Assembly: GCA_017622085.1 (NCBI GenBank)
Contig: JAGARU010000035.1
Location: 1 to 64,000 of the forward strand
Reading direction: 5' to 3'
Source: Clostridia bacterium
GTDB taxonomy: Bacteria; Bacillota; Clostridia; Oscillospirales; CAG-272
DNA length: 64,000 nucleotides
Part shown: positions 1-64,000 of the stretch, in pieces
Position numbering within the stretch: the first letter of the stretch is position 1
Layout: every line of letters starts with the position of its first letter
Program-made: the position numbers and the translations under genes
Notes under the pieces: generated by a model
What the model was told of the DNA's origin: nothing
Database searches by the model: none
Seen by the model: only the letters and a program-made list of their open reading frames with translations

Positions 1-141
1 CTTAGGTTAAGCGATTGCCACGTTTGTGGCGGGAGTGCGACTATCGCAAGTGGCGGATTTTTCGACGAGCCTATAGGCTCAGCGGGTGAAATGCCCCAAG
101 GGGGCTATCGCAAGCCACCAGCACGGCTGGTGGTCATGACT
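1..141. repeat. Non-coding left edge with short inverted and direct repeats
   Basis: No gene is visible here. The stretch holds a 14-base palindrome (GAGCCTATAGGCTC, 68-81), a hairpin with 8-bp arms CCACCAGC/GCTGGTGG (about 115-133), and two copies of CTATCGCAAG (about 42 and 107). This looks like a dispersed intergenic repeat or the 3' trailer of the esterase gene. There is no T-run, so it is not a clear terminator. Confidence 0.35.
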
Positions 142-810
142 TTATCGCTTGCTTTTGTCCTGAGAAACCAGCCATTCGAGAAGGTTGGTTTCCCCGTAGG
201 CGTAGTCCCAGCAGTTGTGGCTGACGTTGTGGAGAATGGTAAAGGAAACGTTGCCGCCCGCCCCGTTGATGCGGTTTACCATTTCATAGGTTACAGAGAT
301 GGGCACGGTGCCGTCCACGTCTCCGTGGAAGGTGCGGATGGGCATACCCACAAGATCGGGTGCACGCCAGGAAAGTCCGCCTCCGCACACGGGCGCCATG
401 GCGGAGAAGTAGTCACGGTAGCAAATGCCCATTTCCCACGTGCCGTAGCCGCCCATGGAAAGGCCGGTGATGCTGATGCGGTTCTTGTCAACAGCGTATT
501 TCGTTGCGGTCTTGTCGATCAGCTCAAAGATTTCGTCTACCAGATTGTTCCATACCCGACGGCGGTCGGGCAGATGGGGTGCTAACACCACAGCGCGGAC
601 GGGCAAGCCGGTCTTGATGATCCGCATCAGACCCGTTGCCTGCAAGCTGTCGGGGGTGGTTCCTACCTCGCCCGCGCCGTGCAGGAACACAATCATAGGC
701 AAAACCTCGCCGGGCGTGTAGTCCTCGGGCAGGGAAAGCAGGTAGTTGGTGGAGAAGGTGGGCGCATACTCGGAGGTATAGCGCTTATATTCAGAGTGAT
801 AGATTGTCAT
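142..810 (-). CDS. Alpha/beta-hydrolase, esterase / prolyl oligopeptidase-like
   Basis: A 222-residue cytoplasmic serine hydrolase with no signal peptide. The fold markers are clear: oxyanion region HGAGE at residues 44-48, nucleophile elbow GLSMGG with Ser118, likely acid Asp166 in HGDVDGTVP, and His198 in SHNCW. This matches the PHB-depolymerase/feruloyl-esterase-like group of small single-domain hydrolases, which cleave esters, often acyl groups on glycans. The ATG at 810 is chosen over an in-frame ATG at 831 because AAAGGA lies about 7 bases upstream of it. It follows the sugar ABC ATPase gene on the same strand, but a terminator hairpin ends only about 20 bases before its start, so it is expressed by readthrough or from a promoter inside the upstream gene. 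The substrate is unknown. Confidence 0.85.
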   Translation of the reverse strand: MTIYHSEYKRYTSEYAPTFSTNYLLSLPEDYTPGEVLPMIVFLHGAGEVGTTPDSLQATGLMRIIKTGLPVRAVVLAPHLPDRRRVWNNLVDEIFELIDKTATKYAVDKNRISITGLSMGGYGTWEMGICYRDYFSAMAPVCGGGLSWRAPDLVGMPIRTFHGDVDGTVPISVTYEMVNRINGAGGNVSFTILHNVSHNCWDYAYGETNLLEWLVSQDKSKR

Positions 811-830
811 AGCGTAATCCTTTCGTTTCA

Positions 831-861
831 AAAAAAGAACTGCCGCTTGGCGGCAGTTCTT
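831..861 (-). terminator. Rho-independent terminator of the ABC ATPase gene
   Basis: An 11-bp perfect stem (AAGAACTGCCG / CGGCAGTTCTT, 835-845 with 851-861) is followed on the minus strand by a run of T (A on the plus strand at 830-835). It sits between the ATPase stop and the esterase start. Confidence 0.85.
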
Positions 862-873
862 GTATCTTGTGAA

Positions 874-1983
874 TTAGTGAACGATGCAGCGCTCGGTATC
901 CTTGTCGAAGATGTGCATTCTTGCAGCCTCGAAAGCAACCTTGATCGCGTCGCCGGCTCTTGCGGAGGAGCGAGGAGATACGCGTGCGATGAGGTTCTGC
1001 TCGCCAACGGAGAGGTAGAGATAAATCTCAGCACCCATAAGCTCGGTAACGTCAACGTTAACGTCAACGGTGTTCTCTGCCATGGACTCAAGATAAATGG
1101 GCTCGTCGTGGATACACTCGGGACGGATACCAACGATAACCTCGTGGCCGATGTATTCCTTCAGCTCGTCGGTTGCCTTTTCCTTGGGAAGCTTGATTGC
1201 GTTGCCCTGGAACTCAACAAAGAGATCCTCGCCCTTCTTGGTAAGGGTGGACTCAATGAAGTTCATCTGAGGAGTACCGATGAAGCCGCCAACGAACTTG
1301 TTAACGGGATAGTCGTAAAGGTTCTGGGGAGTGTCAACCTGCTGGATAACGCCGTCCTTCATAACAACGATACGGGTAGCCATGGTCATAGCCTCTACCT
1401 GGTCGTGAGTTACGTAAATGAAGGTGGTACCAAGTCTCTTATGGATCTTGGTGATCTCCGTTCTCATGGCTGCACGGAGCTTAGCGTCCAAGTTGGAAAG
1501 GGGCTCGTCAAGAAGGAATACCTTGGGCTGACGAACGATTGCACGACCGAGAGCAACACGCTGCTTCTGACCGCCGGAAAGAGCCTTGGGGCGGCGCTCA
1601 AGCAGGTGGTCGATGCCGAGGATACGAGCGGCTTCTTCAACTCTGCGCTTAATTTCTTCCTTGGGGGTCTTCTTCAGCTTAAGACCGAATGCCATGTTAT
1701 CGAACACGGTCATGTGGGGGTACAGAGCGTAGTTCTGGAATACCATCGCGATATCTCTGTCCTTGGGAGCAATGTCGTTCATAAGCTTATCGCCGATGAA
1801 GAGCTCACCCTCGGTGATTTCCTCAAGACCTGCGATCATACGAAGGGTAGTAGACTTACCGCATCCGGAAGGGCCTACGAAGATAATGAACTCTTTGTCC
1901 TTGATCTCAAGGCAGAAGTCCGATACGGCAGTAACGCCGCCGGAATATTTCTTATAAATGTGTTTAAGAGAGAGAGAAGCCAT
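874..1983 (-). CDS. Sugar ABC transporter ATP-binding protein, MsmX/UgpC/MalK type
   Basis: A 369-residue cytoplasmic ATPase that powers carbohydrate importers. It shows Walker A GPSGCGKST (37-45), Q-loop Gln83, signature LSGGQ (135-139), Walker B FLLDEP (Asp159-Glu160) and H-loop His193. The C-terminal third (about 240-369) is the OB/TOBE regulatory domain typical of the MalK/UgpC family. AGGAGGT-type ribosome-binding site GGAGGTAA lies just before the ATG. No permease or solute-binding protein gene is next to it. In Firmicutes such orphans (MsmX, MsmK) serve several unlinked sugar transporters, so a multitask role is the best inference. msmX or ugpC are the usual names, but orthology cannot be settled here. 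Confidence 0.93.
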   Translation of the reverse strand: MASLSLKHIYKKYSGGVTAVSDFCLEIKDKEFIIFVGPSGCGKSTTLRMIAGLEEITEGELFIGDKLMNDIAPKDRDIAMVFQNYALYPHMTVFDNMAFGLKLKKTPKEEIKRRVEEAARILGIDHLLERRPKALSGGQKQRVALGRAIVRQPKVFLLDEPLSNLDAKLRAAMRTEITKIHKRLGTTFIYVTHDQVEAMTMATRIVVMKDGVIQQVDTPQNLYDYPVNKFVGGFIGTPQMNFIESTLTKKGEDLFVEFQGNAIKLPKEKATDELKEYIGHEVIVGIRPECIHDEPIYLESMAENTVDVNVDVTELMGAEIYLYLSVGEQNLIARVSPRSSARAGDAIKVAFEAARMHIFDKDTERCIVH

Positions 1984-2181
1984 GGAAAATTACCTCCGAA
2001 AAATTGAAATGGGTATAATGATCACGAATTTACATAGTAATTGTACCAAAAAAAGGCCCAAAATGGAAGATGTGTTTTCTCCAAACTTCAAAAGAATGAT
2101 TTGTGCATTTTTTACAAGGGGTTTTGGCGGACTGTAAACCTTTTGTGAATTGTTCGTCTGTGAATCTCCAATAAATTGGAA

Positions 2182-4347
2182 TCAGTCGAACGTACGGTCG
2201 TTGCGCATGGTAAGGGAAATGCGCTTTTTGGCCACATCCACAGCTTTCACGCGGACGTTTACGATATCACCCACAGAAACCACGGCGGAGGGATGGGCAA
2301 CGTACTTCTCCGACAGCTCGGAAATGTGCACAAGGCCGTCCTGATGAACGCCGATGTCAACAAAGGCACCAAAGTCGATTACGTTGCGTACCACGCCGGT
2401 CAGCGCCATGCCGGGCTTCAGATCGGCCAGGTCAAGGATGTCGTCCCGGAGCACGGGCAGGGGCAGAGAATCGCGTACGTCGCGACCGGGCTTTTCCAAT
2501 TCGCCGATGATGTCAAGGAGGGTGGGCTCACCCACGTTCAGCTCCTCGCAAACGGAGGCCACGCCCTTCTTTTCTACCTTGGCGCGGAGCTCGCGCAGGT
2601 TACCCCGCTTTACGTCGTCGGTGGTGTATTCAAACTTACGCAGGAGCGTGCGGGCAATGCCGTAGGACTCGGGATGCACGCCGGTGTTGTCCAGAATCTC
2701 GTCGGAGCCGGACACCCGCAGGAAGCCGGCGCACTGCTCAAAGGCCTTTGCCCCCACCCGCGGTACCTTAAGGAGCTGAGCACGGGAGGTAAACTCGCCG
2801 TTCTCCTCACGGTATTTTACAATGTTCTTGGCCGAGGTGGTGTTGATGCCGGAAATGTAGGAGAGCAGGGAATAGGAGGCGGTGTTTACGTCCACGCCTA
2901 CGCTGTTTACGCAGTCCTCCACCACGCCGGTCAAAGCCTCGTCCAGACGGTTCTGCTTCATGTCGTGCTGATACTGGCCAACGCCGATGGACTTGGGATC
3001 GATCTTAACCAACTCGGCTAAGGGATCCTGCAGGCGGCGGGCGATGGAAACGGCGGAGCGCTGGGTTACGTCAAAATCGGGGAATTCCTCGGCGCCCAGC
3101 TTGGAGGCGGAATAAACGGAGGCACCGGCCTCGCTTACCATGGCGTACTTCACGTCGCGGTCCACCTCGCGGAGAGTATTGGCAATAAAGATCTCGCTTT
3201 CCTTGGAGGCGGTTCCGTTACCGATGGCAACGATGTCAACGCCGTACTTGCGGATCAGGCTCTTTACAATGCGCTTACTGCCCTCAATGTCCTCGCGGGG
3301 CTTGGTGGGATAGATCACGGTGGTATCGATGACGCGGCCGGTCTTGTCCACTACCGCCAGCTTGCAGCCGGTACGGTAGCCGGGATCGTAGCCGAGCACG
3401 GTCTTGCCCTTCAGGGGGGCTTGCATCAGCAGGTGCTTCAGGTTGTCGGAGAAGAGCTTGATGGCCCCCTCGCTTGCGGTGTCAAAGGCGCTGGAACGGA
3501 TCTCGCGCTCAACGGAGGGCTTGATCAAACGGTCGTAGCTGTCCACCACCGCGGAGGAAACGTACTTGGCGGCGGGGCTTTTTACGTTGGTAACGGTTTT
3601 GGCAAAGAGGAAATTGAGGATGATATCGGAGGGAACCTCCACGGAGACCTTGAGGAACTCCTCCTTCTCGCCGCGGTTGATGGCCAGAATGCGGTGGTCG
3701 GGAATCTTCTTGATGGGCTCGGAGTATTCGTAGTACTGGGCGTACACGGAGTCCTCCTCCTTTGCGGCGCGGGAGACCAGCGTGCCGTATTCCTGAGTCA
3801 GGGCACGGATCTGCTTGCGGGATTCCGCGTTGTCGGATACGTCCTCAGCAATAATATCGCAGGCGCCGGCCAAGGCTTCCTCGGCGGTATTGACGCCCTT
3901 TTCTTCATTTATATATTCTGCGGCCAGCTCGGGGATGGGCTTTTCGTAGGAATCCTCCTGCATGATCAGAAGGAGAGCCAGGGGCTCAAGTCCTTTTTCC
4001 CGTGCAACGGAGGCGCGGGTCTTGCGGTGCTGCTTGTAGGGGCGGTAGATGTCCTCCACCTCAGTGAGGATAGCGGCGGCGTCAAGGGCAGCTACGATCT
4101 CGTCGGTCAGCTTGCCCTGTGCCTCAATGGCGGCGCGAACCTCTTCCTTGCGCTTCTCAAGGGAGCGCAGGTAGGAAAGGCGGTCAAAGAGGGAGCGGAG
4201 TACGGTGTCGTCAAGGGATCCGGTGACCTCCTTGCGGTAACGGGCGATGAAGGGGATGGTGTTGCCGTCGTCGATCAGCTTGACGGTGTTCTCCACCTGG
4301 GTCGCTTTCAGAGAAAATTCTTCGGTCAGAGTTGCAATGATATCCAT
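2182..4347 (-). CDS. tex: Tex family RNA-binding transcription accessory protein
   Basis: A 721-residue protein, full length for Tex. The order is the N-terminal helical Tex region (about 1-200), a YqgF/RNase H-like domain beginning near GYDPGYRTG (about 325-460), helix-hairpin-helix segments (about 490-560, with SYLSGINTTSA and LLKVPRVGAKAFEQC), and a C-terminal S1 RNA-binding domain (about 640-715, FGAFVDIGVHQDGLVH). Tex binds RNA and affects transcription and stress survival; it acts in the cytoplasm. The gene starts 27 bases after the stop of the pseudouridine synthase gene and is probably co-transcribed from the promoter at 5117-5145. Confidence 0.95.
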   Translation of the reverse strand: MDIIATLTEEFSLKATQVENTVKLIDDGNTIPFIARYRKEVTGSLDDTVLRSLFDRLSYLRSLEKRKEEVRAAIEAQGKLTDEIVAALDAAAILTEVEDIYRPYKQHRKTRASVAREKGLEPLALLLIMQEDSYEKPIPELAAEYINEEKGVNTAEEALAGACDIIAEDVSDNAESRKQIRALTQEYGTLVSRAAKEEDSVYAQYYEYSEPIKKIPDHRILAINRGEKEEFLKVSVEVPSDIILNFLFAKTVTNVKSPAAKYVSSAVVDSYDRLIKPSVEREIRSSAFDTASEGAIKLFSDNLKHLLMQAPLKGKTVLGYDPGYRTGCKLAVVDKTGRVIDTTVIYPTKPREDIEGSKRIVKSLIRKYGVDIVAIGNGTASKESEIFIANTLREVDRDVKYAMVSEAGASVYSASKLGAEEFPDFDVTQRSAVSIARRLQDPLAELVKIDPKSIGVGQYQHDMKQNRLDEALTGVVEDCVNSVGVDVNTASYSLLSYISGINTTSAKNIVKYREENGEFTSRAQLLKVPRVGAKAFEQCAGFLRVSGSDEILDNTGVHPESYGIARTLLRKFEYTTDDVKRGNLRELRAKVEKKGVASVCEELNVGEPTLLDIIGELEKPGRDVRDSLPLPVLRDDILDLADLKPGMALTGVVRNVIDFGAFVDIGVHQDGLVHISELSEKYVAHPSAVVSVGDIVNVRVKAVDVAKKRISLTMRNDRTFD

Positions 4348-4374
4348 AGTTTTACCTCGCTTGGTTAGTATGCG

Positions 4375-5085
4375 TTATTGTTCGCCGGCGGCGTGACGCA
4401 GATGCGCCTCCTCCGCCTCGGTCAGGGGGCGGAATTCTCCGCGGGCAAGGGTGGGGTCTAAGGCGAGACCGCCAAAGGACACGCGCTCAAGGCCGATGAT
4501 CTTGTTGTCAACTGCCTCAAACATCCGCTTGATCTGGTGGAACTTGCCCTCCGTCACGGTAATGGTGCCGGTATCATCCGTTTCGCGGCGGACCTTGGCA
4601 GGCTTGGTCACGCAGTCGCCGATGTCGACCCCGGACTCAAGGCGGGAGGCATCCTCAGCAGAGAGGGGTACCTCACAGCGGTAGCGATAGGTTTTCTCTA
4701 CGTGGTAACGGGGGGAGAGCAGCTTGTGGGCCAGGTCTCCGTCGTTGGTCAATAAAAGAAAACCGAGGGTGTTCTTGTCCAGCCGACCGCATGGGAACAG
4801 ATTCAGCCGGCGCAGCTCCGTGGGGAGCAGGTCCAGCACCGTAGGGTCACGGCTGTCCTCGGTGGCGCTGAGATACCCGTCGGGCTTGTTGAGCATCAGG
4901 TAGGTGAACTGCCGATAAACCACGGTCCGTCCCTGAAATACCACAACGTCCTTTTCCGGATCAATGTGGAGGGAAGCCGATTTCGGCCTTGTGCCGTTTA
5001 CGGTTACCTGTCCTGCGCGCACGGCCTTGGCGCTTTCGGTTCGGGTTGCCGTACCCGTATCGGACAAAAAACGATCCAGTCGCAT
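4375..5085 (-). CDS. RsuA/RluB family pseudouridine synthase
   Basis: A 236-residue enzyme that converts a specific uridine in rRNA to pseudouridine. An N-terminal S4 RNA-binding domain (about 1-50, RLDRFLSDTG) precedes the catalytic domain with the motif GRLDKNTLGFLLLTNDG, in which Asp103 is the catalytic aspartate. The length and the short S4 domain fit RsuA (16S rRNA), but RluB/E/F-type relatives cannot be excluded. It is the first gene of a two-gene unit with tex. The ribosome-binding site AAAGGAGG precedes the ATG. A near-consensus promoter lies about 30 bases upstream. Confidence 0.9.
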   Translation of the reverse strand: MRLDRFLSDTGTATRTESAKAVRAGQVTVNGTRPKSASLHIDPEKDVVVFQGRTVVYRQFTYLMLNKPDGYLSATEDSRDPTVLDLLPTELRRLNLFPCGRLDKNTLGFLLLTNDGDLAHKLLSPRYHVEKTYRYRCEVPLSAEDASRLESGVDIGDCVTKPAKVRRETDDTGTITVTEGKFHQIKRMFEAVDNKIIGLERVSFGGLALDPTLARGEFRPLTEAEEAHLRHAAGEQ

Positions 5086-5116
5086 AGAGAGCCTCCTTTT
5101 TCAGGCGATTCGAAAT

Positions 5117-5145
5117 ATTATACCATATTTTCAGAGAAATGTAAA
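5117..5145 (-). promoter_or_regulatory. Sigma-A promoter for the rsuA-like gene and tex
   Basis: On the minus strand, -35 TTTACA (5145-5140), 17-base spacer, -10 TATAAT (5122-5117). Confidence 0.8.
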
Positions 5146-5230
5146 CCCGGAATTTTCCGCCCCCCCTCTCATCCCTTTTTTGCCCGCATTTTCAAAAGGT
5201 ACAGAACAAAATCAGAAGGGAAAAAGCGGA

Positions 5231-5244
5231 AGTGTCTTGACACT
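5231..5244. promoter_or_regulatory. Candidate operator: AGTGTC-TT-GACACT palindrome
   Basis: Perfect 6-bp arms with a 2-base centre overlap the -35 box of the beta-galactosidase promoter. The position is that of a repressor-binding site. No regulator gene is adjacent. Confidence 0.45.
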
Positions 5245-5265
5245 CTCGGTCCGGAATGGTAAAAT
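5237..5265 (+). promoter_or_regulatory. Sigma-A promoter for the beta-galactosidase operon
   Basis: -35 TTGACA (5237-5242), 17-base spacer, -10 TAAAAT (5260-5265), about 70 bases before the start codon. Confidence 0.8.
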
Positions 5266-5269
5266 ATAA

Positions 5270-8434
<3,165 letters not shown>

Positions 8435-8475
8435 CGAGAAAGGAAACGCACGGCGCGTTTAGGTATAAAAAGGAA

Positions 8476-9525
8476 ATGAAAAAGAATTTAGTTGTAGTAG
8501 GCTACGGCGGAATGGGCGGCTGGCACGTGGAGCACGCCCGCAAAAGTGACGTTGTCAATCTCCTTGGTGTCTATGACATCAAGGAGGAGCGGAATGCCCT
8601 CGCCCGCGAGCGCGGCATCCACGCATACGCTTCTCTTGAAGAGGTTTTGGCTGATCCCCGCGTGGATATCGTAACGGTAGCCATCCCCAACGACGACCAT
8701 GAGGAGACGGTGGTTCGCTCTCTTCTGGCCGGTAAGCACGTTATTTGTGAAAAGCCCGTGGCGCTGTCTCTGGCCTCCCTCGACCGTATGATCGCGGCCT
8801 CCAAGCAGAGCGGCAAGCTGTTTACCACCCATCAGAACCGTCGGTGGGACGTAGATTTCCTCGCCATCAAGCAGATCTGCGAGAGCGGCGAGATCGGTAA
8901 GCCCCTCCGTATTGAATCCCGCATCCACGGCTCCCGCGGTATCCCCAGCGACTGGAGAGGCGAAAAGGAGCACGGCGGCGGCATGATCCTCGACTGGGGC
9001 GTGCATCTCATCGACCAGCTCTTGCAGATCTACCGCGAGCCGATCCGGGGTGTTTTCTGTGAGAATACCCATATTACCAACCAGGAGGTGGACGATGGCT
9101 TCTACCTCACCATTACCTTTGAGAGCGGTGCGGTGGCCTTCTGCGAGGTTGGTACCTATAACTTCTTGCCCTTGCCCCGCTTCTATATGAAGTCGGAGAA
9201 GGGAACCGTTCTTCTGGCCGATTGGCGCGAGCAGGCTAAGGTGGCCGTTTGCCGCCATTGGCACGAGAACGACGTGCTTCCCGTTAAAACGGCGGCCGGC
9301 TTGACCAAAACCATGGCTCCCCGCGATAGCGTGACGATGGATACCTACGAGGTGGAAAAGCCCGCCTCCGACGTGCACGATTTCTATCGCAACTTCTGCC
9401 TCGCCATCGAGGGCAAGGCCGAGCAGCTGATCAAGCACGACGAAATGCGCCGCGTTATGCGCGTCATGGAGCTGGCCTTCGAGTCCGACGAGAAGAAAGC
9501 ACCTGTAGAATTTACCATTGACTGA
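8476..9525 (+). CDS. Gfo/Idh/MocA family NAD(P)-dependent oxidoreductase
   Basis: A 349-residue sugar or inositol dehydrogenase-like enzyme. The N-terminal Rossmann domain has GYGGMGGWH (about 8-16), and the family motif CEKPVAL with Lys93 follows at about 91-97; the C-terminal alpha/beta domain begins near GSRGIPSDWRG and contains DWGVHLIDQL. Such enzymes oxidise or epimerise sugars and their acids with a nicotinamide cofactor. Placement directly behind beta-galactosidase suggests handling of a released sugar, but the substrate cannot be read from the sequence. The ribosome-binding site AAAAGGAA is unusually close to the ATG. A strong terminator follows. Confidence 0.9.
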   Translation: MKKNLVVVGYGGMGGWHVEHARKSDVVNLLGVYDIKEERNALARERGIHAYASLEEVLADPRVDIVTVAIPNDDHEETVVRSLLAGKHVICEKPVALSLASLDRMIAASKQSGKLFTTHQNRRWDVDFLAIKQICESGEIGKPLRIESRIHGSRGIPSDWRGEKEHGGGMILDWGVHLIDQLLQIYREPIRGVFCENTHITNQEVDDGFYLTITFESGAVAFCEVGTYNFLPLPRFYMKSEKGTVLLADWREQAKVAVCRHWHENDVLPVKTAAGLTKTMAPRDSVTMDTYEVEKPASDVHDFYRNFCLAIEGKAEQLIKHDEMRRVMRVMELAFESDEKKAPVEFTID

Positions 9526-9530
9526 CTTTA

Positions 9531-9573
9531 AAAAGGTCGGCACCGCCATACAGATGTGCGGTGTCGGCCTTTT
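9531..9573 (+). terminator. Rho-independent terminator of the lacZ operon
   Basis: A stem of about 14 bp (AAGGTCGGCACCGC / GCGGTGTCGGCCTT) is followed by TTTT, immediately after the oxidoreductase stop. Confidence 0.85.
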
Positions 9574-9594
9574 GCCATCGTTAGGAGGGAAAGT

Positions 9595-10563
9595 ATGACC
9601 TTTTATTTGTGTGAGGATTGTGCGAATTTCATGTATGATCCTATAACTGTCTGCCCCCAATGCGGAGCGGCCTCTGTTTGCGTAGCAGAGGAAAGTGACG
9701 AGGTACATGCGGAGCGCATTCGGGCGTCGAAAGGCGATGCAAAGGCGCAACGCTCCTTGGGACAACGCTATTATGAGGGAGATGGATTGCCTCAGAACTA
9801 TGAGATTGCCGTTTTTTGGTATAGGAAATCTGCAGAGCAGGGAAACGCCGGGGCGCAAGTTTTGTTGGGCTTGTGCTATAAGGATGGCATCGGTGTTCCT
9901 AAAAATCAGGCTGCCGCTGTCCAGCTATATCAGCAAGCAGCCGATCAAAAGCACCCGTTAGGTCAAATGCTGCTTGGCATGTGTTATATGATCGGCGCAG
10001 GTGTACCTAAGAATTTATCTCGCGGTGTGGAGCTGTATCAAGCGGCCGCCGAAAGAGGAGAGATCACGGCGCAGTTTTCGTTAGGTACGTGCTATGAGGG
10101 CGGTGCGGGTGTCGAGCGTAATTGGTCGATGGCGGCCAAATGGTATCACCGCGCGGCAGAGGGTGGCCATGCCGAGGCGCAGTATCGATTTGGATGGCTG
10201 CTTGAATGTGGCGTTGGTGTGGAAAAAGATGCATGCTCCGCTGCTGAATGGTATCGAAAGTCTGCCGCACAAGGAAATGCGGAGGCGCAGTACCGCTTGG
10301 GTCTTATGCTTCTGCATGCGGTGGGCACAGAGGAAAACGTCATGGAGTCGATGCGTTATTGTCGCATGGCGGCTGAGCAAGGCTATCCGGAGGCAAAATG
10401 CATGCTGGGCATCTACCACTTTTACGGCCACGGCGTAGAACGTGACTTTACTGAGAGCAAGCGACTTCTCAGAGAGGCGGCCTCTGCCGGTAGCCGCTCC
10501 GCGAAGAAATTTTTGAGAAAATGGATCTTTTTGTACGTAAAGGAGCAGTGGCGACGATCGTAA
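9595..10563 (+). CDS. Sel1-like repeat protein with N-terminal zinc ribbon
   Basis: A 322-residue soluble protein. It opens with a CxxC pair at residues 6-9 (CEDC) and 20-23 (CPQC), a zinc-ribbon pattern, followed by seven or so Sel1-like repeats of about 36 residues from residue 40 on (for example YYEGDGLPQNYEIAVFWYRK and LGLCYKDGIGVPKN). Sel1 repeats form alpha/alpha solenoids used for protein-protein contacts. The ATG at 9595 is chosen because TTAGGAGGG lies 5 bases upstream; an upstream in-frame ATG at 9556 falls inside the preceding terminator. No enzymatic domain is seen, and the partner is unknown. Confidence 0.85.
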   Translation: MTFYLCEDCANFMYDPITVCPQCGAASVCVAEESDEVHAERIRASKGDAKAQRSLGQRYYEGDGLPQNYEIAVFWYRKSAEQGNAGAQVLLGLCYKDGIGVPKNQAAAVQLYQQAADQKHPLGQMLLGMCYMIGAGVPKNLSRGVELYQAAAERGEITAQFSLGTCYEGGAGVERNWSMAAKWYHRAAEGGHAEAQYRFGWLLECGVGVEKDACSAAEWYRKSAAQGNAEAQYRLGLMLLHAVGTEENVMESMRYCRMAAEQGYPEAKCMLGIYHFYGHGVERDFTESKRLLREAASAGSRSAKKFLRKWIFLYVKEQWRRS

Positions 10564-10571
10564 GTCTTTCA

Positions 10572-10600
10572 TTGACATTTTCGCTACAGTATGCTAAAAT
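10572..10600 (+). promoter_or_regulatory. Sigma-A promoter for the MATE exporter
   Basis: -35 TTGACA (10572-10577), 17-base spacer, -10 TAAAAT (10595-10600), 30 bases before the start codon. Confidence 0.8.
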
Positions 10601-10630
10601 CGTTTCGACTTTTTTCGGCGGAGGCAAGGC

Positions 10631-11983
10631 ATGTTCACAAAGGATAAGAGCTTTTATAAAAACTTTTTCTCCCTATATTGGGTGATCGTACTGCAAAACG
10701 TGATCGTGCTTGGGGTAGGATTGGCAGACAATATTATGATCGGCGCCTACAGCGAGACGTCCCTCGCGGGCGTGGCGGCGGTCAATCAGATCCAGTTTAT
10801 TTATCAACAGCTGATCATGAGCGTGGGCGACGCCCTGGTGGTGCTGGGCTCTCAGTATTGGGGCCAGCGGCGGACGGAGCCCATTAAGCGACTGCTTTCC
10901 ACCGCTCTCTTTACCGGCCTCGGCATCGGAGTGATCCTCTTTACCGTGGCATCCCTTACCCCCACCGGCGTGGTGGGCCTGTTTACGGAGTCGGAGGCCA
11001 TCGTATCGGAGGGCGCATCGTATCTCTCTCTGATCCGCTTCACCTACATACCCTTCGCCCTGACGCAGATCCTTTTAGCCTCTCTCCGGGCGGTAGAACG
11101 GGTCAAGATCGCCTTTGTCACCTCGGTTGGCTCGTTTGTTACCAATTGCGCCATCAATTACGTGCTGATCTTCGGCCGCTTCGGCGCGCCGGAGATGGGC
11201 GTCCGCGGTGCGGCCGTCGGTACGCTCTGCGCCCGCGGATTGGAGCTTTCTCTGGTTATCGGTTATCTGATCCTTCGGGACGACCGGCTGAAGCTTCGCC
11301 TCCGGGACGTGTTTTCCCCCTCCGGGGAGCTTACCCGCGATTTCTTCCGCTCCGGTGCCATGATTATTCTGGCAGGCGGTATGTTCGGTTGCTCCACCGC
11401 CCTGCAAAGCGTGATCCTCGGCCATATGAACGACTATGCCATCGCCGCCAATTCCGCCTCCACCGCCCTCTATCAGGTGCTTAAGGTGGCGGCCGTGGGC
11501 GCTTCCAGCGCGACGGGTATCATCATTGGCAAAACCCTCGGCATGGGTCGAACGGATAAGATCAAGGAGTATACCCGTACCCTGCAGATGATCTTCCTCT
11601 GTGTGGGCGTGTTTATGAGCGTCTCCCTGTTCTTCCTCCGCACACCCGTCCTGTCCCTCTATGACCTGAGCCCGGAAACCCATCGCCTGGCAAACAATTT
11701 CATTCTGATCCTTTGCGTCACCGGCTTCGGTACCGCTTACGAAATGCCCGTGCTGACGGGAATCGTCCGGGGCGGGGGAGACTCGTCCTTCGTGTTTTGG
11801 AACGACCTGGTCAGCATCTGGATGATCGTTTTGCCCTTGTCCTATTGCGCAGCCTTTGTCTTTGGTTGGCCGCCGGAGGCCGTGGTGTTCTGTCTCAATG
11901 CAGACCAGCTGTTCAAATGCGCCGCCGCAGCCATTAAGGCCAACCGCTACCGCTGGATGAAAAAGCTGACGAGAGAATCATAG
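10631..11983 (+). CDS. MATE family efflux transporter
   Basis: A 450-residue polytopic inner-membrane protein with about 12 hydrophobic segments in two pseudo-symmetric halves, the usual MATE size. The N-terminal half has the typical LADNIMIGAYSETSLAGVAA region and a QYWGQRR cytoplasmic loop after the first helices. MATE pumps export drugs or metabolites in exchange for Na+ or H+. GGAGG lies 8 bases before the ATG. It is monocistronic: its own promoter upstream and a hairpin terminator downstream. The substrate is unknown. Confidence 0.92.
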   Translation: MFTKDKSFYKNFFSLYWVIVLQNVIVLGVGLADNIMIGAYSETSLAGVAAVNQIQFIYQQLIMSVGDALVVLGSQYWGQRRTEPIKRLLSTALFTGLGIGVILFTVASLTPTGVVGLFTESEAIVSEGASYLSLIRFTYIPFALTQILLASLRAVERVKIAFVTSVGSFVTNCAINYVLIFGRFGAPEMGVRGAAVGTLCARGLELSLVIGYLILRDDRLKLRLRDVFSPSGELTRDFFRSGAMIILAGGMFGCSTALQSVILGHMNDYAIAANSASTALYQVLKVAAVGASSATGIIIGKTLGMGRTDKIKEYTRTLQMIFLCVGVFMSVSLFFLRTPVLSLYDLSPETHRLANNFILILCVTGFGTAYEMPVLTGIVRGGGDSSFVFWNDLVSIWMIVLPLSYCAAFVFGWPPEAVVFCLNADQLFKCAAAAIKANRYRWMKKLTRES

Positions 11984-12037
11984 CAGGAGCCCCCTCGCGA
12001 AAAGCAAGATCCCCCCGCGTTTATTGACCGATCCATC

Positions 12038-12066
12038 AAAAAAAGCCACGATTTTTCGTGGCTTTT
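12038..12066 (+). terminator. Terminator of the MATE gene
   Basis: Stem AAAAGCCACGA / TCGTGGCTTTT with a short T loop and a trailing T-run. Confidence 0.85.
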
Positions 12067-12082
12067 GCTATGCGTTTTTCTG

Positions 12083-12111
12083 TTGACGGTGGGGGCGGCG
12101 GATGGTAGAAT
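12083..12111 (+). promoter_or_regulatory. Sigma-A promoter for the GH-A type glycosidase
   Basis: -35 TTGACG (12083-12088), 17-base spacer, -10 TAGAAT (12106-12111), 37 bases before the start codon. Confidence 0.75.
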
Positions 12112-12148
12112 GAGGGTAAGATCCCAGTAATATAAAAGGAGATTTATT

Positions 12149-14086
12149 ATGGCTGACATCATCCGCATTACCGAGGAGCATATCATCAACGATAAGGGTT
12201 TTTCCAACCCCTACTGGTTCTTTGCAAACGCCGAAGGACTGGACCCCTTGGCCGATCCTCAGACGGCCGTTCCTGCCTGTGAGCATCGTAAAAACGGCGG
12301 CTGGATGGGCAAATGCCGCATTCGCTTTACGCTGGATCTGGGCGGACTTTGCCGGATCGATTCCGTTGTGGCCGGCGCCGCCGAGGCGGACTGTGCCGTG
12401 CGTGTAAAGGCCGGAACTCCCTTCGCCTACGAATTCGAGGCAGAGGACACCCCTGCGGCCGACGGATGGGTGGAGATCCCCGTTCAGCGTGAAACCCGCT
12501 ATCTGAATCTTTCCTTTGTATATAATAAGGCCCCCAAGGCCATCGTGATCTACGGTGAACGCCTGGAGCCCGAGTGTACCTACCCCGAGGAGCCGGTGCA
12601 TCCCTATGCGCCCCTCGATAAGTTCGTAGGCTCCAACGGCTTTGTAAACGATATGCACGATGTCAATTGCGCCGTCTCCTACATTCGTGAGTACCATACG
12701 TGGAACTGGACGGCCAAGCGCGGCGAGGACGGTCTGGCCGTTCTTGCGGCGAACCCCTCTGCCAACGGCGGCCGTTGGGATTTTGACGAGTATTATAAGA
12801 GATGCCACGACGATGGCATCAGCGTGATCCCCACCCTCCAGGCCGACAACTCCGGCCGGGAATTCTTTGGCGAGCGCCACTTCTGTAAGCCCGCTGAGCG
12901 GATGGACGACACCGAGGATCCGAGCGACTACCGCCTCTATGCCTCCATGGTGTACCAGTTTGCCGCCCGCTACGGCTCAAATAAGAACGTAGACCCCGCC
13001 ACCATCCGGGTCACCGAGGACAACGAGCCTCTGGTGGGTCTCGGTTACCTTGAGGGCGCCGAGTTCTTGAACGAGCCCGACGGCTGGTGGATGGACCGCA
13101 CCGCCTACTATACCCCCTTTGAGCTGGCCGCCTTCCTCTCCGCCTGCTACGACGGTCACGAGGGAACCATGGGCGTTGGCTTCGGCGCTAAGTGCGCGGA
13201 CCCCAATTTCCGCGTCAGCATGAGCGGCCTTGCAACGGTGGAGGCCTTCTGGGTCAAGGCCATGCACTTCTGGGCAAAATTCAACCGTAAGGATGGAAAG
13301 CTCCCCTTCGATATTATCAACATTCACCACTATTGCACCAAGGTGGTCAACACCAGCGAGGTGGTGGACGCCAATACCGCCGGCCGCGACATGGGCGATA
13401 CCGTGTTCATGGGCGTGTCCCCGGAGGAGGGCGATATCGTTGGTGAAGTCGCCGGTATGGTTAAGTACCGCAACACCTATTGCCCCGACCTTGAGATCTG
13501 GCTGACGGAGTTCGGCTGGGATACCAATCAGGACTACCGCACGGATATGTCCGCTCACGCCTATGGCCCGTACACCCCCCGTGAGGTACAGGCCATGTGG
13601 CTGCTCCGCGAATATCTGGTGCTGACGCCCTACATTGACCGCGCGGCCATGTTCATGTCCCGCGACTGCCTGCCCGAGGATAAGGCGGTGGGCAAGTTCG
13701 GCTCCAGCGGCATGGTGACCAATCCCATTGAGGTGGACTGGAAGCACTGCATCGGCGGCAACAAAAAGAACTCCTACTATCACATCTTCACCCTGAACCG
13801 CATCCTGCAGGGCTGCACCTTTGCGGAGTTTGTGCCCTCCGGCAACGCAAACGTGAATATTTACCGCTTCGTCACCGGGGACGGCAAGAGCCGCTACGCG
13901 CTCTGGTGCCATACGGCGGATAACGTCCGCGTGCCCGGCCTCCAGCTCCCCGTTTCCGGCGCGGAATACACCCTCGTTACTCCTGCCTACAACGAGTGCC
14001 TCGGCATCCGTACGCCCCTCGCCGTCAAGGACAGCAAGGTGACTGTGGACGTCTCCGAGCAGCCCGTGTTCGTTCTTGAAGTGTAA
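12149..14086 (+). CDS. Glycoside hydrolase, clan GH-A type (GH39-like)
   Basis: A 645-residue protein without a signal peptide. The first ~150 residues read like a beta-sandwich with a discoidin-like segment (RFTLDLGGLCRIDSVV), followed by a TIM-barrel region of about 350 residues and a small C-terminal beta domain. The two carboxylates expected for a retaining clan GH-A enzyme are visible: Glu309 in EFLNEPDGWW (acid/base) and Glu454 in IWLTEFGWDT (nucleophile). These contexts resemble GH39, GH5 and GH30 relatives; I cannot assign a family with certainty. AAAGGAG lies 9 bases before the ATG. It is a single-gene unit with its own promoter and terminator. The substrate is unknown. Confidence 0.8.
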   Translation: MADIIRITEEHIINDKGFSNPYWFFANAEGLDPLADPQTAVPACEHRKNGGWMGKCRIRFTLDLGGLCRIDSVVAGAAEADCAVRVKAGTPFAYEFEAEDTPAADGWVEIPVQRETRYLNLSFVYNKAPKAIVIYGERLEPECTYPEEPVHPYAPLDKFVGSNGFVNDMHDVNCAVSYIREYHTWNWTAKRGEDGLAVLAANPSANGGRWDFDEYYKRCHDDGISVIPTLQADNSGREFFGERHFCKPAERMDDTEDPSDYRLYASMVYQFAARYGSNKNVDPATIRVTEDNEPLVGLGYLEGAEFLNEPDGWWMDRTAYYTPFELAAFLSACYDGHEGTMGVGFGAKCADPNFRVSMSGLATVEAFWVKAMHFWAKFNRKDGKLPFDIINIHHYCTKVVNTSEVVDANTAGRDMGDTVFMGVSPEEGDIVGEVAGMVKYRNTYCPDLEIWLTEFGWDTNQDYRTDMSAHAYGPYTPREVQAMWLLREYLVLTPYIDRAAMFMSRDCLPEDKAVGKFGSSGMVTNPIEVDWKHCIGGNKKNSYYHIFTLNRILQGCTFAEFVPSGNANVNIYRFVTGDGKSRYALWCHTADNVRVPGLQLPVSGAEYTLVTPAYNECLGIRTPLAVKDSKVTVDVSEQPVFVLEV

Positions 14087-14146
14087 TTAAGCCGGCGCGC
14101 CGCTTGCGCTGCCAATCTCGCATATAATAATATAATGTACAATAGG

Positions 14147-14190
14147 AAGGCCGTCACCGATCCTCATTTTGGGGTCGGGGCGGCTTTCTT
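14147..14190 (+). terminator. Probable terminator of the glycosidase gene
   Basis: An imperfect stem (AAGGCCG...CCGA / TCGG...CGGCTTT, 14147-14163 with 14173-14187) is followed by TCTTT. Confidence 0.6.
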
Positions 14191-14287
14191 TCCGGCAAGG
14201 CGATCCCGCCCGCGGATTTGGGGGAATTGCATGGCTGAAAAATGCGAAAATGACGCAAAAATGTGCAAAAAACAAGCAAAATCACCC

Positions 14288-14316
14288 TTGACACGGGATT
14301 GCAAAAGTGGTATAAT
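14288..14316 (+). promoter_or_regulatory. Full-consensus sigma-A promoter for rpmG-secE-nusG-rplKA
   Basis: TTGACA (14288-14293), exactly 17 bases, TATAAT (14311-14316). This is the strongest-looking promoter in the window, as expected for a translation and transcription operon. Confidence 0.92.
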
Positions 14317-14323
14317 GGGACTA

Positions 14324-14347
14324 CCTCTGGCAGAGGGTTCTTTTTTT
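14324..14347 (+). promoter_or_regulatory. Short hairpin plus T-run at the very start of the rpmG leader
   Basis: CCTCT-GGC-AGAGG (14324-14336) followed by GTTC and seven T begins within about 5 bases of the predicted transcription start. The stem is only 5 bp. It could cause pausing or partial early termination in the ~150-base untranslated leader (to 14471), or be accidental. The rest of the leader shows no feature I can name. Confidence 0.35.
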
Positions 14348-14471
14348 GCGCTCAAAAGCAGAAAAAGTTCTTAGGGCTTTTCCTCTGCACCGAGGGAGGT
14401 ACAACGCCGCGCAAGCGGACACAAAATTCATGGGACTGCGGTCTCAAATAAATCGGGAGGTGCCGAAAAAA

Positions 14472-14621
14472 ATGAGAGTCAAGATCACTTTGGCTTGCAG
14501 CGAATGCAAGCAGCGTAATTACGACACGAAGAAGAATAAGAAGAATGACCCTGACAGACTTGAGATGAACAAGTACTGCCGCTTCTGCCGTAAGCACACT
14601 TTGCACAAGGAAACTAAGTAA
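14472..14621 (+). CDS. rpmG: Ribosomal protein L33 (bL33)
   Basis: A 49-residue protein of the large ribosomal subunit. It has the family sequence around [18 protein letters not shown] and two CxxC pairs (CSEC and CRFC), so it is the zinc-binding form of L33. GGGAGG lies 11 bases before the ATG; longer in-frame extensions upstream lack a ribosome-binding site. It leads the operon with secE 12 bases downstream, the standard arrangement in Firmicutes. Confidence 0.95.
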
Positions 14622-14633
14622 GGGGGTAGAACG

Positions 14634-14864
14634 ATGGCAAACAACGAAGTAAAGAAGGACAAAAAGCCCGGCTTTGGTTCTAAGATCAAGGCATTTTTCA
14701 AAAGCCTGAAGGGCGAGTTCCGTAAGATCGTTTGGGCTTCCCACAAATCCACTTTGAAGAATTCCCTTATCGTATTGGTAGGCGCAGTCGTAATTGCAGT
14801 TGTAATCGGCTTGCTCGACTGGGGCTTCACCGCAGGCTTCACTTTCCTCGGAAAGGTATTCTGA
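14634..14864 (+). CDS. secE: Preprotein translocase subunit SecE
   Basis: A 76-residue single-span inner-membrane protein that clamps the SecY channel. A basic cytoplasmic N-terminus (residues 1-40, FRKIVWASHKSTLKNS matching the family amphipathic helix) is followed by one transmembrane helix (about 44-70). The length is normal for Gram-positive SecE. It lies between rpmG and nusG, its conserved place. Confidence 0.95.
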   Translation: MANNEVKKDKKPGFGSKIKAFFKSLKGEFRKIVWASHKSTLKNSLIVLVGAVVIAVVIGLLDWGFTAGFTFLGKVF

Positions 14865-14874
14865 GGGCTGAGCG

Positions 14875-15423
14875 ATGAGCGATATTGAGGAACTCAGCAA
14901 AGCCGGTGCGAGATGGTATGTCGCACATACCTACTCCGGCTATGAAAACAAGGTAAAGACCAACATTGAGAAAATCGTAGAAAACAGAGGACTGGGCGAC
15001 TTGATCTTCGACGTTCGCGTACCGGTTGAGATCACCAAAGAGGTGGACGAAAACGGCGTGGAGAAGGAAGTAGAGACCAAGCTGTTCCCCTGTTACGTTC
15101 TGATCAAGATGATCATGAACGACGAGAGCTGGCATGTGGTCCGCAACATCAGCGGCGTGACCGGATTTGTCGGCCCGGGATCCAAGCCCGTACCGCTTAC
15201 GGCCGCGGAGGCGAAGGCGCTTTGCGTTGACGTCCGCGAGACCAAGCGCACCTTTGCCATTGGCGATCTGGTTGAGATCGTTGAGGGCGTATTCAAGGGC
15301 TACAGCGGCAAGATCGGCGATATCTCAGCTGAGACCGATGAGGTAACGGTTATCGTTCCTACCGTAGGACGAGACATGCCCATCCGTCTTGAGACCCGCT
15401 TCATCCGCAAAAAAGAAGACTGA
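14875..15423 (+). CDS. nusG: Transcription termination/antitermination protein NusG
   Basis: A 182-residue elongation factor that binds RNA polymerase and couples it to Rho or the ribosome. The N-terminal NGN domain has ARWYVAHTYSGYENKVK (residues 12-28) and FPCYVLIKM, and the KOW domain near the C-terminus contains GDLVEIVEGVFKGYSGKI (about 126-143). It starts 10 bases after secE and is followed by rplK after a structured spacer. Confidence 0.96.
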   Translation: MSDIEELSKAGARWYVAHTYSGYENKVKTNIEKIVENRGLGDLIFDVRVPVEITKEVDENGVEKEVETKLFPCYVLIKMIMNDESWHVVRNISGVTGFVGPGSKPVPLTAAEAKALCVDVRETKRTFAIGDLVEIVEGVFKGYSGKIGDISAETDEVTVIVPTVGRDMPIRLETRFIRKKED

Positions 15424-15436
15424 TAAAATTAGATTG

Positions 15437-15500
15437 GCGGCTCGGACGAAGCCGCACGTGGGAGGAAGAAAAATTTTTGAATTCTTCCGTAGAAAACCAC
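15437..15500 (+). promoter_or_regulatory. Candidate ribosomal protein L1 autoregulatory mRNA site
   Basis: Two hairpins fill the nusG-rplK spacer. The first is GCGGCT/AGCCGC (15437-15442 with 15450-15455). The second has an inner stem GGAAGAA/TTCTTCC (15464-15470 with 15482-15488) and an outer GTGG/CCAC (15458-15461 with 15497-15500), separated by an asymmetric internal loop with GA on the 5' side. L1 represses the rplKA mRNA by binding a mimic of its 23S rRNA site upstream of rplK; position and shape agree, but binding is inferred. Confidence 0.5.
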
Positions 15501-15517
15501 TTTGGAGGTAAATAATC

Positions 15518-15943
15518 ATGGCTAAGAAAATTCAGGGTTACATCAAGCTCCAGCTCCCTGCAGGTAAGGCTACTCCTCAGCCCCCCGTAGGTCCTGCACT
15601 CGGTCAGTACGGTGTATCCATCCCCAACTTCACCAAAGAGTTCAATGAAAGAACCAAGAATGACATCGGCCTTATCATCCCCGTTGTTATTACTGTATAC
15701 GCAGACCGTTCCTTCACCTTCATCACCAAGACTCCCCCTGCAGCCGTTCTGATCAAGAAGGCAGCCGGCATTGAGACTGCATCCGGTACTCCCAACAAGA
15801 CCAAGGTTGCATCCCTCACCAAGGCACAGGTAGAGAAGATCGCACAGACCAAGATGCCCGACCTTAACGCAGGTTCTCTTGAGGCGGCAATGAGCATGGT
15901 AGCCGGAACCGCACGCAGCATGGGCGTTACCGTTGAAGAATAA
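15518..15943 (+). CDS. rplK: Ribosomal protein L11 (uL11)
   Basis: A 141-residue protein of the GTPase-associated centre. It has the conserved opening [20 protein letters not shown] with GPALGQYGV, and the C-terminal rRNA-binding domain with AKTKMPDLN-type sequence (here [20 protein letters not shown]). TTTGGAGGT lies 9 bases before the ATG. Its methyltransferase, prmA, is encoded about 6 kb downstream. It is co-transcribed with rplA. Confidence 0.97.
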
Positions 15944-15958
15944 GGGAGGACTCAGACG

Positions 15959-16648
15959 ATGAAAATGGGAAAGAAATATATTGAGAGCGCAAAGCTCGTA
16001 GATTCCGCAAAGCTTTATGAGACTGCAGAAGCAATGCAGCTCGCTTGCGACACTTCCAAGGCAAAGTTTGACGAGACCATTGAGGTTCACGTTCGCCTTG
16101 GCGTTGACTCCCGTCACGCAGACCAGCAGGTTCGTGGCGCGGTAGTTCTTCCTAACGGAACCGGTAAGAAGGTTCGTACCCTCGTATTCGCACGTGGCGA
16201 CAAGGCACAGGCTGCTCTTGACGCAGGCGCTGACTACGTAGGTGCTGAGGATTACGTAGAGAAGATCCAGAAGGAAAACTGGTTCGATTTCGACGTAGTT
16301 ATCGCTACTCCCGACATGATGGGCGTTATCGGCCGTCTTGGTAAGGTGCTTGGTCCTAAGGGACTTATGCCCAACCCCAAGGCTGGTACCGTTACCCCCG
16401 ATGCTGCACGTGCAGTAACCGAGGCTAAGGCAGGTAAGATCGAGTACCGTCTTGACAAGGCGAACATCATCCACTGCCCCATCGGTAAGGCTTCCTTCGG
16501 CGCTGAGAAGCTCAGCGAGAACTTCGTAACCCTCATGGGTGCGATCATCAAGGCTAAGCCCGCCGCTGCAAAGGGTCAGTACATCAAGAGCTGCGTTGTA
16601 GCTTCCACGATGGGCCCTGGCATCAAGGTTAACGCTGCTAAGCTTTAA
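15959..16648 (+). CDS. rplA: Ribosomal protein L1 (uL1)
   Basis: A 229-residue protein of the L1 stalk and translational repressor of its own operon. The family features are [19 protein letters not shown], the [22 protein letters not shown] block (about 112-133), and [15 protein letters not shown] precedes the ATG by 9 bases. It is the last gene of the unit; rplJ and rplL do not follow, since two strong terminators close the operon, so in this genome rplJL lies elsewhere or has been separated. Confidence 0.97.
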
Positions 16649-16658
16649 TCAAACTTCA

Positions 16659-16697
16659 ATTCGCGCGATGCTCACGTAGCATCGCGCGAATTTTTTT
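16659..16697 (+). terminator. First terminator after rplA
   Basis: A 14-bp perfect stem ATTCGCGCGATGCT / AGCATCGCGCGAAT with a 5-base loop is followed by seven T. Confidence 0.95.
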
Positions 16698-16700
16698 CGG

Positions 16701-16748
16701 GGGAGAGTGCCGGACGGCAAGGCCGTTGGCACTCTCCTTTTTTTTTTG
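16701..16748 (+). terminator. Second, tandem terminator after rplA
   Basis: Stem GGAGAGTGCC / GGCACTCTCC with an inner GACGGC/GCCGTT-like helix is followed by about eleven T. It insulates the heat-shock operon from the strong ribosomal promoter. Confidence 0.95.
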
Positions 16749-16793
16749 CTTGGCACGTTCACAAAATGTTAACAATAAAGTTCAATATTGTTC

Positions 16794-16822
16794 TTGACTT
16801 TGGGCATACATAATGGTAAATT
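16794..16822 (+). promoter_or_regulatory. Sigma-A promoter of the hrcA operon
   Basis: -35 TTGACT (16794-16799), 17-base spacer, -10 TAAATT (16817-16822), placing the start of transcription just before the CIRCE element. Confidence 0.7.
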
Positions 16823-16833
16823 TAATATGCGGT

Positions 16834-16860
16834 TTAGCACTTGATCCTTTTGAGTGCTAA
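16834..16860 (+). promoter_or_regulatory. CIRCE operator (HrcA binding site)
   Basis: TTAGCACTT-N9-GAGTGCTAA differs from the canonical inverted repeat at one base of the left arm. It lies in the early transcribed region of the hrcA operon, the usual place for HrcA autorepression of class I heat-shock genes. Confidence 0.95.
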
Positions 16861-16938
16861 AACCGAAACGGAAAAAGTACTTGCTTTTTAGCAGTTGAAA
16901 CTTTTAACCGCCGAACGAGCGGAGAAGGAGGGAAGGGA

Positions 16939-18015
16939 ATGGAGCTTTACGATGCCCGCATGGGCGAGCGAAAACGCGCGATCCTGAAAGCCATCATTGA
17001 GGCTCATATCCAGTACGGCGAGCCGGTTGGCTCCAAGTATCTGGCGGATCACGCCAACATTACCTGTTCTCCTGCCACCATCCGCAACGAAATGGCGGAG
17101 CTGGAGGCGCTGGGCTATCTGGAGCAGCCCCACACCTCCTCGGGACGCGTCCCGTCGGAGCAGGGCTACCGCTTCTACGTGGACTCCCTGATCCAGGATT
17201 ATAAGATTACCACTCTGGAAGCGCAGCAGATCAGCTCCATGCTCCACGCCAAGCTGTCGGAGATCGACAAGATCCTTGAGCAAGCCACCAAGGTTGCCTC
17301 TTCCATGACCAACTATACCGCTCTGGCGGTAAAGGCGGCCTCGGCCTCCATGACCGTTACCCGGTTTGAGACCATTTATCTGGATGAGTACACCTTCCTG
17401 CTGGTCATGCTCACCTCCCAAGGCTCGCCCAAGACCAAAACGGTCAAGGTGCCCCTGCCCGTCACCCCGGAGGAGCTCGTGGGACTGTGCCGCGCCATGA
17501 ACCATCATCTGGCCGGTATCCCCGCCGAGCGAATGGTTCTACCGGTTATGATGGCCGTGGCAGAAGCCGCCGGCGTCAACGAAACGGTGGTAAACGCCGC
17601 CATGCGCGCGGTGTACGAGGTGCTCTCCGAGGCGGAGGGCGGTTCCCTTAAGCTGGGCGGTGTAGATCACCTGCTCCGCTATCCGGAGTACAACGACGTG
17701 GAAAAGCTCAAGCAGATGCTCTCCATGTTCGAGCGGAAGGACGACCTGATCGCCGCCATGAAGAGTGACGGAGACCGGATGAACGATGACGTCCGTGTGA
17801 TCATCGGATCGGAAAATTCCGTGGACGTTATGAGCAATTCAGCCCTGGTGCTGAAAAACGTGCGGGTAGGAGGCCAGGTGGTGGGAACCATCGGCATCAT
17901 CGGCCCGTGCCGAATGGATTATTCCAAGGTCATCGCCTTGGTGGATCGCCTGTCCGACGGCATCAACGAAATGCTGGGCGGCAATCTGCTGGGAGACGGC
18001 AAGCATAACCGCTGA
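16939..18015 (+). CDS. hrcA: Heat-inducible transcription repressor HrcA
   Basis: A 358-residue repressor that binds CIRCE and is kept active by GroE. The N-terminal winged helix has VGSKYLADHANITCSPATIRNEMAELEALGYLEQPHTSSGRVPS-type sequence (about 30-75), the most conserved stretch of the family, and the GAF-like and C-terminal dimer domains follow; the length is normal. AGGAGGGAAGGG lies before the ATG. It is first in hrcA-grpE-dnaK-dnaJ-prmA and, by the CIRCE site, controls its own operon. Confidence 0.96.
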   Translation: MELYDARMGERKRAILKAIIEAHIQYGEPVGSKYLADHANITCSPATIRNEMAELEALGYLEQPHTSSGRVPSEQGYRFYVDSLIQDYKITTLEAQQISSMLHAKLSEIDKILEQATKVASSMTNYTALAVKAASASMTVTRFETIYLDEYTFLLVMLTSQGSPKTKTVKVPLPVTPEELVGLCRAMNHHLAGIPAERMVLPVMMAVAEAAGVNETVVNAAMRAVYEVLSEAEGGSLKLGGVDHLLRYPEYNDVEKLKQMLSMFERKDDLIAAMKSDGDRMNDDVRVIIGSENSVDVMSNSALVLKNVRVGGQVVGTIGIIGPCRMDYSKVIALVDRLSDGINEMLGGNLLGDGKHNR

Positions 18016-18046
18016 CCTTGTGAGAAGATAGAAAGGAACGAACGGA

Positions 18047-18604
18047 ATGGCAGAAACCGAGAACAAGAATCCGGCGGAGGAGGTAAAGACCGAGCCCGCC
18101 GAGAAGAATACGGAAAAGAAAGAAAAGAAAAAGGACGAGATCGCCCGTCTGAACACCGAGCTGGAGGCGGCCAAGACCGCCCTTGCCGAGGCCATGAAAA
18201 AGCAGACGGAGGATAACGACAAGTATCTTCGTCTGGCGGCGGAGTACGACAACTTCCGACGCCGCAGTGTGAAGGAGAGAGAGGGGCTTTACGCCGACGC
18301 TTACGCCGAGGCCGTGAAGCAGCTGCTTCCCATCCTTGATAACTTTGAGCGCGCGGCGGCGTATTCCTCCGGGGACGCGCTGGCGGACGGCGTAAAAATG
18401 ATCCTTAAGGGCGTGCCCGAGGCCCTGTCCAAAATGGGCGTGACCGAGATCGAGTGCAAGACCTTCGATCCCAACCTGCATAACGCCGTTATGCACGTGG
18501 AGGATGAGGCCTATGGCGAGGGTGAGATCGTGGAGGTCCTTCAAAAGGGCTACATCCGCGGCGACAAGGTCATCCGCTACGCTATGGTTAAGGTAGCAAA
18601 CTGA
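18047..18604 (+). CDS. grpE: Nucleotide exchange factor GrpE
   Basis: A 185-residue cochaperone that releases ADP from DnaK. A charged, low-complexity N-terminus (1-40, many Glu/Lys/Pro) leads into the long dimerisation coiled coil (about 40-95, including KYLRLAAEYDNFRRR) and the C-terminal beta domain that contacts DnaK (VEVLQKGYIRGDKVIRYAMV). Size and order are typical. It is the second gene of the heat-shock operon, 31 bases after hrcA. Confidence 0.96.
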   Translation: MAETENKNPAEEVKTEPAEKNTEKKEKKKDEIARLNTELEAAKTALAEAMKKQTEDNDKYLRLAAEYDNFRRRSVKEREGLYADAYAEAVKQLLPILDNFERAAAYSSGDALADGVKMILKGVPEALSKMGVTEIECKTFDPNLHNAVMHVEDEAYGEGEIVEVLQKGYIRGDKVIRYAMVKVAN

Positions 18605-18634
18605 ATAAGAGCACAAATTTAATTATATAAATAA

Positions 18635-20491
<1,857 letters not shown>

Positions 20492-20584
20492 TAAACGATG
20501 CGGAAAAGTACGGGGCAGAATCTGCTCCGTACTTATGCCGTATTATGAGAGACAAGCATCCAATTGGAGGATACGAAGCAAACC

Positions 20585-21709
20585 ATGGCAGACAAGGACT
20601 ATTATGAAATACTGGGCGTAGACAAAAACGCCGACGAGAGCGCCATAAAGAAGGCGTATCGCTCATTAGCAAAGAAATACCATCCCGATATGAACCCGGG
20701 CGACGCCGAGGCGGAGCGGAAGTTCAAGGAGGTAAACGAGGCCTACAGCATCCTATCCGACCCTGAAAAGAAGGCGAAATATGACCAGTTCGGCTCGGCG
20801 GCCTTTGACGGCTCCGGCGGCTTTGGCGGCGGTGGCTTTGGAGATTTCGGCGATTTTGGCGACATCTTCTCCAACATTTTCGGCGGTGGCTTCGGAGGCT
20901 TTGGCGGCGGATCTTCCCGCCGGAACGGCCCTGTGGACGGCGACGATATTGCGGTGCGTCTGACCCTCACCTTTGAGGAGGCGGCCAAGGGCTTAAAGCG
21001 GGACGTTACCTATCACCGCGTACAAAAATGCTCCGATTGCGGCGGCACCGGCGCGGAGAAGGGCTCTGAGGTGGAGACCTGCTCCAAGTGCCACGGTACG
21101 GGTCGCATCCGCGTACAGCAGAGAACCATGTTCGGCGTGATGCAGTCCGAGCAGGCCTGTGACGCTTGTCGCGGCTCCGGTAAGATCATCAAAAAGCCCT
21201 GCGGCAATTGCAACGGCAAGGGCTACGTTAAGGTGTCCAAGACCCTCAGCGTCAACATTCCCGCCGGCATGGACGACGGGCAGAGAATGGCGCTCCGCGG
21301 ACAGGGCAACGAGGGCAGAAACGGTGGCGTAGCCGGTGATTTGATCATCGTCTTTACCGTCCTCCCCCACGAGATCTTCACCCGCGAGGGCTATGACCTC
21401 TACTGCGAGGTTCCCGTTACCTTTACGGACGCGGCTCTGGGCGCGGAGATCGAGGTTCCTACCCTGGACGGCAAGATCAAGCATACCATCCCCGACGGCA
21501 CTCAGCCCGGTACCACCTTCCGCATTCGTGACAAGGGCATTCCGCGGGTCAACGGCAAGGGCAAGGGCGATCTGTACTTCACCGTAAACGTGGAGGTGCC
21601 GAAGAATCTGAGCGGCACGCAAAAGGATCTTCTCCGCAAGTTTGCCGACAGCTGCGGCGAGAAAAATTACACCAAGAAAAGCGGATTCTTCAAGAAGTTC
21701 TTCTCTTGA
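20585..21709 (+). CDS. dnaJ: Chaperone protein DnaJ (Hsp40, class I)
   Basis: A 374-residue J-domain cochaperone that stimulates DnaK ATPase. The J domain is at 1-70 with the invariant HPD ([11 protein letters not shown]); a Gly/Phe-rich linker follows (about 75-125, repeated [13 protein letters not shown]); four zinc-binding CxxCxGxG motifs span about 150-215 ([32 protein letters not shown]); then the substrate-binding beta domains. The conserved MADKDYYE fixes the ATG at 20585. The ribosome-binding site GGAGG is 14 bases away, longer than usual, and an in-frame TTG lies at 20564. Confidence 0.96.
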
Positions 21710-21736
21710 GGCTCCCGGAAATAACGAGGATACGAC

Positions 21737-22681
21737 ATGAATACAAGCGACAGCAAAACATGGGTCCAGATCCGTGTCACTGCCGACACCAAATACTTAG
21801 ACGACGTTTGCTCCGTCATGTGCATGCTGGATAACGGCCTCATGATCGAGGACTACAGCGACATCGACACCCATCTTCTGGACGGCGTGTACGGCGATCT
21901 TATTGATGAGAGCATTCTGAACGCCGACAAGACCAAGGCGGCCGTTTCCATTTACGTGCCCGCCGACAAGCCCCTTGAATACTATAAGCTCCATTTGACG
22001 GAGCGCTTTGCGGCTCTCAGCCTGCCCGTTTCCATCGAGTACATCAACCTCTGCGAGGACGATTGGGCGGAATCCTGGAAGCAGTATTATAAGCCTATTA
22101 AGGTGGGAGAGCGCCTGGTGATCGTTCCCATGTGGGAAACCTATAAAGCGGCAGAGCAGGAGATCATTGTTCGCATGGACCCCGGTATGGCCTTCGGCAC
22201 CGGTACCCATGAGACTACCCGCCTTTGCGCCTCTATGCTTGAGAGCTACGTTACCCCCGGCTGTACCATGATGGACGTGGGCTGTGGCTCCGGCATTCTG
22301 GCCATCTGTGCCTCCAAGCTGGGCGCAGGCATTTGCCGTGCCTACGATATTGACGAGGTTGCCGTCCGCATTGCGGCCGAAAACGTAAAGGACAACGGCC
22401 TCGATAACATCGTGTGCAAAAAATCCGACCTTCTGGCACAGGCAGACAAGACGGAGGGCGGCTACGACGTGATCTGCGCCAACATCGTGGCGGACGTGAT
22501 CATCCGTATGCTTCCTGACATCGGTGCCTTCATGTCCGAAAAGACCGTTCTCATTCTCTCCGGCATCATTGACGAGAGGGAAGGGGACGTGCAGGCGGCC
22601 CTCGACAAAAATGGCTTTGACGTTGCAAAAATCTGCCACGAAAACGGCTGGTGCGCCATTGCCGTTCGTAAAAAAATGTGA
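21737..22681 (+). CDS. prmA: Ribosomal protein L11 methyltransferase
   Basis: A 314-residue SAM-dependent enzyme that trimethylates lysines of L11. The N-terminal L11-recognition domain (about 1-115) includes CEDDWAESWKQYYKP; the catalytic domain has DPGMAFGTGTHETTRLC, the SAM motif MMDVGCGSGILAICASKLGA (about 177-196) and the ANIVADVI motif (about 248-255). It closes the heat-shock operon, 27 bases after dnaJ, its usual position in Firmicutes. Confidence 0.95.
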   Translation: MNTSDSKTWVQIRVTADTKYLDDVCSVMCMLDNGLMIEDYSDIDTHLLDGVYGDLIDESILNADKTKAAVSIYVPADKPLEYYKLHLTERFAALSLPVSIEYINLCEDDWAESWKQYYKPIKVGERLVIVPMWETYKAAEQEIIVRMDPGMAFGTGTHETTRLCASMLESYVTPGCTMMDVGCGSGILAICASKLGAGICRAYDIDEVAVRIAAENVKDNGLDNIVCKKSDLLAQADKTEGGYDVICANIVADVIIRMLPDIGAFMSEKTVLILSGIIDEREGDVQAALDKNGFDVAKICHENGWCAIAVRKKM

Positions 22682-22688
22682 AAATCGT

Positions 22689-22717
22689 TTGACAAAAGCA
22701 ATATTGTGTAGTATAAT
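22689..22717 (+). promoter_or_regulatory. Full-consensus sigma-A promoter
   Basis: TTGACA (22689-22694), 17 bases, TATAAT (22712-22717), directly behind prmA. It drives the membrane-protein gene that follows. Confidence 0.88.
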
Positions 22718-22817
22718 GGACAGTGCAATACTATGTGCTGTCCATTTTGACTATATTTGACAGTAAAGTGAATTTTTCCGTCCTTGGCGGATTTGATAGA
22801 TGAAGGAGATTAGAGCC

Positions 22818-23597
22818 GTGGGTGATAAGAATACAAAGCAGACAATCGGAATGACGGGGGAGGATATTGCCGTATACCGCGTGACGATTATGATCCTCGT
22901 GAACGTGATCTCCGTATACGCACTTTGGTTCGTACAGCAAAACGGCAGTCGCCAGTTCGCCTTTGTGCAGAACGTGGTGCCCGTTCTCATCTGGGTGTTC
23001 GCCGCCCTGACCCTTCTGGCCTTCGGTGCCATTATGTTCTTTGGTCTGCGGGATAAGGAATCACCCTTCAAGGTGGTTTCTCTTGAATATATCTTCGGCG
23101 TTTCTCTTGTGGCCTTCTTGGTTTCTCTGCTCTACCGTCAGATGAACCCCACCCACTTGATCCTTGCCACCATTCTCGTATCCATCCCCTACTACATTTA
23201 CTATTTCTTTAAGCGTACCTTCTTCCTTTATTCCGTATATTCCGTATTTGCCATTATCCTGTCCCGTTGCTTCCTGGTTACCCAGTTTGCACGTCTCGGT
23301 AGCTTTGGCCCGTTCCTTGAGATCCTTTCCGTAATTCTTGGCATCCTGGTTCCTCTGGCGGTCATCATTTCCGTCCTGGCCAGCGCAAAGAAGGACGGGG
23401 TTCTGGTTCTGCTCGGCCGTCCCGTCAAGCTTTATAACGGCCGCAGAGATTACATTGCCTTTACTCTCCTCTCCGCCGTTCTTTTGGTGGAGGCGGTGCT
23501 CTCCTTGGTGCTCCCCGCTGCATTCCCCTTCTTCTTCTACCCCCTGGCAGCAATGTTTTTGCTCTTTGCTATAATTTACGCCATTAAAATGATCTAA
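22818..23597 (+). CDS. Uncharacterised polytopic membrane protein
   Basis: I do not recognise a family. The product (about 260 residues) has roughly eight hydrophobic helices in hairpin pairs, with short loops such as LRDKESPFK and KKDGVLVLLGRPVKLYNGRRD, and no large soluble domain. The GTG at 22818 is preferred because AAGGAG lies 10 bases upstream; the in-frame ATG at 22800 overlaps that ribosome-binding site and has only a weak GGCGGA before it. The gene stands alone between prmA and a regulator, with a consensus promoter. A structural or transport role is possible; none can be assigned. Confidence 0.75.
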   Translation: MGDKNTKQTIGMTGEDIAVYRVTIMILVNVISVYALWFVQQNGSRQFAFVQNVVPVLIWVFAALTLLAFGAIMFFGLRDKESPFKVVSLEYIFGVSLVAFLVSLLYRQMNPTHLILATILVSIPYYIYYFFKRTFFLYSVYSVFAIILSRCFLVTQFARLGSFGPFLEILSVILGILVPLAVIISVLASAKKDGVLVLLGRPVKLYNGRRDYIAFTLLSAVLLVEAVLSLVLPAAFPFFFYPLAAMFLLFAIIYAIKMI

Positions 23598-23624
23598 AAT
23601 TTATAAAAAACATCAAAATTGCTA

Positions 23625-23653
23625 TTGAAAAAATACAAATTTTGTTGTAAAAT
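23625..23653 (+). promoter_or_regulatory. Sigma-A promoter for the PucR/CdaR-type regulator
   Basis: -35 TTGAAA (23625-23630), 17-base spacer, -10 TAAAAT (23648-23653). Confidence 0.7.
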
Positions 23654-23741
23654 GTAGACAGTATACACAATCGAGGAAAAAATAGAAGAAATTATAGAAG
23701 AAAACAGTAGAGACTCATCAAACAGGAAAGGGGTTTAGACA

Positions 23742-24824
23742 ATGTCAAACCGTTTATTTCAGGGTATAATCCATCAGATGCACGATTCCGTGGACCGGGT
23801 GATCGGCGTAATCGATGATAACGGAGTTATCATCGCATGCAGTGAGCTGGTCAAGATCGGAGAGGTGCGCCAGGGCGTCCGTGAGGAGCTTGTGTACTCC
23901 GACGATTCGGTGGCTGTGGGTGGATATACCTATCACGTGCTCTCCGGCAACAAGGCGGAATACATTGCTTTTGTGGAGGGCGAGGATAAGCTTGCGGAAA
24001 AAACCGCCGGCCTCATTGCCATTGCTCTTTCCAACATTAAAAATCTCTATGATGAAAAGTACGACAGTGCTTCCTTCATCAAGAACATCATTCTTGACAA
24101 CATTCTCCCCAGCGACATCTATACCAAGAGCAAGGAGCTCCGCTTCAATACCGAAGAGGTTCGCGTGGTGTTCTTGATCAAGTTCTACAGCCATGCGGAT
24201 GTGGTTCCTTACGACATTATCCAGAATATGTTCCCCGACAAGACCAAGGACTACGTCATTGGTGTGGGTGAGCAGGATATCGTACTGGTTAAGGAGATCA
24301 AGCAGGGTCTGGACGTTAAGGATATCGAAAAAATGGCCAAGACCATTGTGGATACCGTCAACTCCGAGTTCTACTGCCGCGTTTGCATCGGTATCGGTAC
24401 ACAGGTGGATAATATTAAGAATCTGGCTCGCTCCTATAAAGAGGCTCAGGTGGCGCTTGAGGTCGGCAAGGTATTCGACACGGAAAAGAGCGTCATCAGC
24501 TACGAAAATCTGGGTATCGGCCGCCTGATCTATCAGCTGCCCACCACCCTTTGCGAAATGTTCCTTGACGAAGTGTTCAAGAACGGCTCTCTTGAGTCTC
24601 TCGACAAGGAGACCCTGCAGACCATTCAGTGCTTCTTTGAGAACAACCTGAACGTTTCCGAGACCTCCCGCAAGCTGTTCGTTCACCGCAACACCCTTGT
24701 GTACCGTCTCGAAAAGATCAAAAAGCTGACCGGCCTTGATCTTCGTGAGTTTGACCATGCCATCACCTTCAAGGTTGCGCTCATGGTAAAACGCTATTTG
24801 ACATCCAAGCCCGTCAAGTTTTAA
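23742..24824 (+). CDS. PucR/CdaR family transcriptional regulator
   Basis: A 360-residue regulator. The N-terminal part (about 1-130, HQMHDSVDRVIGVIDDNGVIIACSE) resembles the sugar-diacid recognition domain of CdaR; a middle GGDEF-like CdaR domain (about 135-260) follows; the C-terminal PucR helix-turn-helix (about 290-350) is clear, with FFENNLNVSETSRKLFVHRN then TLVYRLEKIKKLTGLDLR. Such proteins activate carboxylic-acid, sugar-acid or purine catabolic genes, but no such gene is adjacent, so the inducer is unknown. It has its own promoter and terminator. GAAAGGGG lies before the ATG. Confidence 0.88.
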   Translation: MSNRLFQGIIHQMHDSVDRVIGVIDDNGVIIACSELVKIGEVRQGVREELVYSDDSVAVGGYTYHVLSGNKAEYIAFVEGEDKLAEKTAGLIAIALSNIKNLYDEKYDSASFIKNIILDNILPSDIYTKSKELRFNTEEVRVVFLIKFYSHADVVPYDIIQNMFPDKTKDYVIGVGEQDIVLVKEIKQGLDVKDIEKMAKTIVDTVNSEFYCRVCIGIGTQVDNIKNLARSYKEAQVALEVGKVFDTEKSVISYENLGIGRLIYQLPTTLCEMFLDEVFKNGSLESLDKETLQTIQCFFENNLNVSETSRKLFVHRNTLVYRLEKIKKLTGLDLREFDHAITFKVALMVKRYLTSKPVKF

Positions 24825-24846
24825 TTGACAAAATACAGAATAAAGG

Positions 24847-24895
24847 CTTTGCGAGGACGAACGGCGCTCTGCGCTCAGGCCTCGCAAAGTTTTTG
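24847..24895 (+). terminator. Terminator of the PucR/CdaR-type gene
   Basis: A 10-bp stem CTTTGCGAGG / CCTCGCAAAG (24847-24856 with 24880-24889), loop with an inner GGCGC/GCGCT element, then TTTTT. Confidence 0.85.
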
Positions 24896-24979
24896 AATAT
24901 CCGGGCGTCGGAGGGCATAGAATAATTCGGTGTTTTTCGGCGTACATCCTTTTTCAGCCGGTTTCGGCGTGGAGTTTTT

Positions 24980-26215
24980 ATGAAAAAAACAGTATCTTTG
25001 CCCGTTTTTCTGCTTGCAATCTTTATTGCGGCGCTGGTGACCTTCCAGTGCACCTTCATCGCGGTCAGCGAATCCTACGAGGATCAGATCGCGGAGGCAC
25101 AGCAGGCGGCGCTTGCCTATGAAAAGCTGGACTCCCTTCGCTCGGTTGTGAGTGAGTATTATCTCTTCAGCGACGAGGTGGACGAGGGCGAGCTGGCCGA
25201 CTTTATGGCGGAAATGTACCTCTATTACTACGTGGGCGATATTTACGCCGCCTACTACACCGCCGAGGAGTTTGAGCAGTATCTTTACGAGGCCGAGGGA
25301 AATCTGGTTGGTATCGGCGTGTCGGTGGTTTACGACGAGCTGGAAAAAACCATTGAGATCCTGTACGCCATGGACGGATCGCCCGCCAAGGCCGCCGGCC
25401 TTGAGCCCGGCGACAAGATCGTTGCCATTGGCGACGACCTGGTGATTGACCTTGAGTACGAGGAGGCCGTGAATAAGATCCGCGGCGATGTGGGTACGGA
25501 GGTAACCGTTACCATCGCCCGTACCGATCTTACCGGCACCGTTACCGAATTTACCGTTACGATGACACGCGCGGAGGTAGAAAATCAGTCCGTGCTGTAT
25601 TCCACCGCCGAGGTGGACGATAGCATCGCCATCATCCGCATTCTTCAGTTTGACGGCGGAACACCAACCCAGTTTGCGGCCGCGCTGGAGCGCGTAAAGA
25701 CCGAGGGCAAGGAAAAGATCATCTTTGACGTGCGCGCCAATCCCGGCGGAGCCGTGGATTCTGTGGCCAGCGTTCTTGAAATGGTGATCAAAACCGGAAC
25801 CATCGCCACCCTCTACGATGCCAAGGGCAACGTCCTTGACCGTTGGGAGGCAACGAATGCAAGCTCCTACGTAGACCTTCCCATGGTCGTGCTGGCAGAC
25901 CAGAATACCGCCAGCGCCGGTGAGCTCTTTACGCAGTCCCTGCAGGACTATGAGCTTGCCACCGTCATCGGTACCCAGACCTACGGCAAGGGCGTGGGCC
26001 AGTCGGCCTTCCCTCTGGCGGACGGCTCCTGGATCTACCTTACCGCCCTTTATTACGATCCGCCCAAGTCGGATAACTACCACGGAGTGGGCGTTACTCC
26101 CGACGTTGTGGTGGAGCTGCCCGAGCAGTACCAGCTGGTCAACGTAATGAAGGTTCCCCAAAGCGAGGATACTCAGCTGGCAGCGGCCATTGCGGCGCTG
26201 AACGGCGAAAATTAA
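24980..26215 (+). CDS. S41 family C-terminal processing peptidase
   Basis: A 411-residue serine protease anchored outside the membrane by an N-terminal signal-anchor (about 4-28). A PDZ domain (about 110-190, with GSPAKAAGLEPGDKIVAIGDD) gates the S41 catalytic domain. Ser312 (NTASAGEL) and Lys337 (TYGKGVGQS) form the Ser-Lys dyad 25 residues apart, as in CtpA/CtpB/Prc. Family members trim C-termini of secreted or sporulation proteins; the target is unknown. There is no clear ribosome-binding site except GTGGAG before the ATG. greA follows 40 bases downstream and may be co-transcribed. Confidence 0.93.
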   Translation: MKKTVSLPVFLLAIFIAALVTFQCTFIAVSESYEDQIAEAQQAALAYEKLDSLRSVVSEYYLFSDEVDEGELADFMAEMYLYYYVGDIYAAYYTAEEFEQYLYEAEGNLVGIGVSVVYDELEKTIEILYAMDGSPAKAAGLEPGDKIVAIGDDLVIDLEYEEAVNKIRGDVGTEVTVTIARTDLTGTVTEFTVTMTRAEVENQSVLYSTAEVDDSIAIIRILQFDGGTPTQFAAALERVKTEGKEKIIFDVRANPGGAVDSVASVLEMVIKTGTIATLYDAKGNVLDRWEATNASSYVDLPMVVLADQNTASAGELFTQSLQDYELATVIGTQTYGKGVGQSAFPLADGSWIYLTALYYDPPKSDNYHGVGVTPDVVVELPEQYQLVNVMKVPQSEDTQLAAAIAALNGEN

Positions 26216-26255
26216 AATATATTACAGCAGATTCTGAAAGGAATACAGTTTAGTC

Positions 26256-26747
26256 ATGGAAAAGAAAGTGCTTTATACCGAAGAAGGCTTTGCCAAGCTG
26301 AAGGAAGAATACGACTACCTCATTAACGTTCGCCGCCCCGAGATCAAGGAGGCGCTGGCGGTTGCCCGCTCCTTCGGCGACCTGTCCGAGAACAGCGAGT
26401 ACGACGAGGCAAAGGACCAGCAGGCCAAGGTAGAAACCCGCATCGTTGAGCTGAAGAGCCTCATCGAGCACGCCGAGGTCGTTAAGGAGTCCCAGATGCG
26501 CTCGGATGTTGTCAGCATGGGCTCTGCCGTTAAGCTTTTGGACATCGACGCGGAGGAGGAGCTGGATTACGTGATCGTAGGCTCCAACGAGGCCGACCCT
26601 CTGAACGGCAGGATCTCCGACCAGTCCCCCATCGGCATGGCCATCATCGGCTCTACCATCGGTGACGTTGTAACCGTAGCCGCACCCACCTTTGAGTACA
26701 AGGTTAAAATTTTGGAAGTCCAGAGAGCAAAGGCTCTTGAGCAGTAA
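26256..26747 (+). CDS. greA: Transcription elongation factor GreA
   Basis: A 163-residue factor that rescues backtracked RNA polymerase by stimulating RNA cleavage. The N-terminal coiled coil carries the catalytic acidic tip within GDLSENSEYDEAKDQQ (about 46-61), and the C-terminal FKBP-like domain contains PIGMAIIGSTIGDVVTV. Length and motifs are typical. lysS follows 29 bases downstream; greA-lysS is a common pair in Clostridia. Confidence 0.96.
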   Translation: MEKKVLYTEEGFAKLKEEYDYLINVRRPEIKEALAVARSFGDLSENSEYDEAKDQQAKVETRIVELKSLIEHAEVVKESQMRSDVVSMGSAVKLLDIDAEEELDYVIVGSNEADPLNGRISDQSPIGMAIIGSTIGDVVTVAAPTFEYKVKILEVQRAKALEQ

Positions 26748-26776
26748 AAACGCTCTCTCGGAGAAAAGGACGTATT

Positions 26777-28291
26777 ATGAACGAGAACGAAGTTGTACAG
26801 AACGCAGTTGAGGCTCCCTCGGAGGAAGCGGAGCAGTTAGCGGACCTTCTTCAGATCCGCCGCGATAAGCTGGCCGCCCTGGTTGAGGCCGGCAAGAACC
26901 CCTTTGAGAAGGTGAAGTTTGATTTTGATACCTACACCGTGGATATCAAGGAGAAGTTTGAGGAGCTGGAGGGCAAGACCGTAAAGATCGCCGGCCGTAT
27001 TATGAGCCGCCGCGATATGGGTAAGGCCAACTTTATCGACCTGATGGACGGTAAGGGCAGAATCCAGTGCTACATCCGCATCAATGATATCGGTGAGGAA
27101 GTGTTTGAGGAGTATAAGAAGTGGGATATCGGTGACATCGTCGGTGTAACCGGTATGGTATTCCGCACCCGCCGCGGCGAGATCTCCGTACACGTGTACG
27201 AGATCGAGCTTCTTACCAAATCCCTGCGTCCCCTGCCCGAAAAGTTCCACGGTCTGACCAATACGGATACTCGCTACCGCCAGAGATACCTGGACCTCAT
27301 CATGAACCCCGAGGTCAAGGATACCTTCGTTAAGCGCTCCAAGATCATCAGCAGCATCCGCCGCTACTTGGATACTCAGGGCTTTATCGAGGTTGAAACT
27401 CCCATGCTGGTAGCCAACGCCGGCGGCGCGTCCGCCCGCCCCTTCGAGACCCACTTCAACGCCTTGGATGAGGATCTGCGCCTGCGCATTTCCCTTGAGC
27501 TTTACCTCAAGCGCCTCATCGTTGGCGGTATGGATCGCGTGTACGAGATCGGCCGCGTATTCCGTAACGAGGGTCTGGATACCCGCCACAACCCCGAGTT
27601 CACCCTCATGGAGCTTTATCAGGCGTATACCGACTACCACGGCATGATGGATCTGACGGAGAATATGTACCGCCACGTAGCCGAGGAGGTTCTTGGTACC
27701 ACCAAGATCACCTACAACGGCATCGAGATGGACCTTGGCCAGCCCTTCGAGCGCATCACCATGCTGGATGCGGTCAAAAAGTACTCCGGCGTGGACTTCA
27801 ACGAGATCCACACCTTGGAGGAGGCAAGAGCCATCGCCAAGGAGCACCACATTGAGTACGAGGAGCGCCACAGAAAGGGCGATATCCTGAATCTCTTCTT
27901 TGAGGAGTATGCCGAAAAGCATCTGATCCAGCCCACCTTCGTTATGGATCACCCTATCGAGATCTCTCCCCTTACCAAGAAGAAGCCCGGCAATCCCGAT
28001 TACGTGGAGCGCTTTGAGTTCTTCATGAACGGCTGGGAAATGGCCAACGCCTACTCCGAGCTGAACGACCCCATCGACCAGAGAGAGCGCTTTGCCGAGC
28101 AGGAAAAGCAGCTGGCTCAGGGCGACGAGGAGGCCAACCGCACCGATGAGGACTTCCTCACCGCGCTGGAAATCGGTATGCCCCCCACAGGCGGTATCGG
28201 CTTCGGTATTGACAGAATGTGCATGTTGCTCACCGATTCTGCGGCAATTCGCGACGTTCTGCTGTTCCCCACCATGCGTTCCGAAAACTGA
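26777..28291 (+). CDS. lysS: Lysyl-tRNA synthetase, class II
   Basis: A 504-residue enzyme that charges tRNA-Lys. The N-terminal OB anticodon-binding domain (about 70-170) precedes the class II core with motif 1 (FIEVETPML), motif 2 (YEIGRVFRNEGLDTRHNPEFT, reported here in parts: RVFRNEG and RHNPEFT) and motif 3 (GGIGFGIDRMCMLLT). The full length is as in Bacillus. It is co-directional with greA and ends at a hairpin terminator. Confidence 0.96.
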   Translation: MNENEVVQNAVEAPSEEAEQLADLLQIRRDKLAALVEAGKNPFEKVKFDFDTYTVDIKEKFEELEGKTVKIAGRIMSRRDMGKANFIDLMDGKGRIQCYIRINDIGEEVFEEYKKWDIGDIVGVTGMVFRTRRGEISVHVYEIELLTKSLRPLPEKFHGLTNTDTRYRQRYLDLIMNPEVKDTFVKRSKIISSIRRYLDTQGFIEVETPMLVANAGGASARPFETHFNALDEDLRLRISLELYLKRLIVGGMDRVYEIGRVFRNEGLDTRHNPEFTLMELYQAYTDYHGMMDLTENMYRHVAEEVLGTTKITYNGIEMDLGQPFERITMLDAVKKYSGVDFNEIHTLEEARAIAKEHHIEYEERHRKGDILNLFFEEYAEKHLIQPTFVMDHPIEISPLTKKKPGNPDYVERFEFFMNGWEMANAYSELNDPIDQRERFAEQEKQLAQGDEEANRTDEDFLTALEIGMPPTGGIGFGIDRMCMLLTDSAAIRDVLLFPTMRSEN

Positions 28292-28303
28292 GAAAAAGAA
28301 AGG

Positions 28304-28341
28304 ACAGCCGCAGGATCGACACGACCGCTGCGGCTGTTTTT
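28304..28341 (+). terminator. Terminator after lysS
   Basis: Stem ACAGCCGCAG / CTGCGGCTGT (28304-28313 with 28328-28337) followed by TTTTT. It ends only about 20 bases before the next start codon. Confidence 0.85.
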
Positions 28342-28360
28342 GTAAAAAAGGAGAACCATT

Positions 28361-29176
28361 ATGCAGGAAGATCCTAAGATGAATCACGCAAACGAAGCCC
28401 CCGAGGAGGAATCCAACGCCGCCAAGCTCCTTCGCGTTCGCGGAGGGGGCACGGAGGACCGCATCCACGACGAGGCCGCCGTGGTGCAGGATTATAACAA
28501 AGCACAAAACTTCTGGTATCATTATAAATGGCCGGTGATCTTTGTAGCTATCATTCTGGTGGCCGCCCTGATCATGGGCGCCCAGACCCTTGGCCGGGTC
28601 AAGGAGGACATGGCTATTATGTACGTGGGCCCCTACTATATGGTGCCCCTTGCCGATCCCGTCAAGGAGGCCTTCGGCTTTATTACCGAAGACTATAACG
28701 AGGACGGAGAGGTTGCCTTCAAGTTCGCCGCTCTCCATTGCTACAGCGACGAGCAGATCCTTGCCCTGCAGGAGCAGGAGGACGAAAACGGCAACAAAAT
28801 GGACGATCTGACCTATTCCATGATCGCCAAGGCCAACGCGGAGGAAAAGGAAAGCTTCTATCAGCTGGTGTTCCTTGACGAGTTTGCCATCTGGCTGATG
28901 GATCCTTATTTCTACGAGGACGTTCGCAAGGTGGATGGCTTCCTTCCCCTGAGTGAGATCTTCGATTATGAGGTGGAGGCCGCTATTGATGAGACGGGCA
29001 TCCGCTTTATGGATACCGCCTTTGCCCAGTACTATGAATGCTTTGCCGAGCTTCCCGAGGATACCGTGCTGTGCCTGCGCCGCCTCTCTACCGTTGCCGG
29101 CAAGAGCGGCAAGAAGATGCACGCGGACAGCATTGAAATGTTCCGCACCATCGTAGAGTTCCAGCCCGAAGAATAA
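28361..29176 (+). CDS. Uncharacterised single-span membrane protein
   Basis: A 271-residue protein with no family I recognise. A hydrophilic, acidic N-terminus (1-47, EAPEEESNAAKLLRVRGGG) precedes one transmembrane helix (about 57-75, WPVIFVAIILVAALIMGA), and the remaining 190 residues, acidic and rich in Tyr and Asp/Glu, would lie outside. AAAAAAGGAG precedes the ATG. It sits directly behind the lysS terminator with no room for a promoter, so it depends on readthrough. The positive-inside rule (HYKW before the helix) supports an N-in orientation. Confidence 0.8.
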   Translation: MQEDPKMNHANEAPEEESNAAKLLRVRGGGTEDRIHDEAAVVQDYNKAQNFWYHYKWPVIFVAIILVAALIMGAQTLGRVKEDMAIMYVGPYYMVPLADPVKEAFGFITEDYNEDGEVAFKFAALHCYSDEQILALQEQEDENGNKMDDLTYSMIAKANAEEKESFYQLVFLDEFAIWLMDPYFYEDVRKVDGFLPLSEIFDYEVEAAIDETGIRFMDTAFAQYYECFAELPEDTVLCLRRLSTVAGKSGKKMHADSIEMFRTIVEFQPEE

Positions 29177-29180
29177 AAAG

Positions 29181-29222
29181 AAAGTCATGATAAAGCCGCA
29201 AGGGCTTTATCATGACTTTTTT
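29181..29222. terminator. Bidirectional terminator between convergent genes
   Basis: A 17-bp stem (AAAGTCATGATAAAGCC / GGCTTTATCATGACTTT) with a GCAAG loop has T-runs on both strands. Confidence 0.95.
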
Positions 29223-29228
29223 GTTCGA

Positions 29229-30944
29229 TCAGCTCTCCCGGAACTGCTCGCGGTAAAGCTGGGCGTAAACGCCGCCCTTGGAGACCAGCGTTTCGTGGTC
29301 GCCCTGCTCGATGATCTTGCCGTCGGCAATTACGGCGATCTCGTCTGCGTTCTTAATGGTGGAAAGACGGTGGGCAACCACCAAGGTGGTTCGTCCCTCA
29401 CACAGCTCGTCCAGCGCGTGCTGGATCATAATTTCCGTGGTGTTGTCGAGGGCGCTGGTAGCCTCGTCCAGAATCAGAATGGCGGGGTCCTTCAAGAATA
29501 CACGGGCAATGGAGAGGCGCTGCTTCTGTCCGCCGGAAAGGCGCACGCCGCGCTCGCCGATCACCGTGTCGTAGCCCTCGTCCAGGGTCATGATGTAGTC
29601 GTGAATGTTGGCGCGCTTAGCCGCCTCGATCACTTCCTCCTCCGTTGCATCCAGCCGTCCGTAGAGAATGTTTTCCCGGATGCTGGCATTAAAGAGGTAG
29701 ATGTCCTGCTGTACGATACCGATGTTCCGCCGCAGGGATTCCATGGTCAGACGGCTGATGTCCTTGCCGTCCAGAAGAATGCGGCCGGACTGGATCTTGT
29801 AAAAGTTGGGGATCAGATGGCAAATGGTGGTCTTTCCTCCGCCGGAGGGGCCAACCAAGGCGTATTTTTTGCCCTTGCCGATCTCCAGGCTCACGTGGCG
29901 GATCACGTCCTTGCCTTCCTCGTAGCCGTAGCTTACGTCCTCAAAGACAATGTGTCCCTCCAGCCGTCCTGCGTCCACCGCGTCGGGGGCATCGATCTCG
30001 GGCTTGGTGTCCATAATTTCAATAAATCGCTCAAAACCGGTCACACCGTCCTGATACTGCTCCATAAAGTTGATCAGCGTCATAACCGGAGAAACGAACA
30101 GACCAACGGACATGGCAAAGGCGGAGTAGTCGCCCACGTCAATGCGGTCACCGTACAGGAAAAGACCGCCGGCGATCAGCACCATAACGTTAAAAATGTC
30201 GGTTACAAAGGTGGTGGTGGAGTGGAACTGTCCCATGGTGCGGTAAGCCTTGCGGCGGGCACCCACAAAGGACTCGTTGCCCTTTTCAAACTTTTCGCTC
30301 TCCCGCTCAGCATTGGTAAAGGCCTTGGTCACGCGGATGCCGGAAATACTGCTCTCCAGGGAGGCGTTGATGTCCGCCACCGCCTGACGGCTCTCCTTGA
30401 AGGCCTCCCGCATCTTTTTGCGCAAGGTCATGGAAACCAGCAAAAGAATGGGCACGCAAACAAAGACCAGAAGGGTCAGATACGGGTCGATGGTACACAG
30501 ATAGACAAAGGAGATCACAATGGAAATGGTGGAAATGATCAGATTCTCCGGGCCGTGGTGGGCCAGCTCGCTGATGTTCATTAAGTCATTGGTCATACGG
30601 GACATCAGCTTACCCGTCTCGTTGTTGTCGTAAAAGCCGAAGGGAAGCTTTTCCAGATGGTTGAACATATCGCTGCGCATCTGTGCCTGCATCCGAACGC
30701 CCATCACGTGTCCCTGATACTGAATAAAGTAGTTCAGCAGCATACGGACAAAGTAGAGGAGCAAAAGGGACAGGCCGGCGATGACGATCAGACGGTATTT
30801 CCGCTCCGGAATCAGCTCGTTCAGCATGGTTCGGGTGACGATGGGATAGATGATGCCAAGCATGGCCACAAGAAGCGAAGCACCCATGTCAAGGAAAAAC
30901 AATTTTTTGTGGGGCTTGTAATAGCTAAAAAACCGTTTTAACAT
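29229..30944 (-). CDS. ABC exporter, fused membrane and ATPase domains
   Basis: A 571-residue half-transporter that works as a dimer. Six transmembrane helices fill residues 1-310 (type IV ABC exporter fold), then the nucleotide-binding domain: Walker A GPSGGGKTT (about 368-376), signature LSGGQKQR (about 471-478), Walker B LILDEATSALD. The close match to MsbA/LmrA-like lipid and multidrug exporters gives the class but not the substrate. It is a single gene with its own promoter; a partner half-transporter is not adjacent, so a homodimer is likely. Confidence 0.93.
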   Translation of the reverse strand: MLKRFFSYYKPHKKLFFLDMGASLLVAMLGIIYPIVTRTMLNELIPERKYRLIVIAGLSLLLLYFVRMLLNYFIQYQGHVMGVRMQAQMRSDMFNHLEKLPFGFYDNNETGKLMSRMTNDLMNISELAHHGPENLIISTISIVISFVYLCTIDPYLTLLVFVCVPILLLVSMTLRKKMREAFKESRQAVADINASLESSISGIRVTKAFTNAERESEKFEKGNESFVGARRKAYRTMGQFHSTTTFVTDIFNVMVLIAGGLFLYGDRIDVGDYSAFAMSVGLFVSPVMTLINFMEQYQDGVTGFERFIEIMDTKPEIDAPDAVDAGRLEGHIVFEDVSYGYEEGKDVIRHVSLEIGKGKKYALVGPSGGGKTTICHLIPNFYKIQSGRILLDGKDISRLTMESLRRNIGIVQQDIYLFNASIRENILYGRLDATEEEVIEAAKRANIHDYIMTLDEGYDTVIGERGVRLSGGQKQRLSIARVFLKDPAILILDEATSALDNTTEIMIQHALDELCEGRTTLVVAHRLSTIKNADEIAVIADGKIIEQGDHETLVSKGGVYAQLYREQFRES

Positions 30945-30975
30945 TTTTTCACCTCATTGAAACACAATCTAACCC

Positions 30976-31004
30976 ATTTTATCATGAAACCTTAAGAAAA
31001 GCAA
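30976..31004 (-). promoter_or_regulatory. Sigma-A promoter for the ABC exporter
   Basis: On the minus strand, -35 TTGCTT (31004-30999), 17-base spacer, -10 TAAAAT (30981-30976). Confidence 0.7.
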
Positions 31005-31086
31005 GGGAATTTCCGCGAATCGACTCACAGAGCAGGGAAAACGCCCGATGCGGCGCAAGAAACTGTCTCCACTTGCAAAAAAACGC

Positions 31087-31115
31087 TTGCGTGACGGATG
31101 CAAATATGGTATAGT
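31087..31115 (+). promoter_or_regulatory. Probable promoter for the GH94 phosphorylase
   Basis: -35 TTGCGT (31087-31092), 17-base spacer, -10 TATAGT (31110-31115). A second TATAAT at 31151-31156 has no good -35 partner. Dyad-like TTGCAA/ATGCAA elements flank the -35 and may bind a regulator. Confidence 0.55.
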
Positions 31116-31185
31116 TAAGGTGTATGGCATCTTATCCCATCATTTTGTATTATAATACGCCGCCATGCGGCCACAGGAGGATCTT

Positions 31186-33531
31186 ATGGAATATAAGTAC
31201 GGCCACTTTAATGAGGACGGTAGCGAGTTTATCATTACCGCGCCCGACACTCCCCGTCCTTTTGACAACTTTCTCTTTAACGACTCTTGCTATGCAAACG
31301 TTCACCAGACCGGTATCGGTTGCTTCGACTACCAGATCGATGGCACCGAGGGTATTCAGCTCTACACCGGCGTTGGTCGTATCTGCGACTTCGACGTGTT
31401 CGGTAAGGATCACCTTTACAGCCGCCTGATCTTCATTCGCGACAATGAGACCGGTGAGTTCTGGACCGTAAACTGGGAGCCCGTTTGCCATCCCTATGAG
31501 GAATATACCTGTACTCAGGGCCTCGGCTACACCATCGTCGAGAACAAGACCGCGGGCACCCGCGCCAACTTCCGCATCTTCGTTCCCCGCGGAAAGGACG
31601 CTGTGGAGCTTTGGAAGCTGAATTTGAAGAACGAGACCGAAAAGGCTCGCAGCTACTCCATCTTCGTTTACAGCCAGATCCAGTTCAAATATAAGTGGGG
31701 CTTTGACAGCTACGGAGACACTATGTACCGCTCCACCCGCTTTGATGCCGGTGAGAACGTGTTCTACGCCTCCAAGCATCCCTTCATAAAGCCTCATAAC
31801 TTCCTGACTGCGTTCATGACCGCAGACGCTCCCATCGTACACAGCGACGGATGCCAGTCTGCCTTCGTTGGCGACTACGGCACCATTGCCGCTCCCAAGG
31901 CCGTTCGTGAGGGCAACTGCTTCGATTCCATCGGCTCTGCCAACGCCACCATCTGCGCACTCCAGTTCAATATGGATCTTGCCGCAGGCGAGGCAAAGGA
32001 CATTAACCTGATGCTGGGCGCCATTGCCGAGGAGTGCGAGTCCAAGGCTCTCATCGACAAGTACCTCCTCAAGCAGGAGGAGGTTCTGGCGGATACTGTA
32101 AATTACATCCGCACCATGACCGAAAAGTCTCACATCAAGACTCCCGACGAGCATCTGGACCGCCTCATCAACTACTGGGGCAAGCAGGCCACCCACTTCG
32201 GCGCTACCTGGTGCCGTTGGGGCTATAACGGCTACCGTGACATCGTTCAGCACGGCTTCGGCGTAGTTTCCTTCAAGACCGAGCGCACCAAGGAGATCCT
32301 TCGCGAGGCACTGAAGAACCAGTACGCCAGCGGTATGGCCGTTCGTGGCTGGAACCCCGTGGATACCAAGGCTTATTCTGACTCCGCTCTCTGGCTGGAG
32401 TTCACCCTTACCGCATACCTTCGCGAGACCGGCGACGTTGCCTTCCTTGACGAGGTGATCCCCTTCCGCGAGGACGGCGGAGAGGCAACCGTGTTCGGTC
32501 ACATGGACCGCGCCCTGGACTTCCTTGAGTCGAACAAGGGCGTACACGACCTGCTCCTCATCAAGTTCGGCGACTGGAACGACTCCCTTACCGGTGTAGG
32601 TAAGGAAGGCCGCGGCGAGAGCGTATGGCTGTCCATCGCTTACGCGCAGGCTCTCCGCGAGATGGCAGAGCTGGCCGAGTACCTGGATATGCCCGAGAAG
32701 AAGGAGAACTACCTTGCCCGCCGTGAGGCCATCGTTAAGGCCATCAACGACAACGCTTGGGACGGCGACTGGTACAGACGCTGCTACACCGACGCCGGCA
32801 AGCCCCTCGGCTCCAAGGAAAACAAGTATGCCAAGATGTTCATGGAGTCTCAGTGCTGGTCCCTCATTGCAAACGTAGCAAGCGAGGAAAGAGCCAATAC
32901 CCTTATCGCCGCTATGGATGAGATGATGCTGACCCCCGTTGGCTACATGCTCCTGACCCCCAGCTTCAAGGAATTCGATCCCACCATCGGCCGTATCTCC
33001 TCCATGGAGCCCGGCATCTGTGAGAACGGTACCATCTATTCTCACACCAACATCTGGATGATCCTTGGTCTGCTCAAGTACGGCAAGTCCGACCTTGCAT
33101 ACCAGCTCTTCAAGCGCATTGCTCCCGGCTATATGCTGGAGGATAACGCAGACATCAAGAACAACTGCCTGCCCTATATGTTCTCCAACTGCTACTTTGG
33201 CCCCGAGCACAAGAACAGCGCCTTCCAGATGGAATACAGCTGGATCACCGGCTCCGTTGCCTGGTACTCCAACACCATTGAGAGCTACATGATCGGTGTT
33301 CGCGCTACCTACAACGGCCTTGAGGTCAACCCTCACCTGCCCGGCTTTGAGGAAGTGGAATACACCCGTCAGTTCCGTGGCGCTACCTACGAGTTCGAGA
33401 TCAAGAATCCCGAAGGCAAGCTGGCGGCCGAGACCATCCAGCTGATCGTAGACGGCGAGAGCATCGACGGCAACATCGTTCCCGACTTTGCAGACGGCAA
33501 GACCCACCACGTGGTTTGCGTGATCGGCTAA
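31186..33531 (+). CDS. GH94 family glycoside phosphorylase (cellobiose phosphorylase-like)
   Basis: A 781-residue cytoplasmic enzyme that splits a beta-linked disaccharide with phosphate, giving a sugar 1-phosphate. The N-terminal beta-sandwich (about 1-270) is followed by the (alpha/alpha)6 barrel; the catalytic acid is Asp466 in FGDWNDSL, and the C-terminal part has the phosphate-site-type sequence YSWITGSVAWY. The size is near cellobiose, chitobiose and laminaribiose phosphorylases; which acceptor it uses cannot be read by eye. ATG 31186 is chosen because AGGAGGATCTT precedes it. The codon choice is strongly biased (GGC, CTT, TAC), suggesting high expression. It saves ATP in oligosaccharide use. 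Confidence 0.9.
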   Translation: MEYKYGHFNEDGSEFIITAPDTPRPFDNFLFNDSCYANVHQTGIGCFDYQIDGTEGIQLYTGVGRICDFDVFGKDHLYSRLIFIRDNETGEFWTVNWEPVCHPYEEYTCTQGLGYTIVENKTAGTRANFRIFVPRGKDAVELWKLNLKNETEKARSYSIFVYSQIQFKYKWGFDSYGDTMYRSTRFDAGENVFYASKHPFIKPHNFLTAFMTADAPIVHSDGCQSAFVGDYGTIAAPKAVREGNCFDSIGSANATICALQFNMDLAAGEAKDINLMLGAIAEECESKALIDKYLLKQEEVLADTVNYIRTMTEKSHIKTPDEHLDRLINYWGKQATHFGATWCRWGYNGYRDIVQHGFGVVSFKTERTKEILREALKNQYASGMAVRGWNPVDTKAYSDSALWLEFTLTAYLRETGDVAFLDEVIPFREDGGEATVFGHMDRALDFLESNKGVHDLLLIKFGDWNDSLTGVGKEGRGESVWLSIAYAQALREMAELAEYLDMPEKKENYLARREAIVKAINDNAWDGDWYRRCYTDAGKPLGSKENKYAKMFMESQCWSLIANVASEERANTLIAAMDEMMLTPVGYMLLTPSFKEFDPTIGRISSMEPGICENGTIYSHTNIWMILGLLKYGKSDLAYQLFKRIAPGYMLEDNADIKNNCLPYMFSNCYFGPEHKNSAFQMEYSWITGSVAWYSNTIESYMIGVRATYNGLEVNPHLPGFEEVEYTRQFRGATYEFEIKNPEGKLAAETIQLIVDGESIDGNIVPDFADGKTHHVVCVIG

Positions 33532-33544
33532 TTTAAACGTAAAT

Positions 33545-33610
33545 TCGGGCCTCCTCCGCTTGCTTTGCCACAAACGAAGTGCAAAGCCGTGAGGCGGCCC
33601 GATCAATTTT
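33545..33610 (+). terminator. Long stem-loop between the GH94 and metY-like genes
   Basis: Outer arms TCGGGCC/GGCCCGA (33545-33551 with 33596-33602) and inner GCTTTGC/GCAAAGC enclose a ~12-base loop; only ATCAATTTT follows. It may be a weak terminator or an RNA-stability element. Confidence 0.4.
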
Positions 33611-33628
33611 CAGTAAGAAGGTAATATT

Positions 33629-34903
33629 ATGGCAAGAATTGAAACCCAATGCCTGCACGAGGGCTGGTCCCCCAAGCAGGGCGAATCCCGTCAGCTCCCC
33701 ATCTGCCAGAGCACCACGTTCAAGTACGATTCCAGCGAGTACATGGGCAAGCTGTTCGACCTTGAGGCCGACGGCTACTTCTACACCAGACTTCAGAACC
33801 CCACAAACGACGCCGTTGCCGCAAAGATCTGCGCCCTTGAGGGCGGTGTAGCGGCTATGCTGACCTCCTCCGGCCAGGCGGCAAACTTCTATGCGATCTT
33901 CAACATCTGCGAGGCAGGCGACCACTTTATCGCATCCTCCTCCATCTACGGCGGCACCTACAATCTCTTTGGCGTAACCATGAAGAAGATGGGCATTGAG
34001 TGCACCTTCATTGACCAGGAGCTCCCCGAGGAGGAGCTGGAAAAGTACTTCAAGCCCAACACCAAGGCCGTGTTCGGTGAGACCATCACCAACCCCACTG
34101 TCTCCGTGTTCGACTTTGAGAAGTTTGCAAGACTGGCCCATAAGCACGGCGTTCCGCTGATCGTGGACAACACCTTTGCTACCCCCGTCAACTGCCGTCC
34201 CTTCGAGTGGGGCGCGGATATCGTTACCCATTCCACCACCAAGTACATGGATGGCCACAGCGTATGCGTGGGCGGATGCATCGTGGATAGCGGCAACTTT
34301 GATTGGATGGCTCACGCCGAGAAGTTCCCCGGCCTTACCACCCCCGACGAGTCCTATCACGGCATCACCTATGCGGAGCGCTTTGGCAAGGGTGCGTACA
34401 TCACCAAGGCCACCGCTCAGCTCATGCGTGACTTCGGCTCCATCCAGTCCCCTCAGAATGCTTATTATCTGAACCTCGGTCTTGAGACCCTCCACCTCCG
34501 CATGGAGCGCCATTGCTCCAATGCCTTGGCCGTTGCCAAGTTCCTCGCGTCGAGCGACAAGATCGCATGGGTACACTACGCCGGCCTTGAGGGCGATGCA
34601 TATCACGACCTGGCCGAGAAGTATATGCCCAAGGGCACCTGCGGCGTGCTTGCCTTTGCCGTTAAGGGAGGACGGGAAGCATCCATCGCGTTTATGGATC
34701 AGCTGAAGTTCATCTCCATCATGACCCACGTGGCAGACTCCAAAACCTGCCTGCTCCACCCGGCCAGCCATACCCACCGCCAGATGTCGGACGAACAGCT
34801 CCGCGAGGCAGGGGTTGCCCCCGATCTGATCCGTCTGTCCGTAGGCATCGAGAACGTGGACGATATCATCGAAGATATCAAGCAGGCGCTGGAAACCGTT
34901 TGA
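33629..34903 (+). CDS. metY: O-acetylhomoserine sulfhydrylase (Cys/Met PLP enzyme)
   Basis: A 424-residue pyridoxal-phosphate enzyme of the Cys/Met metabolism family. It joins O-acetylhomoserine with sulfide or methanethiol to give homocysteine or methionine. Lys205 in HSTTKYMDGH is the Schiff-base lysine; LTSSGQAANFY (about 73-83) and IVDNTFATP mark the cofactor pocket; the C-terminal HPASHTHRQMS and RLSVGIEN are the usual endings. The length fits MetY rather than the ~380-residue MetB/MetC enzymes, though a related gamma-lyase is possible. No SAM riboswitch is seen in the short leader. Confidence 0.88.
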   Translation: MARIETQCLHEGWSPKQGESRQLPICQSTTFKYDSSEYMGKLFDLEADGYFYTRLQNPTNDAVAAKICALEGGVAAMLTSSGQAANFYAIFNICEAGDHFIASSSIYGGTYNLFGVTMKKMGIECTFIDQELPEEELEKYFKPNTKAVFGETITNPTVSVFDFEKFARLAHKHGVPLIVDNTFATPVNCRPFEWGADIVTHSTTKYMDGHSVCVGGCIVDSGNFDWMAHAEKFPGLTTPDESYHGITYAERFGKGAYITKATAQLMRDFGSIQSPQNAYYLNLGLETLHLRMERHCSNALAVAKFLASSDKIAWVHYAGLEGDAYHDLAEKYMPKGTCGVLAFAVKGGREASIAFMDQLKFISIMTHVADSKTCLLHPASHTHRQMSDEQLREAGVAPDLIRLSVGIENVDDIIEDIKQALETV

Positions 34904-34951
34904 GTAAAGCCGGGCCTAGGATAAACAACCGATCGGCGAACGATCCGTCAG

Positions 34952-34986
34952 AGCCACCCTTGTGTTGTTACCAAGGGTGGCTTTTT
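34952..34986 (+). terminator. Terminator after metY
   Basis: An 11-bp stem AGCCACCCTTG / CAAGGGTGGCT with a 9-base loop is followed by TTTTT. Confidence 0.92.
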
Positions 34987-35035
34987 GCTTGTCGGGAGAG
35001 AGCTCGAAAAAATAGTCCGGAACGGAAAAAAGGGG

Positions 35036-35064
35036 TTGACAGGTGGGGGGAATGGTGCTATACT
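35036..35064 (+). promoter_or_regulatory. Sigma-A promoter of the T-box/trpB transcript
   Basis: TTGACA (35036-35041), 17 bases, TATACT (35059-35064). Confidence 0.88.
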
Positions 35065-35069
35065 TGTAT

Positions 35070-35347
35070 ATCATAAACCGTTGATGCGGAGATAACGTCA
35101 TAAAAGACTGCACAGAGAGTCCGGGGAGCTGGGATCCGGGCGAGACACTGTATGGCAAATGGACCGCGGAGGGTACAGTCAAAGGGGCACGCCCCGAGTA
35201 TTCTGTAACGTGTGGGCATACGTTAGTTGCCGGGGGTATGCAGGTATCCCGCAAAGGGCACACAGGGTGTGAAGCAAGGTGGCAACGCGGATAATACGGT
35301 TATTCGTCCTTGGCAGAAAAACAGTTCTGTCGGGGCGTTTTTGTTTT
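35070..35347 (+). ncRNA. T-box riboswitch, tryptophan type
   Basis: The leader has the T-box core AAGGTGGCAACGCGG (35276-35290), which pairs with the tRNA acceptor end, followed by a terminator hairpin (CGTCCTTGGCAGAA / TTCTGTCGGGGCG, 35305-35336) and a T-run. Stem I starts near 35106 (GACTG with CAGTC at 35176-35180) and contains AGAGAG (35114-35119) and GAGCTGGGA. The likely specifier is TGG at 35160-35162, followed by A, which reads tryptophan and agrees with the trpB gene downstream. Uncharged tRNA-Trp would prevent termination. The specifier register was judged by eye. Confidence 0.88.
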
Positions 35348-35372
35348 TCAGCCCGGACAAGGGAGGCAAACC

Positions 35373-35444
35373 ATGATCTACGCGCTCCGATGGCGACCCA
35401 TCAGACTTTTTTCACAAAAATTCGGATCTATATTTGGAGGATAA
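35373..35444 (+). CDS. Small leader ORF between the T-box and trpB
   Basis: A 23-codon frame ([13 protein letters not shown]...) has its own good ribosome-binding site (AAGGGAGG, 5 bases before the ATG) and a single Trp at codon 7. Its TAA (35442-35444) follows directly on the trpB ribosome-binding site GGAGG (35436-35440), and the last two codons are that site. It lies after the T-box terminator. It could couple translation to trpB, or make trpB translation sensitive to Trp supply. Translation of the ORF is inferred only. Confidence 0.5.
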
Positions 35445-35448
35445 TACA

Positions 35449-36669
35449 ATGAAACTCGGTAACGTTGATTTTGATACTTATTTTAATAATTTCCCGGATA
35501 AAGACGGCTACTTCGGCAAATACGGCGGCGTATACGTGGAGGAAAAGCTGAAAAACGCCATGGCAGAGATCACGGAGGCCTACTTCTCCATCTGCCAGTC
35601 CCGCAAATTCATTGCGGAGCTTCGCCGCATTCGCCGCGAGTTCCAGGGCCGCCCCACCCCCGTGTCTCACTTAGAGCGTCTGTCCGACGCCCTTGGCGGC
35701 AAGGTTCAGCTCTACGCCAAGCGCGAGGATTTGAACCACTCCGGTGCACATAAGCTGAACCACTGTATGGGTGAGGCGCTTCTTGCCAAGTACATGGGCA
35801 AAAAGAAGGTCATCGCCGAGACCGGTGCCGGCCAGCACGGCGTGGCACTTGCTACCGCCGCCGCTTACTTTGGCCTTGAGTGCGACATTTACATGGGATC
35901 GGTTGATATTAAGAAGCAGGCTCCCAACGTGGCCAGAATGAAGATTCTCGGCGCCAACGTCATTGAGGTTACCCACGGTCTGCAGACCTTGAAGGAGGCC
36001 GTAGACGCCGCCTTTGACGCCTACAGCAGAGAGTACAAGGACGCCATCTACTGCATCGGCTCCGTTCTTGGCCCCCACCCCTTCCCCATGATGGTACGTG
36101 ATTTCCAGAGCGTTGTGGGCATTGAGGCGAGAGAGCAGTTCATCGATATGACCGGCCACCTTCCCAACGCCATCGTTGCCTGCGTAGGCGGCGGTTCCAA
36201 CGCAGCCGGCCTCTTCGCCGGATTCTTAAACGATCCCGTGGATATCTACGGCATTGAGCCCCTTGGCCGCGGCGCCAAGCTGGGCGACCACGCCGCCAGC
36301 CTGAAGTACGGTACGGAGGGCATCATGCACGGCTTCAACAGCATTATGCTGAAGGATGAAAACGGCGACCCCGCTCCCGTTTATTCCGTAGCCTCCGGCC
36401 TTGACTATCCTTCCTCCGGCCCCGAGCACGCATTCCTGCAGGAGATCGGCCGCGTGAAGTATGACGTCATCGACGACGAGGAGACCATCGACGCCTTCTA
36501 TAAGCTGGCGCGCCTGGAGGGCATCATCCCCGCCATCGAAAGCTCCCATGCCGTTGCCTTCGGTATGAAGCTGGCCAAGACCATGGAGCACGGCTCCATC
36601 CTCATCAACCTGTCCGGCCGTGGCGACAAGGATATGGACTTCGTCATCGAAAAGTACGGCATTCGCTGA
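35449..36669 (+). CDS. trpB: Tryptophan synthase beta chain
   Basis: A 406-residue PLP enzyme that condenses indole with serine. HSGAHKLNH with Lys102 (Schiff base), AETGAGQHG (catalytic Glu in the next strand) and the phosphate-binding GGGSNA are all present, with the TrpB1 ending [31 protein letters not shown] precedes the ATG; an upstream in-frame TTG is inside that site. There is no trpA or other trp gene next to it: it is closed by a strong terminator. A stand-alone, T-box-controlled trpB fits indole salvage, or trpA lies elsewhere in the genome. Confidence 0.95.
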
Positions 36670-36690
36670 TTTCACCTCCTTAACTTATAT

Positions 36691-36727
36691 AAAACGCCCC
36701 CGGCGGTTTTACCGCCGGGGGCGTTTT
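36691..36727. terminator. Bidirectional terminator, trpB and the DUF1576-like gene
   Basis: A 17-bp perfect stem (AAAACGCCCCCGGCGGT / ACCGCCGGGGGCGTTTT) with a TTT loop serves both converging genes. Confidence 0.95.
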
Positions 36728-36729
36728 GT

Positions 36730-38172
36730 TCAACATTCGCGGGTGTCGTCGTCGAATTTGGGCTGGATCTTGTAAAAGTCCAGCACGGGCAGGAGCACCA
36801 GCGCCGTCAGTCCGGCGTTAAAGCCGCCGTTGTACAGCACCAATCCGCCGTGCATGGCGGCGGTGGAGGTACAGATCACCGCGCTGAGGAATCCGGCCAG
36901 AACGCCTATCTTAGCTCCATACTTTCCGCTGAAGGTACATAAGCCTGTGGCGAAGGCGAAGCCGTTGATGTAGCCCTGCGTGGACAGGGTGAAGGGAACC
37001 TCCCGTCCGCTGAGCAGGCAGATGGCCACCGTCACCGCCAGAAGAAGTACGTAGCCCAGGGCAATGGGCGCCACCGTTCGCGGCTGTTGACCGTCCGCCG
37101 CAAAGGTCAGGGCGGCAATCAGCACACCGGCCGTCGCCCCGGTAAAGCCGACGCCCTGAGGCAAGAAGGGGAACAGCTCCGGCAGAATAAAGATCAGGTT
37201 CAGATAGCCCAGCAGGCAAAGCCCGTAAACGCCAAAGTTGATCAGGCAAACCGGCGTGCCGAACTTGTCCAAAAAGTCCACACCGTAGCCCGTGCTACGG
37301 AGCAGATGGAGGTATCCGCGAAAGCTTCCTCGGTTAAAGAGATAGCCCATCAGCAGAGTGGACAAAAACAGGAGCAGGAAAAAGACGTTCATAAAGCCCC
37401 GGTATGCGTAGGGCAGGGCGTAGTAAGCCTCGTTTGTAATCTCCACCACCGTGGGCTCCTCCACACCCAAGGTGCGGTAAAGGAAGGCGTAGGCAAAAAT
37501 ACCCATAATGCCAATGGCAAGACCCGCCTTGTACATATTAAAGCCACGATGCATCGAGGTGGTTCCCGGCAAAAGGGCGGGCACCACAAATCCGGCGGCC
37601 AGACCGAATACAATGGCCAGAATCACGCCAAACACCGTGATCCGCGGCTCCCCGCCGGAGGCAATGCCCATGTAGCGGAACATCAGCTCACCGATAAAGG
37701 GGCCAAGGGCGGTCGAAAACATGGCCACGTGGACGTTATCCCGGAAGCGCCGCCGGGTCATGCGGCAAAAGAGCAGAACGCCGAGGAGCGGCGGCCACAT
37801 GGTAAGAAAATTCAAGCCGTAAAAGCCGTGTGCCACCACCAAAAGGTAGGCCGCAAGGGTGGTCGCGTTGGACTTGATCCGGCTAAGCCAAATGATCCAG
37901 TTGCAAAAGTAGCCGCAAACGGCGGTATTAAATAACGTGGCTGCCAGCCCACCCAAGGCAAAATAATCCGTCACCAGCTTGGAGGGCGTAGTCAGAATCC
38001 GAAGCACTCCTCCCCAAAAATCCGTCTCTCCCGTGACCCATACGGCCACCGGAACGGCGAGAAAAAAGAACAGAGACAGATAGGTTGTATAAAGCGCGAT
38101 AATGCGCGGCGCACTTTTTCCGTGATGCACCTCCGCATCGTAAGCGGAGATGTGCGTATGATTCGTCGACAT
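36730..38172 (-). CDS. DUF1576-like polytopic membrane protein
   Basis: A 480-residue integral membrane protein with about 12-13 hydrophobic segments. The blocks GGLAATLFNTAVCGYF, FLTMWPPLLGVLLF, STALGPFIGELMFRYM and MHRGFNMYKAGLAIG match my recollection of the DUF1576 family of Firmicutes, in which Gly-rich helices recur twice. No catalytic motif is known for the family, and transport is only a guess. A promoter lies 33 bases upstream, and it ends at the shared terminator with trpB. The ribosome-binding site is weak (GAGGA). Confidence 0.75.
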   Translation of the reverse strand: MSTNHTHISAYDAEVHHGKSAPRIIALYTTYLSLFFFLAVPVAVWVTGETDFWGGVLRILTTPSKLVTDYFALGGLAATLFNTAVCGYFCNWIIWLSRIKSNATTLAAYLLVVAHGFYGLNFLTMWPPLLGVLLFCRMTRRRFRDNVHVAMFSTALGPFIGELMFRYMGIASGGEPRITVFGVILAIVFGLAAGFVVPALLPGTTSMHRGFNMYKAGLAIGIMGIFAYAFLYRTLGVEEPTVVEITNEAYYALPYAYRGFMNVFFLLLFLSTLLMGYLFNRGSFRGYLHLLRSTGYGVDFLDKFGTPVCLINFGVYGLCLLGYLNLIFILPELFPFLPQGVGFTGATAGVLIAALTFAADGQQPRTVAPIALGYVLLLAVTVAICLLSGREVPFTLSTQGYINGFAFATGLCTFSGKYGAKIGVLAGFLSAVICTSTAAMHGGLVLYNGGFNAGLTALVLLPVLDFYKIQPKFDDDTREC

Positions 38173-38204
38173 GCAGGTATCCTCATAAAAAAGTCATTTC
38201 TTAT

Positions 38205-38233
38205 AGAATACCACATTTTTCGCCCCAAGGCAA
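38205..38233 (-). promoter_or_regulatory. Promoter for the DUF1576-like gene
   Basis: On the minus strand, -35 TTGCCT (38233-38228), 17-base spacer, -10 TATTCT (38210-38205). Confidence 0.6.
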
Positions 38234-38299
38234 CTACCCGACGCAAGGATTTTAGAATTTAATGCATCCTTTCTCCGCACCTCGGTCCAGCCCCATCCC

Positions 38300-38341
38300 C
38301 CAAAACAAAATCCCCACACCGGATAGGCCGGGGTGGGGAAT
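38300..38341 (-). terminator. Terminator of the DAP dehydrogenase gene
   Basis: On the minus strand, stem CCCCACCCCGG / CCGGTGTGGGG is followed by ATTTTGTTTT. Confidence 0.8.
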
Positions 38342-38344
38342 CAT

Positions 38345-39331
38345 TCAAAGCAAAGTAGCGCGGAGCTCCTCGGGGGATTTGGGGCTCAGGTAGGCGGGGG
38401 CGATGTCGAGGACGGTCTTGCAGCCGACCTGACCTTCGCACGCCAAGCGAGCGGCCGCACGGGCGTACGCTACGATTACGGAGGCGGTAAACTCCGGGTT
38501 GGAGTCAAGGGCAAGCTTGTACTCAATCAGATGGGTGTTCTCCCCGTTCCAGCCGGTCTTGCCGGAGCGAAGCACCACGCCGCCGTGGGGAATGCCGCTG
38601 TGGTCGCGCTTCAGCTCCTCCTCGGAGATAAAGTGCACCGTGGTATCGTAGTCGGCAAAGTAGTTGGGCATGGTCTTGATGGCCTCCTCAATGGCCACAA
38701 GATCCGCACCCTCCTCGGCCACCACGTAGCAGTCGCGGGTATGCTTTTCGCGGGTGGAGAGCTCGGGGCATTCACCGGCACGAACGGCGTTCAGCGCCGC
38801 CTCCACCGGCACGGTGTATTGCTTGGCGTTCTTAACCCCGGGCAAACGGCGGATGGCATCGGAATGACCCTGGCTGACGCCCTTACCCCAGAAGGTGTAA
38901 TCCTTGCCCTCGGGCAGGATCGCGCCGGCGTACATACGGTTCAGGGAGAACATACCGGGATCCCAGCCCACCGAAATAATTCCTACGTGTCCGCCGGCGC
39001 GGGCGGCCTCGTCCACGTTTGCAAAATGCTCGGGAATCCGCGCATGGGTGTCAAAGCTGTCCACCACGTTAAAATCGCGGGCAAGCGCCGGGGTCTGCAC
39101 GGGCAGGTCGGTGGCACTGCCGCCGCAAAGGATCATCACGTCGATCCGATCCTTCAGCTCGGCCGCTTTTTCCACGGGATATACGGGCACACCCTCCGTC
39201 AGGATGGTCACCGTTTCGGGCGGGCGGCGCGTAAATACTGCCACCAGCTCCATATCCGGGTTTTGACGGATGGCACACTCCACACCCCGTCCCAGATTGC
39301 CATATCCGTAGATACCAATTTGAATGCTCAT
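38345..39331 (-). CDS. ddh: meso-Diaminopimelate D-dehydrogenase
   Basis: A 328-residue NADPH enzyme that makes meso-diaminopimelate from tetrahydrodipicolinate in one step, supplying lysine and peptidoglycan. The Rossmann start IGIYGYGNLGRGVE is at 4-17, MILCGGSATDLP near 70, and VGWDPGMFSLNR and WGKGVSQGHSDAIRRLPGVK (about 120-170) are hallmarks of Ddh. The ATG at 39331 has GAAAGGATAAAACG before it; in-frame codons farther upstream lie in the promoter. It is a single gene with its own promoter and terminator. Confidence 0.94.
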   Translation of the reverse strand: MSIQIGIYGYGNLGRGVECAIRQNPDMELVAVFTRRPPETVTILTEGVPVYPVEKAAELKDRIDVMILCGGSATDLPVQTPALARDFNVVDSFDTHARIPEHFANVDEAARAGGHVGIISVGWDPGMFSLNRMYAGAILPEGKDYTFWGKGVSQGHSDAIRRLPGVKNAKQYTVPVEAALNAVRAGECPELSTREKHTRDCYVVAEEGADLVAIEEAIKTMPNYFADYDTTVHFISEEELKRDHSGIPHGGVVLRSGKTGWNGENTHLIEYKLALDSNPEFTASVIVAYARAAARLACEGQVGCKTVLDIAPAYLSPKSPEELRATLL

Positions 39332-39385
39332 CGTTTTATCCTTTCCGTGCCCCCAAGGGCCATGCAAATGCATTTTTACCTGCTC

Positions 39386-39414
39386 ATTATAGCACGCTCC
39401 CCTCCGTTTTTCAA
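39386..39414 (-). promoter_or_regulatory. Sigma-A promoter for ddh
   Basis: On the minus strand, -35 TTGAAA (39414-39409), 17-base spacer, -10 TATAAT (39391-39386). Confidence 0.8.
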
Positions 39415-39534
39415 TGGGACGCTTCAAAAAAATCGTGCTCTTGCCAAAGATTTATGGCGATTGTCATAGATTTGCGCGGTCTGTGTTATGCAATTATCCA
39501 AATCTTGAAGTTTTCTGAATTTTTTCTTGAAAAC

Positions 39535-39566
39535 CTGTCCGAAAATTGAAATTTTTACGTTTATAT
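39535..39566 (+). promoter_or_regulatory. Bipartite motif CTGTCCGAA-N14-CGTTTATAT, copy 1 (ECF-like promoter candidate)
   Basis: CTGTCCGAA (39535-39543) and CGTTTATAT (39558-39566) recur at 48438-48469 with the same 14-base gap, and both are followed by GAAGA. A partial third copy of the right half with downstream bases (TTATATAGGTGAAGGGGGAGG) lies at about 39651-39671. The arrangement resembles a promoter for an alternative sigma factor. It precedes the first lipoprotein gene by 300 bases; the rest of 39415-39865 holds no clear gene. Confidence 0.45.
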
Positions 39567-39672
39567 AAGACGAAGAGGAATGATTCCGGACATTTGTAAA
39601 TAAATTGTAAACACTTGAAAAAAGCAGAAATATTTGGCCGGTTTTTCTTCTTATATAGGTGAAGGGGGAGGT

Positions 39673-39738
39673 ATGGAATATGGGTGCTTGATCAAAGGAC
39701 GGAGGGATTCAGACAGAGTGCTCAAGAGAGCAATATGA
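39673..39738 (+). CDS. Possible 21-codon ORF or degraded gene start
   Basis: MEYGCLIKGRRDSDRVLKRAI begins one base after GGGGGAGG, too close for an efficient start, and stops at TGA. The charge pattern (xYxxLIxxxRxxDxxxLK) recalls the first residues of ECF sigma factors, so it could be a relic of one. It is too short to judge. Confidence 0.2.
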   Translation: MEYGCLIKGRRDSDRVLKRAI

Positions 39739-39807
39739 AATAAAAGAAGAGAACCCCTACCGTGGTACGGCCCATCGCTATGAAATGCAAGGTTGCGCCA
39801 GCCCCCG

Positions 39808-39836
39808 TTGACATAAAGGGCAAATAATGTTACAAT
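39808..39836 (+). promoter_or_regulatory. Sigma-A promoter of the first lipoprotein gene
   Basis: TTGACA (39808-39813), 17 bases, TACAAT (39831-39836), 30 bases before the start codon. Confidence 0.85.
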
Positions 39837-39865
39837 AAATAAAGGAAACAAAAGGAGATGGAATC

Positions 39866-40447
39866 ATGAAACTTATTACACGAATTTTATTATGCGCACT
39901 TCTGTTGACTTCTGTGTTGCTTTGCGCTTGTGGGGACGTTTCGGATGAATATACGTATGAGCTGATCTACAAAAACGATTCCCTTGTTTTGACCGAGGAT
40001 GGTACTGTGCTGGATACTTGGGCAGTGGAGGATATTTTTGCAATTTCCGGCTATTTCATGGAAGGCCTTGACTTTGCCACTGCACAGGGAGAAGAGGAAA
40101 TAAGAGCCGTTCTCAAAACGCTGTTTAAAGACGGCGTAGGGCTTTCTTTGACGACGGAAGCAGCCATAAGCTATAACGAAAGCGATCCTTTTGTGACAAG
40201 CATGTTTGGCATGGCCTGTGAGGATATTCCCACCTCGGCAATGGGATACTATCGAGCCACAGACGGCTTGGCGGCAAGATTTTATGTGATCCATACCCCT
40301 TCCGAGGAAGATGAACGAAACGGCACCTTCGTTTTTGTCGACCGTCACGGAAATTATTATAGCGCCCAAACGAACGTAACAACCGGTGACCGATTGACCG
40401 AGCATATGATATCCAATCATCGGCAAAAAGCGGTCCGGCATGACTAA
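39866..40447 (+). CDS. Lipoprotein, member 1 of a three-paralog family
   Basis: A 193-residue exported lipoprotein. Signal peptide with lipobox LCAC, so the mature protein starts at Cys22. The mature part (YELIYKNDSLVLTEDGTVLDTW, DIFAISGYFMEG, FVFVDRHGNYY) aligns along its length with the products at 41950 and 49713. This copy is the most divergent: CGDVSDEYT replaces the CSTxxYxPTExAEYE start, and the middle is less conserved. I recognise no family. AAAAGGAGAT precedes the ATG. Anchored on the outer face of the membrane, its role is unknown. Confidence 0.85.
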   Translation: MKLITRILLCALLLTSVLLCACGDVSDEYTYELIYKNDSLVLTEDGTVLDTWAVEDIFAISGYFMEGLDFATAQGEEEIRAVLKTLFKDGVGLSLTTEAAISYNESDPFVTSMFGMACEDIPTSAMGYYRATDGLAARFYVIHTPSEEDERNGTFVFVDRHGNYYSAQTNVTTGDRLTEHMISNHRQKAVRHD

Positions 40448-40469
40448 ATGACGGAGAAAAATGCCCCCG

Positions 40470-40497
40470 TGAGGATTTTTGCTCTGTTATTCGACCA
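40470..40497 (+). promoter_or_regulatory. ECF-type promoter candidate TGAGGA-N16-CGACCA
   Basis: -35-like TGAGGATTTTT (470-480 side) and -10-like CGACCA (40492-40497) are 16 bases apart and end 30 bases before the ATG at 40528. A near-identical site (TGAGGT-N16-CGACTA) stands 31 bases before another lipoprotein at 52592. The shape is that of ECF sigma promoters (TGAAAC-N16/17-CGTC type). Confidence 0.5.
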
Positions 40498-40527
40498 ATT
40501 GATACACCCGTAAGAAAGGAGAACCGT

Positions 40528-41919
40528 ATGAAACGATTGTTCGCTGCTATATTAGCCCTGTGCCTCTTGGCTCTCCCAGCGTGCGGCGATGCTCCTGTGG
40601 AAACGACCCCGGTGGTTACCACACCGACACCAACGACACCCGCACCCACAACTCCCGCACCGACTACCCCGGCGGCAACAACTCCTGCCTGCACCACGCC
40701 GGTACCTACAACTCCCGCGCCGACGACACCCGCGCCCACTACGCCGGTTGCTTCTGGGGATGAAAAGGTCTATTCCAATGCGACGATCGAGGATGATTTT
40801 GCGGAGGATGAGGTTCTCGTCGTTTTGACCCATACGGCCAGCTTGGCGAAGTTTGATTATACCGTTGAGGATTTTGCTGACGTGGGTTGTGTTGAGGTTA
40901 AGAATCTTACTTCTTATACTACGGAGCGCGTAAGAAACGCTGTGGGTAAAATGGCCTCTTTGGATAGTGAAACTCGCCGGCTTGTACAGAACTACAACGC
41001 GATATGGAGCATTAAGCTGGCTGATCCCGGCAAGCAGAACGTGTTAGATGCCATCGCCATTCTGATGGAGCGCGACGATGTGAAATCGGCAACTCCCAAT
41101 ATGCGCATTTCATTAGAGCCCGTTAAGCCGGAGATCACGCCCTTGACCGATGCGCAGATGGCGGAGATCAATGCTGCATGGCTTGAGGAAAAGGGTTACC
41201 CCGCCAAATGGTTCGACGAAAACGAAATTATCACCCGCCACTTCGGCTTGCGTTACTACGGTACTTATGGTGGGTATCAAATTTTGTTTGCTCCGGGAAC
41301 AAAAGCCTCCGGGCATGAAATTTATTTTGATAATATACTTCTTAATTATGAAACAGAATTTGCGCTTTACGCCTACCATTCCGGCGAGCTTTTCAGCGCG
41401 CAGGCACTCTACGAGAGCGGTGCGTTGAATTCAGAGGATATTACCGCTATTGCCCGGTATCATGCAGCAACAGAGCTTGCCATTGCAAACCGTCCCGATT
41501 TAGACAATCCCTATGACTGTATTAGCCCGGATTTCCCGGCGCTCGAACTCCTGCCGCAAGAAATGCGCGACCAAATTGAGGCAGACTATCGCGCCATTCA
41601 CGAATACGACCTTAGCGGTGTTATATACTGCGGAACTTACAACGGTTGTGTTGTTTTTGTTTTTGACGTAGCCACGGATGCGTGGAATCCACATAATATT
41701 GGCGGACAGTATTTTGAGCTTGGCTCCTGTATGGACTTTATTATATACAAGGACGGAGAATTTTTGCCCTCAAGAATGGAATGCTCCGCCTTGCTATACG
41801 CTTTCAACCATAATTATTTGACCGCATCGGATATCGAAAAAATCGAGCACTATGCCCGCACCCAAATGGAAGCATTGGGTCTGGACGCCCCCTTTGCATC
41901 CCCGGACTTGCCACAATAA
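40528..41919 (+). CDS. Lipoprotein with Thr-Pro pentapeptide linker and S8-propeptide-like domain
   Basis: A 463-residue exported lipoprotein; lipobox LPAC, Cys19. Ten TTPxx units form a stiff linker (residues 26-75). Next, about 85-195, is a segment reminiscent of subtilisin propeptides/inhibitor I9 (DEVLVVLTHTA, YNAIWSIKLADPGKQNVLDA, DDVKSATPNMR), but no subtilase domain follows. The rest (about 210-463) is unfamiliar, with a YYGTYGGYQILFAPG / YCGTYNGCVVFVFDV internal repeat that suggests two copies of one fold. GAAAGGAG precedes the ATG. It is followed by the second paralog lipoprotein, 30 bases downstream, and probably co-transcribed with it. Confidence 0.8.
   Translation: MKRLFAAILALCLLALPACGDAPVETTPVVTTPTPTTPAPTTPAPTTPAATTPACTTPVPTTPAPTTPAPTTPVASGDEKVYSNATIEDDFAEDEVLVVLTHTASLAKFDYTVEDFADVGCVEVKNLTSYTTERVRNAVGKMASLDSETRRLVQNYNAIWSIKLADPGKQNVLDAIAILMERDDVKSATPNMRISLEPVKPEITPLTDAQMAEINAAWLEEKGYPAKWFDENEIITRHFGLRYYGTYGGYQILFAPGTKASGHEIYFDNILLNYETEFALYAYHSGELFSAQALYESGALNSEDITAIARYHAATELAIANRPDLDNPYDCISPDFPALELLPQEMRDQIEADYRAIHEYDLSGVIYCGTYNGCVVFVFDVATDAWNPHNIGGQYFELGSCMDFIIYKDGEFLPSRMECSALLYAFNHNYLTASDIEKIEHYARTQMEALGLDAPFASPDLPQ
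40603..40752 (+). repeat. 15-bp tandem repeat encoding TTPxx units
   Basis: Ten degenerate 15-base units encode TTPVV, TTPTP, TTPAP, TTPAP, TTPAA, TTPAC, TTPVP, TTPAP, TTPAP and TTPVA. In-frame slippage could change linker length without breaking the gene. Confidence 0.9.
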
Positions 41920-41949
41920 CAGATCGTGGCATCAGAAAGGAGACCCCCA

Positions 41950-42522
41950 ATGAAAAAACTACTATCCTTTGTTCTCGCCCTGTGCCTCTTGGCTCTCCCG
42001 GCCTGTAGCACGGGTGAGTACGTGCCCACGGAAGATGCAGAATACGAGCTGGTTTACGAGTGGGGCGCGCTTGTTTTGAAGGAAAACGGTAAAACAATCG
42101 ATTCATGGAAGGCGCGGGATATATTTGCGATTTCCGGCGGATCGATGTTAGACTCTGCTACGGTTCAAGGAAAAAAGCCGGTGCGCGCCTTTTTCAAGGA
42201 GATGTTTGGTGTCGGTGTCCCCTTGTCTTTGGTGGCACAGGAGGATATGCCGAAGTATGATGCCGTTACGATGGAGGCTTACGGCTTATCCTATGAGGAT
42301 ATCGATCCCGACGGATTTGTATATTCCATGGATACAACAGGGCTTCGAGCAATTTTTGTTGTGCCGATTGAGCTATTGTCAGAGGAAACCAATTCTTTCT
42401 TTTTCGTGGATCGCTACGGTAATTATTACGAGGCGGATCCTTCCGTTCTCTCCAGTGGGGAGCTTCGGTTTTATATGATCAATAATCACTCCGGCGCTCT
42501 TATTGAGCATGAGGGTGAATAA
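41950..42522 (+). CDS. Lipoprotein, member 2 of the three-paralog family
   Basis: A 190-residue lipoprotein; lipobox LPAC, Cys19. The mature part starts STGEYVPTEDAEYELVYEW and continues GALVLKENGK, DIFAISGGSMLDSATVQGKK, AFFKEMFGVGVPLSL, FFFVDRYGNYYEAD; it is very close to the product at 49713 and clearly related to the one at 39866. ATG 41950 has AAAGGAGA 8 bases upstream. Its signal peptide (LALCLLALPAC) resembles that of the gene before it (identical LALCLLALPAC), suggesting local recombination of 5' ends. The function is unknown. Confidence 0.85.
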   Translation: MKKLLSFVLALCLLALPACSTGEYVPTEDAEYELVYEWGALVLKENGKTIDSWKARDIFAISGGSMLDSATVQGKKPVRAFFKEMFGVGVPLSLVAQEDMPKYDAVTMEAYGLSYEDIDPDGFVYSMDTTGLRAIFVVPIELLSEETNSFFFVDRYGNYYEADPSVLSSGELRFYMINNHSGALIEHEGE

Positions 42523-42554
42523 AGAGGCTACAAGAAGCTAAACGATTGAAAAAC

Positions 42555-42605
42555 AAAAAAAGTCATCCCAACGCCGCAAATTCCGGTATTGGGATGACTT
42601 TTTGT
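42555..42605. terminator. Bidirectional terminator, lipoprotein and MFS genes
   Basis: Stem AAAAAAAGTCATCCCAA / TTGGGATGACTTTTT (42555-42571 with 42589-42603) with a 17-base loop and T-runs on both strands. Confidence 0.92.
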
Positions 42606-42627
42606 TCTGGCCTTTCCTTCGTCTTTT

Positions 42628-43836
42628 TTATTCCTTTTCCGTAAATCTCTGCCATGGCTTGGCGGCAAGGAGACAGATGGCGGTGCCAACAACGGCAATG
42701 AGGCCCCAGACGAGGACGGTGGCGTGCCAGCCGATCTCTTGGGACAGGCGGGCAATTCCGTAGGAGGAAGCGGCGCTTCCTACGTAGGTGCAGGCGTTGA
42801 TCACGCCGGAGGCGGTGGACACCATGCCCTGCCGCTTAAAGAAGGCGGGCACCATGCATACCAGCATCAGATTCACACCGTGCATACATCCGGTCAAAAG
42901 GGCGGACAGCACCACGGATGCGGCCGCGCTGGCGCCGGTCACGCCGTAAAGGCCAAAGGCGGCCAAGGCGCCTACCCCAAAGATCACACCGGCGCACAAC
43001 ACGGCGTTGGTTATGGTCTTGCGGTACAGGCGGGAGGACACCTCAAAGCAGATCATGCTGAAAATGGGCAGGATCACGCCGGTCAGAATGGCAATAATGT
43101 TGCTCAGATTGTAGGTTTCGGAGATATAGGTGGGCATCCAGGTGGTAACGCCATCCTTCAGCATGCCCTGCATTACGATGGCCACCATAAGGGCCAGCAT
43201 CAAAGGAGAGAACAGACCGCTGTGCCCACCCTGCGCCTTGGGGGTGCGGGTACGGGGCTGGAGGTCGATCTCGTAGGAATATTTGTGCCAGAAGAACAGC
43301 ATCACGGCACCGCACAGAGCAGAGAATATGAATACCGCCCGCCAGCCGGACAGAGAAATAATCAGCGGCGAGATCAGATAGATCAGCATCGTACCGAGGG
43401 ATGAGCCAAAGGACACCTTAACGGTGACCCGCTTGTAGTCCTCCTCCGAGAGGAGCGCGGTCATCAGCCGCACAAGGGGCGGCCACATAAAGCTCTGGGC
43501 AAAGCCGTTTACGCACCAGATGCCCAGCATCAGATAGGGGTTTCCGCACAGAGGAATCAGCAGATTCATGCAGACGGTCAGAACAAATCCGTAGGACATC
43601 AGACGCTTGGGGGACACCCGGTCGCCAAGGATGCCGCTGACGATCTGGCCGACGCCGTAGGTTACAAAGCTTCCCGTCAGCGCAAGGGACAACAGATCCC
43701 GCGCAATGCCGGTCTCCCGTTCCATTTCCGAGATGACCGCGCCGTAGTTGATGCGCGTAATATAGCTGACCATGTAGGTCAGGGTAAAGAGCAACGCCAA
43801 ATGGTTGATCTCCCGTTTCGTTTGGGGCAAATGCAT
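42628..43836 (-). CDS. MFS transporter
   Basis: A 402-residue inner-membrane protein with about 12 transmembrane helices. Helix 1 is followed by RINYGAVISEMERETG and the loop 2-3 motif GILGDRVSPKRLM corresponds to the MFS signature GxxxDRxxRR. The N-terminal sequence YITRINYGAV is like the organophosphate:phosphate/anion symporter branch (GlpT-like), but the substrate cannot be assigned. It is a single gene with its own promoter and convergent to the lipoprotein gene. GGAGGTACGGCC precedes the ATG. Confidence 0.9.
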   Translation of the reverse strand: MHLPQTKREINHLALLFTLTYMVSYITRINYGAVISEMERETGIARDLLSLALTGSFVTYGVGQIVSGILGDRVSPKRLMSYGFVLTVCMNLLIPLCGNPYLMLGIWCVNGFAQSFMWPPLVRLMTALLSEEDYKRVTVKVSFGSSLGTMLIYLISPLIISLSGWRAVFIFSALCGAVMLFFWHKYSYEIDLQPRTRTPKAQGGHSGLFSPLMLALMVAIVMQGMLKDGVTTWMPTYISETYNLSNIIAILTGVILPIFSMICFEVSSRLYRKTITNAVLCAGVIFGVGALAAFGLYGVTGASAAASVVLSALLTGCMHGVNLMLVCMVPAFFKRQGMVSTASGVINACTYVGSAASSYGIARLSQEIGWHATVLVWGLIAVVGTAICLLAAKPWQRFTEKE

Positions 43837-43868
43837 GGCCGTACCTCCGTTTTTTGAAAATCCGCATC

Positions 43869-43897
43869 ATTATAGCACAGGCCGCCCGATTTTGCAA
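43869..43897 (-). promoter_or_regulatory. Sigma-A promoter for the MFS gene
   Basis: On the minus strand, -35 TTGCAA (43897-43892), 17-base spacer, -10 TATAAT (43874-43869). Confidence 0.75.
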
Positions 43898-43955
43898 GAG
43901 AAAAGATATTTTTTACCGAAGACCGCCGAATTTTTCGCCGCTTGCGGCGCGGCAC

Positions 43956-43984
43956 TTGAAAAAACGGCGGAATTCAGGTACAAT
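43956..43984 (+). promoter_or_regulatory. Sigma-A promoter for the ABC-2 exporter operon
   Basis: -35 TTGAAA (43956-43961), 17-base spacer, -10 TACAAT (43979-43984). Confidence 0.75.
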
Positions 43985-44014
43985 AAGCATAGAAATCAAG
44001 TTCAGGAGGTCCGT

Positions 44015-44926
44015 ATGAACAGCATTGTAATTGAAGGACTGTGTAAAAGCTTTGGGGAGATTCAGGCCGTCCGCGACCTGAGCTTCCGCGTGCAGGAGGG
44101 AGAGCTGTTTGCGTTTCTCGGCGTAAACGGTGCGGGAAAGTCCACCACCATCAACATCCTGTGCGGACAGCTGGAAAAAGACAAGGGCACCGTTACCATA
44201 AACGGTATGGATCTGGATCAGGACGTAAACCGCATCAAGGGCGAGCTGGGCGTCGTGTTCCAAAGCTCCGTTTTGGACGGTCCCCTTACCGTGCGGGAGA
44301 ATTTGGAGAGCCGTGCGGCTCTGTACGGAATCACGGGCGCGGCCTTCCGTCAGAGGTTGGAGGAGCTGTCCGAGCTTTTGGCCTTTGGGGAGCTTTTGAA
44401 CCGACCGGTGGGTAAGCTTTCCGGCGGTCAGCGGCGTCGGATTGATATTGCCCGTGCTCTGCTCCATCGCCCTCGCATTTTGATTTTGGATGAGCCCACC
44501 ACGGGCTTGGATCCGCAGACGCGCCAGATCCTCTGGCAGGTGATTGGCACCCTGCGCCGGCAGGAAAACATGACGGTGTTTCTTACCACCCACTACATGG
44601 AGGAGGCCGCCGACGCCGACTACGTGGTGATCTTGGATAGCGGCAAAATCGCCGCCGAGGGCACGCCTCTTACACTGAAAAACACCTACACCGGCGACTT
44701 TATTACGGTCTACGGACTGACGGAGGCAGAGGTCACCGCTCTCGGCGTGCCCTACGAGCCCTTGCGGGACGCGCACCGCCTTTCCGTGCCCGATACTGCC
44801 GCCGCCACCCGGCTGATCGTCAGCCACCCGGAGCTGTTCCGGGATTACGAGGTAACAAAGGGAAAAATGGACGACGTTTTTCTTGCCGTTACCGGCAAAA
44901 CCTTAACGGGAGGTGAAGAGAAATGA
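44015..44926 (+). CDS. ABC-2 type exporter, ATP-binding protein
   Basis: A 303-residue ATPase of the drug/antibiotic and Nod-factor exporter type. Walker A GVNGAGKST (about 36-44), signature LSGGQRRR (about 137-144), Walker B LILDEPTTGLD, H-loop His in TTHYMEE. The C-terminal ~80 residues match the DrrA/NodI-like extension. ATG 44015 is chosen for the CAGGAGGTCCGT site; an in-frame frame farther upstream overlaps the promoter. The stop overlaps the next start (ATGA), so it is translationally coupled to the permease. Confidence 0.93.
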   Translation: MNSIVIEGLCKSFGEIQAVRDLSFRVQEGELFAFLGVNGAGKSTTINILCGQLEKDKGTVTINGMDLDQDVNRIKGELGVVFQSSVLDGPLTVRENLESRAALYGITGAAFRQRLEELSELLAFGELLNRPVGKLSGGQRRRIDIARALLHRPRILILDEPTTGLDPQTRQILWQVIGTLRRQENMTVFLTTHYMEEAADADYVVILDSGKIAAEGTPLTLKNTYTGDFITVYGLTEAEVTALGVPYEPLRDAHRLSVPDTAAATRLIVSHPELFRDYEVTKGKMDDVFLAVTGKTLTGGEEK

Positions 44927-45810
44927 AGCCTGCTACCGTGCTGATCAAACGAAACGTAAAGCTGTTTTTCAAGGACAAGGGTATGTTCTTTACGTCTCTC
45001 ATTACCCCCATGATCCTGCTGGTTTTGTACGCAACCTTCTTAGCCTCCGTGTATCGGGATAGCTTTACCGCCAATTTGCCGGCGGGACTTCCCTTGGAGG
45101 AGGCGCTGATCGACGGACTTGTTGGCGGCCAGCTGATCTCCTCGCTTTTAGCGGTCTCTTGCGTCACCGTGTCCTTCTGTGCCAACTTCCTTATGGTGCA
45201 GGATCGGGCAAACGGCACCGTAAAGGATCTGACCATCTCACCCATGCGCCCCGCCACTCTGTCGCTGAGCTACTACGTGGCCACCCTCTTGTCCTCCCTT
45301 CTGATCTGCTTCGCGGCTGCGGGCATCTGCCTCGGCTACGTGGCCGCCGTGGGCTGGTATCTGTCGGCCTCCGATGTGGTGTGCCTGTTCCTTGACGTGC
45401 TGCTGCTCACTCTGTTTGGCACCGCACTGTCCTCGGTCATCAATTATTTCCTCACCACCCAAGGTCAGATCTCGGCGGTGGGAACGGTGGTCAGCTCCGG
45501 ATACGGCTTTATCTGCGGCGCCTATATGCCCATCTCCTCCTTCAGCCCGGCCTTGCAGAAGGTCATCTCCTTCCTGCCCGGCACCTACGGCACGGCGCTG
45601 GTCCGCAACCACGCCATGGGCGGTGCCATCAGGGAAATGCAGGCGCAGGGCGTGCCCGCTGAGGTAGTAGAATCCCTCCGCGACGCTCTGGATTGCAATC
45701 TGTACTTCTTCGGTCACGGGGTATCACAGCCCGCCATGTACGGAATTCTCGGCGGATCCATTCTTTTGCTTCTGGCCGTGTACGTGGGACTGAACGCCCG
45801 CAAGCGGTAA
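44923..45810 (+). CDS. ABC-2 type exporter, permease
   Basis: A 295-residue integral membrane protein with six predicted helices and the ABC-2 signature region near CGAYMPISSFSPALQKVISFLPGTYG (seen in parts: GAYMPISSF and ISFLPGTYG). The first extracellular loop (about 45-75) is large. It starts inside the stop of the ATPase gene (ATGA), so subunits are made together. No maturation or immunity gene follows; the left inverted repeat of a mobile element begins about 10 bases after the stop. The exported substrate is unknown. Confidence 0.9.
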   Translation: MKPATVLIKRNVKLFFKDKGMFFTSLITPMILLVLYATFLASVYRDSFTANLPAGLPLEEALIDGLVGGQLISSLLAVSCVTVSFCANFLMVQDRANGTVKDLTISPMRPATLSLSYYVATLLSSLLICFAAAGICLGYVAAVGWYLSASDVVCLFLDVLLLTLFGTALSSVINYFLTTQGQISAVGTVVSSGYGFICGAYMPISSFSPALQKVISFLPGTYGTALVRNHAMGGAIREMQAQGVPAEVVESLRDALDCNLYFFGHGVSQPAMYGILGGSILLLLAVYVGLNARKR

Positions 45811-45819
45811 ACGCAAATA

Positions 45820-45896
45820 AAAAAACGTCCACCGGTTTAGGCTGGTTCTCATAAGGATGTTTACAAAATTGTAGGGACCGGCGTCCTCGACGGTCC
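45820..45896 (+). repeat. Left terminal inverted repeat
   Basis: Blocks AAAAAACGTCCACC, GGTTCTCATAAGGATGTT and TTGTAGGGACCGGCGTCCTC-GACGGTCC. Confidence 0.8.
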
Positions 45897-45910
45897 GCGA
45901 CACATAATTT

Positions 45911-45938
45911 TCGGCAGAGAACTTATTTTCTCTGCCGA
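45911..45938 (+). repeat. Perfect 11-bp inverted repeat
   Basis: TCGGCAGAGAA / TTCTCTGCCGA with a 6-base spacer, followed by TTTGTGTTATAATG. It may act as terminator for the ABC operon or promoter-proximal hairpin of the orphan gene. Confidence 0.55.
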
Positions 45939-45960
45939 TTTGTGTTATAATGAGGCTAAC

Positions 45961-46066
45961 AGAAAGCCTCTCCCTTTGGGAGAGGTGGCGGCGTAGCCGA
46001 CGGAGAGGGCGAACAATTCCCCTCTCACCCGCTATCGCGGGAGCTCTCCCAAAGGGAGAGCCTTGG
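45961..46066. repeat. Dispersed palindromic repeat (CTCTCCCTTTGGGAGAG type)
   Basis: Arms AAAGCCTCTCCCTTTGGGAG and CTCTCCCAAAGGGAGAGCC face each other across ~60 bases that include GCGGCGTAGCCGACGGAGAG and CCCGCTATCGCGGGAG. Repeats of this kind are common, many-copy intergenic elements in gut Clostridia genomes. Confidence 0.65.
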
Positions 46067-46190
46067 GATGCGTGTTACTTTAGGGGTATGGGCTTTGCCC
46101 TATGCCTTTGTAATACAAATGCGAAACTGGCGATAAAATGTAACAAGGATTGGAACATATAAGATTTAATAACAGAAAGGAGAAATACAA

Positions 46191-46670
46191 GTGGTAATAA
46201 TTCAATTTCATTATAACGAAAGAATTATCAGCGGCATTTTGTTAGGGAAATACCAACGTCCGCACGACAAAGTATATTCTGTAAATAAAAGATTTTTATG
46301 GAAAACTAAAACCATCTATAAACATAAAACATTGAATACTCCTTTATATCTGATCTTTATTCCTTGGAGACATCAAGAAAAAGAACTTATAGAAGTAGAT
46401 GAAAAATATATCATTAATCCCGAAACCATTCAAATGGACGAAACATGGATTAATGTTGATAAATTTACAAGTGAAAGATCCGAGTCGGTTGAGAACCATA
46501 CCTGGAATGAAAGTCTTGAAGTTAATAAATTTATTGGTTACAAGTTTATTTACGAGAATAATGATTTTTTGATAAATGTGTGTTTGCATGATTGGTGGGA
46601 ACCTCTCACAATTATTTATCAGAATATACCTCAATTATTGAATATGGATCTGGATAATAAAGAAGAATGA
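46191..46670 (+). CDS. AT-rich orphan gene inside the inverted repeats
   Basis: A 159-residue soluble protein with no family I recognise. It is rich in Ile, Asn, Lys, Tyr and Trp (FIPWRHQEKELIEV, ETWINVDKF, HDWWEPLTIIYQN). The GTG start has AGAAAGGAGA 9 bases upstream. Its base composition is far more AT-rich than every neighbour, with ATA, AAT and TTA codons that surrounding genes avoid, a strong sign of recent transfer. A clean terminator follows, so it looks intact and expressed. Position between the inverted repeats makes it cargo of the element. Confidence 0.75.
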   Translation: MVIIQFHYNERIISGILLGKYQRPHDKVYSVNKRFLWKTKTIYKHKTLNTPLYLIFIPWRHQEKELIEVDEKYIINPETIQMDETWINVDKFTSERSESVENHTWNESLEVNKFIGYKFIYENNDFLINVCLHDWWEPLTIIYQNIPQLLNMDLDNKEE

Positions 46671-46680
46671 TATTCAAATG

Positions 46681-46724
46681 ATTAACCCTGACAGGCCTTG
46701 AAAATCTGTCAGGGTTAATCTTTG
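46681..46724 (+). terminator. Terminator of the orphan gene
   Basis: A 14-bp stem ATTAACCCTGACAG / CTGTCAGGGTTAAT with an 11-base loop, then CTTTG. Confidence 0.85.
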
Positions 46725-46751
46725 TCTTCTGCAATGCAATTATGTCTTTTT

Positions 46752-46832
46752 GGACCGTCGGGGACGCCGGTCCCTACAAGGAGAATGGTAACATCCTTAT
46801 GAGAACCTCCCCTTTGGGTGGACGTTTTTTTT
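46752..46832 (-). repeat. Right terminal inverted repeat
   Basis: Reverse complement carries the same three blocks as the left end; it differs by CCCC for CCTC in the inner block and by CATTCTCC in the gap. Confidence 0.8.
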
Positions 46833-46838
46833 GAGGGA

Positions 46839-48278
46839 TCATTCTACGCTGACGTTCAAGGTCTTGACGGCGCCGTGACCGCTGAAGATGCGCCAGTTAC
46901 CGCCGCCCAGCCGTGCCAAAACCTCCCGCCGCTCCGCCGTGCACAGGGCAGGGTCGCTGTCTACGGAGGTCATAAGAATGGGGGCGTATCGGTTGTACTC
47001 CGCCTGACGCGGGGTCATGTCCTTCAGATTCACGTAAATGTCGCCGGTAAAGGCCAGCTTGTTCCCATAGTCGATCAGCACGGTCTCCCCTGCCACGTGG
47101 CCGCCCTTGCCCTCGTATACCTCAAAATGAAGGTCACCAAAGTCGAAAAATCCAACCTGCACCAAGGGCGCATCGGTATCCGCCGCCCGGCCCCAAGGGG
47201 TAACGATCCGTGCAGGATCGGCGGGCTGATACCGGGTCAGAATCTTGCAAATGTTGATGTAGGGCGTGTGGAGGGGACTCTGCTCACGGGGGCATTCCTT
47301 GCCTTCAGCCTCCAGCCGCAGGCTGGCGGCGGTGTTCTCCGAGGCGATCACCCGATGGAACAGGGGCAAAAGTCCGCAGTGGTCCAAATCCGGATGGGTC
47401 AGCAAAACGGTGCGCTCCATCCGGTCGTAATCAGGCAGAAGCTGACGGAACAACGCCTCCATCTCCTCTCGGTACAGGGCATAGCCACAGTCTACAAACA
47501 GAACCGAATCGCCGCTTTGAAGGATGGTGGTGTTACTGCCGCAGGGCGGCTCGATCACCGTGATTTTCGTCCGGTCGCTGACGGTGTGGTGGGTCACACG
47601 CGGTGCATAGGCCTCCCCGCGGGAGGAAGCCAAAAGCTCCGCAAAGCGACGGATGCTCTCAAAGGTCTTATGGGGAGACAGTCCCCGCTCGTCCAGATTC
47701 TGCATGGCCAGATTGGCGTTGACCAGCAGACGGTCCTTGGTCTCGTCGGTCATTTCCATGGCGCTTGACAGCCCGGCCACAAAGGATTTATAAAAGATGC
47801 TGTTGTCGTACACCTTTTCCGCATGGTTGTAGTCAATGACCCGCACCCGGCAAAGAGCCTCAGCCTCCGCCATAAAGCGGGTGATCTTGTTCGGGTCGTC
47901 CACAAACAGTCCCATCTTAAAGAGCTGATGCTCCGAGCCGTCGCCCTGGGAGCTGATGTAGGAAATGTTGAAGTTGAACCGATGGATCAGCGCCAGCACC
48001 TCCGTAATGGTGCCGGGCACGTCCCTCAGATAGAACTCCAGAAGAACGATGCTGGTCTCACTCCGATCGTTTTGTAAATAGCCAATGGCACTGAGGCGCT
48101 TGTCCGCCTCGGCGTGCTGCTCCGGCGAGCCCTCCGCATCAATAAACAGGGTGTGGGCGTCCACTGCCTTGTTGTAGCTGACGCGGGTAATGTTCAGACC
48201 GAGGGAGGCAAAGCACTCGCTGGCCCGCAAAAATGCCCCAATATGGTCGGGCATAGTGGTAATATAGGTTCGTTTCAA
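46839..48278 (-). CDS. Two ACT domains fused to a metallo-beta-lactamase-fold hydrolase
   Basis: A 479-residue cytoplasmic protein. Two ACT-like domains, about 3-70 (YITTMPDHIGAFLRASECFA) and 78-150 (FYLRDVPGTITEVLALIHRF), are ligand-sensing modules usual in amino-acid enzymes. A helical linker follows, and about 235-479 is a metallo-beta-lactamase fold with His295 in THPDLDHCGLL (the HxDxDH form also seen in ComEC), GHVAGE, TGDIYV and FSGHG as further metal ligands. The combination suggests a hydrolase switched by an amino acid. The substrate is unknown; RNase, phosphodiesterase and thiolesterase relatives exist in the fold. It has a consensus promoter of its own. Confidence 0.85.
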   Translation of the reverse strand: MKRTYITTMPDHIGAFLRASECFASLGLNITRVSYNKAVDAHTLFIDAEGSPEQHAEADKRLSAIGYLQNDRSETSIVLLEFYLRDVPGTITEVLALIHRFNFNISYISSQGDGSEHQLFKMGLFVDDPNKITRFMAEAEALCRVRVIDYNHAEKVYDNSIFYKSFVAGLSSAMEMTDETKDRLLVNANLAMQNLDERGLSPHKTFESIRRFAELLASSRGEAYAPRVTHHTVSDRTKITVIEPPCGSNTTILQSGDSVLFVDCGYALYREEMEALFRQLLPDYDRMERTVLLTHPDLDHCGLLPLFHRVIASENTAASLRLEAEGKECPREQSPLHTPYINICKILTRYQPADPARIVTPWGRAADTDAPLVQVGFFDFGDLHFEVYEGKGGHVAGETVLIDYGNKLAFTGDIYVNLKDMTPRQAEYNRYAPILMTSVDSDPALCTAERREVLARLGGGNWRIFSGHGAVKTLNVSVE

Positions 48279-48301
48279 GCCGTCACCGCCTTTCTGTACG
48301 T

Positions 48302-48330
48302 ATTATACCACGAAACGGCCCGCCAATCAA
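48302..48330 (-). promoter_or_regulatory. Sigma-A promoter for the ACT-metallo-beta-lactamase gene
   Basis: On the minus strand, -35 TTGATT (48330-48325), 17-base spacer, -10 TATAAT (48307-48302). Confidence 0.8.
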
Positions 48331-48437
48331 CCATATCTGCAAGCCGCCGAAACGCATTGGCAGAACGCACCAAAAACCTTGGTCGTGTTTGTGTAAGTTG
48401 CCAATTTTGTCTGTTTTCTAAAAATAATCCAGAAAAG

Positions 48438-48469
48438 CTGTCCGAATTTTCATTTTTTGTCGTTTATAT
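48438..48469 (+). promoter_or_regulatory. Bipartite motif CTGTCCGAA-N14-CGTTTATAT, copy 2 (ECF-like promoter candidate)
   Basis: CTGTCCGAA (48438-48446) and CGTTTATAT (48461-48469) have the same gap as copy 1 at 39535. It is the only promoter-like site I trust in the 48331-48699 gap and lies about 230 bases before the secreted-protein gene. Confidence 0.45.
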
Positions 48470-48509
48470 GTATTGAAGAAAAATCAAGGAGCCGTCAATA
48501 AACAAGAAG

Positions 48510-48590
48510 ATGGAAAGATTTACGGATTGTTCTTGTATGGGCGGTGGCGAAGAGCTTCGGATGAGGCATCTGATTGAAGAGGAGGTGTAA
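48510..48590 (+). CDS. Possible 26-codon ORF upstream of the secreted protein
   Basis: MERFTDCSCMGGGEELRMRH and six more residues, ending EEEV. The ribosome-binding site AAGGAG is 17 bases away, too far. It may be a relic of a longer gene that once stood behind the motif at 48438; translation is doubtful. Confidence 0.2.
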   Translation: MERFTDCSCMGGGEELRMRHLIEEEV

Positions 48591-48699
48591 GTTATAATGG
48601 TTTGCGAATCTGCGCCTTAATAATAGAAGGTAAAAAGAGAAAGATATTTTAAAAGTGTAGTAAATTTACAGTTCTGATTTGAATTTAAGGAGGATGAAT

Positions 48700-49617
48700 A
48701 TGAAACAAAAAAAGAGTATTGTTGCAGTAATTTTATTTGTTGCCATATTTTTGATGTTCAGTTTTTCGGCTCAGGCTCTTGACGGAAGAATAAGTTATTC
48801 GACTACGACGATTACAACCCCCAATGGAACCCCTGTGACGGCATACTACACCACCGAGGACTATTCTGAAGAAGAAAAAGCAAATTCGCGTCGCACTTAT
48901 GAGGAAAGATTCCCCGGAATCGAGTTTCTGGCAGATCCCACACCTCGATATAATTGCCACTCTTATGCGTGGTATATGAGTTCCAGTACGAATTCGTACT
49001 GGATAGAAAGTATAGATGCTTATATTGATGACCCTACCTACATGGTAACGACAACTCCGGCAGAAGGCGATATTATCGTCTACTTTAAGCCTGACAATGT
49101 CCCAAATCACTCTGGTGTAATTGATGAAGTGTTATCAGGAACATCAAATGGTGTGTGTGGCGATGCTAATTTGTATATGGTGGTATCTAAATGGTCTGGA
49201 AATGCACTATATCGCCACCGTGGTGATTATTGTCCTTTTGTTCGAGAATATACTGGTGCCTCCACTTATGTAAAATACTATCACATGCATGTGTATACAT
49301 ATACAAATATAGATATATATACACACACACTAAATTGCAGGTGCATGGAACCTATGGAAGAGCTTCATAATTGGGTACAGATTGGTATCGGAGCTTTATT
49401 CCGTTGCTCTGTGTGTGGTTATCGCTCGAATTTTACTCCGGCAACTCCTGAAAATGTACCGATTGAAACATGGAGTCAGTTAATGGCAAAAGCTGCTATG
49501 ACGAATGGTGTCACCTTTACTTTGGACGACATTGATTTCTGCTACATGAATGGTCAGTATTATATTGTAACGGAATATACATCAGACGTAGTGATTACGC
49601 CTAATGTGATGGAATGA
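48700..49617 (+). CDS. Secreted CHAP/NlpC-like cysteine hydrolase with C-terminal Cys-cluster
   Basis: A 305-residue exported protein. The signal peptide (1-26) ends in SAQA before LDG. The catalytic-type sequence YNCHSYAWY gives Cys86, and PNHSGVI gives His137; the order, with GDIIVYF between and SKWSGNALYRH after, resembles secreted amidase/CHAP-like proteins of Firmicutes and actinobacteria, which act on peptidoglycan or peptides. The last 90 residues contain LNCRC...HNW...FRCSVCGYRSN, a likely metal-binding Cys-cluster. The second ATG is chosen: AAGGAGG is 6 bases before it. AT content is above the average of the window. Confidence 0.75.
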   Translation: MKQKKSIVAVILFVAIFLMFSFSAQALDGRISYSTTTITTPNGTPVTAYYTTEDYSEEEKANSRRTYEERFPGIEFLADPTPRYNCHSYAWYMSSSTNSYWIESIDAYIDDPTYMVTTTPAEGDIIVYFKPDNVPNHSGVIDEVLSGTSNGVCGDANLYMVVSKWSGNALYRHRGDYCPFVREYTGASTYVKYYHMHVYTYTNIDIYTHTLNCRCMEPMEELHNWVQIGIGALFRCSVCGYRSNFTPATPENVPIETWSQLMAKAAMTNGVTFTLDDIDFCYMNGQYYIVTEYTSDVVITPNVME

Positions 49618-49651
49618 AATCGTGAGAAGGCATGGCTGTGCTTATCTGTCG

Positions 49652-49680
49652 TTGACTTTAAGATCGTTGAGTGATATACT
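49652..49680 (+). promoter_or_regulatory. Sigma-A promoter of the third paralog lipoprotein
   Basis: -35 TTGACT (49652-49657), 17-base spacer, -10 TATACT (49675-49680). Confidence 0.8.
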
Positions 49681-49712
49681 TATCATAGGGAGAACAATCA
49701 AGGAGAGATCAA

Positions 49713-50294
49713 ATGAAACGTATTGTGCAAATTTTATTGTGTACACTTCTTTCAACTTCTATGTTATTTTGCGCTTGCAGCACCGATATGTACATCCCCA
49801 CAGAGAATGCGGAATACGAGTTGGTTTACGAATGGGGAGCATTGGTTCTAAAAGAGAATGGCAAAGCAGTCGAACGCTATAAAGCGTGTGACGTATTTGC
49901 AATTTCCGGAGGATCGATGTTGGATTCAGCCACCGTCCAAGGAAAGAAGGCGGTACGCGCCTTTTTCAAAGAAATGTTTTCCGACGGCATTCCTATGACT
50001 TTAGTAACAGGAGAGGATATCCCAAAATATGATTTTATTACCATGGAGGCGTACGGCTTAGCCTGTGAGGATGTAGATCCTGATGCTCTTGTATATACGA
50101 TAGACACGGAAGGGCTCCAAGCAATTTTTATCATGCCAATCGAGCAAACACCGGAGGAAAGCAAGCCATTCTTTTTTGTGGATCGATACGGCAACTACTA
50201 TAGAGCGGATTCGACCGTCCTTTCCGGTAGAGAACTTCGGTTTTATATCGTTAGTAACCACTCCAATGCTCTTATTGTTCATGAGAAAAATTGA
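49713..50294 (+). CDS. Lipoprotein, member 3 of the three-paralog family
   Basis: A 193-residue lipoprotein with lipobox FCAC, Cys22. After CSTDMYIPTENAEYELVYEW it follows the 41950 product almost residue for residue (GALVLKENGK, DVFAISGGSMLDSATVQGKK, FFKEMFSDGIPMTL, FFFVDRYGNYYRAD, ELRFYIVSNHS), while its signal peptide (QILLCTLL) is closer to that of the 39866 product (RILLCALL). Recombination between copies would explain this. AAGGAGAGAT precedes the ATG. The function is unknown. Confidence 0.85.
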   Translation: MKRIVQILLCTLLSTSMLFCACSTDMYIPTENAEYELVYEWGALVLKENGKAVERYKACDVFAISGGSMLDSATVQGKKAVRAFFKEMFSDGIPMTLVTGEDIPKYDFITMEAYGLACEDVDPDALVYTIDTEGLQAIFIMPIEQTPEESKPFFFVDRYGNYYRADSTVLSGRELRFYIVSNHSNALIVHEKN

Positions 50295-50375
50295 AATGGG
50301 CTCGGCAAGAATGCCACCGATGCTTAAGAAGCATTTATCTCCCTGTTTATATTGAGGTAATGCTTATCCAAAACG

Positions 50376-50417
50376 AAAAAAAACAACCGTGCAAGACCAA
50401 ACTCTTGCACGGTTGTT
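50376..50417 (-). terminator. Terminator of the two-lipoprotein operon
   Basis: A 15-bp stem AACAACCGTGCAAGA / TCTTGCACGGTTGTT (50382-50396 with 50403-50417). On the minus strand eight or so T follow; it may also serve the lipoprotein gene on the plus strand. Confidence 0.9.
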
Positions 50418-50439
50418 CTGTTTATGGGGTTTTTGCGTA

Positions 50440-51462
50440 TCAGTTGGGGCGACGGAGGGTGCGGTAGACGGTCCAACCGGAGGTCTCGATTCCGGCGGCC
50501 GTTTGAGTATAGAGGGCGTCGGAGCCCAGCAAGCACAGCACCAGATCGCCCTTCACGGCGATCATCGCGTTTGAGGGAAGCACGCACACCCATTTGGTCC
50601 AATCAATGTGCTCCTCAAAGTCCTTGCACACGTCCCGGGCATCGACGCCCTCCTTGACGGTAACAAGGGTCAGAGAGTAGGGGGTGGTCATCATCATGGC
50701 CGCACAATAGGCCGAGGAGCGGATCGAATCGCCGCTGCTGAGCCCAAGGGTGTGGTGGGAAAGGGAAGAATCCACCGTAAACGCATCCAGATCCTGCACC
50801 TTGCCTGCCCGGAAAATGGCCATAAGCTCCTCTATATACTTGTCCTCCACGGGGCTGAGCAGCAGGGGCTGGGGCACGTAGACAGGCAAGGGAGCGGTCA
50901 GCTCAGCCATGTAGGCGTCAAGAACGGCATAGGCTTGACGGAAGGCGGCCGGCACGGAGCCGCCGTAGCTGGCGCCCCAATAGGTTCCGTCGGCAAAGGA
51001 AACGTACAGGGAGCCGTTGGCATCGCCGCTGACCCATACCTCCTGCCCGTTGCAGGCCTTAAGGCCCGTGGCCATGAGGGCAAGGGTTACGCTGTGGAGC
51101 ACCCATCCGTCCAGATCTGCCACCTTTTTTACCTCGCCCACGTATTCCACGTGGGTGCTTCCGTCGTCATTTAAGTAAACGGTAATGGAACGGATGTGGC
51201 TGTAGTCCTCCCCAAGGGATACGGTCAGATAGGAAATGGGGTTTTCCGCCTCCTCGGTGGAGGGCGGCAGGGCGGGCGGTGTTTGCGCCGGTGTGGATTG
51301 TACCGGCGTGGACTGCACCGGGGTGGATTGGGTGGGCGTGGTCTGCGTCGGTGTGGTGACGTCAGGGGTCGCAGTGGGGGTCGTGTCCGCCGGGGTCTGC
51401 CCACACCCCATCAAGGCTGTCAGCAGAGCGAGGGCAAGCACCAGAGAAAGCAGTCGTTTCAT
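50440..51462 (-). CDS. Lipoprotein with Ser/Thr-Pro-Gln repeat linker
   Basis: A 340-residue lipoprotein; lipobox LMGC, Cys20. Residues 23-70 are a Thr/Pro/Gln-rich linker with five (S/T)TPxQ units; the mature domain (about 75-340) has sheet-like sequence (ITVYLNDDGSTHVEYVGEV, YVSFADGTYWGASYGG) and a second half that looks like a DUF4358-type region (DLDAFTVDS, YCAAMMMTTPYSLTLVTVKE, VLCLLGSDAL), by recollection only. It follows the lipoprotein gene at 52592 by 17 bases and is co-transcribed. The linker resembles that of the 40528 product. Confidence 0.8.
   Translation of the reverse strand: MKRLLSLVLALALLTALMGCGQTPADTTPTATPDVTTPTQTTPTQSTPVQSTPVQSTPAQTPPALPPSTEEAENPISYLTVSLGEDYSHIRSITVYLNDDGSTHVEYVGEVKKVADLDGWVLHSVTLALMATGLKACNGQEVWVSGDANGSLYVSFADGTYWGASYGGSVPAAFRQAYAVLDAYMAELTAPLPVYVPQPLLLSPVEDKYIEELMAIFRAGKVQDLDAFTVDSSLSHHTLGLSSGDSIRSSAYCAAMMMTTPYSLTLVTVKEGVDARDVCKDFEEHIDWTKWVCVLPSNAMIAVKGDLVLCLLGSDALYTQTAAGIETSGWTVYRTLRRPN
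51283..51357 (-). repeat. 15-bp tandem repeat encoding (S/T)TPxQ units
   Basis: Five degenerate 15-base units encode TTPTQ, TTPTQ, STPVQ, STPVQ, STPAQ. The unit length matches that of the repeat at 40603. Confidence 0.85.
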
Positions 51463-51479
51463 GGTCGCACTCCTGTGGT

Positions 51480-52592
51480 TTATTTCCGTTTTACGTAGAT
51501 ATGCAGCTTGGTCGCACCGATGGACACGTCAAGTCCGGTGCCAAAGAGGGGATCCTCCGGAAAGGTGATCCGCACGGTGGTAGGCTCCACCCCGTTCAAG
51601 GGGATGTCTCCATAGCCAAGATCGGCGATCACACAGCCGCCGTTACTGAATTCGTACACCATAAAGGCGGTTTGCGCCACGTCTGAGTAGACGGTCAGCA
51701 CCAGCTCGTTCAGCTGTTGTTGCTCTCCGCAGATGGTCAGCTCCTCCACCTCGAAGCGGACGGAGGAAGCCCCCGTAAATACGTGATCCACGGTCAGCTC
51801 TCCGGTGGTAAGGTCGTAAGTGCCTGAGTAAGAGTCATAGGGATAGTGCGCCCAGAGGCGGCGGGCCATCTTGGAGCATTCCTCGCTGTTTCCGAGAATG
51901 TGTCCCTCGCCCATGTATCGCTCAACCCGGCTCAGATGGTCGTCCACGCGATACAGGGTGTCCTCTACCAGAATCCAGAGGGTGGAGCGCACCGTATGGG
52001 GCGTGTAAGTATCTTCCGTTGGCAAAACACAGGTGCTGTCTCCTACAGCCGCCGCAATCTCGCCGGTCTCGGTCAAGGCCGAAAGCTGAGTGATCAGCTC
52101 TGTGGCCAAAGCGCCGGTCACGTCCTTTGATTGCATACTACCGCTGAAGGAGGGATAGTAAAAGAGGGTCACCCGATCACCGGGTTCATTCGGATAAGGG
52201 GCCTTTGTCGTCGGCATACCCACCCGCAGATGGGCATTCAGGGCCTCCCGCTCCTCCTCAGAGAGGGTGAGGGTGCGATCTCCCTCCACGTGGTAAAGTG
52301 CCCCGCAGTCGGAGCTGTAGGCAAGCTCTCCCGCAGGCGAGCGGAGCGTGTAATCGTACTTGCACTTGCTCTCGCCCCGTACCCACGTGCCCGTGGACAG
52401 GCGTTCCAATAGCCAGGCTTGGGTTTCCGCTCCTAACAACATTTCAGTCTGTACGGTCTGACCGTACAGACGCGCCTCGGATTGCAACACCGCCGTAAGC
52501 GGCCCGGTAAAGGTGACTGGCTTTTCGCCACAGGCTACAAGAGAAAGCAGGGCGAACGCGAGTAACAGCAAAAGCGAAATCATTCGTTTCAT
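51480..52592 (-). CDS. Uncharacterised lipoprotein
   Basis: A 370-residue lipoprotein; lipobox LVAC, Cys21. No known family. The sequence alternates short strands and turns (LSTGTWVRGESKCKYDYTLRS, LYRVDDHLSRVERYMGEGH) and ends KLHIYVKRK. AAGGAGGACTTACC precedes the ATG at 52592, which is preferred to an in-frame ATG 27 bases upstream. Two promoters precede it: an ECF-type candidate at 52624-52651 and a sigma-A site at 52760-52788. It is the first gene of a two-lipoprotein operon. Confidence 0.8.
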   Translation of the reverse strand: MKRMISLLLLLAFALLSLVACGEKPVTFTGPLTAVLQSEARLYGQTVQTEMLLGAETQAWLLERLSTGTWVRGESKCKYDYTLRSPAGELAYSSDCGALYHVEGDRTLTLSEEEREALNAHLRVGMPTTKAPYPNEPGDRVTLFYYPSFSGSMQSKDVTGALATELITQLSALTETGEIAAAVGDSTCVLPTEDTYTPHTVRSTLWILVEDTLYRVDDHLSRVERYMGEGHILGNSEECSKMARRLWAHYPYDSYSGTYDLTTGELTVDHVFTGASSVRFEVEELTICGEQQQLNELVLTVYSDVAQTAFMVYEFSNGGCVIADLGYGDIPLNGVEPTTVRITFPEDPLFGTGLDVSIGATKLHIYVKRK

Positions 52593-52623
52593 GGTAAGTC
52601 CTCCTTGTCTTGTTTTCACCCCT

Positions 52624-52651
52624 TAGTCGTATTCAACGGCGAAAAACCTCA
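52624..52651 (-). promoter_or_regulatory. ECF-type promoter candidate TGAGGT-N16-CGACTA
   Basis: On the minus strand, TGAGGT (52651-52646), 16 bases, CGACTA (52629-52624), ending 31 bases before the ATG. The same architecture and wording (GTGAGG-TTTT...CGAC) stand before the lipoprotein at 40528. Confidence 0.5.
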
Positions 52652-52759
52652 CCTCATGGGGCAAAATTTTCGATCCGGTCAAATTTTGATCCAGAGTGCA
52701 TCTTTGAGGTACGTATACGGCACGATCAATCCCGGGCGCGTGTAGTCCTTTGTATCTTT

Positions 52760-52788
52760 ATTATACGGGAGGGACGGTTTCCTGTCAA
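52760..52788 (-). promoter_or_regulatory. Full-consensus sigma-A promoter, minus strand
   Basis: TTGACA (52788-52783), 17 bases, TATAAT (52765-52760). It would give a ~160-base leader for the lipoprotein operon. Confidence 0.8.
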
Positions 52789-52875
52789 TACGGTGGGAGG
52801 GGCGACGTTTGTGGAGAATCTTCTTTTAAATTTGTATATTTTGCATCAATTGTTGGGAAAACGCGCTCTTTTTTC

Positions 52876-52904
52876 TTGTAAAATGCTCAAATTGGTTATA
52901 TAAT
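52876..52904 (+). promoter_or_regulatory. Sigma-A promoter for the HAD-GH3 operon
   Basis: -35 TTGTAA (52876-52881), 17-base spacer, -10 TATAAT (52899-52904). Confidence 0.75.
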
Positions 52905-52941
52905 TAAACTGAATACGAATGCAACGCCGAAAGGAGATCGC

Positions 52942-53787
52942 ATGAAGACCTTATCCAGCTTCAAACGACAAAAGGACTATTTGGTGTGCGTGGACAGCGA
53001 CGGCTGTGCCATGGATACCATGGACGTCAAGCATTATCGTTGCTTTGGCCCCTGCATGGTGGCAGAATGGGATCTGGCAGAGAGGCAGGAGGAGATCCTG
53101 CACCGCTGGAACGACATTAACCTGTACACCATCACCCGCGGCATCAACCGATTCCGCGGACTTGCCAAGGCATTGAGAGAGATTCATGACTCCCACCGTC
53201 TCATTGACGGAATCCGGGAGCTTGAGATATGGGTGGAGAACAGTCCGGAGCTGTCGGCCGACGCCCTGCGCCGCGCCATTGCAGAGCATCCGGAAACCTC
53301 CGTTTTCCAAAAGGCGCTGTCCTGGAGCACCGCCGTAAACGAAGCCATTTCCGCCCTGCCGGATGAGGTAAAGCAGCCGTTCCCCCTGGTGCGCGAGGCC
53401 TTGGAGAAGGCTCATGGGGTGGCCGACGTGGCCATTGTTTCCAGTGCCAATCCGGATGCGGTTTTAGCTGAGTGGCGGGAGCATGGGCTTCTTGAGCACG
53501 TGGACGTAGTCATGACCCAAAACGACGGTAGTAAGGCCCGTTGCATCGGCGCTCTGATGGATCACGGCTACGATCCCACCGGCGTCCTCATGTGCGGCGA
53601 TGCCCCCGGCGATATGGCTGCGGCGGAGAAGAACGGCGTGTTCTTCTACCCCATCCTTGTCCGCACGGAGGGGGAAAGCTGGGATGAATTTATCCGCGAG
53701 GGCTGTGACCGGCTGATCTCCGGTCAGTTCGGCGGCGAATACCAAGCGTTAAAAAAGGAACAATTTTTAAGAAATCTGGGAGAATAA
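52942..53787 (+). CDS. HAD superfamily hydrolase
   Basis: A 281-residue cytoplasmic phosphatase-like enzyme. Motif I is DSDGCAMDTM (nucleophile Asp18 or so, with Asp+2), motif II VSSAN, motif III Lys in GSKARCIG, and motif IV GDAPGDMAAAEKNG. A helical cap lies between motifs I and II (about 40-150). HAD enzymes dephosphorylate small metabolites such as sugar phosphates. A GH3 gene starts 18 bases downstream, so both are probably co-transcribed and this enzyme may act on its product after phosphorylation; that is inference. Confidence 0.88.
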   Translation: MKTLSSFKRQKDYLVCVDSDGCAMDTMDVKHYRCFGPCMVAEWDLAERQEEILHRWNDINLYTITRGINRFRGLAKALREIHDSHRLIDGIRELEIWVENSPELSADALRRAIAEHPETSVFQKALSWSTAVNEAISALPDEVKQPFPLVREALEKAHGVADVAIVSSANPDAVLAEWREHGLLEHVDVVMTQNDGSKARCIGALMDHGYDPTGVLMCGDAPGDMAAAEKNGVFFYPILVRTEGESWDEFIREGCDRLISGQFGGEYQALKKEQFLRNLGE

Positions 53788-53805
53788 AGAAAAGGAGTTA
53801 TTGCC

Positions 53806-55575
53806 ATGATCGATCTGAAAGCGAAGCCCTATTACCTCACCGACGAGGATATTGCCTGGGTCAAGACCACCCTTGAGGGGATGACTCCGGAGGAAAAGGT
53901 AGGCCAGCTCTTCTTCCAGCTGACGGCCGGAATGGACGAGGCATACTTGAAAAATCTGATGGACAAATATCACCTGGGCGGTTGCCGCTATAACAATATG
54001 CCGGCAATGGCCGTTCAGATGCAGAACACCATTTTGCAGACCAACGCCAAGATTCCTCTCATCATCGCCTGCAACACGGAGGGCGGCGGCAACGGCGCCT
54101 GCTCCGACGGTACCTACATCGGTAACGGCATCAAGATCGGCGCGACGGGCAAGGTTGAGTACGCCCGTGACCTCGGCCGCTGTGCAAACGAGGAGGCCTC
54201 CGCTATGGGATGCAACATGGCCTTCGCCCCCGTTTGCGACATTCACTATAACTGGGAAAATACGGAGATCGTTTCCCGCGCCTTCGGTAACGATGCCGAC
54301 CGCGTAGCGGAAATGAGCCGCGCATACCTTGAGGGTGCGCACACCGTCCCCGGCTTTGCCTGTGCCGCCAAGCACTTCCCCGGCAACGGTTTAGACTTCC
54401 GTGATGCTCATCTGGCCAACAACATCAACGGCTTAAGCGAGGAGGACTGGATGCAGACCTACGGTAAGGTCTACAAAACCCTCATCGACGCCGATCTGGA
54501 CGCCATCATGGGCGGCCACATTATGATGCCGGAGTATATGCGTGCCGTGCGCCCCGGCATCAAGGACGAGGAAATGCTCCCCGCCACCCTCTGCCCTGAG
54601 ATCATGACGGGTCTTTTGCGTGAGAAGCTGGGCTTCAACGGTATGGTCGTAACCGACGCCTCCCACATGGTGGCCATGACCGATCGCATGACCCGTGCGG
54701 AAATGCTTCCCGCCGCTATCAACGCCGGATGCGATATGTTCCTCTTCTTCAATGACCCCGACGAGGACTTTGAGACCATGCTCAAGGCCTATACGGACGG
54801 TGTGATCTCCGACGCGCGCATGACCGAGGCGCTGACCCGCATTCTGGGCCTGAAGGCCCATATGGGTCTGCACAAAAAGGCTAAGAACGAGCTGGTTCCC
54901 ACCGCTCCCGCCGCGGCGGCTATGGGCAAGCAGGAGTATAAGGACATTGCCGAGGCCATCAGCCGCGATTGCATTACCCTCGTTAAGTATAAGGATGCAG
55001 ACGTGCTTCCCATGACCCCCGAAAAATATAAGCGCATTATGATCGTCTACGTAAAGGGTGCCGCCGGCCCCATGGACGCCTTGATGCAGCTTGCCATGGG
55101 CGGAGGTGCCAAAAAGAACCCCGCCGAGGAGCTGAGAGACCGTCTGATCGCCAAGGGCTTTGACGCCTTCATTTACGAGAGCCCTATCGAAAAGATCAAA
55201 AAGCAGATCGCCGCCGGCGAAAAGCCCAGCCTCAACGTATACTTTGCCGGCAAGAACGCCATTGCCGACTTCGTATCCCAGCAGGATCTGGTTATCACCC
55301 TCTGCGACGTAATGAACGGCCGTCCCAGCTTCGGTATGTCCAAGGGCGGCGGCGAGATTCCGTGGTACGTGTTTGAATTGCCCGTTGTGGCCATCAGCGT
55401 AAACGCTCCCACCATGCTGGCCGACATTCCTCAGGTGCGCACCTATATCAACGCCTACGACTCCAAGCCCGATACCTTGGATGCCTTGGTGGACAATCTT
55501 CTTGCCGGCCCGGATGCCTTCCGCGGCAAGGATCCCATCGATAGCTTCTGCGGCCTTTGGGATGCAAAAATTTGA
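53806..55575 (+). CDS. GH3 family glycosidase, NagZ-like
   Basis: A 589-residue cytoplasmic enzyme, no signal peptide. The N-terminal GH3 barrel has FQLTAGMDE, KHFPGNGLDFRDAH (NagZ-type His loop, about 190-203) and the nucleophile Asp284 in VVTDASHM; a second alpha/beta domain fills about 380-589. The barrel looks closest to beta-N-acetylhexosaminidases (NagZ), which cut GlcNAc from muropeptides or chitooligosaccharides; beta-glucosidase activity cannot be excluded. AAAGGAG precedes the ATG. Confidence 0.88.
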   Translation: MIDLKAKPYYLTDEDIAWVKTTLEGMTPEEKVGQLFFQLTAGMDEAYLKNLMDKYHLGGCRYNNMPAMAVQMQNTILQTNAKIPLIIACNTEGGGNGACSDGTYIGNGIKIGATGKVEYARDLGRCANEEASAMGCNMAFAPVCDIHYNWENTEIVSRAFGNDADRVAEMSRAYLEGAHTVPGFACAAKHFPGNGLDFRDAHLANNINGLSEEDWMQTYGKVYKTLIDADLDAIMGGHIMMPEYMRAVRPGIKDEEMLPATLCPEIMTGLLREKLGFNGMVVTDASHMVAMTDRMTRAEMLPAAINAGCDMFLFFNDPDEDFETMLKAYTDGVISDARMTEALTRILGLKAHMGLHKKAKNELVPTAPAAAAMGKQEYKDIAEAISRDCITLVKYKDADVLPMTPEKYKRIMIVYVKGAAGPMDALMQLAMGGGAKKNPAEELRDRLIAKGFDAFIYESPIEKIKKQIAAGEKPSLNVYFAGKNAIADFVSQQDLVITLCDVMNGRPSFGMSKGGGEIPWYVFELPVVAISVNAPTMLADIPQVRTYINAYDSKPDTLDALVDNLLAGPDAFRGKDPIDSFCGLWDAKI

Positions 55576-55684
55576 TGCCTGCGAGAACCCCCGAGAGAGA
55601 ACTCTTTACCCCCATCTCCGGCACCTGTTCCTTCTTGTATAAAGCTTGGGTCGGACCGTGATCCTCCCGAGGCCTGAAACCATA

Positions 55685-55723
55685 AAAAAGAGAGCTTATG
55701 GAAATCCCATAAGCTCTCTTTTT
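55685..55723. terminator. Bidirectional terminator, GH3 and phosphate genes
   Basis: Stem AAAAGAGAGCTTATGG / CCATAAGCTCTCTTTTT with a small loop, T-runs on both strands. Confidence 0.92.
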
Positions 55724-55732
55724 CAATTACAA

Positions 55733-56353
55733 TCAAGTATTCTTCATTACGATGGAGCCGACGCACTCGCCTACGTGCTCGCAGGCGTCGGAGCAGGCCT
55801 CAAAGCAGTCGTAGATCTTGTACCAGGAAAGGGTTACCAGAACGTCGGTGGACTTCTTGGTCAGCTGGTGCATGGTGGTGAGGTACAGCTTGTCACACTC
55901 CTCCTCCACGTCGTTGCACTGGATGATCAGGTCGTGGAGCTTTTTGGACTTTTTGAAGTTCTCAAACTCACCCATGATCGCGCCCAGCAGGTCGCAGGCC
56001 TTAACCAAGTGCTTTGCGTACTCGATTGCGGCGGGCTCGATGGTCTGAATGTTGTAGATGTAAAGCTTCTGAAGAACCTCCTCCAGCAGGTCCAGCACCG
56101 TGTCCAGCTGCTGGCTCATCATGTCCAGATCCTCGCGCTCCACGGGAGTTACAAAGGCCTTGGCCAGCATGGCATTCATTTCGTGCTTTTTCTTATCGGC
56201 ACCGTGCTCAAAGCTGTGCATGGTCTCTAACATGGTCTCAATTTTGCTTGCGTCGTAGTTTTCCAAGCACTCAACCAAATAAGCGGCCGCTTTTTTTGCC
56301 AGCTCAGCGCAGGACGCAAAGTTTTCAAAATAGAATTTATCACCTTTTGCCAT
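55733..56353 (-). CDS. DUF47 family (PhoU-like) phosphate transport partner
   Basis: A 206-residue all-helical protein of the DUF47/TIGR00153 group, related to PhoU. It begins AKGDKFYFENFASCAELAKKAA and keeps the helical-bundle pattern with HEADxxKHE-like acidic and His residues (SFEHGADKKKHE) that bind metal in PhoU. It sits 19 bases behind the Pit transporter gene, the standard pairing, and is thought to regulate the transporter. Confidence 0.93.
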   Translation of the reverse strand: MAKGDKFYFENFASCAELAKKAAAYLVECLENYDASKIETMLETMHSFEHGADKKKHEMNAMLAKAFVTPVEREDLDMMSQQLDTVLDLLEEVLQKLYIYNIQTIEPAAIEYAKHLVKACDLLGAIMGEFENFKKSKKLHDLIIQCNDVEEECDKLYLTTMHQLTKKSTDVLVTLSWYKIYDCFEACSDACEHVGECVGSIVMKNT

Positions 56354-56372
56354 TTTCCATATTTCCTTTCGA

Positions 56373-57419
56373 TCAGTTGAAGATAAGCAAGAACAGTTTT
56401 GTTACAAGGAAGGCAAGTAAGCCGCATCCGGGGAAGGTAAGGATCCAGGTCATAACCATTTCCTTTACTACACCGAAGTTGATGGCGGAAACTCTCTTAA
56501 CCGCGCCCACACCCATAATGGAGGTGGTTTTTACGTGGGTGGTGGATACGGGTAGGCCGAATACTGAGCAGAACACAAGGGAGATAGAGGAAGCAACGTC
56601 AGCGGAGAAGCCCTGATATTTTTCCAGCTTGACCATGTCCATGCCCACGGATTTGATGATCTTTTTGCCGCCGATGGCCGTACCGGCAGCCATAACCAGA
56701 GAGCAGACGATCATCAGCCACGGGGGAATTACGAAATTGGATGTGCCCGAGCCCTGTAGGGTAAATACGCACAAAAGAATGATACCCATGAATTTCTGTC
56801 CGTCCTGAGCGCCGTGCATAAACGCCATAGCCGCAGCACCTGCGATCTGCGCACCCTTAAAGAAGGGTTCCGTTCTCGGACGGTTCATCTTGTAGCAGAT
56901 CACGGTCACCAGCTTGCCGATGACCCATGCAAGGCCGAAGCCCAGCACAACGGAAATTACAATACCGATCAGTACCTTGCTCCATTCGCCCCAGACGATA
57001 GCATCAAGGCCGGTCAGCGCCATGGCACCGCCCGTAAGACCGGCGATCAGCGCGTGGCTTTCACTGGTGGGAATACCGAATGCCCACGCCAGCGTGGCCC
57101 AAATTACGATTGCCAGCATCGCCGCACACAAAACGATAATAACGGTTTCTCCGGAATTGTCGCCGAAGTGAACCATGCTGGTAATGGTTACAGCAACCTT
57201 GTTGCTGATTTGCGTCATAACGAAAACACCGAGAAAATTAAATACTGCCGCCATAAGAATGGCTACCTTCGGTGGCATACATCGGGTCACCACACAGGTA
57301 GCAATGGCGTTTGGTGCATCGGTCCAGCCGTTTACCAGAATAACTCCAAGCGTCAGCGATACAGCGACAAGCAGCAGCGGATTGGCTGTCATTTGTCCCC
57401 AAAATTCTAAAAATTCCAT
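56373..57419 (-). CDS. pit: Inorganic phosphate transporter, Pit family
   Basis: A 348-residue inner-membrane symporter that takes up phosphate (often as a metal-phosphate complex). The PiT signature appears twice in inverted repeats: VNGWTDAPNAIAT near residue 33-45 and FMHGAQDGQKFMG at about 205-217. About 9-10 hydrophobic helices are seen. ATG 57419 has AGAGGACAACC upstream. It is first of the pit-DUF47 operon. Its length is that of the short bacterial Pit proteins. Confidence 0.93.
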   Translation of the reverse strand: MEFLEFWGQMTANPLLLVAVSLTLGVILVNGWTDAPNAIATCVVTRCMPPKVAILMAAVFNFLGVFVMTQISNKVAVTITSMVHFGDNSGETVIIVLCAAMLAIVIWATLAWAFGIPTSESHALIAGLTGGAMALTGLDAIVWGEWSKVLIGIVISVVLGFGLAWVIGKLVTVICYKMNRPRTEPFFKGAQIAGAAAMAFMHGAQDGQKFMGIILLCVFTLQGSGTSNFVIPPWLMIVCSLVMAAGTAIGGKKIIKSVGMDMVKLEKYQGFSADVASSISLVFCSVFGLPVSTTHVKTTSIMGVGAVKRVSAINFGVVKEMVMTWILTFPGCGLLAFLVTKLFLLIFN

Positions 57420-57486
57420 AGGTTGTCCTCTCTTATTGAATCCGGGAGATACGAAATCTGCCAATTACGGCAGGCCTTACTCATCC

Positions 57487-57515
57487 ATTATACTGTAAAA
57501 TTCTCGGTTCGTCAA
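57487..57515 (-). promoter_or_regulatory. Sigma-A promoter for the pit operon
   Basis: On the minus strand, -35 TTGACG (57515-57510), 17-base spacer, -10 TATAAT (57492-57487). Confidence 0.82.
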
Positions 57516-57587
57516 CCAAATTATACCCCAAGCCGCAAATTTGATGTCAGAGATAATTGCGTAATCACATTTGCTATGCTTGCCTCA

Positions 57588-57656
57588 ATGCGGGAGTTAT
57601 CTCCCGCGCTGAAAGCAAAAAGGACAGCGAACGTAAAAATTCTCTGTCCTTTTCCT
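57588..57656. terminator. Two small hairpins between the XRE gene and the pit promoter
   Basis: GCGGGAG-TTAT-CTCCCGC (57588-57605) has no T-run. AAAAGGACAG/CTGTCCTTTT (57617-57626 with 57644-57653) has short T-runs on both strands and probably ends the XRE transcript. Confidence 0.6.
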
Positions 57657-57686
57657 GTCGATTATAATGTGTTTCTAAGAATAATA

Positions 57687-57902
57687 TTACCAATATTTAT
57701 CTTTATTGTCGGTCAACCCAAGCAGGTAGTCCGTAGAAACATCGTAGTATCGAGCCAAAGTGATGATATGACGGCATGGGATCTCCTGTATATCATTTTC
57801 GTATTTACTAATCTGTTGTTGCGTTGTATAAAGCAATTCCGCAATTTCCAACTGGCTCGCTTTCCCTTCTCTTGCTTCCTTCAATCGCGCACCAAGTTTC
57901 AC
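57687..57902 (-). CDS. XRE family helix-turn-helix regulator
   Basis: A 71-residue DNA-binding protein consisting only of an XRE/Cro domain: LGARLKEAREGKASQLEIAE, LYTTQQQISKYENDIQEIP, then YYDVSTDYLLGLTD, the typical ending of small repressors. The start is GTG at 57902 with a weak site. It faces away from the two-gene operon at 58051; the shared spacer holds palindromic AGGTGT sites that overlap the operon promoter. It is therefore the likely repressor of both. Confidence 0.88.
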   Translation of the reverse strand: MKLGARLKEAREGKASQLEIAELLYTTQQQISKYENDIQEIPCRHIITLARYYDVSTDYLLGLTDNKDKYW

Positions 57903-57963
57903 AAATACTCACCGAACCTTCTATATAATCTCTATAAAAAGATTGTATACCTAATAATTGCTC

Positions 57964-57991
57964 TTGACAAACGCCCGAAAAGGTGTATAAT
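57964..57991 (+). promoter_or_regulatory. Sigma-A promoter of the zinc-ribbon operon
   Basis: -35 TTGACA (57964-57969), 16-base spacer, -10 TATAAT (57986-57991). Confidence 0.82.
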
Positions 57992-58016
57992 AATATTCAA
58001 ACACCTTATAAGGTGT
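57981..58016. promoter_or_regulatory. Operator: three AGGTGT half-sites
   Basis: A perfect 16-bp palindrome ACACCTTATAAGGTGT (58001-58016) lies just after the -10, and a third half-site AGGTGT (57981-57986) abuts and slightly overlaps the -10. It is the expected binding site for the XRE protein encoded next to it. Confidence 0.7.
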
Positions 58017-58050
58017 ATATATCGAAATAAATTTAGAAAGAAGGATTCCT

Positions 58051-58557
58051 ATGTATTGTCCTCAATGTATGAAAGAAATTTCTAACACAGCAACCACATG
58101 TCCCTTCTGTGACCAACCCACTCACACCCCCACGGCAGGGATGGCTACTCTCAGGGTGAGCTGCCGTCCGCATCTTCCTCTTTGGATGATTATTGTACAG
58201 CCCCTTAATTATTTTTCTGGATATAAGGTATATATTTCTGTGGATGAGCAGAATTATGTGCTGAAGAGCAAAAAGAAACAATTGGACATTCCGGTTTCCG
58301 TCGGCACCCATCAGGTTCGCATTTCTTCGAGAAGCAAGAAGTCTGCTAACGCGATGAAAATTGCAGGAATCGCCATGACATTTGCCGGAGCAGTTACCGG
58401 GAGTGGTTCAACTGTATATGCGGGTGCTGCTCTTGAGGATTTGGGCAAGGCATTCTCCAACAATGGAACTTCTATTACATTTGATGCTAACGAATTGCAG
58501 GTTATTCCAGTAAAGCTTGCTTGGAACGGTACGATTGTAGAGGATGAGAAGCAGTGA
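58051..58557 (+). CDS. Zinc-ribbon protein with a beta-sandwich domain
   Basis: A 168-residue protein. The N-terminal zinc ribbon is CPQC (3-6) and CPFC (17-20). Next, TLRVSCRPHLPLWMIIVQPLNYFSGYKVYISVDEQ-like sequence and DIPVSVGTHQVRISSRSKKS describe a small PEGA-like beta-sandwich, then a weakly hydrophobic Gly/Ala-rich helix (about 105-130). I do not know the family. The ribosome-binding site is AGAAAGGA. The following gene overlaps by four bases (GTGA), so both proteins are probably partners. Confidence 0.75.
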   Translation: MYCPQCMKEISNTATTCPFCDQPTHTPTAGMATLRVSCRPHLPLWMIIVQPLNYFSGYKVYISVDEQNYVLKSKKKQLDIPVSVGTHQVRISSRSKKSANAMKIAGIAMTFAGAVTGSGSTVYAGAALEDLGKAFSNNGTSITFDANELQVIPVKLAWNGTIVEDEKQ

Positions 58558-59222
58558 GCTTGCAGGGAGATTTTGAACGCTGTTTGGAATATACAGAAGC
58601 GTTAGAAACCAAGCAGGAACAACGGGTACAGGCACAAAACAATATCATTTTCATACAAAATGAACATGAGCGTCTAAAAAACAAGCTGCGCATCTGCACA
58701 GTGCTGTCCGTTCTGTCCGCCATCGCTACATTGATTTTTGCATTGGTAATCATCAGTTCTCACACCGTTAGTCTGATTGATTTTCTTCCTTGTGTGGTTG
58801 TACCTGCCATTGTATTTATTGTTTCCTTCTTCAATTACAACAAAACGAAGAAAGAATACGATAAATTTGTGCCTCAAGAGTCTGCTTCAATTCAGAAATA
58901 TACCGCAGAGGCTGAGGAATGTGAGTGCGAGATCGTTAGACTGGTTCAGGAAATTTATTATGAAGACTTGCTTACTATCGTTCCGGAGGATTATTTTTCG
59001 GTGGCAGCTATCGAATTTTGCTTGACACGAGTGCGTAAAAAAATGGCGGATACTGCTGCGGAAGCGTTCCAGCAATTGGAGGATGAAATCAAGCGGTTGG
59101 AGCAGATGGAATACCTGGAACAGATGAATGCTGCCCAGATGGAGCAATTAGACGAGATTAAAAGAGCGATCCATGTCCATACGCTGATTGCTTTGGCAGA
59201 GCGAAATAGAAAAACCTCCTGA
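58554..59222 (+). CDS. Coiled-coil membrane protein with two central helices
   Basis: A 222-residue protein: an N-terminal coiled coil (about 5-45), a hairpin of two transmembrane helices (about 50-70 and 77-97), then a long C-terminal part with heptad-like pattern (about 100-205, EAFQQLEDEIKRLEQMEYLE). Both ends would face the cytoplasm. The GTG start overlaps the stop of the zinc-ribbon gene. No known family. The pair, governed by the XRE repressor, resembles small accessory or stress modules, but no toxin, nuclease or phage gene is visible. Confidence 0.75.
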   Translation: MSLQGDFERCLEYTEALETKQEQRVQAQNNIIFIQNEHERLKNKLRICTVLSVLSAIATLIFALVIISSHTVSLIDFLPCVVVPAIVFIVSFFNYNKTKKEYDKFVPQESASIQKYTAEAEECECEIVRLVQEIYYEDLLTIVPEDYFSVAAIEFCLTRVRKKMADTAAEAFQQLEDEIKRLEQMEYLEQMNAAQMEQLDEIKRAIHVHTLIALAERNRKTS

Positions 59223-59316
59223 ACTGACACCGAAATCAACAGGATCGATTAGCGCCGTATATTCATTTGCACAAAGCGAATGGTTTCACTTGCCGCTAAA
59301 AGGGAAAATTTCATTG

Positions 59317-59348
59317 AAAAGAGCCAAGTCCTGAGACTTGGCTCTTTT
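59317..59348. terminator. Bidirectional terminator
   Basis: A 14-bp stem AAAAGAGCCAAGTC / GACTTGGCTCTTTT with a CTGA loop lies between the coiled-coil gene and the convergent ADP-ribosylglycohydrolase-like gene. Confidence 0.92.
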
Positions 59349-59375
59349 CACCTCGCCGTTGGGCGTGGGTGCGCG

Positions 59376-60929
59376 TTATTTTGCAAAGAAGCTGATTTTG
59401 AACAAATTCATGCTTGCATGACCCTCCAAGGACAGATCAAACACGATGTCGAATTTGTCCCCCTCCACCTGCGTTGGCAGAATGTGGAACGTCTTTTCAA
59501 CCACGTCGCCGTTGCAATGATTCAAGGGCGCGGTGGAAACCTTTTCTTTGAGTGTGACCCCGTCAGGCGCGTAGGCGCGAATGGTGATCCAGTGTTGAAT
59601 TTTCGACTCTCCGTTGTCGTATATTTTCAAGCGGATCGAGGTTTCTTTTCCGTTTTCAAAGAAGAAATCCTCTTCGTAAATTGCTTGCATTTTAAAGAGA
59701 GAAAACTCCTTGAAAATGGAATAATGGGGCAGGCCCATCAATTCCGTCGTGTTGAAGTATTCTCTGTCGCGGTTGCCAAAGGCTCCCTCGTAATAAACGG
59801 CCTCCGTATCCTTGCAATACAAATCATCTTGCGGGAATACGTTCAAGCCCTCGTCCGTGATATCGTACCGATCGACACTAAGCATCTTAGGGATGCACCG
59901 AATGATTTCGTCGGCCAATTCCTGCGTGGAATGGGGCAAGAAGAAAGGGGTGTTCATCGTCATTCCAAAATCCAACGTGTTCAACGTCGCCGTGATGATC
60001 ACGTCGTTGATCGGCCGGATCCACCGCTCGGGAAGCTGAGAGTTTCCAAGAATAATGCCCAGCGTCGCGGCCAAGCTTCCCGCCGAGCAATCGGCGTCCT
60101 CTCCGCAGTTGACGGCAAGAAGCATGCTCTTGCCCAGATCGCCCTCTCCGTACAGCAAGCCCAGAATGGCGATTGCGATGTTTTGGGGCGCATCAAAGCC
60201 GGCAGGGGCGGGCTGGTATTCGGTAAGCTTAATATCCTTCAGTCTTGTGTGCTGGTAGGAAAAGGCGCCGGGTACTTCTTTGAACAGGATGTCCCGTGCT
60301 TCTTCATACGTCATCCCGTCCTCATAACAGCGAATGATCCGCGTAATGCCTTGGTAGAGGGCACTTTCCTCGGGAATGTAGCTGAGGCCGATATCGATCA
60401 GCCTTCTGACGTCGCTTTCCACAAAGGCCGAGCTTTGCACCGCCGCCCAAAAGACTTCGCCGTAGGTTCCCTCGTCCGCGTGATCGATGGAGGAATCAAA
60501 ATACGCGTAGCGGGTTGCCACCTCGGGATGACCGGGGCATAGACACGCCCAGATCTCACTGCGGATAAACGATCCGCAGCTGTCCTTGTAGCGATTGGAA
60601 TGATATCCGGAGATCGGTGTGGGAATACCGCGTCTTAAATTGGATTTGCCAACCCCGTATTCCGCCCAGCTGGGATTGACAAAGATATTGTAGTATTCCG
60701 CCAGAATTTCGGCGTTTACGCACCGTCCAAAGCGTCTGACTGCGTTCAAGGAGGAGATCTGCAGATCCAAATCGTCGTTGGGCTGCGGATTTCCCACAAT
60801 GTTCGGCTGAATAAAATATTCAATATCGAAGAATCCGTTCTTTCCTTCCAGGGGGGCACCAAGGGTTCCGCCTACGTTTTTGCCGTTAAAGCATCCTAAT
60901 ATTTTATCTCTTACAATCGTTTTGTTCAT
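59376..60929 (-). CDS. ADP-ribosylglycohydrolase-fold protein
   Basis: A 517-residue cytoplasmic protein. The opening DKILGCFNGKNVGGTLGAP fits the first helix of the ADP-ribosylglycohydrolase (DraG/ARH) fold, PNDDLDLQ occupies the place of the first acidic metal ligands, and VNCGEDADCSAGSLAATLG is the second acidic motif (DxDxxxG type) at about 290-308. The barrel ends near 360; the last 150 residues form an extra beta domain. Proteins of this kind in Firmicutes sit beside sugar genes and may cleave N- or O-ribosyl or other glycosyl bonds. It is downstream of the GH43 gene by 52 bases and likely co-transcribed. Confidence 0.8.
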   Translation of the reverse strand: MNKTIVRDKILGCFNGKNVGGTLGAPLEGKNGFFDIEYFIQPNIVGNPQPNDDLDLQISSLNAVRRFGRCVNAEILAEYYNIFVNPSWAEYGVGKSNLRRGIPTPISGYHSNRYKDSCGSFIRSEIWACLCPGHPEVATRYAYFDSSIDHADEGTYGEVFWAAVQSSAFVESDVRRLIDIGLSYIPEESALYQGITRIIRCYEDGMTYEEARDILFKEVPGAFSYQHTRLKDIKLTEYQPAPAGFDAPQNIAIAILGLLYGEGDLGKSMLLAVNCGEDADCSAGSLAATLGIILGNSQLPERWIRPINDVIITATLNTLDFGMTMNTPFFLPHSTQELADEIIRCIPKMLSVDRYDITDEGLNVFPQDDLYCKDTEAVYYEGAFGNRDREYFNTTELMGLPHYSIFKEFSLFKMQAIYEEDFFFENGKETSIRLKIYDNGESKIQHWITIRAYAPDGVTLKEKVSTAPLNHCNGDVVEKTFHILPTQVEGDKFDIVFDLSLEGHASMNLFKISFFAK

Positions 60930-60981
60930 ACCTGTATTTTCCTCGTGTTGCAATATACCGCGTGAAAAGCCTCTGAGGTTG

Positions 60982-61929
60982 TTATTCGGGAGACCGATCC
61001 CCTTGGGTCGGTTCCTGCTTCATGGTCCATTCCTTGGTCATTCGGATGGGCAAAACGTCGCCGTTTTCATCGAGGGGCATGTCGTCGATGCACAGGAACC
61101 GCGCATTGCCGTCGGGAATGCCGTTTTGGTGGCGGTGGTAAACCATCAGATACCGATCCTGCTCCGCAAGATAGAAATAGCCGTTGTGGCCGGGTCCGTT
61201 TGCAAACTCGCTGTCTCCGGTTTCCAGAATCGTTCTGTAACGACTGAAATCACCGAACAGCGACGTTGTGCGAGCCACGTTCACGTGATACGTTCCGGCA
61301 CCCCAGTCGCCTGCAGACCACATGAAATAATACTCTCCGCCGCGCTTAAAGACGCAGGGACCCTCCACGTAGTCGGGCGGGGTGATCTCCTTGAAGATCT
61401 CGCCGTCCGGGAAGGGAACGAAGCCATTCATTTCCTCATTCATAATTGCGATGTTGCAGTGTCTCCAACCGCCGTACAAAAGATAAACGGTGCCGTCGTC
61501 GTCCTTGAACAGATGGGCGTCAATGGGTTGCGCCCCGTTATGGAAGCCGTTGACCAGCGGGCGGTCCATTACGGCACGGAAGGGGCCGACGGGAGAATCG
61601 GAGACGGCAATTTCCAAGCCGCCCTTGGTTTCCTCGCTGTGGATGTCGCCGGACGCAAAAATGTAATAATACTTTCCGTCCTTGTCGATTACAGTAGGAG
61701 CCCAGATGGCCCGGGTCGCCCAAGGGAACCCGCTCATGTCGATAATATCGTCATGCTTTTCCCAGTGAATCAAGTCGACCGAAGTAAAGCAAACCTGATT
61801 TTTCTGCTCGTGGAAGGGCAGGGAACGGGTGGCGTAAATCACGTACATTCCTTCATAAATGCGAGCCTCCGGGTCTGCATACCATCCGCCATCGAGTGGG
61901 TTTTTCAGAATTTTTTCAAAATCGCTCAT
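60982..61929 (-). CDS. GH43-type five-bladed propeller glycosidase
   Basis: A 315-residue cytoplasmic protein. WYADPEARIYEG gives the catalytic base Asp (about 18), IDAHLFKDDDGTVYLLYGG the middle Asp, and YVEGPCVFKRGGEYYFMWSAG the acid Glu, in the order and spacing of GH43 (beta-xylosidase/alpha-arabinofuranosidase). No signal peptide. ATG 61929 is chosen over an adjacent GTG at 61932; AAAGGATC lies upstream. It is the first gene of the operon with the ADP-ribosylglycohydrolase-like gene. Confidence 0.9.
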   Translation of the reverse strand: MSDFEKILKNPLDGGWYADPEARIYEGMYVIYATRSLPFHEQKNQVCFTSVDLIHWEKHDDIIDMSGFPWATRAIWAPTVIDKDGKYYYIFASGDIHSEETKGGLEIAVSDSPVGPFRAVMDRPLVNGFHNGAQPIDAHLFKDDDGTVYLLYGGWRHCNIAIMNEEMNGFVPFPDGEIFKEITPPDYVEGPCVFKRGGEYYFMWSAGDWGAGTYHVNVARTTSLFGDFSRYRTILETGDSEFANGPGHNGYFYLAEQDRYLMVYHRHQNGIPDGNARFLCIDDMPLDENGDVLPIRMTKEWTMKQEPTQGDRSPE

Positions 61930-61970
61930 CACTGAATCACCGATCCTTTTCAGATGTGTTTTATGTACAC

Positions 61971-62000
61971 ATTATACCTCAGGACAACCGCCCTCGTCAA
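61971..62000 (-). promoter_or_regulatory. Sigma-A promoter for the GH43 operon
   Basis: On the minus strand, -35 TTGACG (62000-61995), 18-base spacer, -10 TATAAT (61976-61971). An imperfect dyad GTGT-TTTATGT-ACAC lies just downstream of the start (61956-61970). Confidence 0.75.
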
Positions 62001-62110
62001 GCGGTCTTTCGCTCTTCGTTCGCTTTTTGAACAGGCCCCAAAAACCTTCCGTTTCGGGGGCTTTCTTTCGCCAAAACGGGTGTTTTTTTCCTTTTTGTTG
62101 TGCTTCTCTG

Positions 62111-62139
62111 TTGTATTTTCCGAAAAATGATGTTACAAT
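62111..62139 (+). promoter_or_regulatory. Promoter for the M13 peptidase gene
   Basis: -35 TTGTAT (62111-62116), 17-base spacer, -10 TACAAT (62134-62139). Confidence 0.7.
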
Positions 62140-62188
62140 GAAGCATACGAATCAATATGTGCTCAGCGCATAGAAACAGGAGATAGTT

Positions 62189-64000
62189 ATGGATAATATT
62201 AGGATTCAAGACGACCTTTACAATTTTGTCAACGGAGAAACCCTTGAAAAGCTTGTCATTCCCGACGATAAGCCTGCGGCAGGCGGCTTCCAGAACCTTG
62301 CGGACGGAGTAGAAAAGATCATGATGGACGAGTTTTCTACTATGACTGAGAGCAAGTCTTACCCCAACGTGCATCTTGAGAGGGCCTGCACGCTTTACGC
62401 GATCGCAAAGGATGCGGAGAGAAAGGCGGCGCACGGAATTGCCCCCGCACTGAAGAATCTTGCCATCCTCGACGAGATCAAAACCGTGGAGGATTTCAGC
62501 CGTCTCTTCAAGACTCTGACCCTGAAGGGAATTCCCACTCCCTTGAGCATCGGCGTTGAGACCGATATGAAGAATACCAAGCAGCACCTGGTTTACATTC
62601 AGGGCGCAGGCGTTATTCTTCCTGACGCGTCCTACTATAAGCCCGAACGGGAAGCGCAGAAGACCCAGATCCTCGGCATCTGGACAAACGTTGCCAAGGC
62701 AGTTATAGCGCAAACCGACCTTGCCCCCGAGGCACAGGAGCAGTACGTTAACGATGCGCTGGCCTTCGATGCCATCCTTGGCGGCCTGGTAAAGACCCAG
62801 GAGGAGTGGTCGAAATACGTTGAGATGTACAATCCCATGGACGAGAGCCGGGTAGCGGAAATGCTTTCCACCGTTGATTTTGGCGCAATTCTTTGCGATC
62901 TCTTCGGCCGTGTGCCCGCAACGGTCGTTGTTACCGAGCCCAGATTCTTTGAGAATTTTGCCAACGTGTTCCATTCGGAAAATCTGGAGCTTTATAAGCA
63001 CTGGGCTTACGTTACCGGATTGCTGAACGGTTGCAGCTATCTCTCCGAGGAGCTTCGCGATATGGGCGGTATGTATATGCGCGCGCTGACCGGTGTGGCA
63101 AAGATGCAGTCCATCGAAAAATTCGCTTATCAGCTTGCCTCCGGCAAATACTCCGACCCCGTAGGCATTTACTACGGCGAAAAATATTTCGGCGAAGAGG
63201 CAAAGAAGGACATCACCGAGATCGTTTATCAGATCATCGATACCTATAAGACGAGAATCAAAACCAACGATATTTTGGGCGAGGCGTCCAAGGAAAAAGC
63301 AATCCTCAAGCTCTCCAAGATGGGCGTTAAGATGGGCTATCCCGACAAGCCCAGAGCGATCTACGACAAGCTTGTTTTCAATCCCGAGGATTCGCTTTAC
63401 GATATTATGACGGCTCTCAATGAGATCCGAACCCTTGACATGCTCTCCAAGCTTGACGAGCCCACCGAGCCCGAAAACTGGGCAATGCCCGGCCACATGG
63501 TCAACGCTTGCTACGATCCCTTCGTAAACGACATTACCTTCCCGGCTGCGATCCTTCAGGCACCCTTCTATTCCTTGAAGCAGACCAGAAGCGAGAACCT
63601 TGGCGGTATCGGCGGCGTAATCGGCCACGAAATCTCCCACGCCTTTGACAGCAACGGTGCCAAGTGCGACGAGAACGGCAACATTAACGACTGGTGGACC
63701 GAGGATGACTTCAAGCGCTTCGATTTGAAGGTTCAGAAAATGATCGCGCAGTTTGACGGCATTGAGCTTCCTTGGGGTAAGGTCAACGGCGCGTTTATCG
63801 TCAGCGAGAATATGGCGGACAACGGCGGTATGTCGGTAACGCTTGACATTATGTCGAGAACCGAGGGCGTGTCCTACGAGGAGTATTTCAGCAACTGGGC
63901 AAGAGTATGGTGCCAGAAGGCGAGACCCGAATTCCAGCAAATGCTGCTGTCCATCGACGTTCACGGACCGGCTATTCTCCGCGCAAATATGCCTCCGAGA
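62189..64000 (+). CDS. pepO: M13 family zinc metallopeptidase (PepO-like), 3' truncated by the window
   Basis: The frame is open from ATG 62189 to the last base, 604 codons; the family is usually about 630-680 residues, so only the end is missing. It starts IRIQDDLYNFVNGETLEKL, as in PepO, with no signal peptide, and reaches the zinc site HEISH (His480, Glu481, His484) in VIGHEISHAFDSNG, then the third ligand Glu540 in SENMADNGGM (usually ENIAD). It cuts oligopeptides in the cytoplasm. CAGGAGATAGTT precedes the ATG. Confidence 0.95.
   Translation, partial: MDNIRIQDDLYNFVNGETLEKLVIPDDKPAAGGFQNLADGVEKIMMDEFSTMTESKSYPNVHLERACTLYAIAKDAERKAAHGIAPALKNLAILDEIKTVEDFSRLFKTLTLKGIPTPLSIGVETDMKNTKQHLVYIQGAGVILPDASYYKPEREAQKTQILGIWTNVAKAVIAQTDLAPEAQEQYVNDALAFDAILGGLVKTQEEWSKYVEMYNPMDESRVAEMLSTVDFGAILCDLFGRVPATVVVTEPRFFENFANVFHSENLELYKHWAYVTGLLNGCSYLSEELRDMGGMYMRALTGVAKMQSIEKFAYQLASGKYSDPVGIYYGEKYFGEEAKKDITEIVYQIIDTYKTRIKTNDILGEASKEKAILKLSKMGVKMGYPDKPRAIYDKLVFNPEDSLYDIMTALNEIRTLDMLSKLDEPTEPENWAMPGHMVNACYDPFVNDITFPAAILQAPFYSLKQTRSENLGGIGGVIGHEISHAFDSNGAKCDENGNINDWWTEDDFKRFDLKVQKMIAQFDGIELPWGKVNGAFIVSENMADNGGMSVTLDIMSRTEGVSYEEYFSNWARVWCQKARPEFQQMLLSIDVHGPAILRANMPPR

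Follow-up and report, generated by a model that had tools for sequence, protein, structure and literature searches.

The gene examined here lies in a 64,000-nucleotide stretch of DNA from a Clostridia bacterium (the window) and encodes a predicted lipoprotein in which one domain is, by sequence comparison, a homologue by descent of the propeptides of clostridial S8 subtilases, although it is followed by no catalytic domain. On balance we lean towards the reading that this protein would be displayed on the cell surface and bind subtilases in trans, either as an inhibitor or as bait. In the following, the propeptide-like domain is called the N domain, a unit of ~72 residues that follows it twice is called the C repeat, and G000 denotes the genome that holds the window.

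The window gene and its surroundings

The features of the gene and of its two neighbors are listed in Table 1. A ten-unit TTPxx linker had been reported in an initial annotation of this DNA, and the count gave exactly that number. The GC content reaches 67% across the linker region (40591-40760).

Table 1. Features of the window gene and its flanking genes (positions in the window).
Feature	Position	Strand	Details and basis
5' small lipoprotein-like gene	39866..40447	+	193 aa, no named family; ORF list, Pfam/NCBIfam
Shine-Dalgarno-like AAAGGAG	40515..40521	+	six bases 5' of ATG; read in sequence
Window gene ORF	40528-41919	+	ATG start, 463 aa
Predicted signal peptide	40528..40584	+	lipobox-like LPAC at end, putative lipidated Cys19; translation by eye
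TTPxx linker	40603..40752	+	10 units; TTP units counted
N domain	40765..41127	+	residues ~80-200; pairwise hhalign, BLAST, AF2 model
A-T-P-N motif	41089..41100	+	last strand of propeptide fold; alignments A1, A3, A6
C repeat 1	41254..41466	+	YYGTYGGY... unit, ~72 aa; A4 profile E 1.6e-24 (A4 includes the unit itself)
C repeat 2	41626..41859	+	YCGTYNGC... unit; A4 profile E 1.6e-25 (A4 includes the unit itself)
3' small lipoprotein-like gene	41950..42522	+	190 aa, no named family; ORF list, Pfam/NCBIfam

The front part of the protein, consisting of signal peptide and TTP linker (40528-40760), resembles the fronts of many otherwise different G000 proteins. About 42 of 49 matches fall in or near this part alone, and at G000:C76:6048-6236 (L005) the first 64 residues are 87% identical to the window protein before an unrelated-looking protein follows. 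Judged by these sequences, signal peptide and linker look as if they formed a swappable cassette. A second lipoprotein-like gene in the window (51178-51462, minus strand, open frame of 362 codons) also has a TTP/STP-rich linker and differs in its body. The two genes flanking the window gene are paralogues, with 41% identity across 164 aa.

Pfam and NCBIfam searches with the window protein and its two neighbors gave no match with E < 0.01 outside the low-complexity linker; an NCBIfam match of the window protein to BimA (E 9e-4) spans this linker only and was discounted. The best values in a sequence search of solved structures were E 0.13 for the window protein and 0.11 and 1 for the profiles of the N and C domains.

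Descent and predicted fold of the N domain

The domain had initially been likened to an S8 propeptide, and the comparison with propeptides of real subtilases bears this out as homology. Seven C-repeat-fused orphans were compared with ten S8-linked propeptides by pairwise hhalign, which gave an E-value of 8.8e-32 over 105 columns, with no rows shared between the alignments and the window left out of the enzyme side. The window N domain is 41-46% identical to the propeptide of G303 (L082/L111/L167), the value varying with the alignment. In a BLAST comparison among 57 domains, which is a small database, the nearest relative of the window was the S8-linked L110 (E 8e-25), and the S8-linked L167 matched with 41% identity over 123 aa (E 6e-24), while a whole-genome search with the single window sequence gave L032 as best S8-linked match (E 3e-8). 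The E-value of ~1e-33 for the window against profile A1 is inflated since A1 includes the window sequence, and the values against A1, A3 and A6 are non-independent because all three alignments include it. Among ten scanned family proteins all six apparent subtilases matched Peptidase_S8 (Pfam, E 2e-39 to 6e-51), with the N domain directly preceding the enzyme, and in most S8-linked relatives the motif A-x-P-[ND] sits between the last strand and the protease (alignments A1, A3, A6).

The AlphaFold2 model of the N domain, calculated from 19 rows, has a pLDDT of 94.2 and a pTM of 0.84 and shows the order beta-alpha-beta-(helical insert)-beta-alpha-beta. It is thus ferredoxin-like, the fold whose absence had been named beforehand as a refutation, and its core strands at residues 91-192 fit the domain limits of 85-195 given in the initial annotation. 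A fold search of the PDB returned mostly generic ferredoxin-like folds (FtsX outer domain, RRMs, NikR, ribosomal S6) along with a proprotein-convertase prodomain (Z 5.8, rmsd 2.6 over 72 residues); no Foldseek match reached E <= 0.001 and every VIA Z was below 8. The predicted fold therefore agrees with a propeptide and does not single one out, and as many unrelated ferredoxin-like folds are returned, the fold alone proves nothing.

An HMM comparison with Fervidolysin-type propeptides and Inhibitor_I9 had also been proposed. The former hint was apt, as the nearest Pfam model is PF22148 (Fervidolysin_NPro-like), matched by 8 of 19 family members at E <= 1 (best 8.7e-7) and exceeded at its cut-off by the orphan relative L092 (26.1 vs 21 bits). 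The window N domain itself stays below this curated cut-off of 21 bits (15.5 bits, E 0.024). The I9 part did not hold for the window protein, which has no match to PF05922 (Inhibitor_I9); one of the 19 family members matches this model (E 0.046).

The missing enzyme in G000

That the protein carries no protease, as initially stated, was confirmed: none follows in the ORF and PF00082 (Peptidase_S8) has no match in the window protein. The same model has no match in the whole of G000, which is 97.8% complete and 7.8% contaminated (E <= 0.01, second scan E <= 0.001). In the sample analyzed, G000 is the sole representative of its genus. In 20 of 24 genomes chosen for holding an N domain S8 is present; those with no S8 match are G000, G005 (91% complete), G499 (83%) and G521 (68%). 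G000 possesses two intact N domains, the window copy and a paralogue on contig C76, which are 33-36% identical and both keep the hallmark residues despite this deep divergence. Two intact though diverged copies in a genome with no S8 match speak against a dying remnant. Judged by eye, the C76 paralogue lies ~1.5 kb 3' of two genes, one sigma-like and one anti-sigma-like, from which a further lipoprotein-like gene separates it.

Spread of the N domain and its separation from the enzyme

A single-sequence search with the N domain gave matches in 20 of 295 family genomes (E <= 0.01), or 14 after dropping six loci judged to be chance matches: L041 and L049, which we take to be RNase R-like, L046 and L047, presumably SpoIIAB-like, as well as L044 and L048, the latter with three stops within the frame. 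N-domain profiles (E <= 1e-4) found the domain in 19 of the 394 order-level genomes and in 18 of the 391 class-level ones, with G000 counted in both. Three scans of viral contigs yielded no N-domain relative. The surroundings were examined for 45 N loci, five of which are duplicates between two sources; the ORF table, to which the window and L021 were added and in which duplicates were left out, comprises 58 ORFs with an N domain, of which 26 have S8 and 32 lack it. The class-level sample gave 21 matches, of which 16 loci were examined; G000 (two), G316 and G381 had been covered before, and G897:C81 was left out.

In a tree of 57 rows, whose bootstrap has not settled and in which the window row has no well-supported neighbor set, the label 'enzyme-less' is clustered, needing 13 changes compared with a mean of 19.1 after shuffling. 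At least seven of these changes, which may run either way, are forced by well-supported branches. Six well-supported pairs of S8-linked and enzyme-less domains were found (L166/L170, L167/L168, L178/L183 and one each within L115, L157 and L171); L166 and L157 are broken genes and the other four are intact.

Several apparent orphans are more plausibly fragments of subtilase genes, namely the truncated copy at L157, the two half-domains at L160, L173:6086, and L165:2130 and L166, in which one in-frame stop separates the propeptide from the enzyme. These pieces stay among the 32 enzyme-less ORFs, and those with at least 80 residues also in the tree, which makes the number of independent releases softer than the count. 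The stops in L165:2130-4826 and L166:4371-6692 (-), a single TAA and TAG before the subtilase domain, may reflect nonsense mutations, errors of assembly or a genuine split of the gene. Compared with the adjacent subtilase's own propeptide, the enzyme-less copy is 83% identical at L171/L119, 67% at L157 and 59% at L115. Most likely, as far as sequences tell, the N domain was freed more than once, partly through local duplication.

Architectures, neighborhoods and free tails

Seven of the 32 enzyme-less ORFs, spread over six genomes, combine the N domain with C repeats. At L043 and L092 it occurs together with a Pfam-supported dockerin, L092 additionally carrying a C repeat, and at L101/L118 with a putative wall anchor (by eye). 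A C repeat initially suspected between the N domains of L114/L116 was not found by the A4 profile at the cut-offs and is not counted. L174 in G521 (68% complete, no S8 match) consists of four tandem lipoprotein-like genes (by eye), each with at least one divergent N domain.

Once in G005 and twice in G011 a Sigma70 gene directly precedes the gene of a membrane protein (TM by eye) whose outer part contains the N domain, and these membrane proteins are putative anti-sigma factors. At L115 three consecutive genes encode a Penicillinase_R repressor, an M56 BlaR1-like protein with the N domain at its C-terminus, and a subtilase whose propeptide resembles this domain. Subtilases adjoin enzyme-less copies in further relatives (e.g. 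L171, L155, L182), in contrast to G000. Six of the nine subtilases with such a neighbor keep a recognizable propeptide of their own (L115, L121, L157, L160, L171, L173); of the other three, L155 is a partial frame, the L165 gene is broken before the enzyme, and L182 has no propeptide by profile. The stretch L160:4733-9815 (G285), directly 5' of a subtilase, shows short, partly overlapping frames in which C-repeat proteins alternate with half propeptide domains.

In ten of the 32 enzyme-less ORFs the stop comes 6-10 residues past the AxP[N/D/S/G] motif. This pattern was noticed post hoc, and since L114 and L116 are nearly identical copies it amounts to nine independent ORFs. The 16 class-level loci examined contain two enzyme-less ORFs (L199, L202), both of which stop six residues past the motif and have no S8 match within the surrounding 12-kb stretches. 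A processed subtilisin propeptide ends with such a free tail. The window protein differs from these short-tail ORFs, with 272 residues after the motif.

The C repeat

The unfamiliar two-repeat domain that had been noticed behind the propeptide-like domain is indeed made up of two C repeats, and among 16 repeat rows none of the Pfam families has more than a single match. The IseA endopeptidase inhibitor model matches one of these 16 sequences (E 0.0035), which we take as a lead only. The AF2 model of C repeat 1 from six rows is of moderate quality (pLDDT 70.8), and a fold search gave no convincing likeness to a solved structure (best VIA Z 4.5, no Foldseek E <= 0.001). The A4 profile detects C repeats in 26 of the 394 order-level genomes. 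A 1119-aa G000 protein (L022:3014-6373, G000:C92) has at least three C repeats in its C-terminal part, its N-terminal part reading like leucine-rich repeats (by eye). Another gene, L057:829-2940 (-), encodes a BlaR1-like M56 protein (Pfam E 3e-53) with two C repeats and parallels the M56 protein with N domain at L115.

C-repeat genes adjoin N-type subtilases at 6 of 30 S8-type loci, which include L172, where the S8 profile finds no enzyme and Pfam only a short match. The six are G227, G181 (with a C-N fusion as neighbor and a partial S8 frame), G004 (whose neighbor gene is one of the 16 rows of the A4 profile), G285 (with half-domain ORFs), G513 and L110; counting a weak match at L169 makes seven. 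About 0.012 of the 30 loci would be expected from the density of C repeats in the order sample outside G000, assuming a mean genome of 2.1 Mb and with a stricter cut-off than in the locus scan, and 0.24 with this density raised twentyfold. Of 14 N+S8 ORFs with 1.5-kb flanks in the class sample, one (G959) is preceded by two C-repeat genes. N domain and C repeat co-occur in 6 of 394 genomes vs 1.25 expected (hypergeometric p 0.0007; p 0.003 with G000 excluded), a test which ignores kinship and includes some genomes that had gone into the profiles. Fusion in some species and adjacency in others is a usual sign of a shared task, and because C repeats are also encoded by separate genes beside N-type subtilases, they would serve the same subtilase system as an accessory module.

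Possible functions of the window protein

In the reading that we favor, the predicted lipoprotein would be anchored at the surface and display its subtilase-derived propeptide domain on a TTP-rich stalk, where the N domain might dock in trans on the catalytic domain of a subtilase reaching the cell and inhibit or capture it. Because no subtilase was found in G000 the target should be foreign, possibly a subtilase secreted by another cell, e.g. by related bacteria with a matching propeptide. The attacking protease may first clip the junction between propeptide and C repeats and remain attached to the anchored domain afterwards; since the propeptide runs on into the C repeats and has no free tail, binding may need this cut, or it may be a non-inhibitory capture. 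Lipidation, binding, inhibition, clipping, the identity of the target and the role of the repeats are steps that we infer for the window protein. A surface-anchored protease inhibitor, the function suggested in the initial annotation, is a possible reading and the one that we favor.

Arguments for a trans-acting binder are the homology to S8 propeptides, the high-confidence ferredoxin-like model, the intact though diverged G000 copies, the short-tail ORFs, the enzyme-less copies and the C repeats beside subtilases, and the stand-alone inhibitors named in the excerpted text of PMC6993865. Against it we count the ~270 residues that follow the window N domain, where those relatives that most resemble inhibitors have a free C-terminal tail, the contamination of G000 and the lack of a cognate subtilase in this genome, taken together with the one propeptide described in the excerpts of PMC10580911, which was very selective and was degraded by other subtilases.

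The main rival is protease sensing, with the free propeptide as bait whose binding or cleavage signals that a subtilase is present. The window protein would then be a lipoprotein that feeds such a pathway as bait or decoy. This rival draws on the N domains of membrane proteins encoded after ECF sigma genes in G005 and G011, the gene trio at L115, the sigma-like and anti-sigma-like genes near the C76 paralogue and the precedent of RsiV, an anti-sigma factor of Bacillus with lysozyme as ligand according to the excerpts of PMC4183432. The window protein, however, has no recognized transducer domain (Pfam, NCBIfam), and no sigma factor or receptor was seen by eye beside its gene among the ORFs at 36000-46000, so that we regard sensing as unlikely for this protein. 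Less likely again, and in our view quite improbable, is an evolutionary leftover, i.e. an enzyme-stripped piece of a subtilase kept as spacer or passenger of a repeat protein and binding no protease. The broken or truncated subtilase genes at L157, L165 and L166 show that free propeptides can arise by decay, but both G000 copies are intact and keep their hallmark residues, and the N domain recurs both in combination with C repeats and in receptor-like proteins. An orphan propeptide could also serve as an intermolecular chaperone, as propeptides aid the folding of catalytic domains (excerpts of PMC6993865), enzyme-less copies adjoin subtilases in several relatives and the L182 enzyme has no propeptide by profile. 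With most of the subtilases next to an enzyme-less copy keeping their own propeptide and with no S8 match in G000, a folding helper is the least likely role for the window protein and hardly to be expected.

Extending the trans-binder reading, we tentatively propose, though with considerable doubt, a modular control of subtilases in the class Clostridia, in which freed propeptides would act as surface inhibitors in trans and as ectodomains of ECF anti-sigma and BlaR1-type receptors, with the YGTYNGC-repeat partner fused to them or encoded beside the subtilase, and to which the window protein would belong as an outpost that lacks a subtilase and defends against the proteases of neighbors. A bacterial family in which this domain was repeatedly freed and placed on lipoproteins, dockerin proteins and receptor-like proteins, together with an unnamed repeat module, would amount to ready-made protease inhibitors and sensors. 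It raises the testable question whether the secreted subtilases of one such bacterium are detected and blocked by another, and offers a possible role for the C-repeat family.

Comparison with known systems

Within the open-access matches listed, no title or abstract start named a bacterial stand-alone or receptor-borne subtilase propeptide, which is weak evidence of novelty. With the clostridial S8 propeptides the window protein shares the homologous domain and the terminal AxP[ND] motif, whereas no catalytic domain follows its copy, which also lies below the PF22148 cut-off.

Stand-alone propeptide-like inhibitors of subtilases named in the excerpts of PMC6993865 are the P. ostreatus peptidase A inhibitor 1, the yeast peptidase B inhibitor, Arabidopsis SPI-1, T. 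gondii MIC5 and P. falciparum SUB1-ProM. Like these the window protein has the propeptide fold without its enzyme; unlike them, as all those named there are eukaryotic, it comes from a bacterium, is a predicted lipoprotein, carries additional repeats and has a putative activity. The SUB1-ProM gene adjoins subtilase genes (same excerpts) and the window gene does not, although adjacency is not general among stand-alone inhibitors. RsiV, as far as the excerpts of PMC4183432 describe it, is paralleled by the N-domain relatives that are membrane proteins encoded after ECF sigma genes. The window protein itself differs in not being a transducer.

Serpins are another family of inhibitors. While the window protein has no dockerin match (Pfam), its relatives L043 and L092 pair the N domain with a dockerin and in this respect resemble the dockerin-bearing serpins of Ruminococcus flavefaciens in the excerpts of PMC2721979, which likewise join an inhibitor module to a dockerin.
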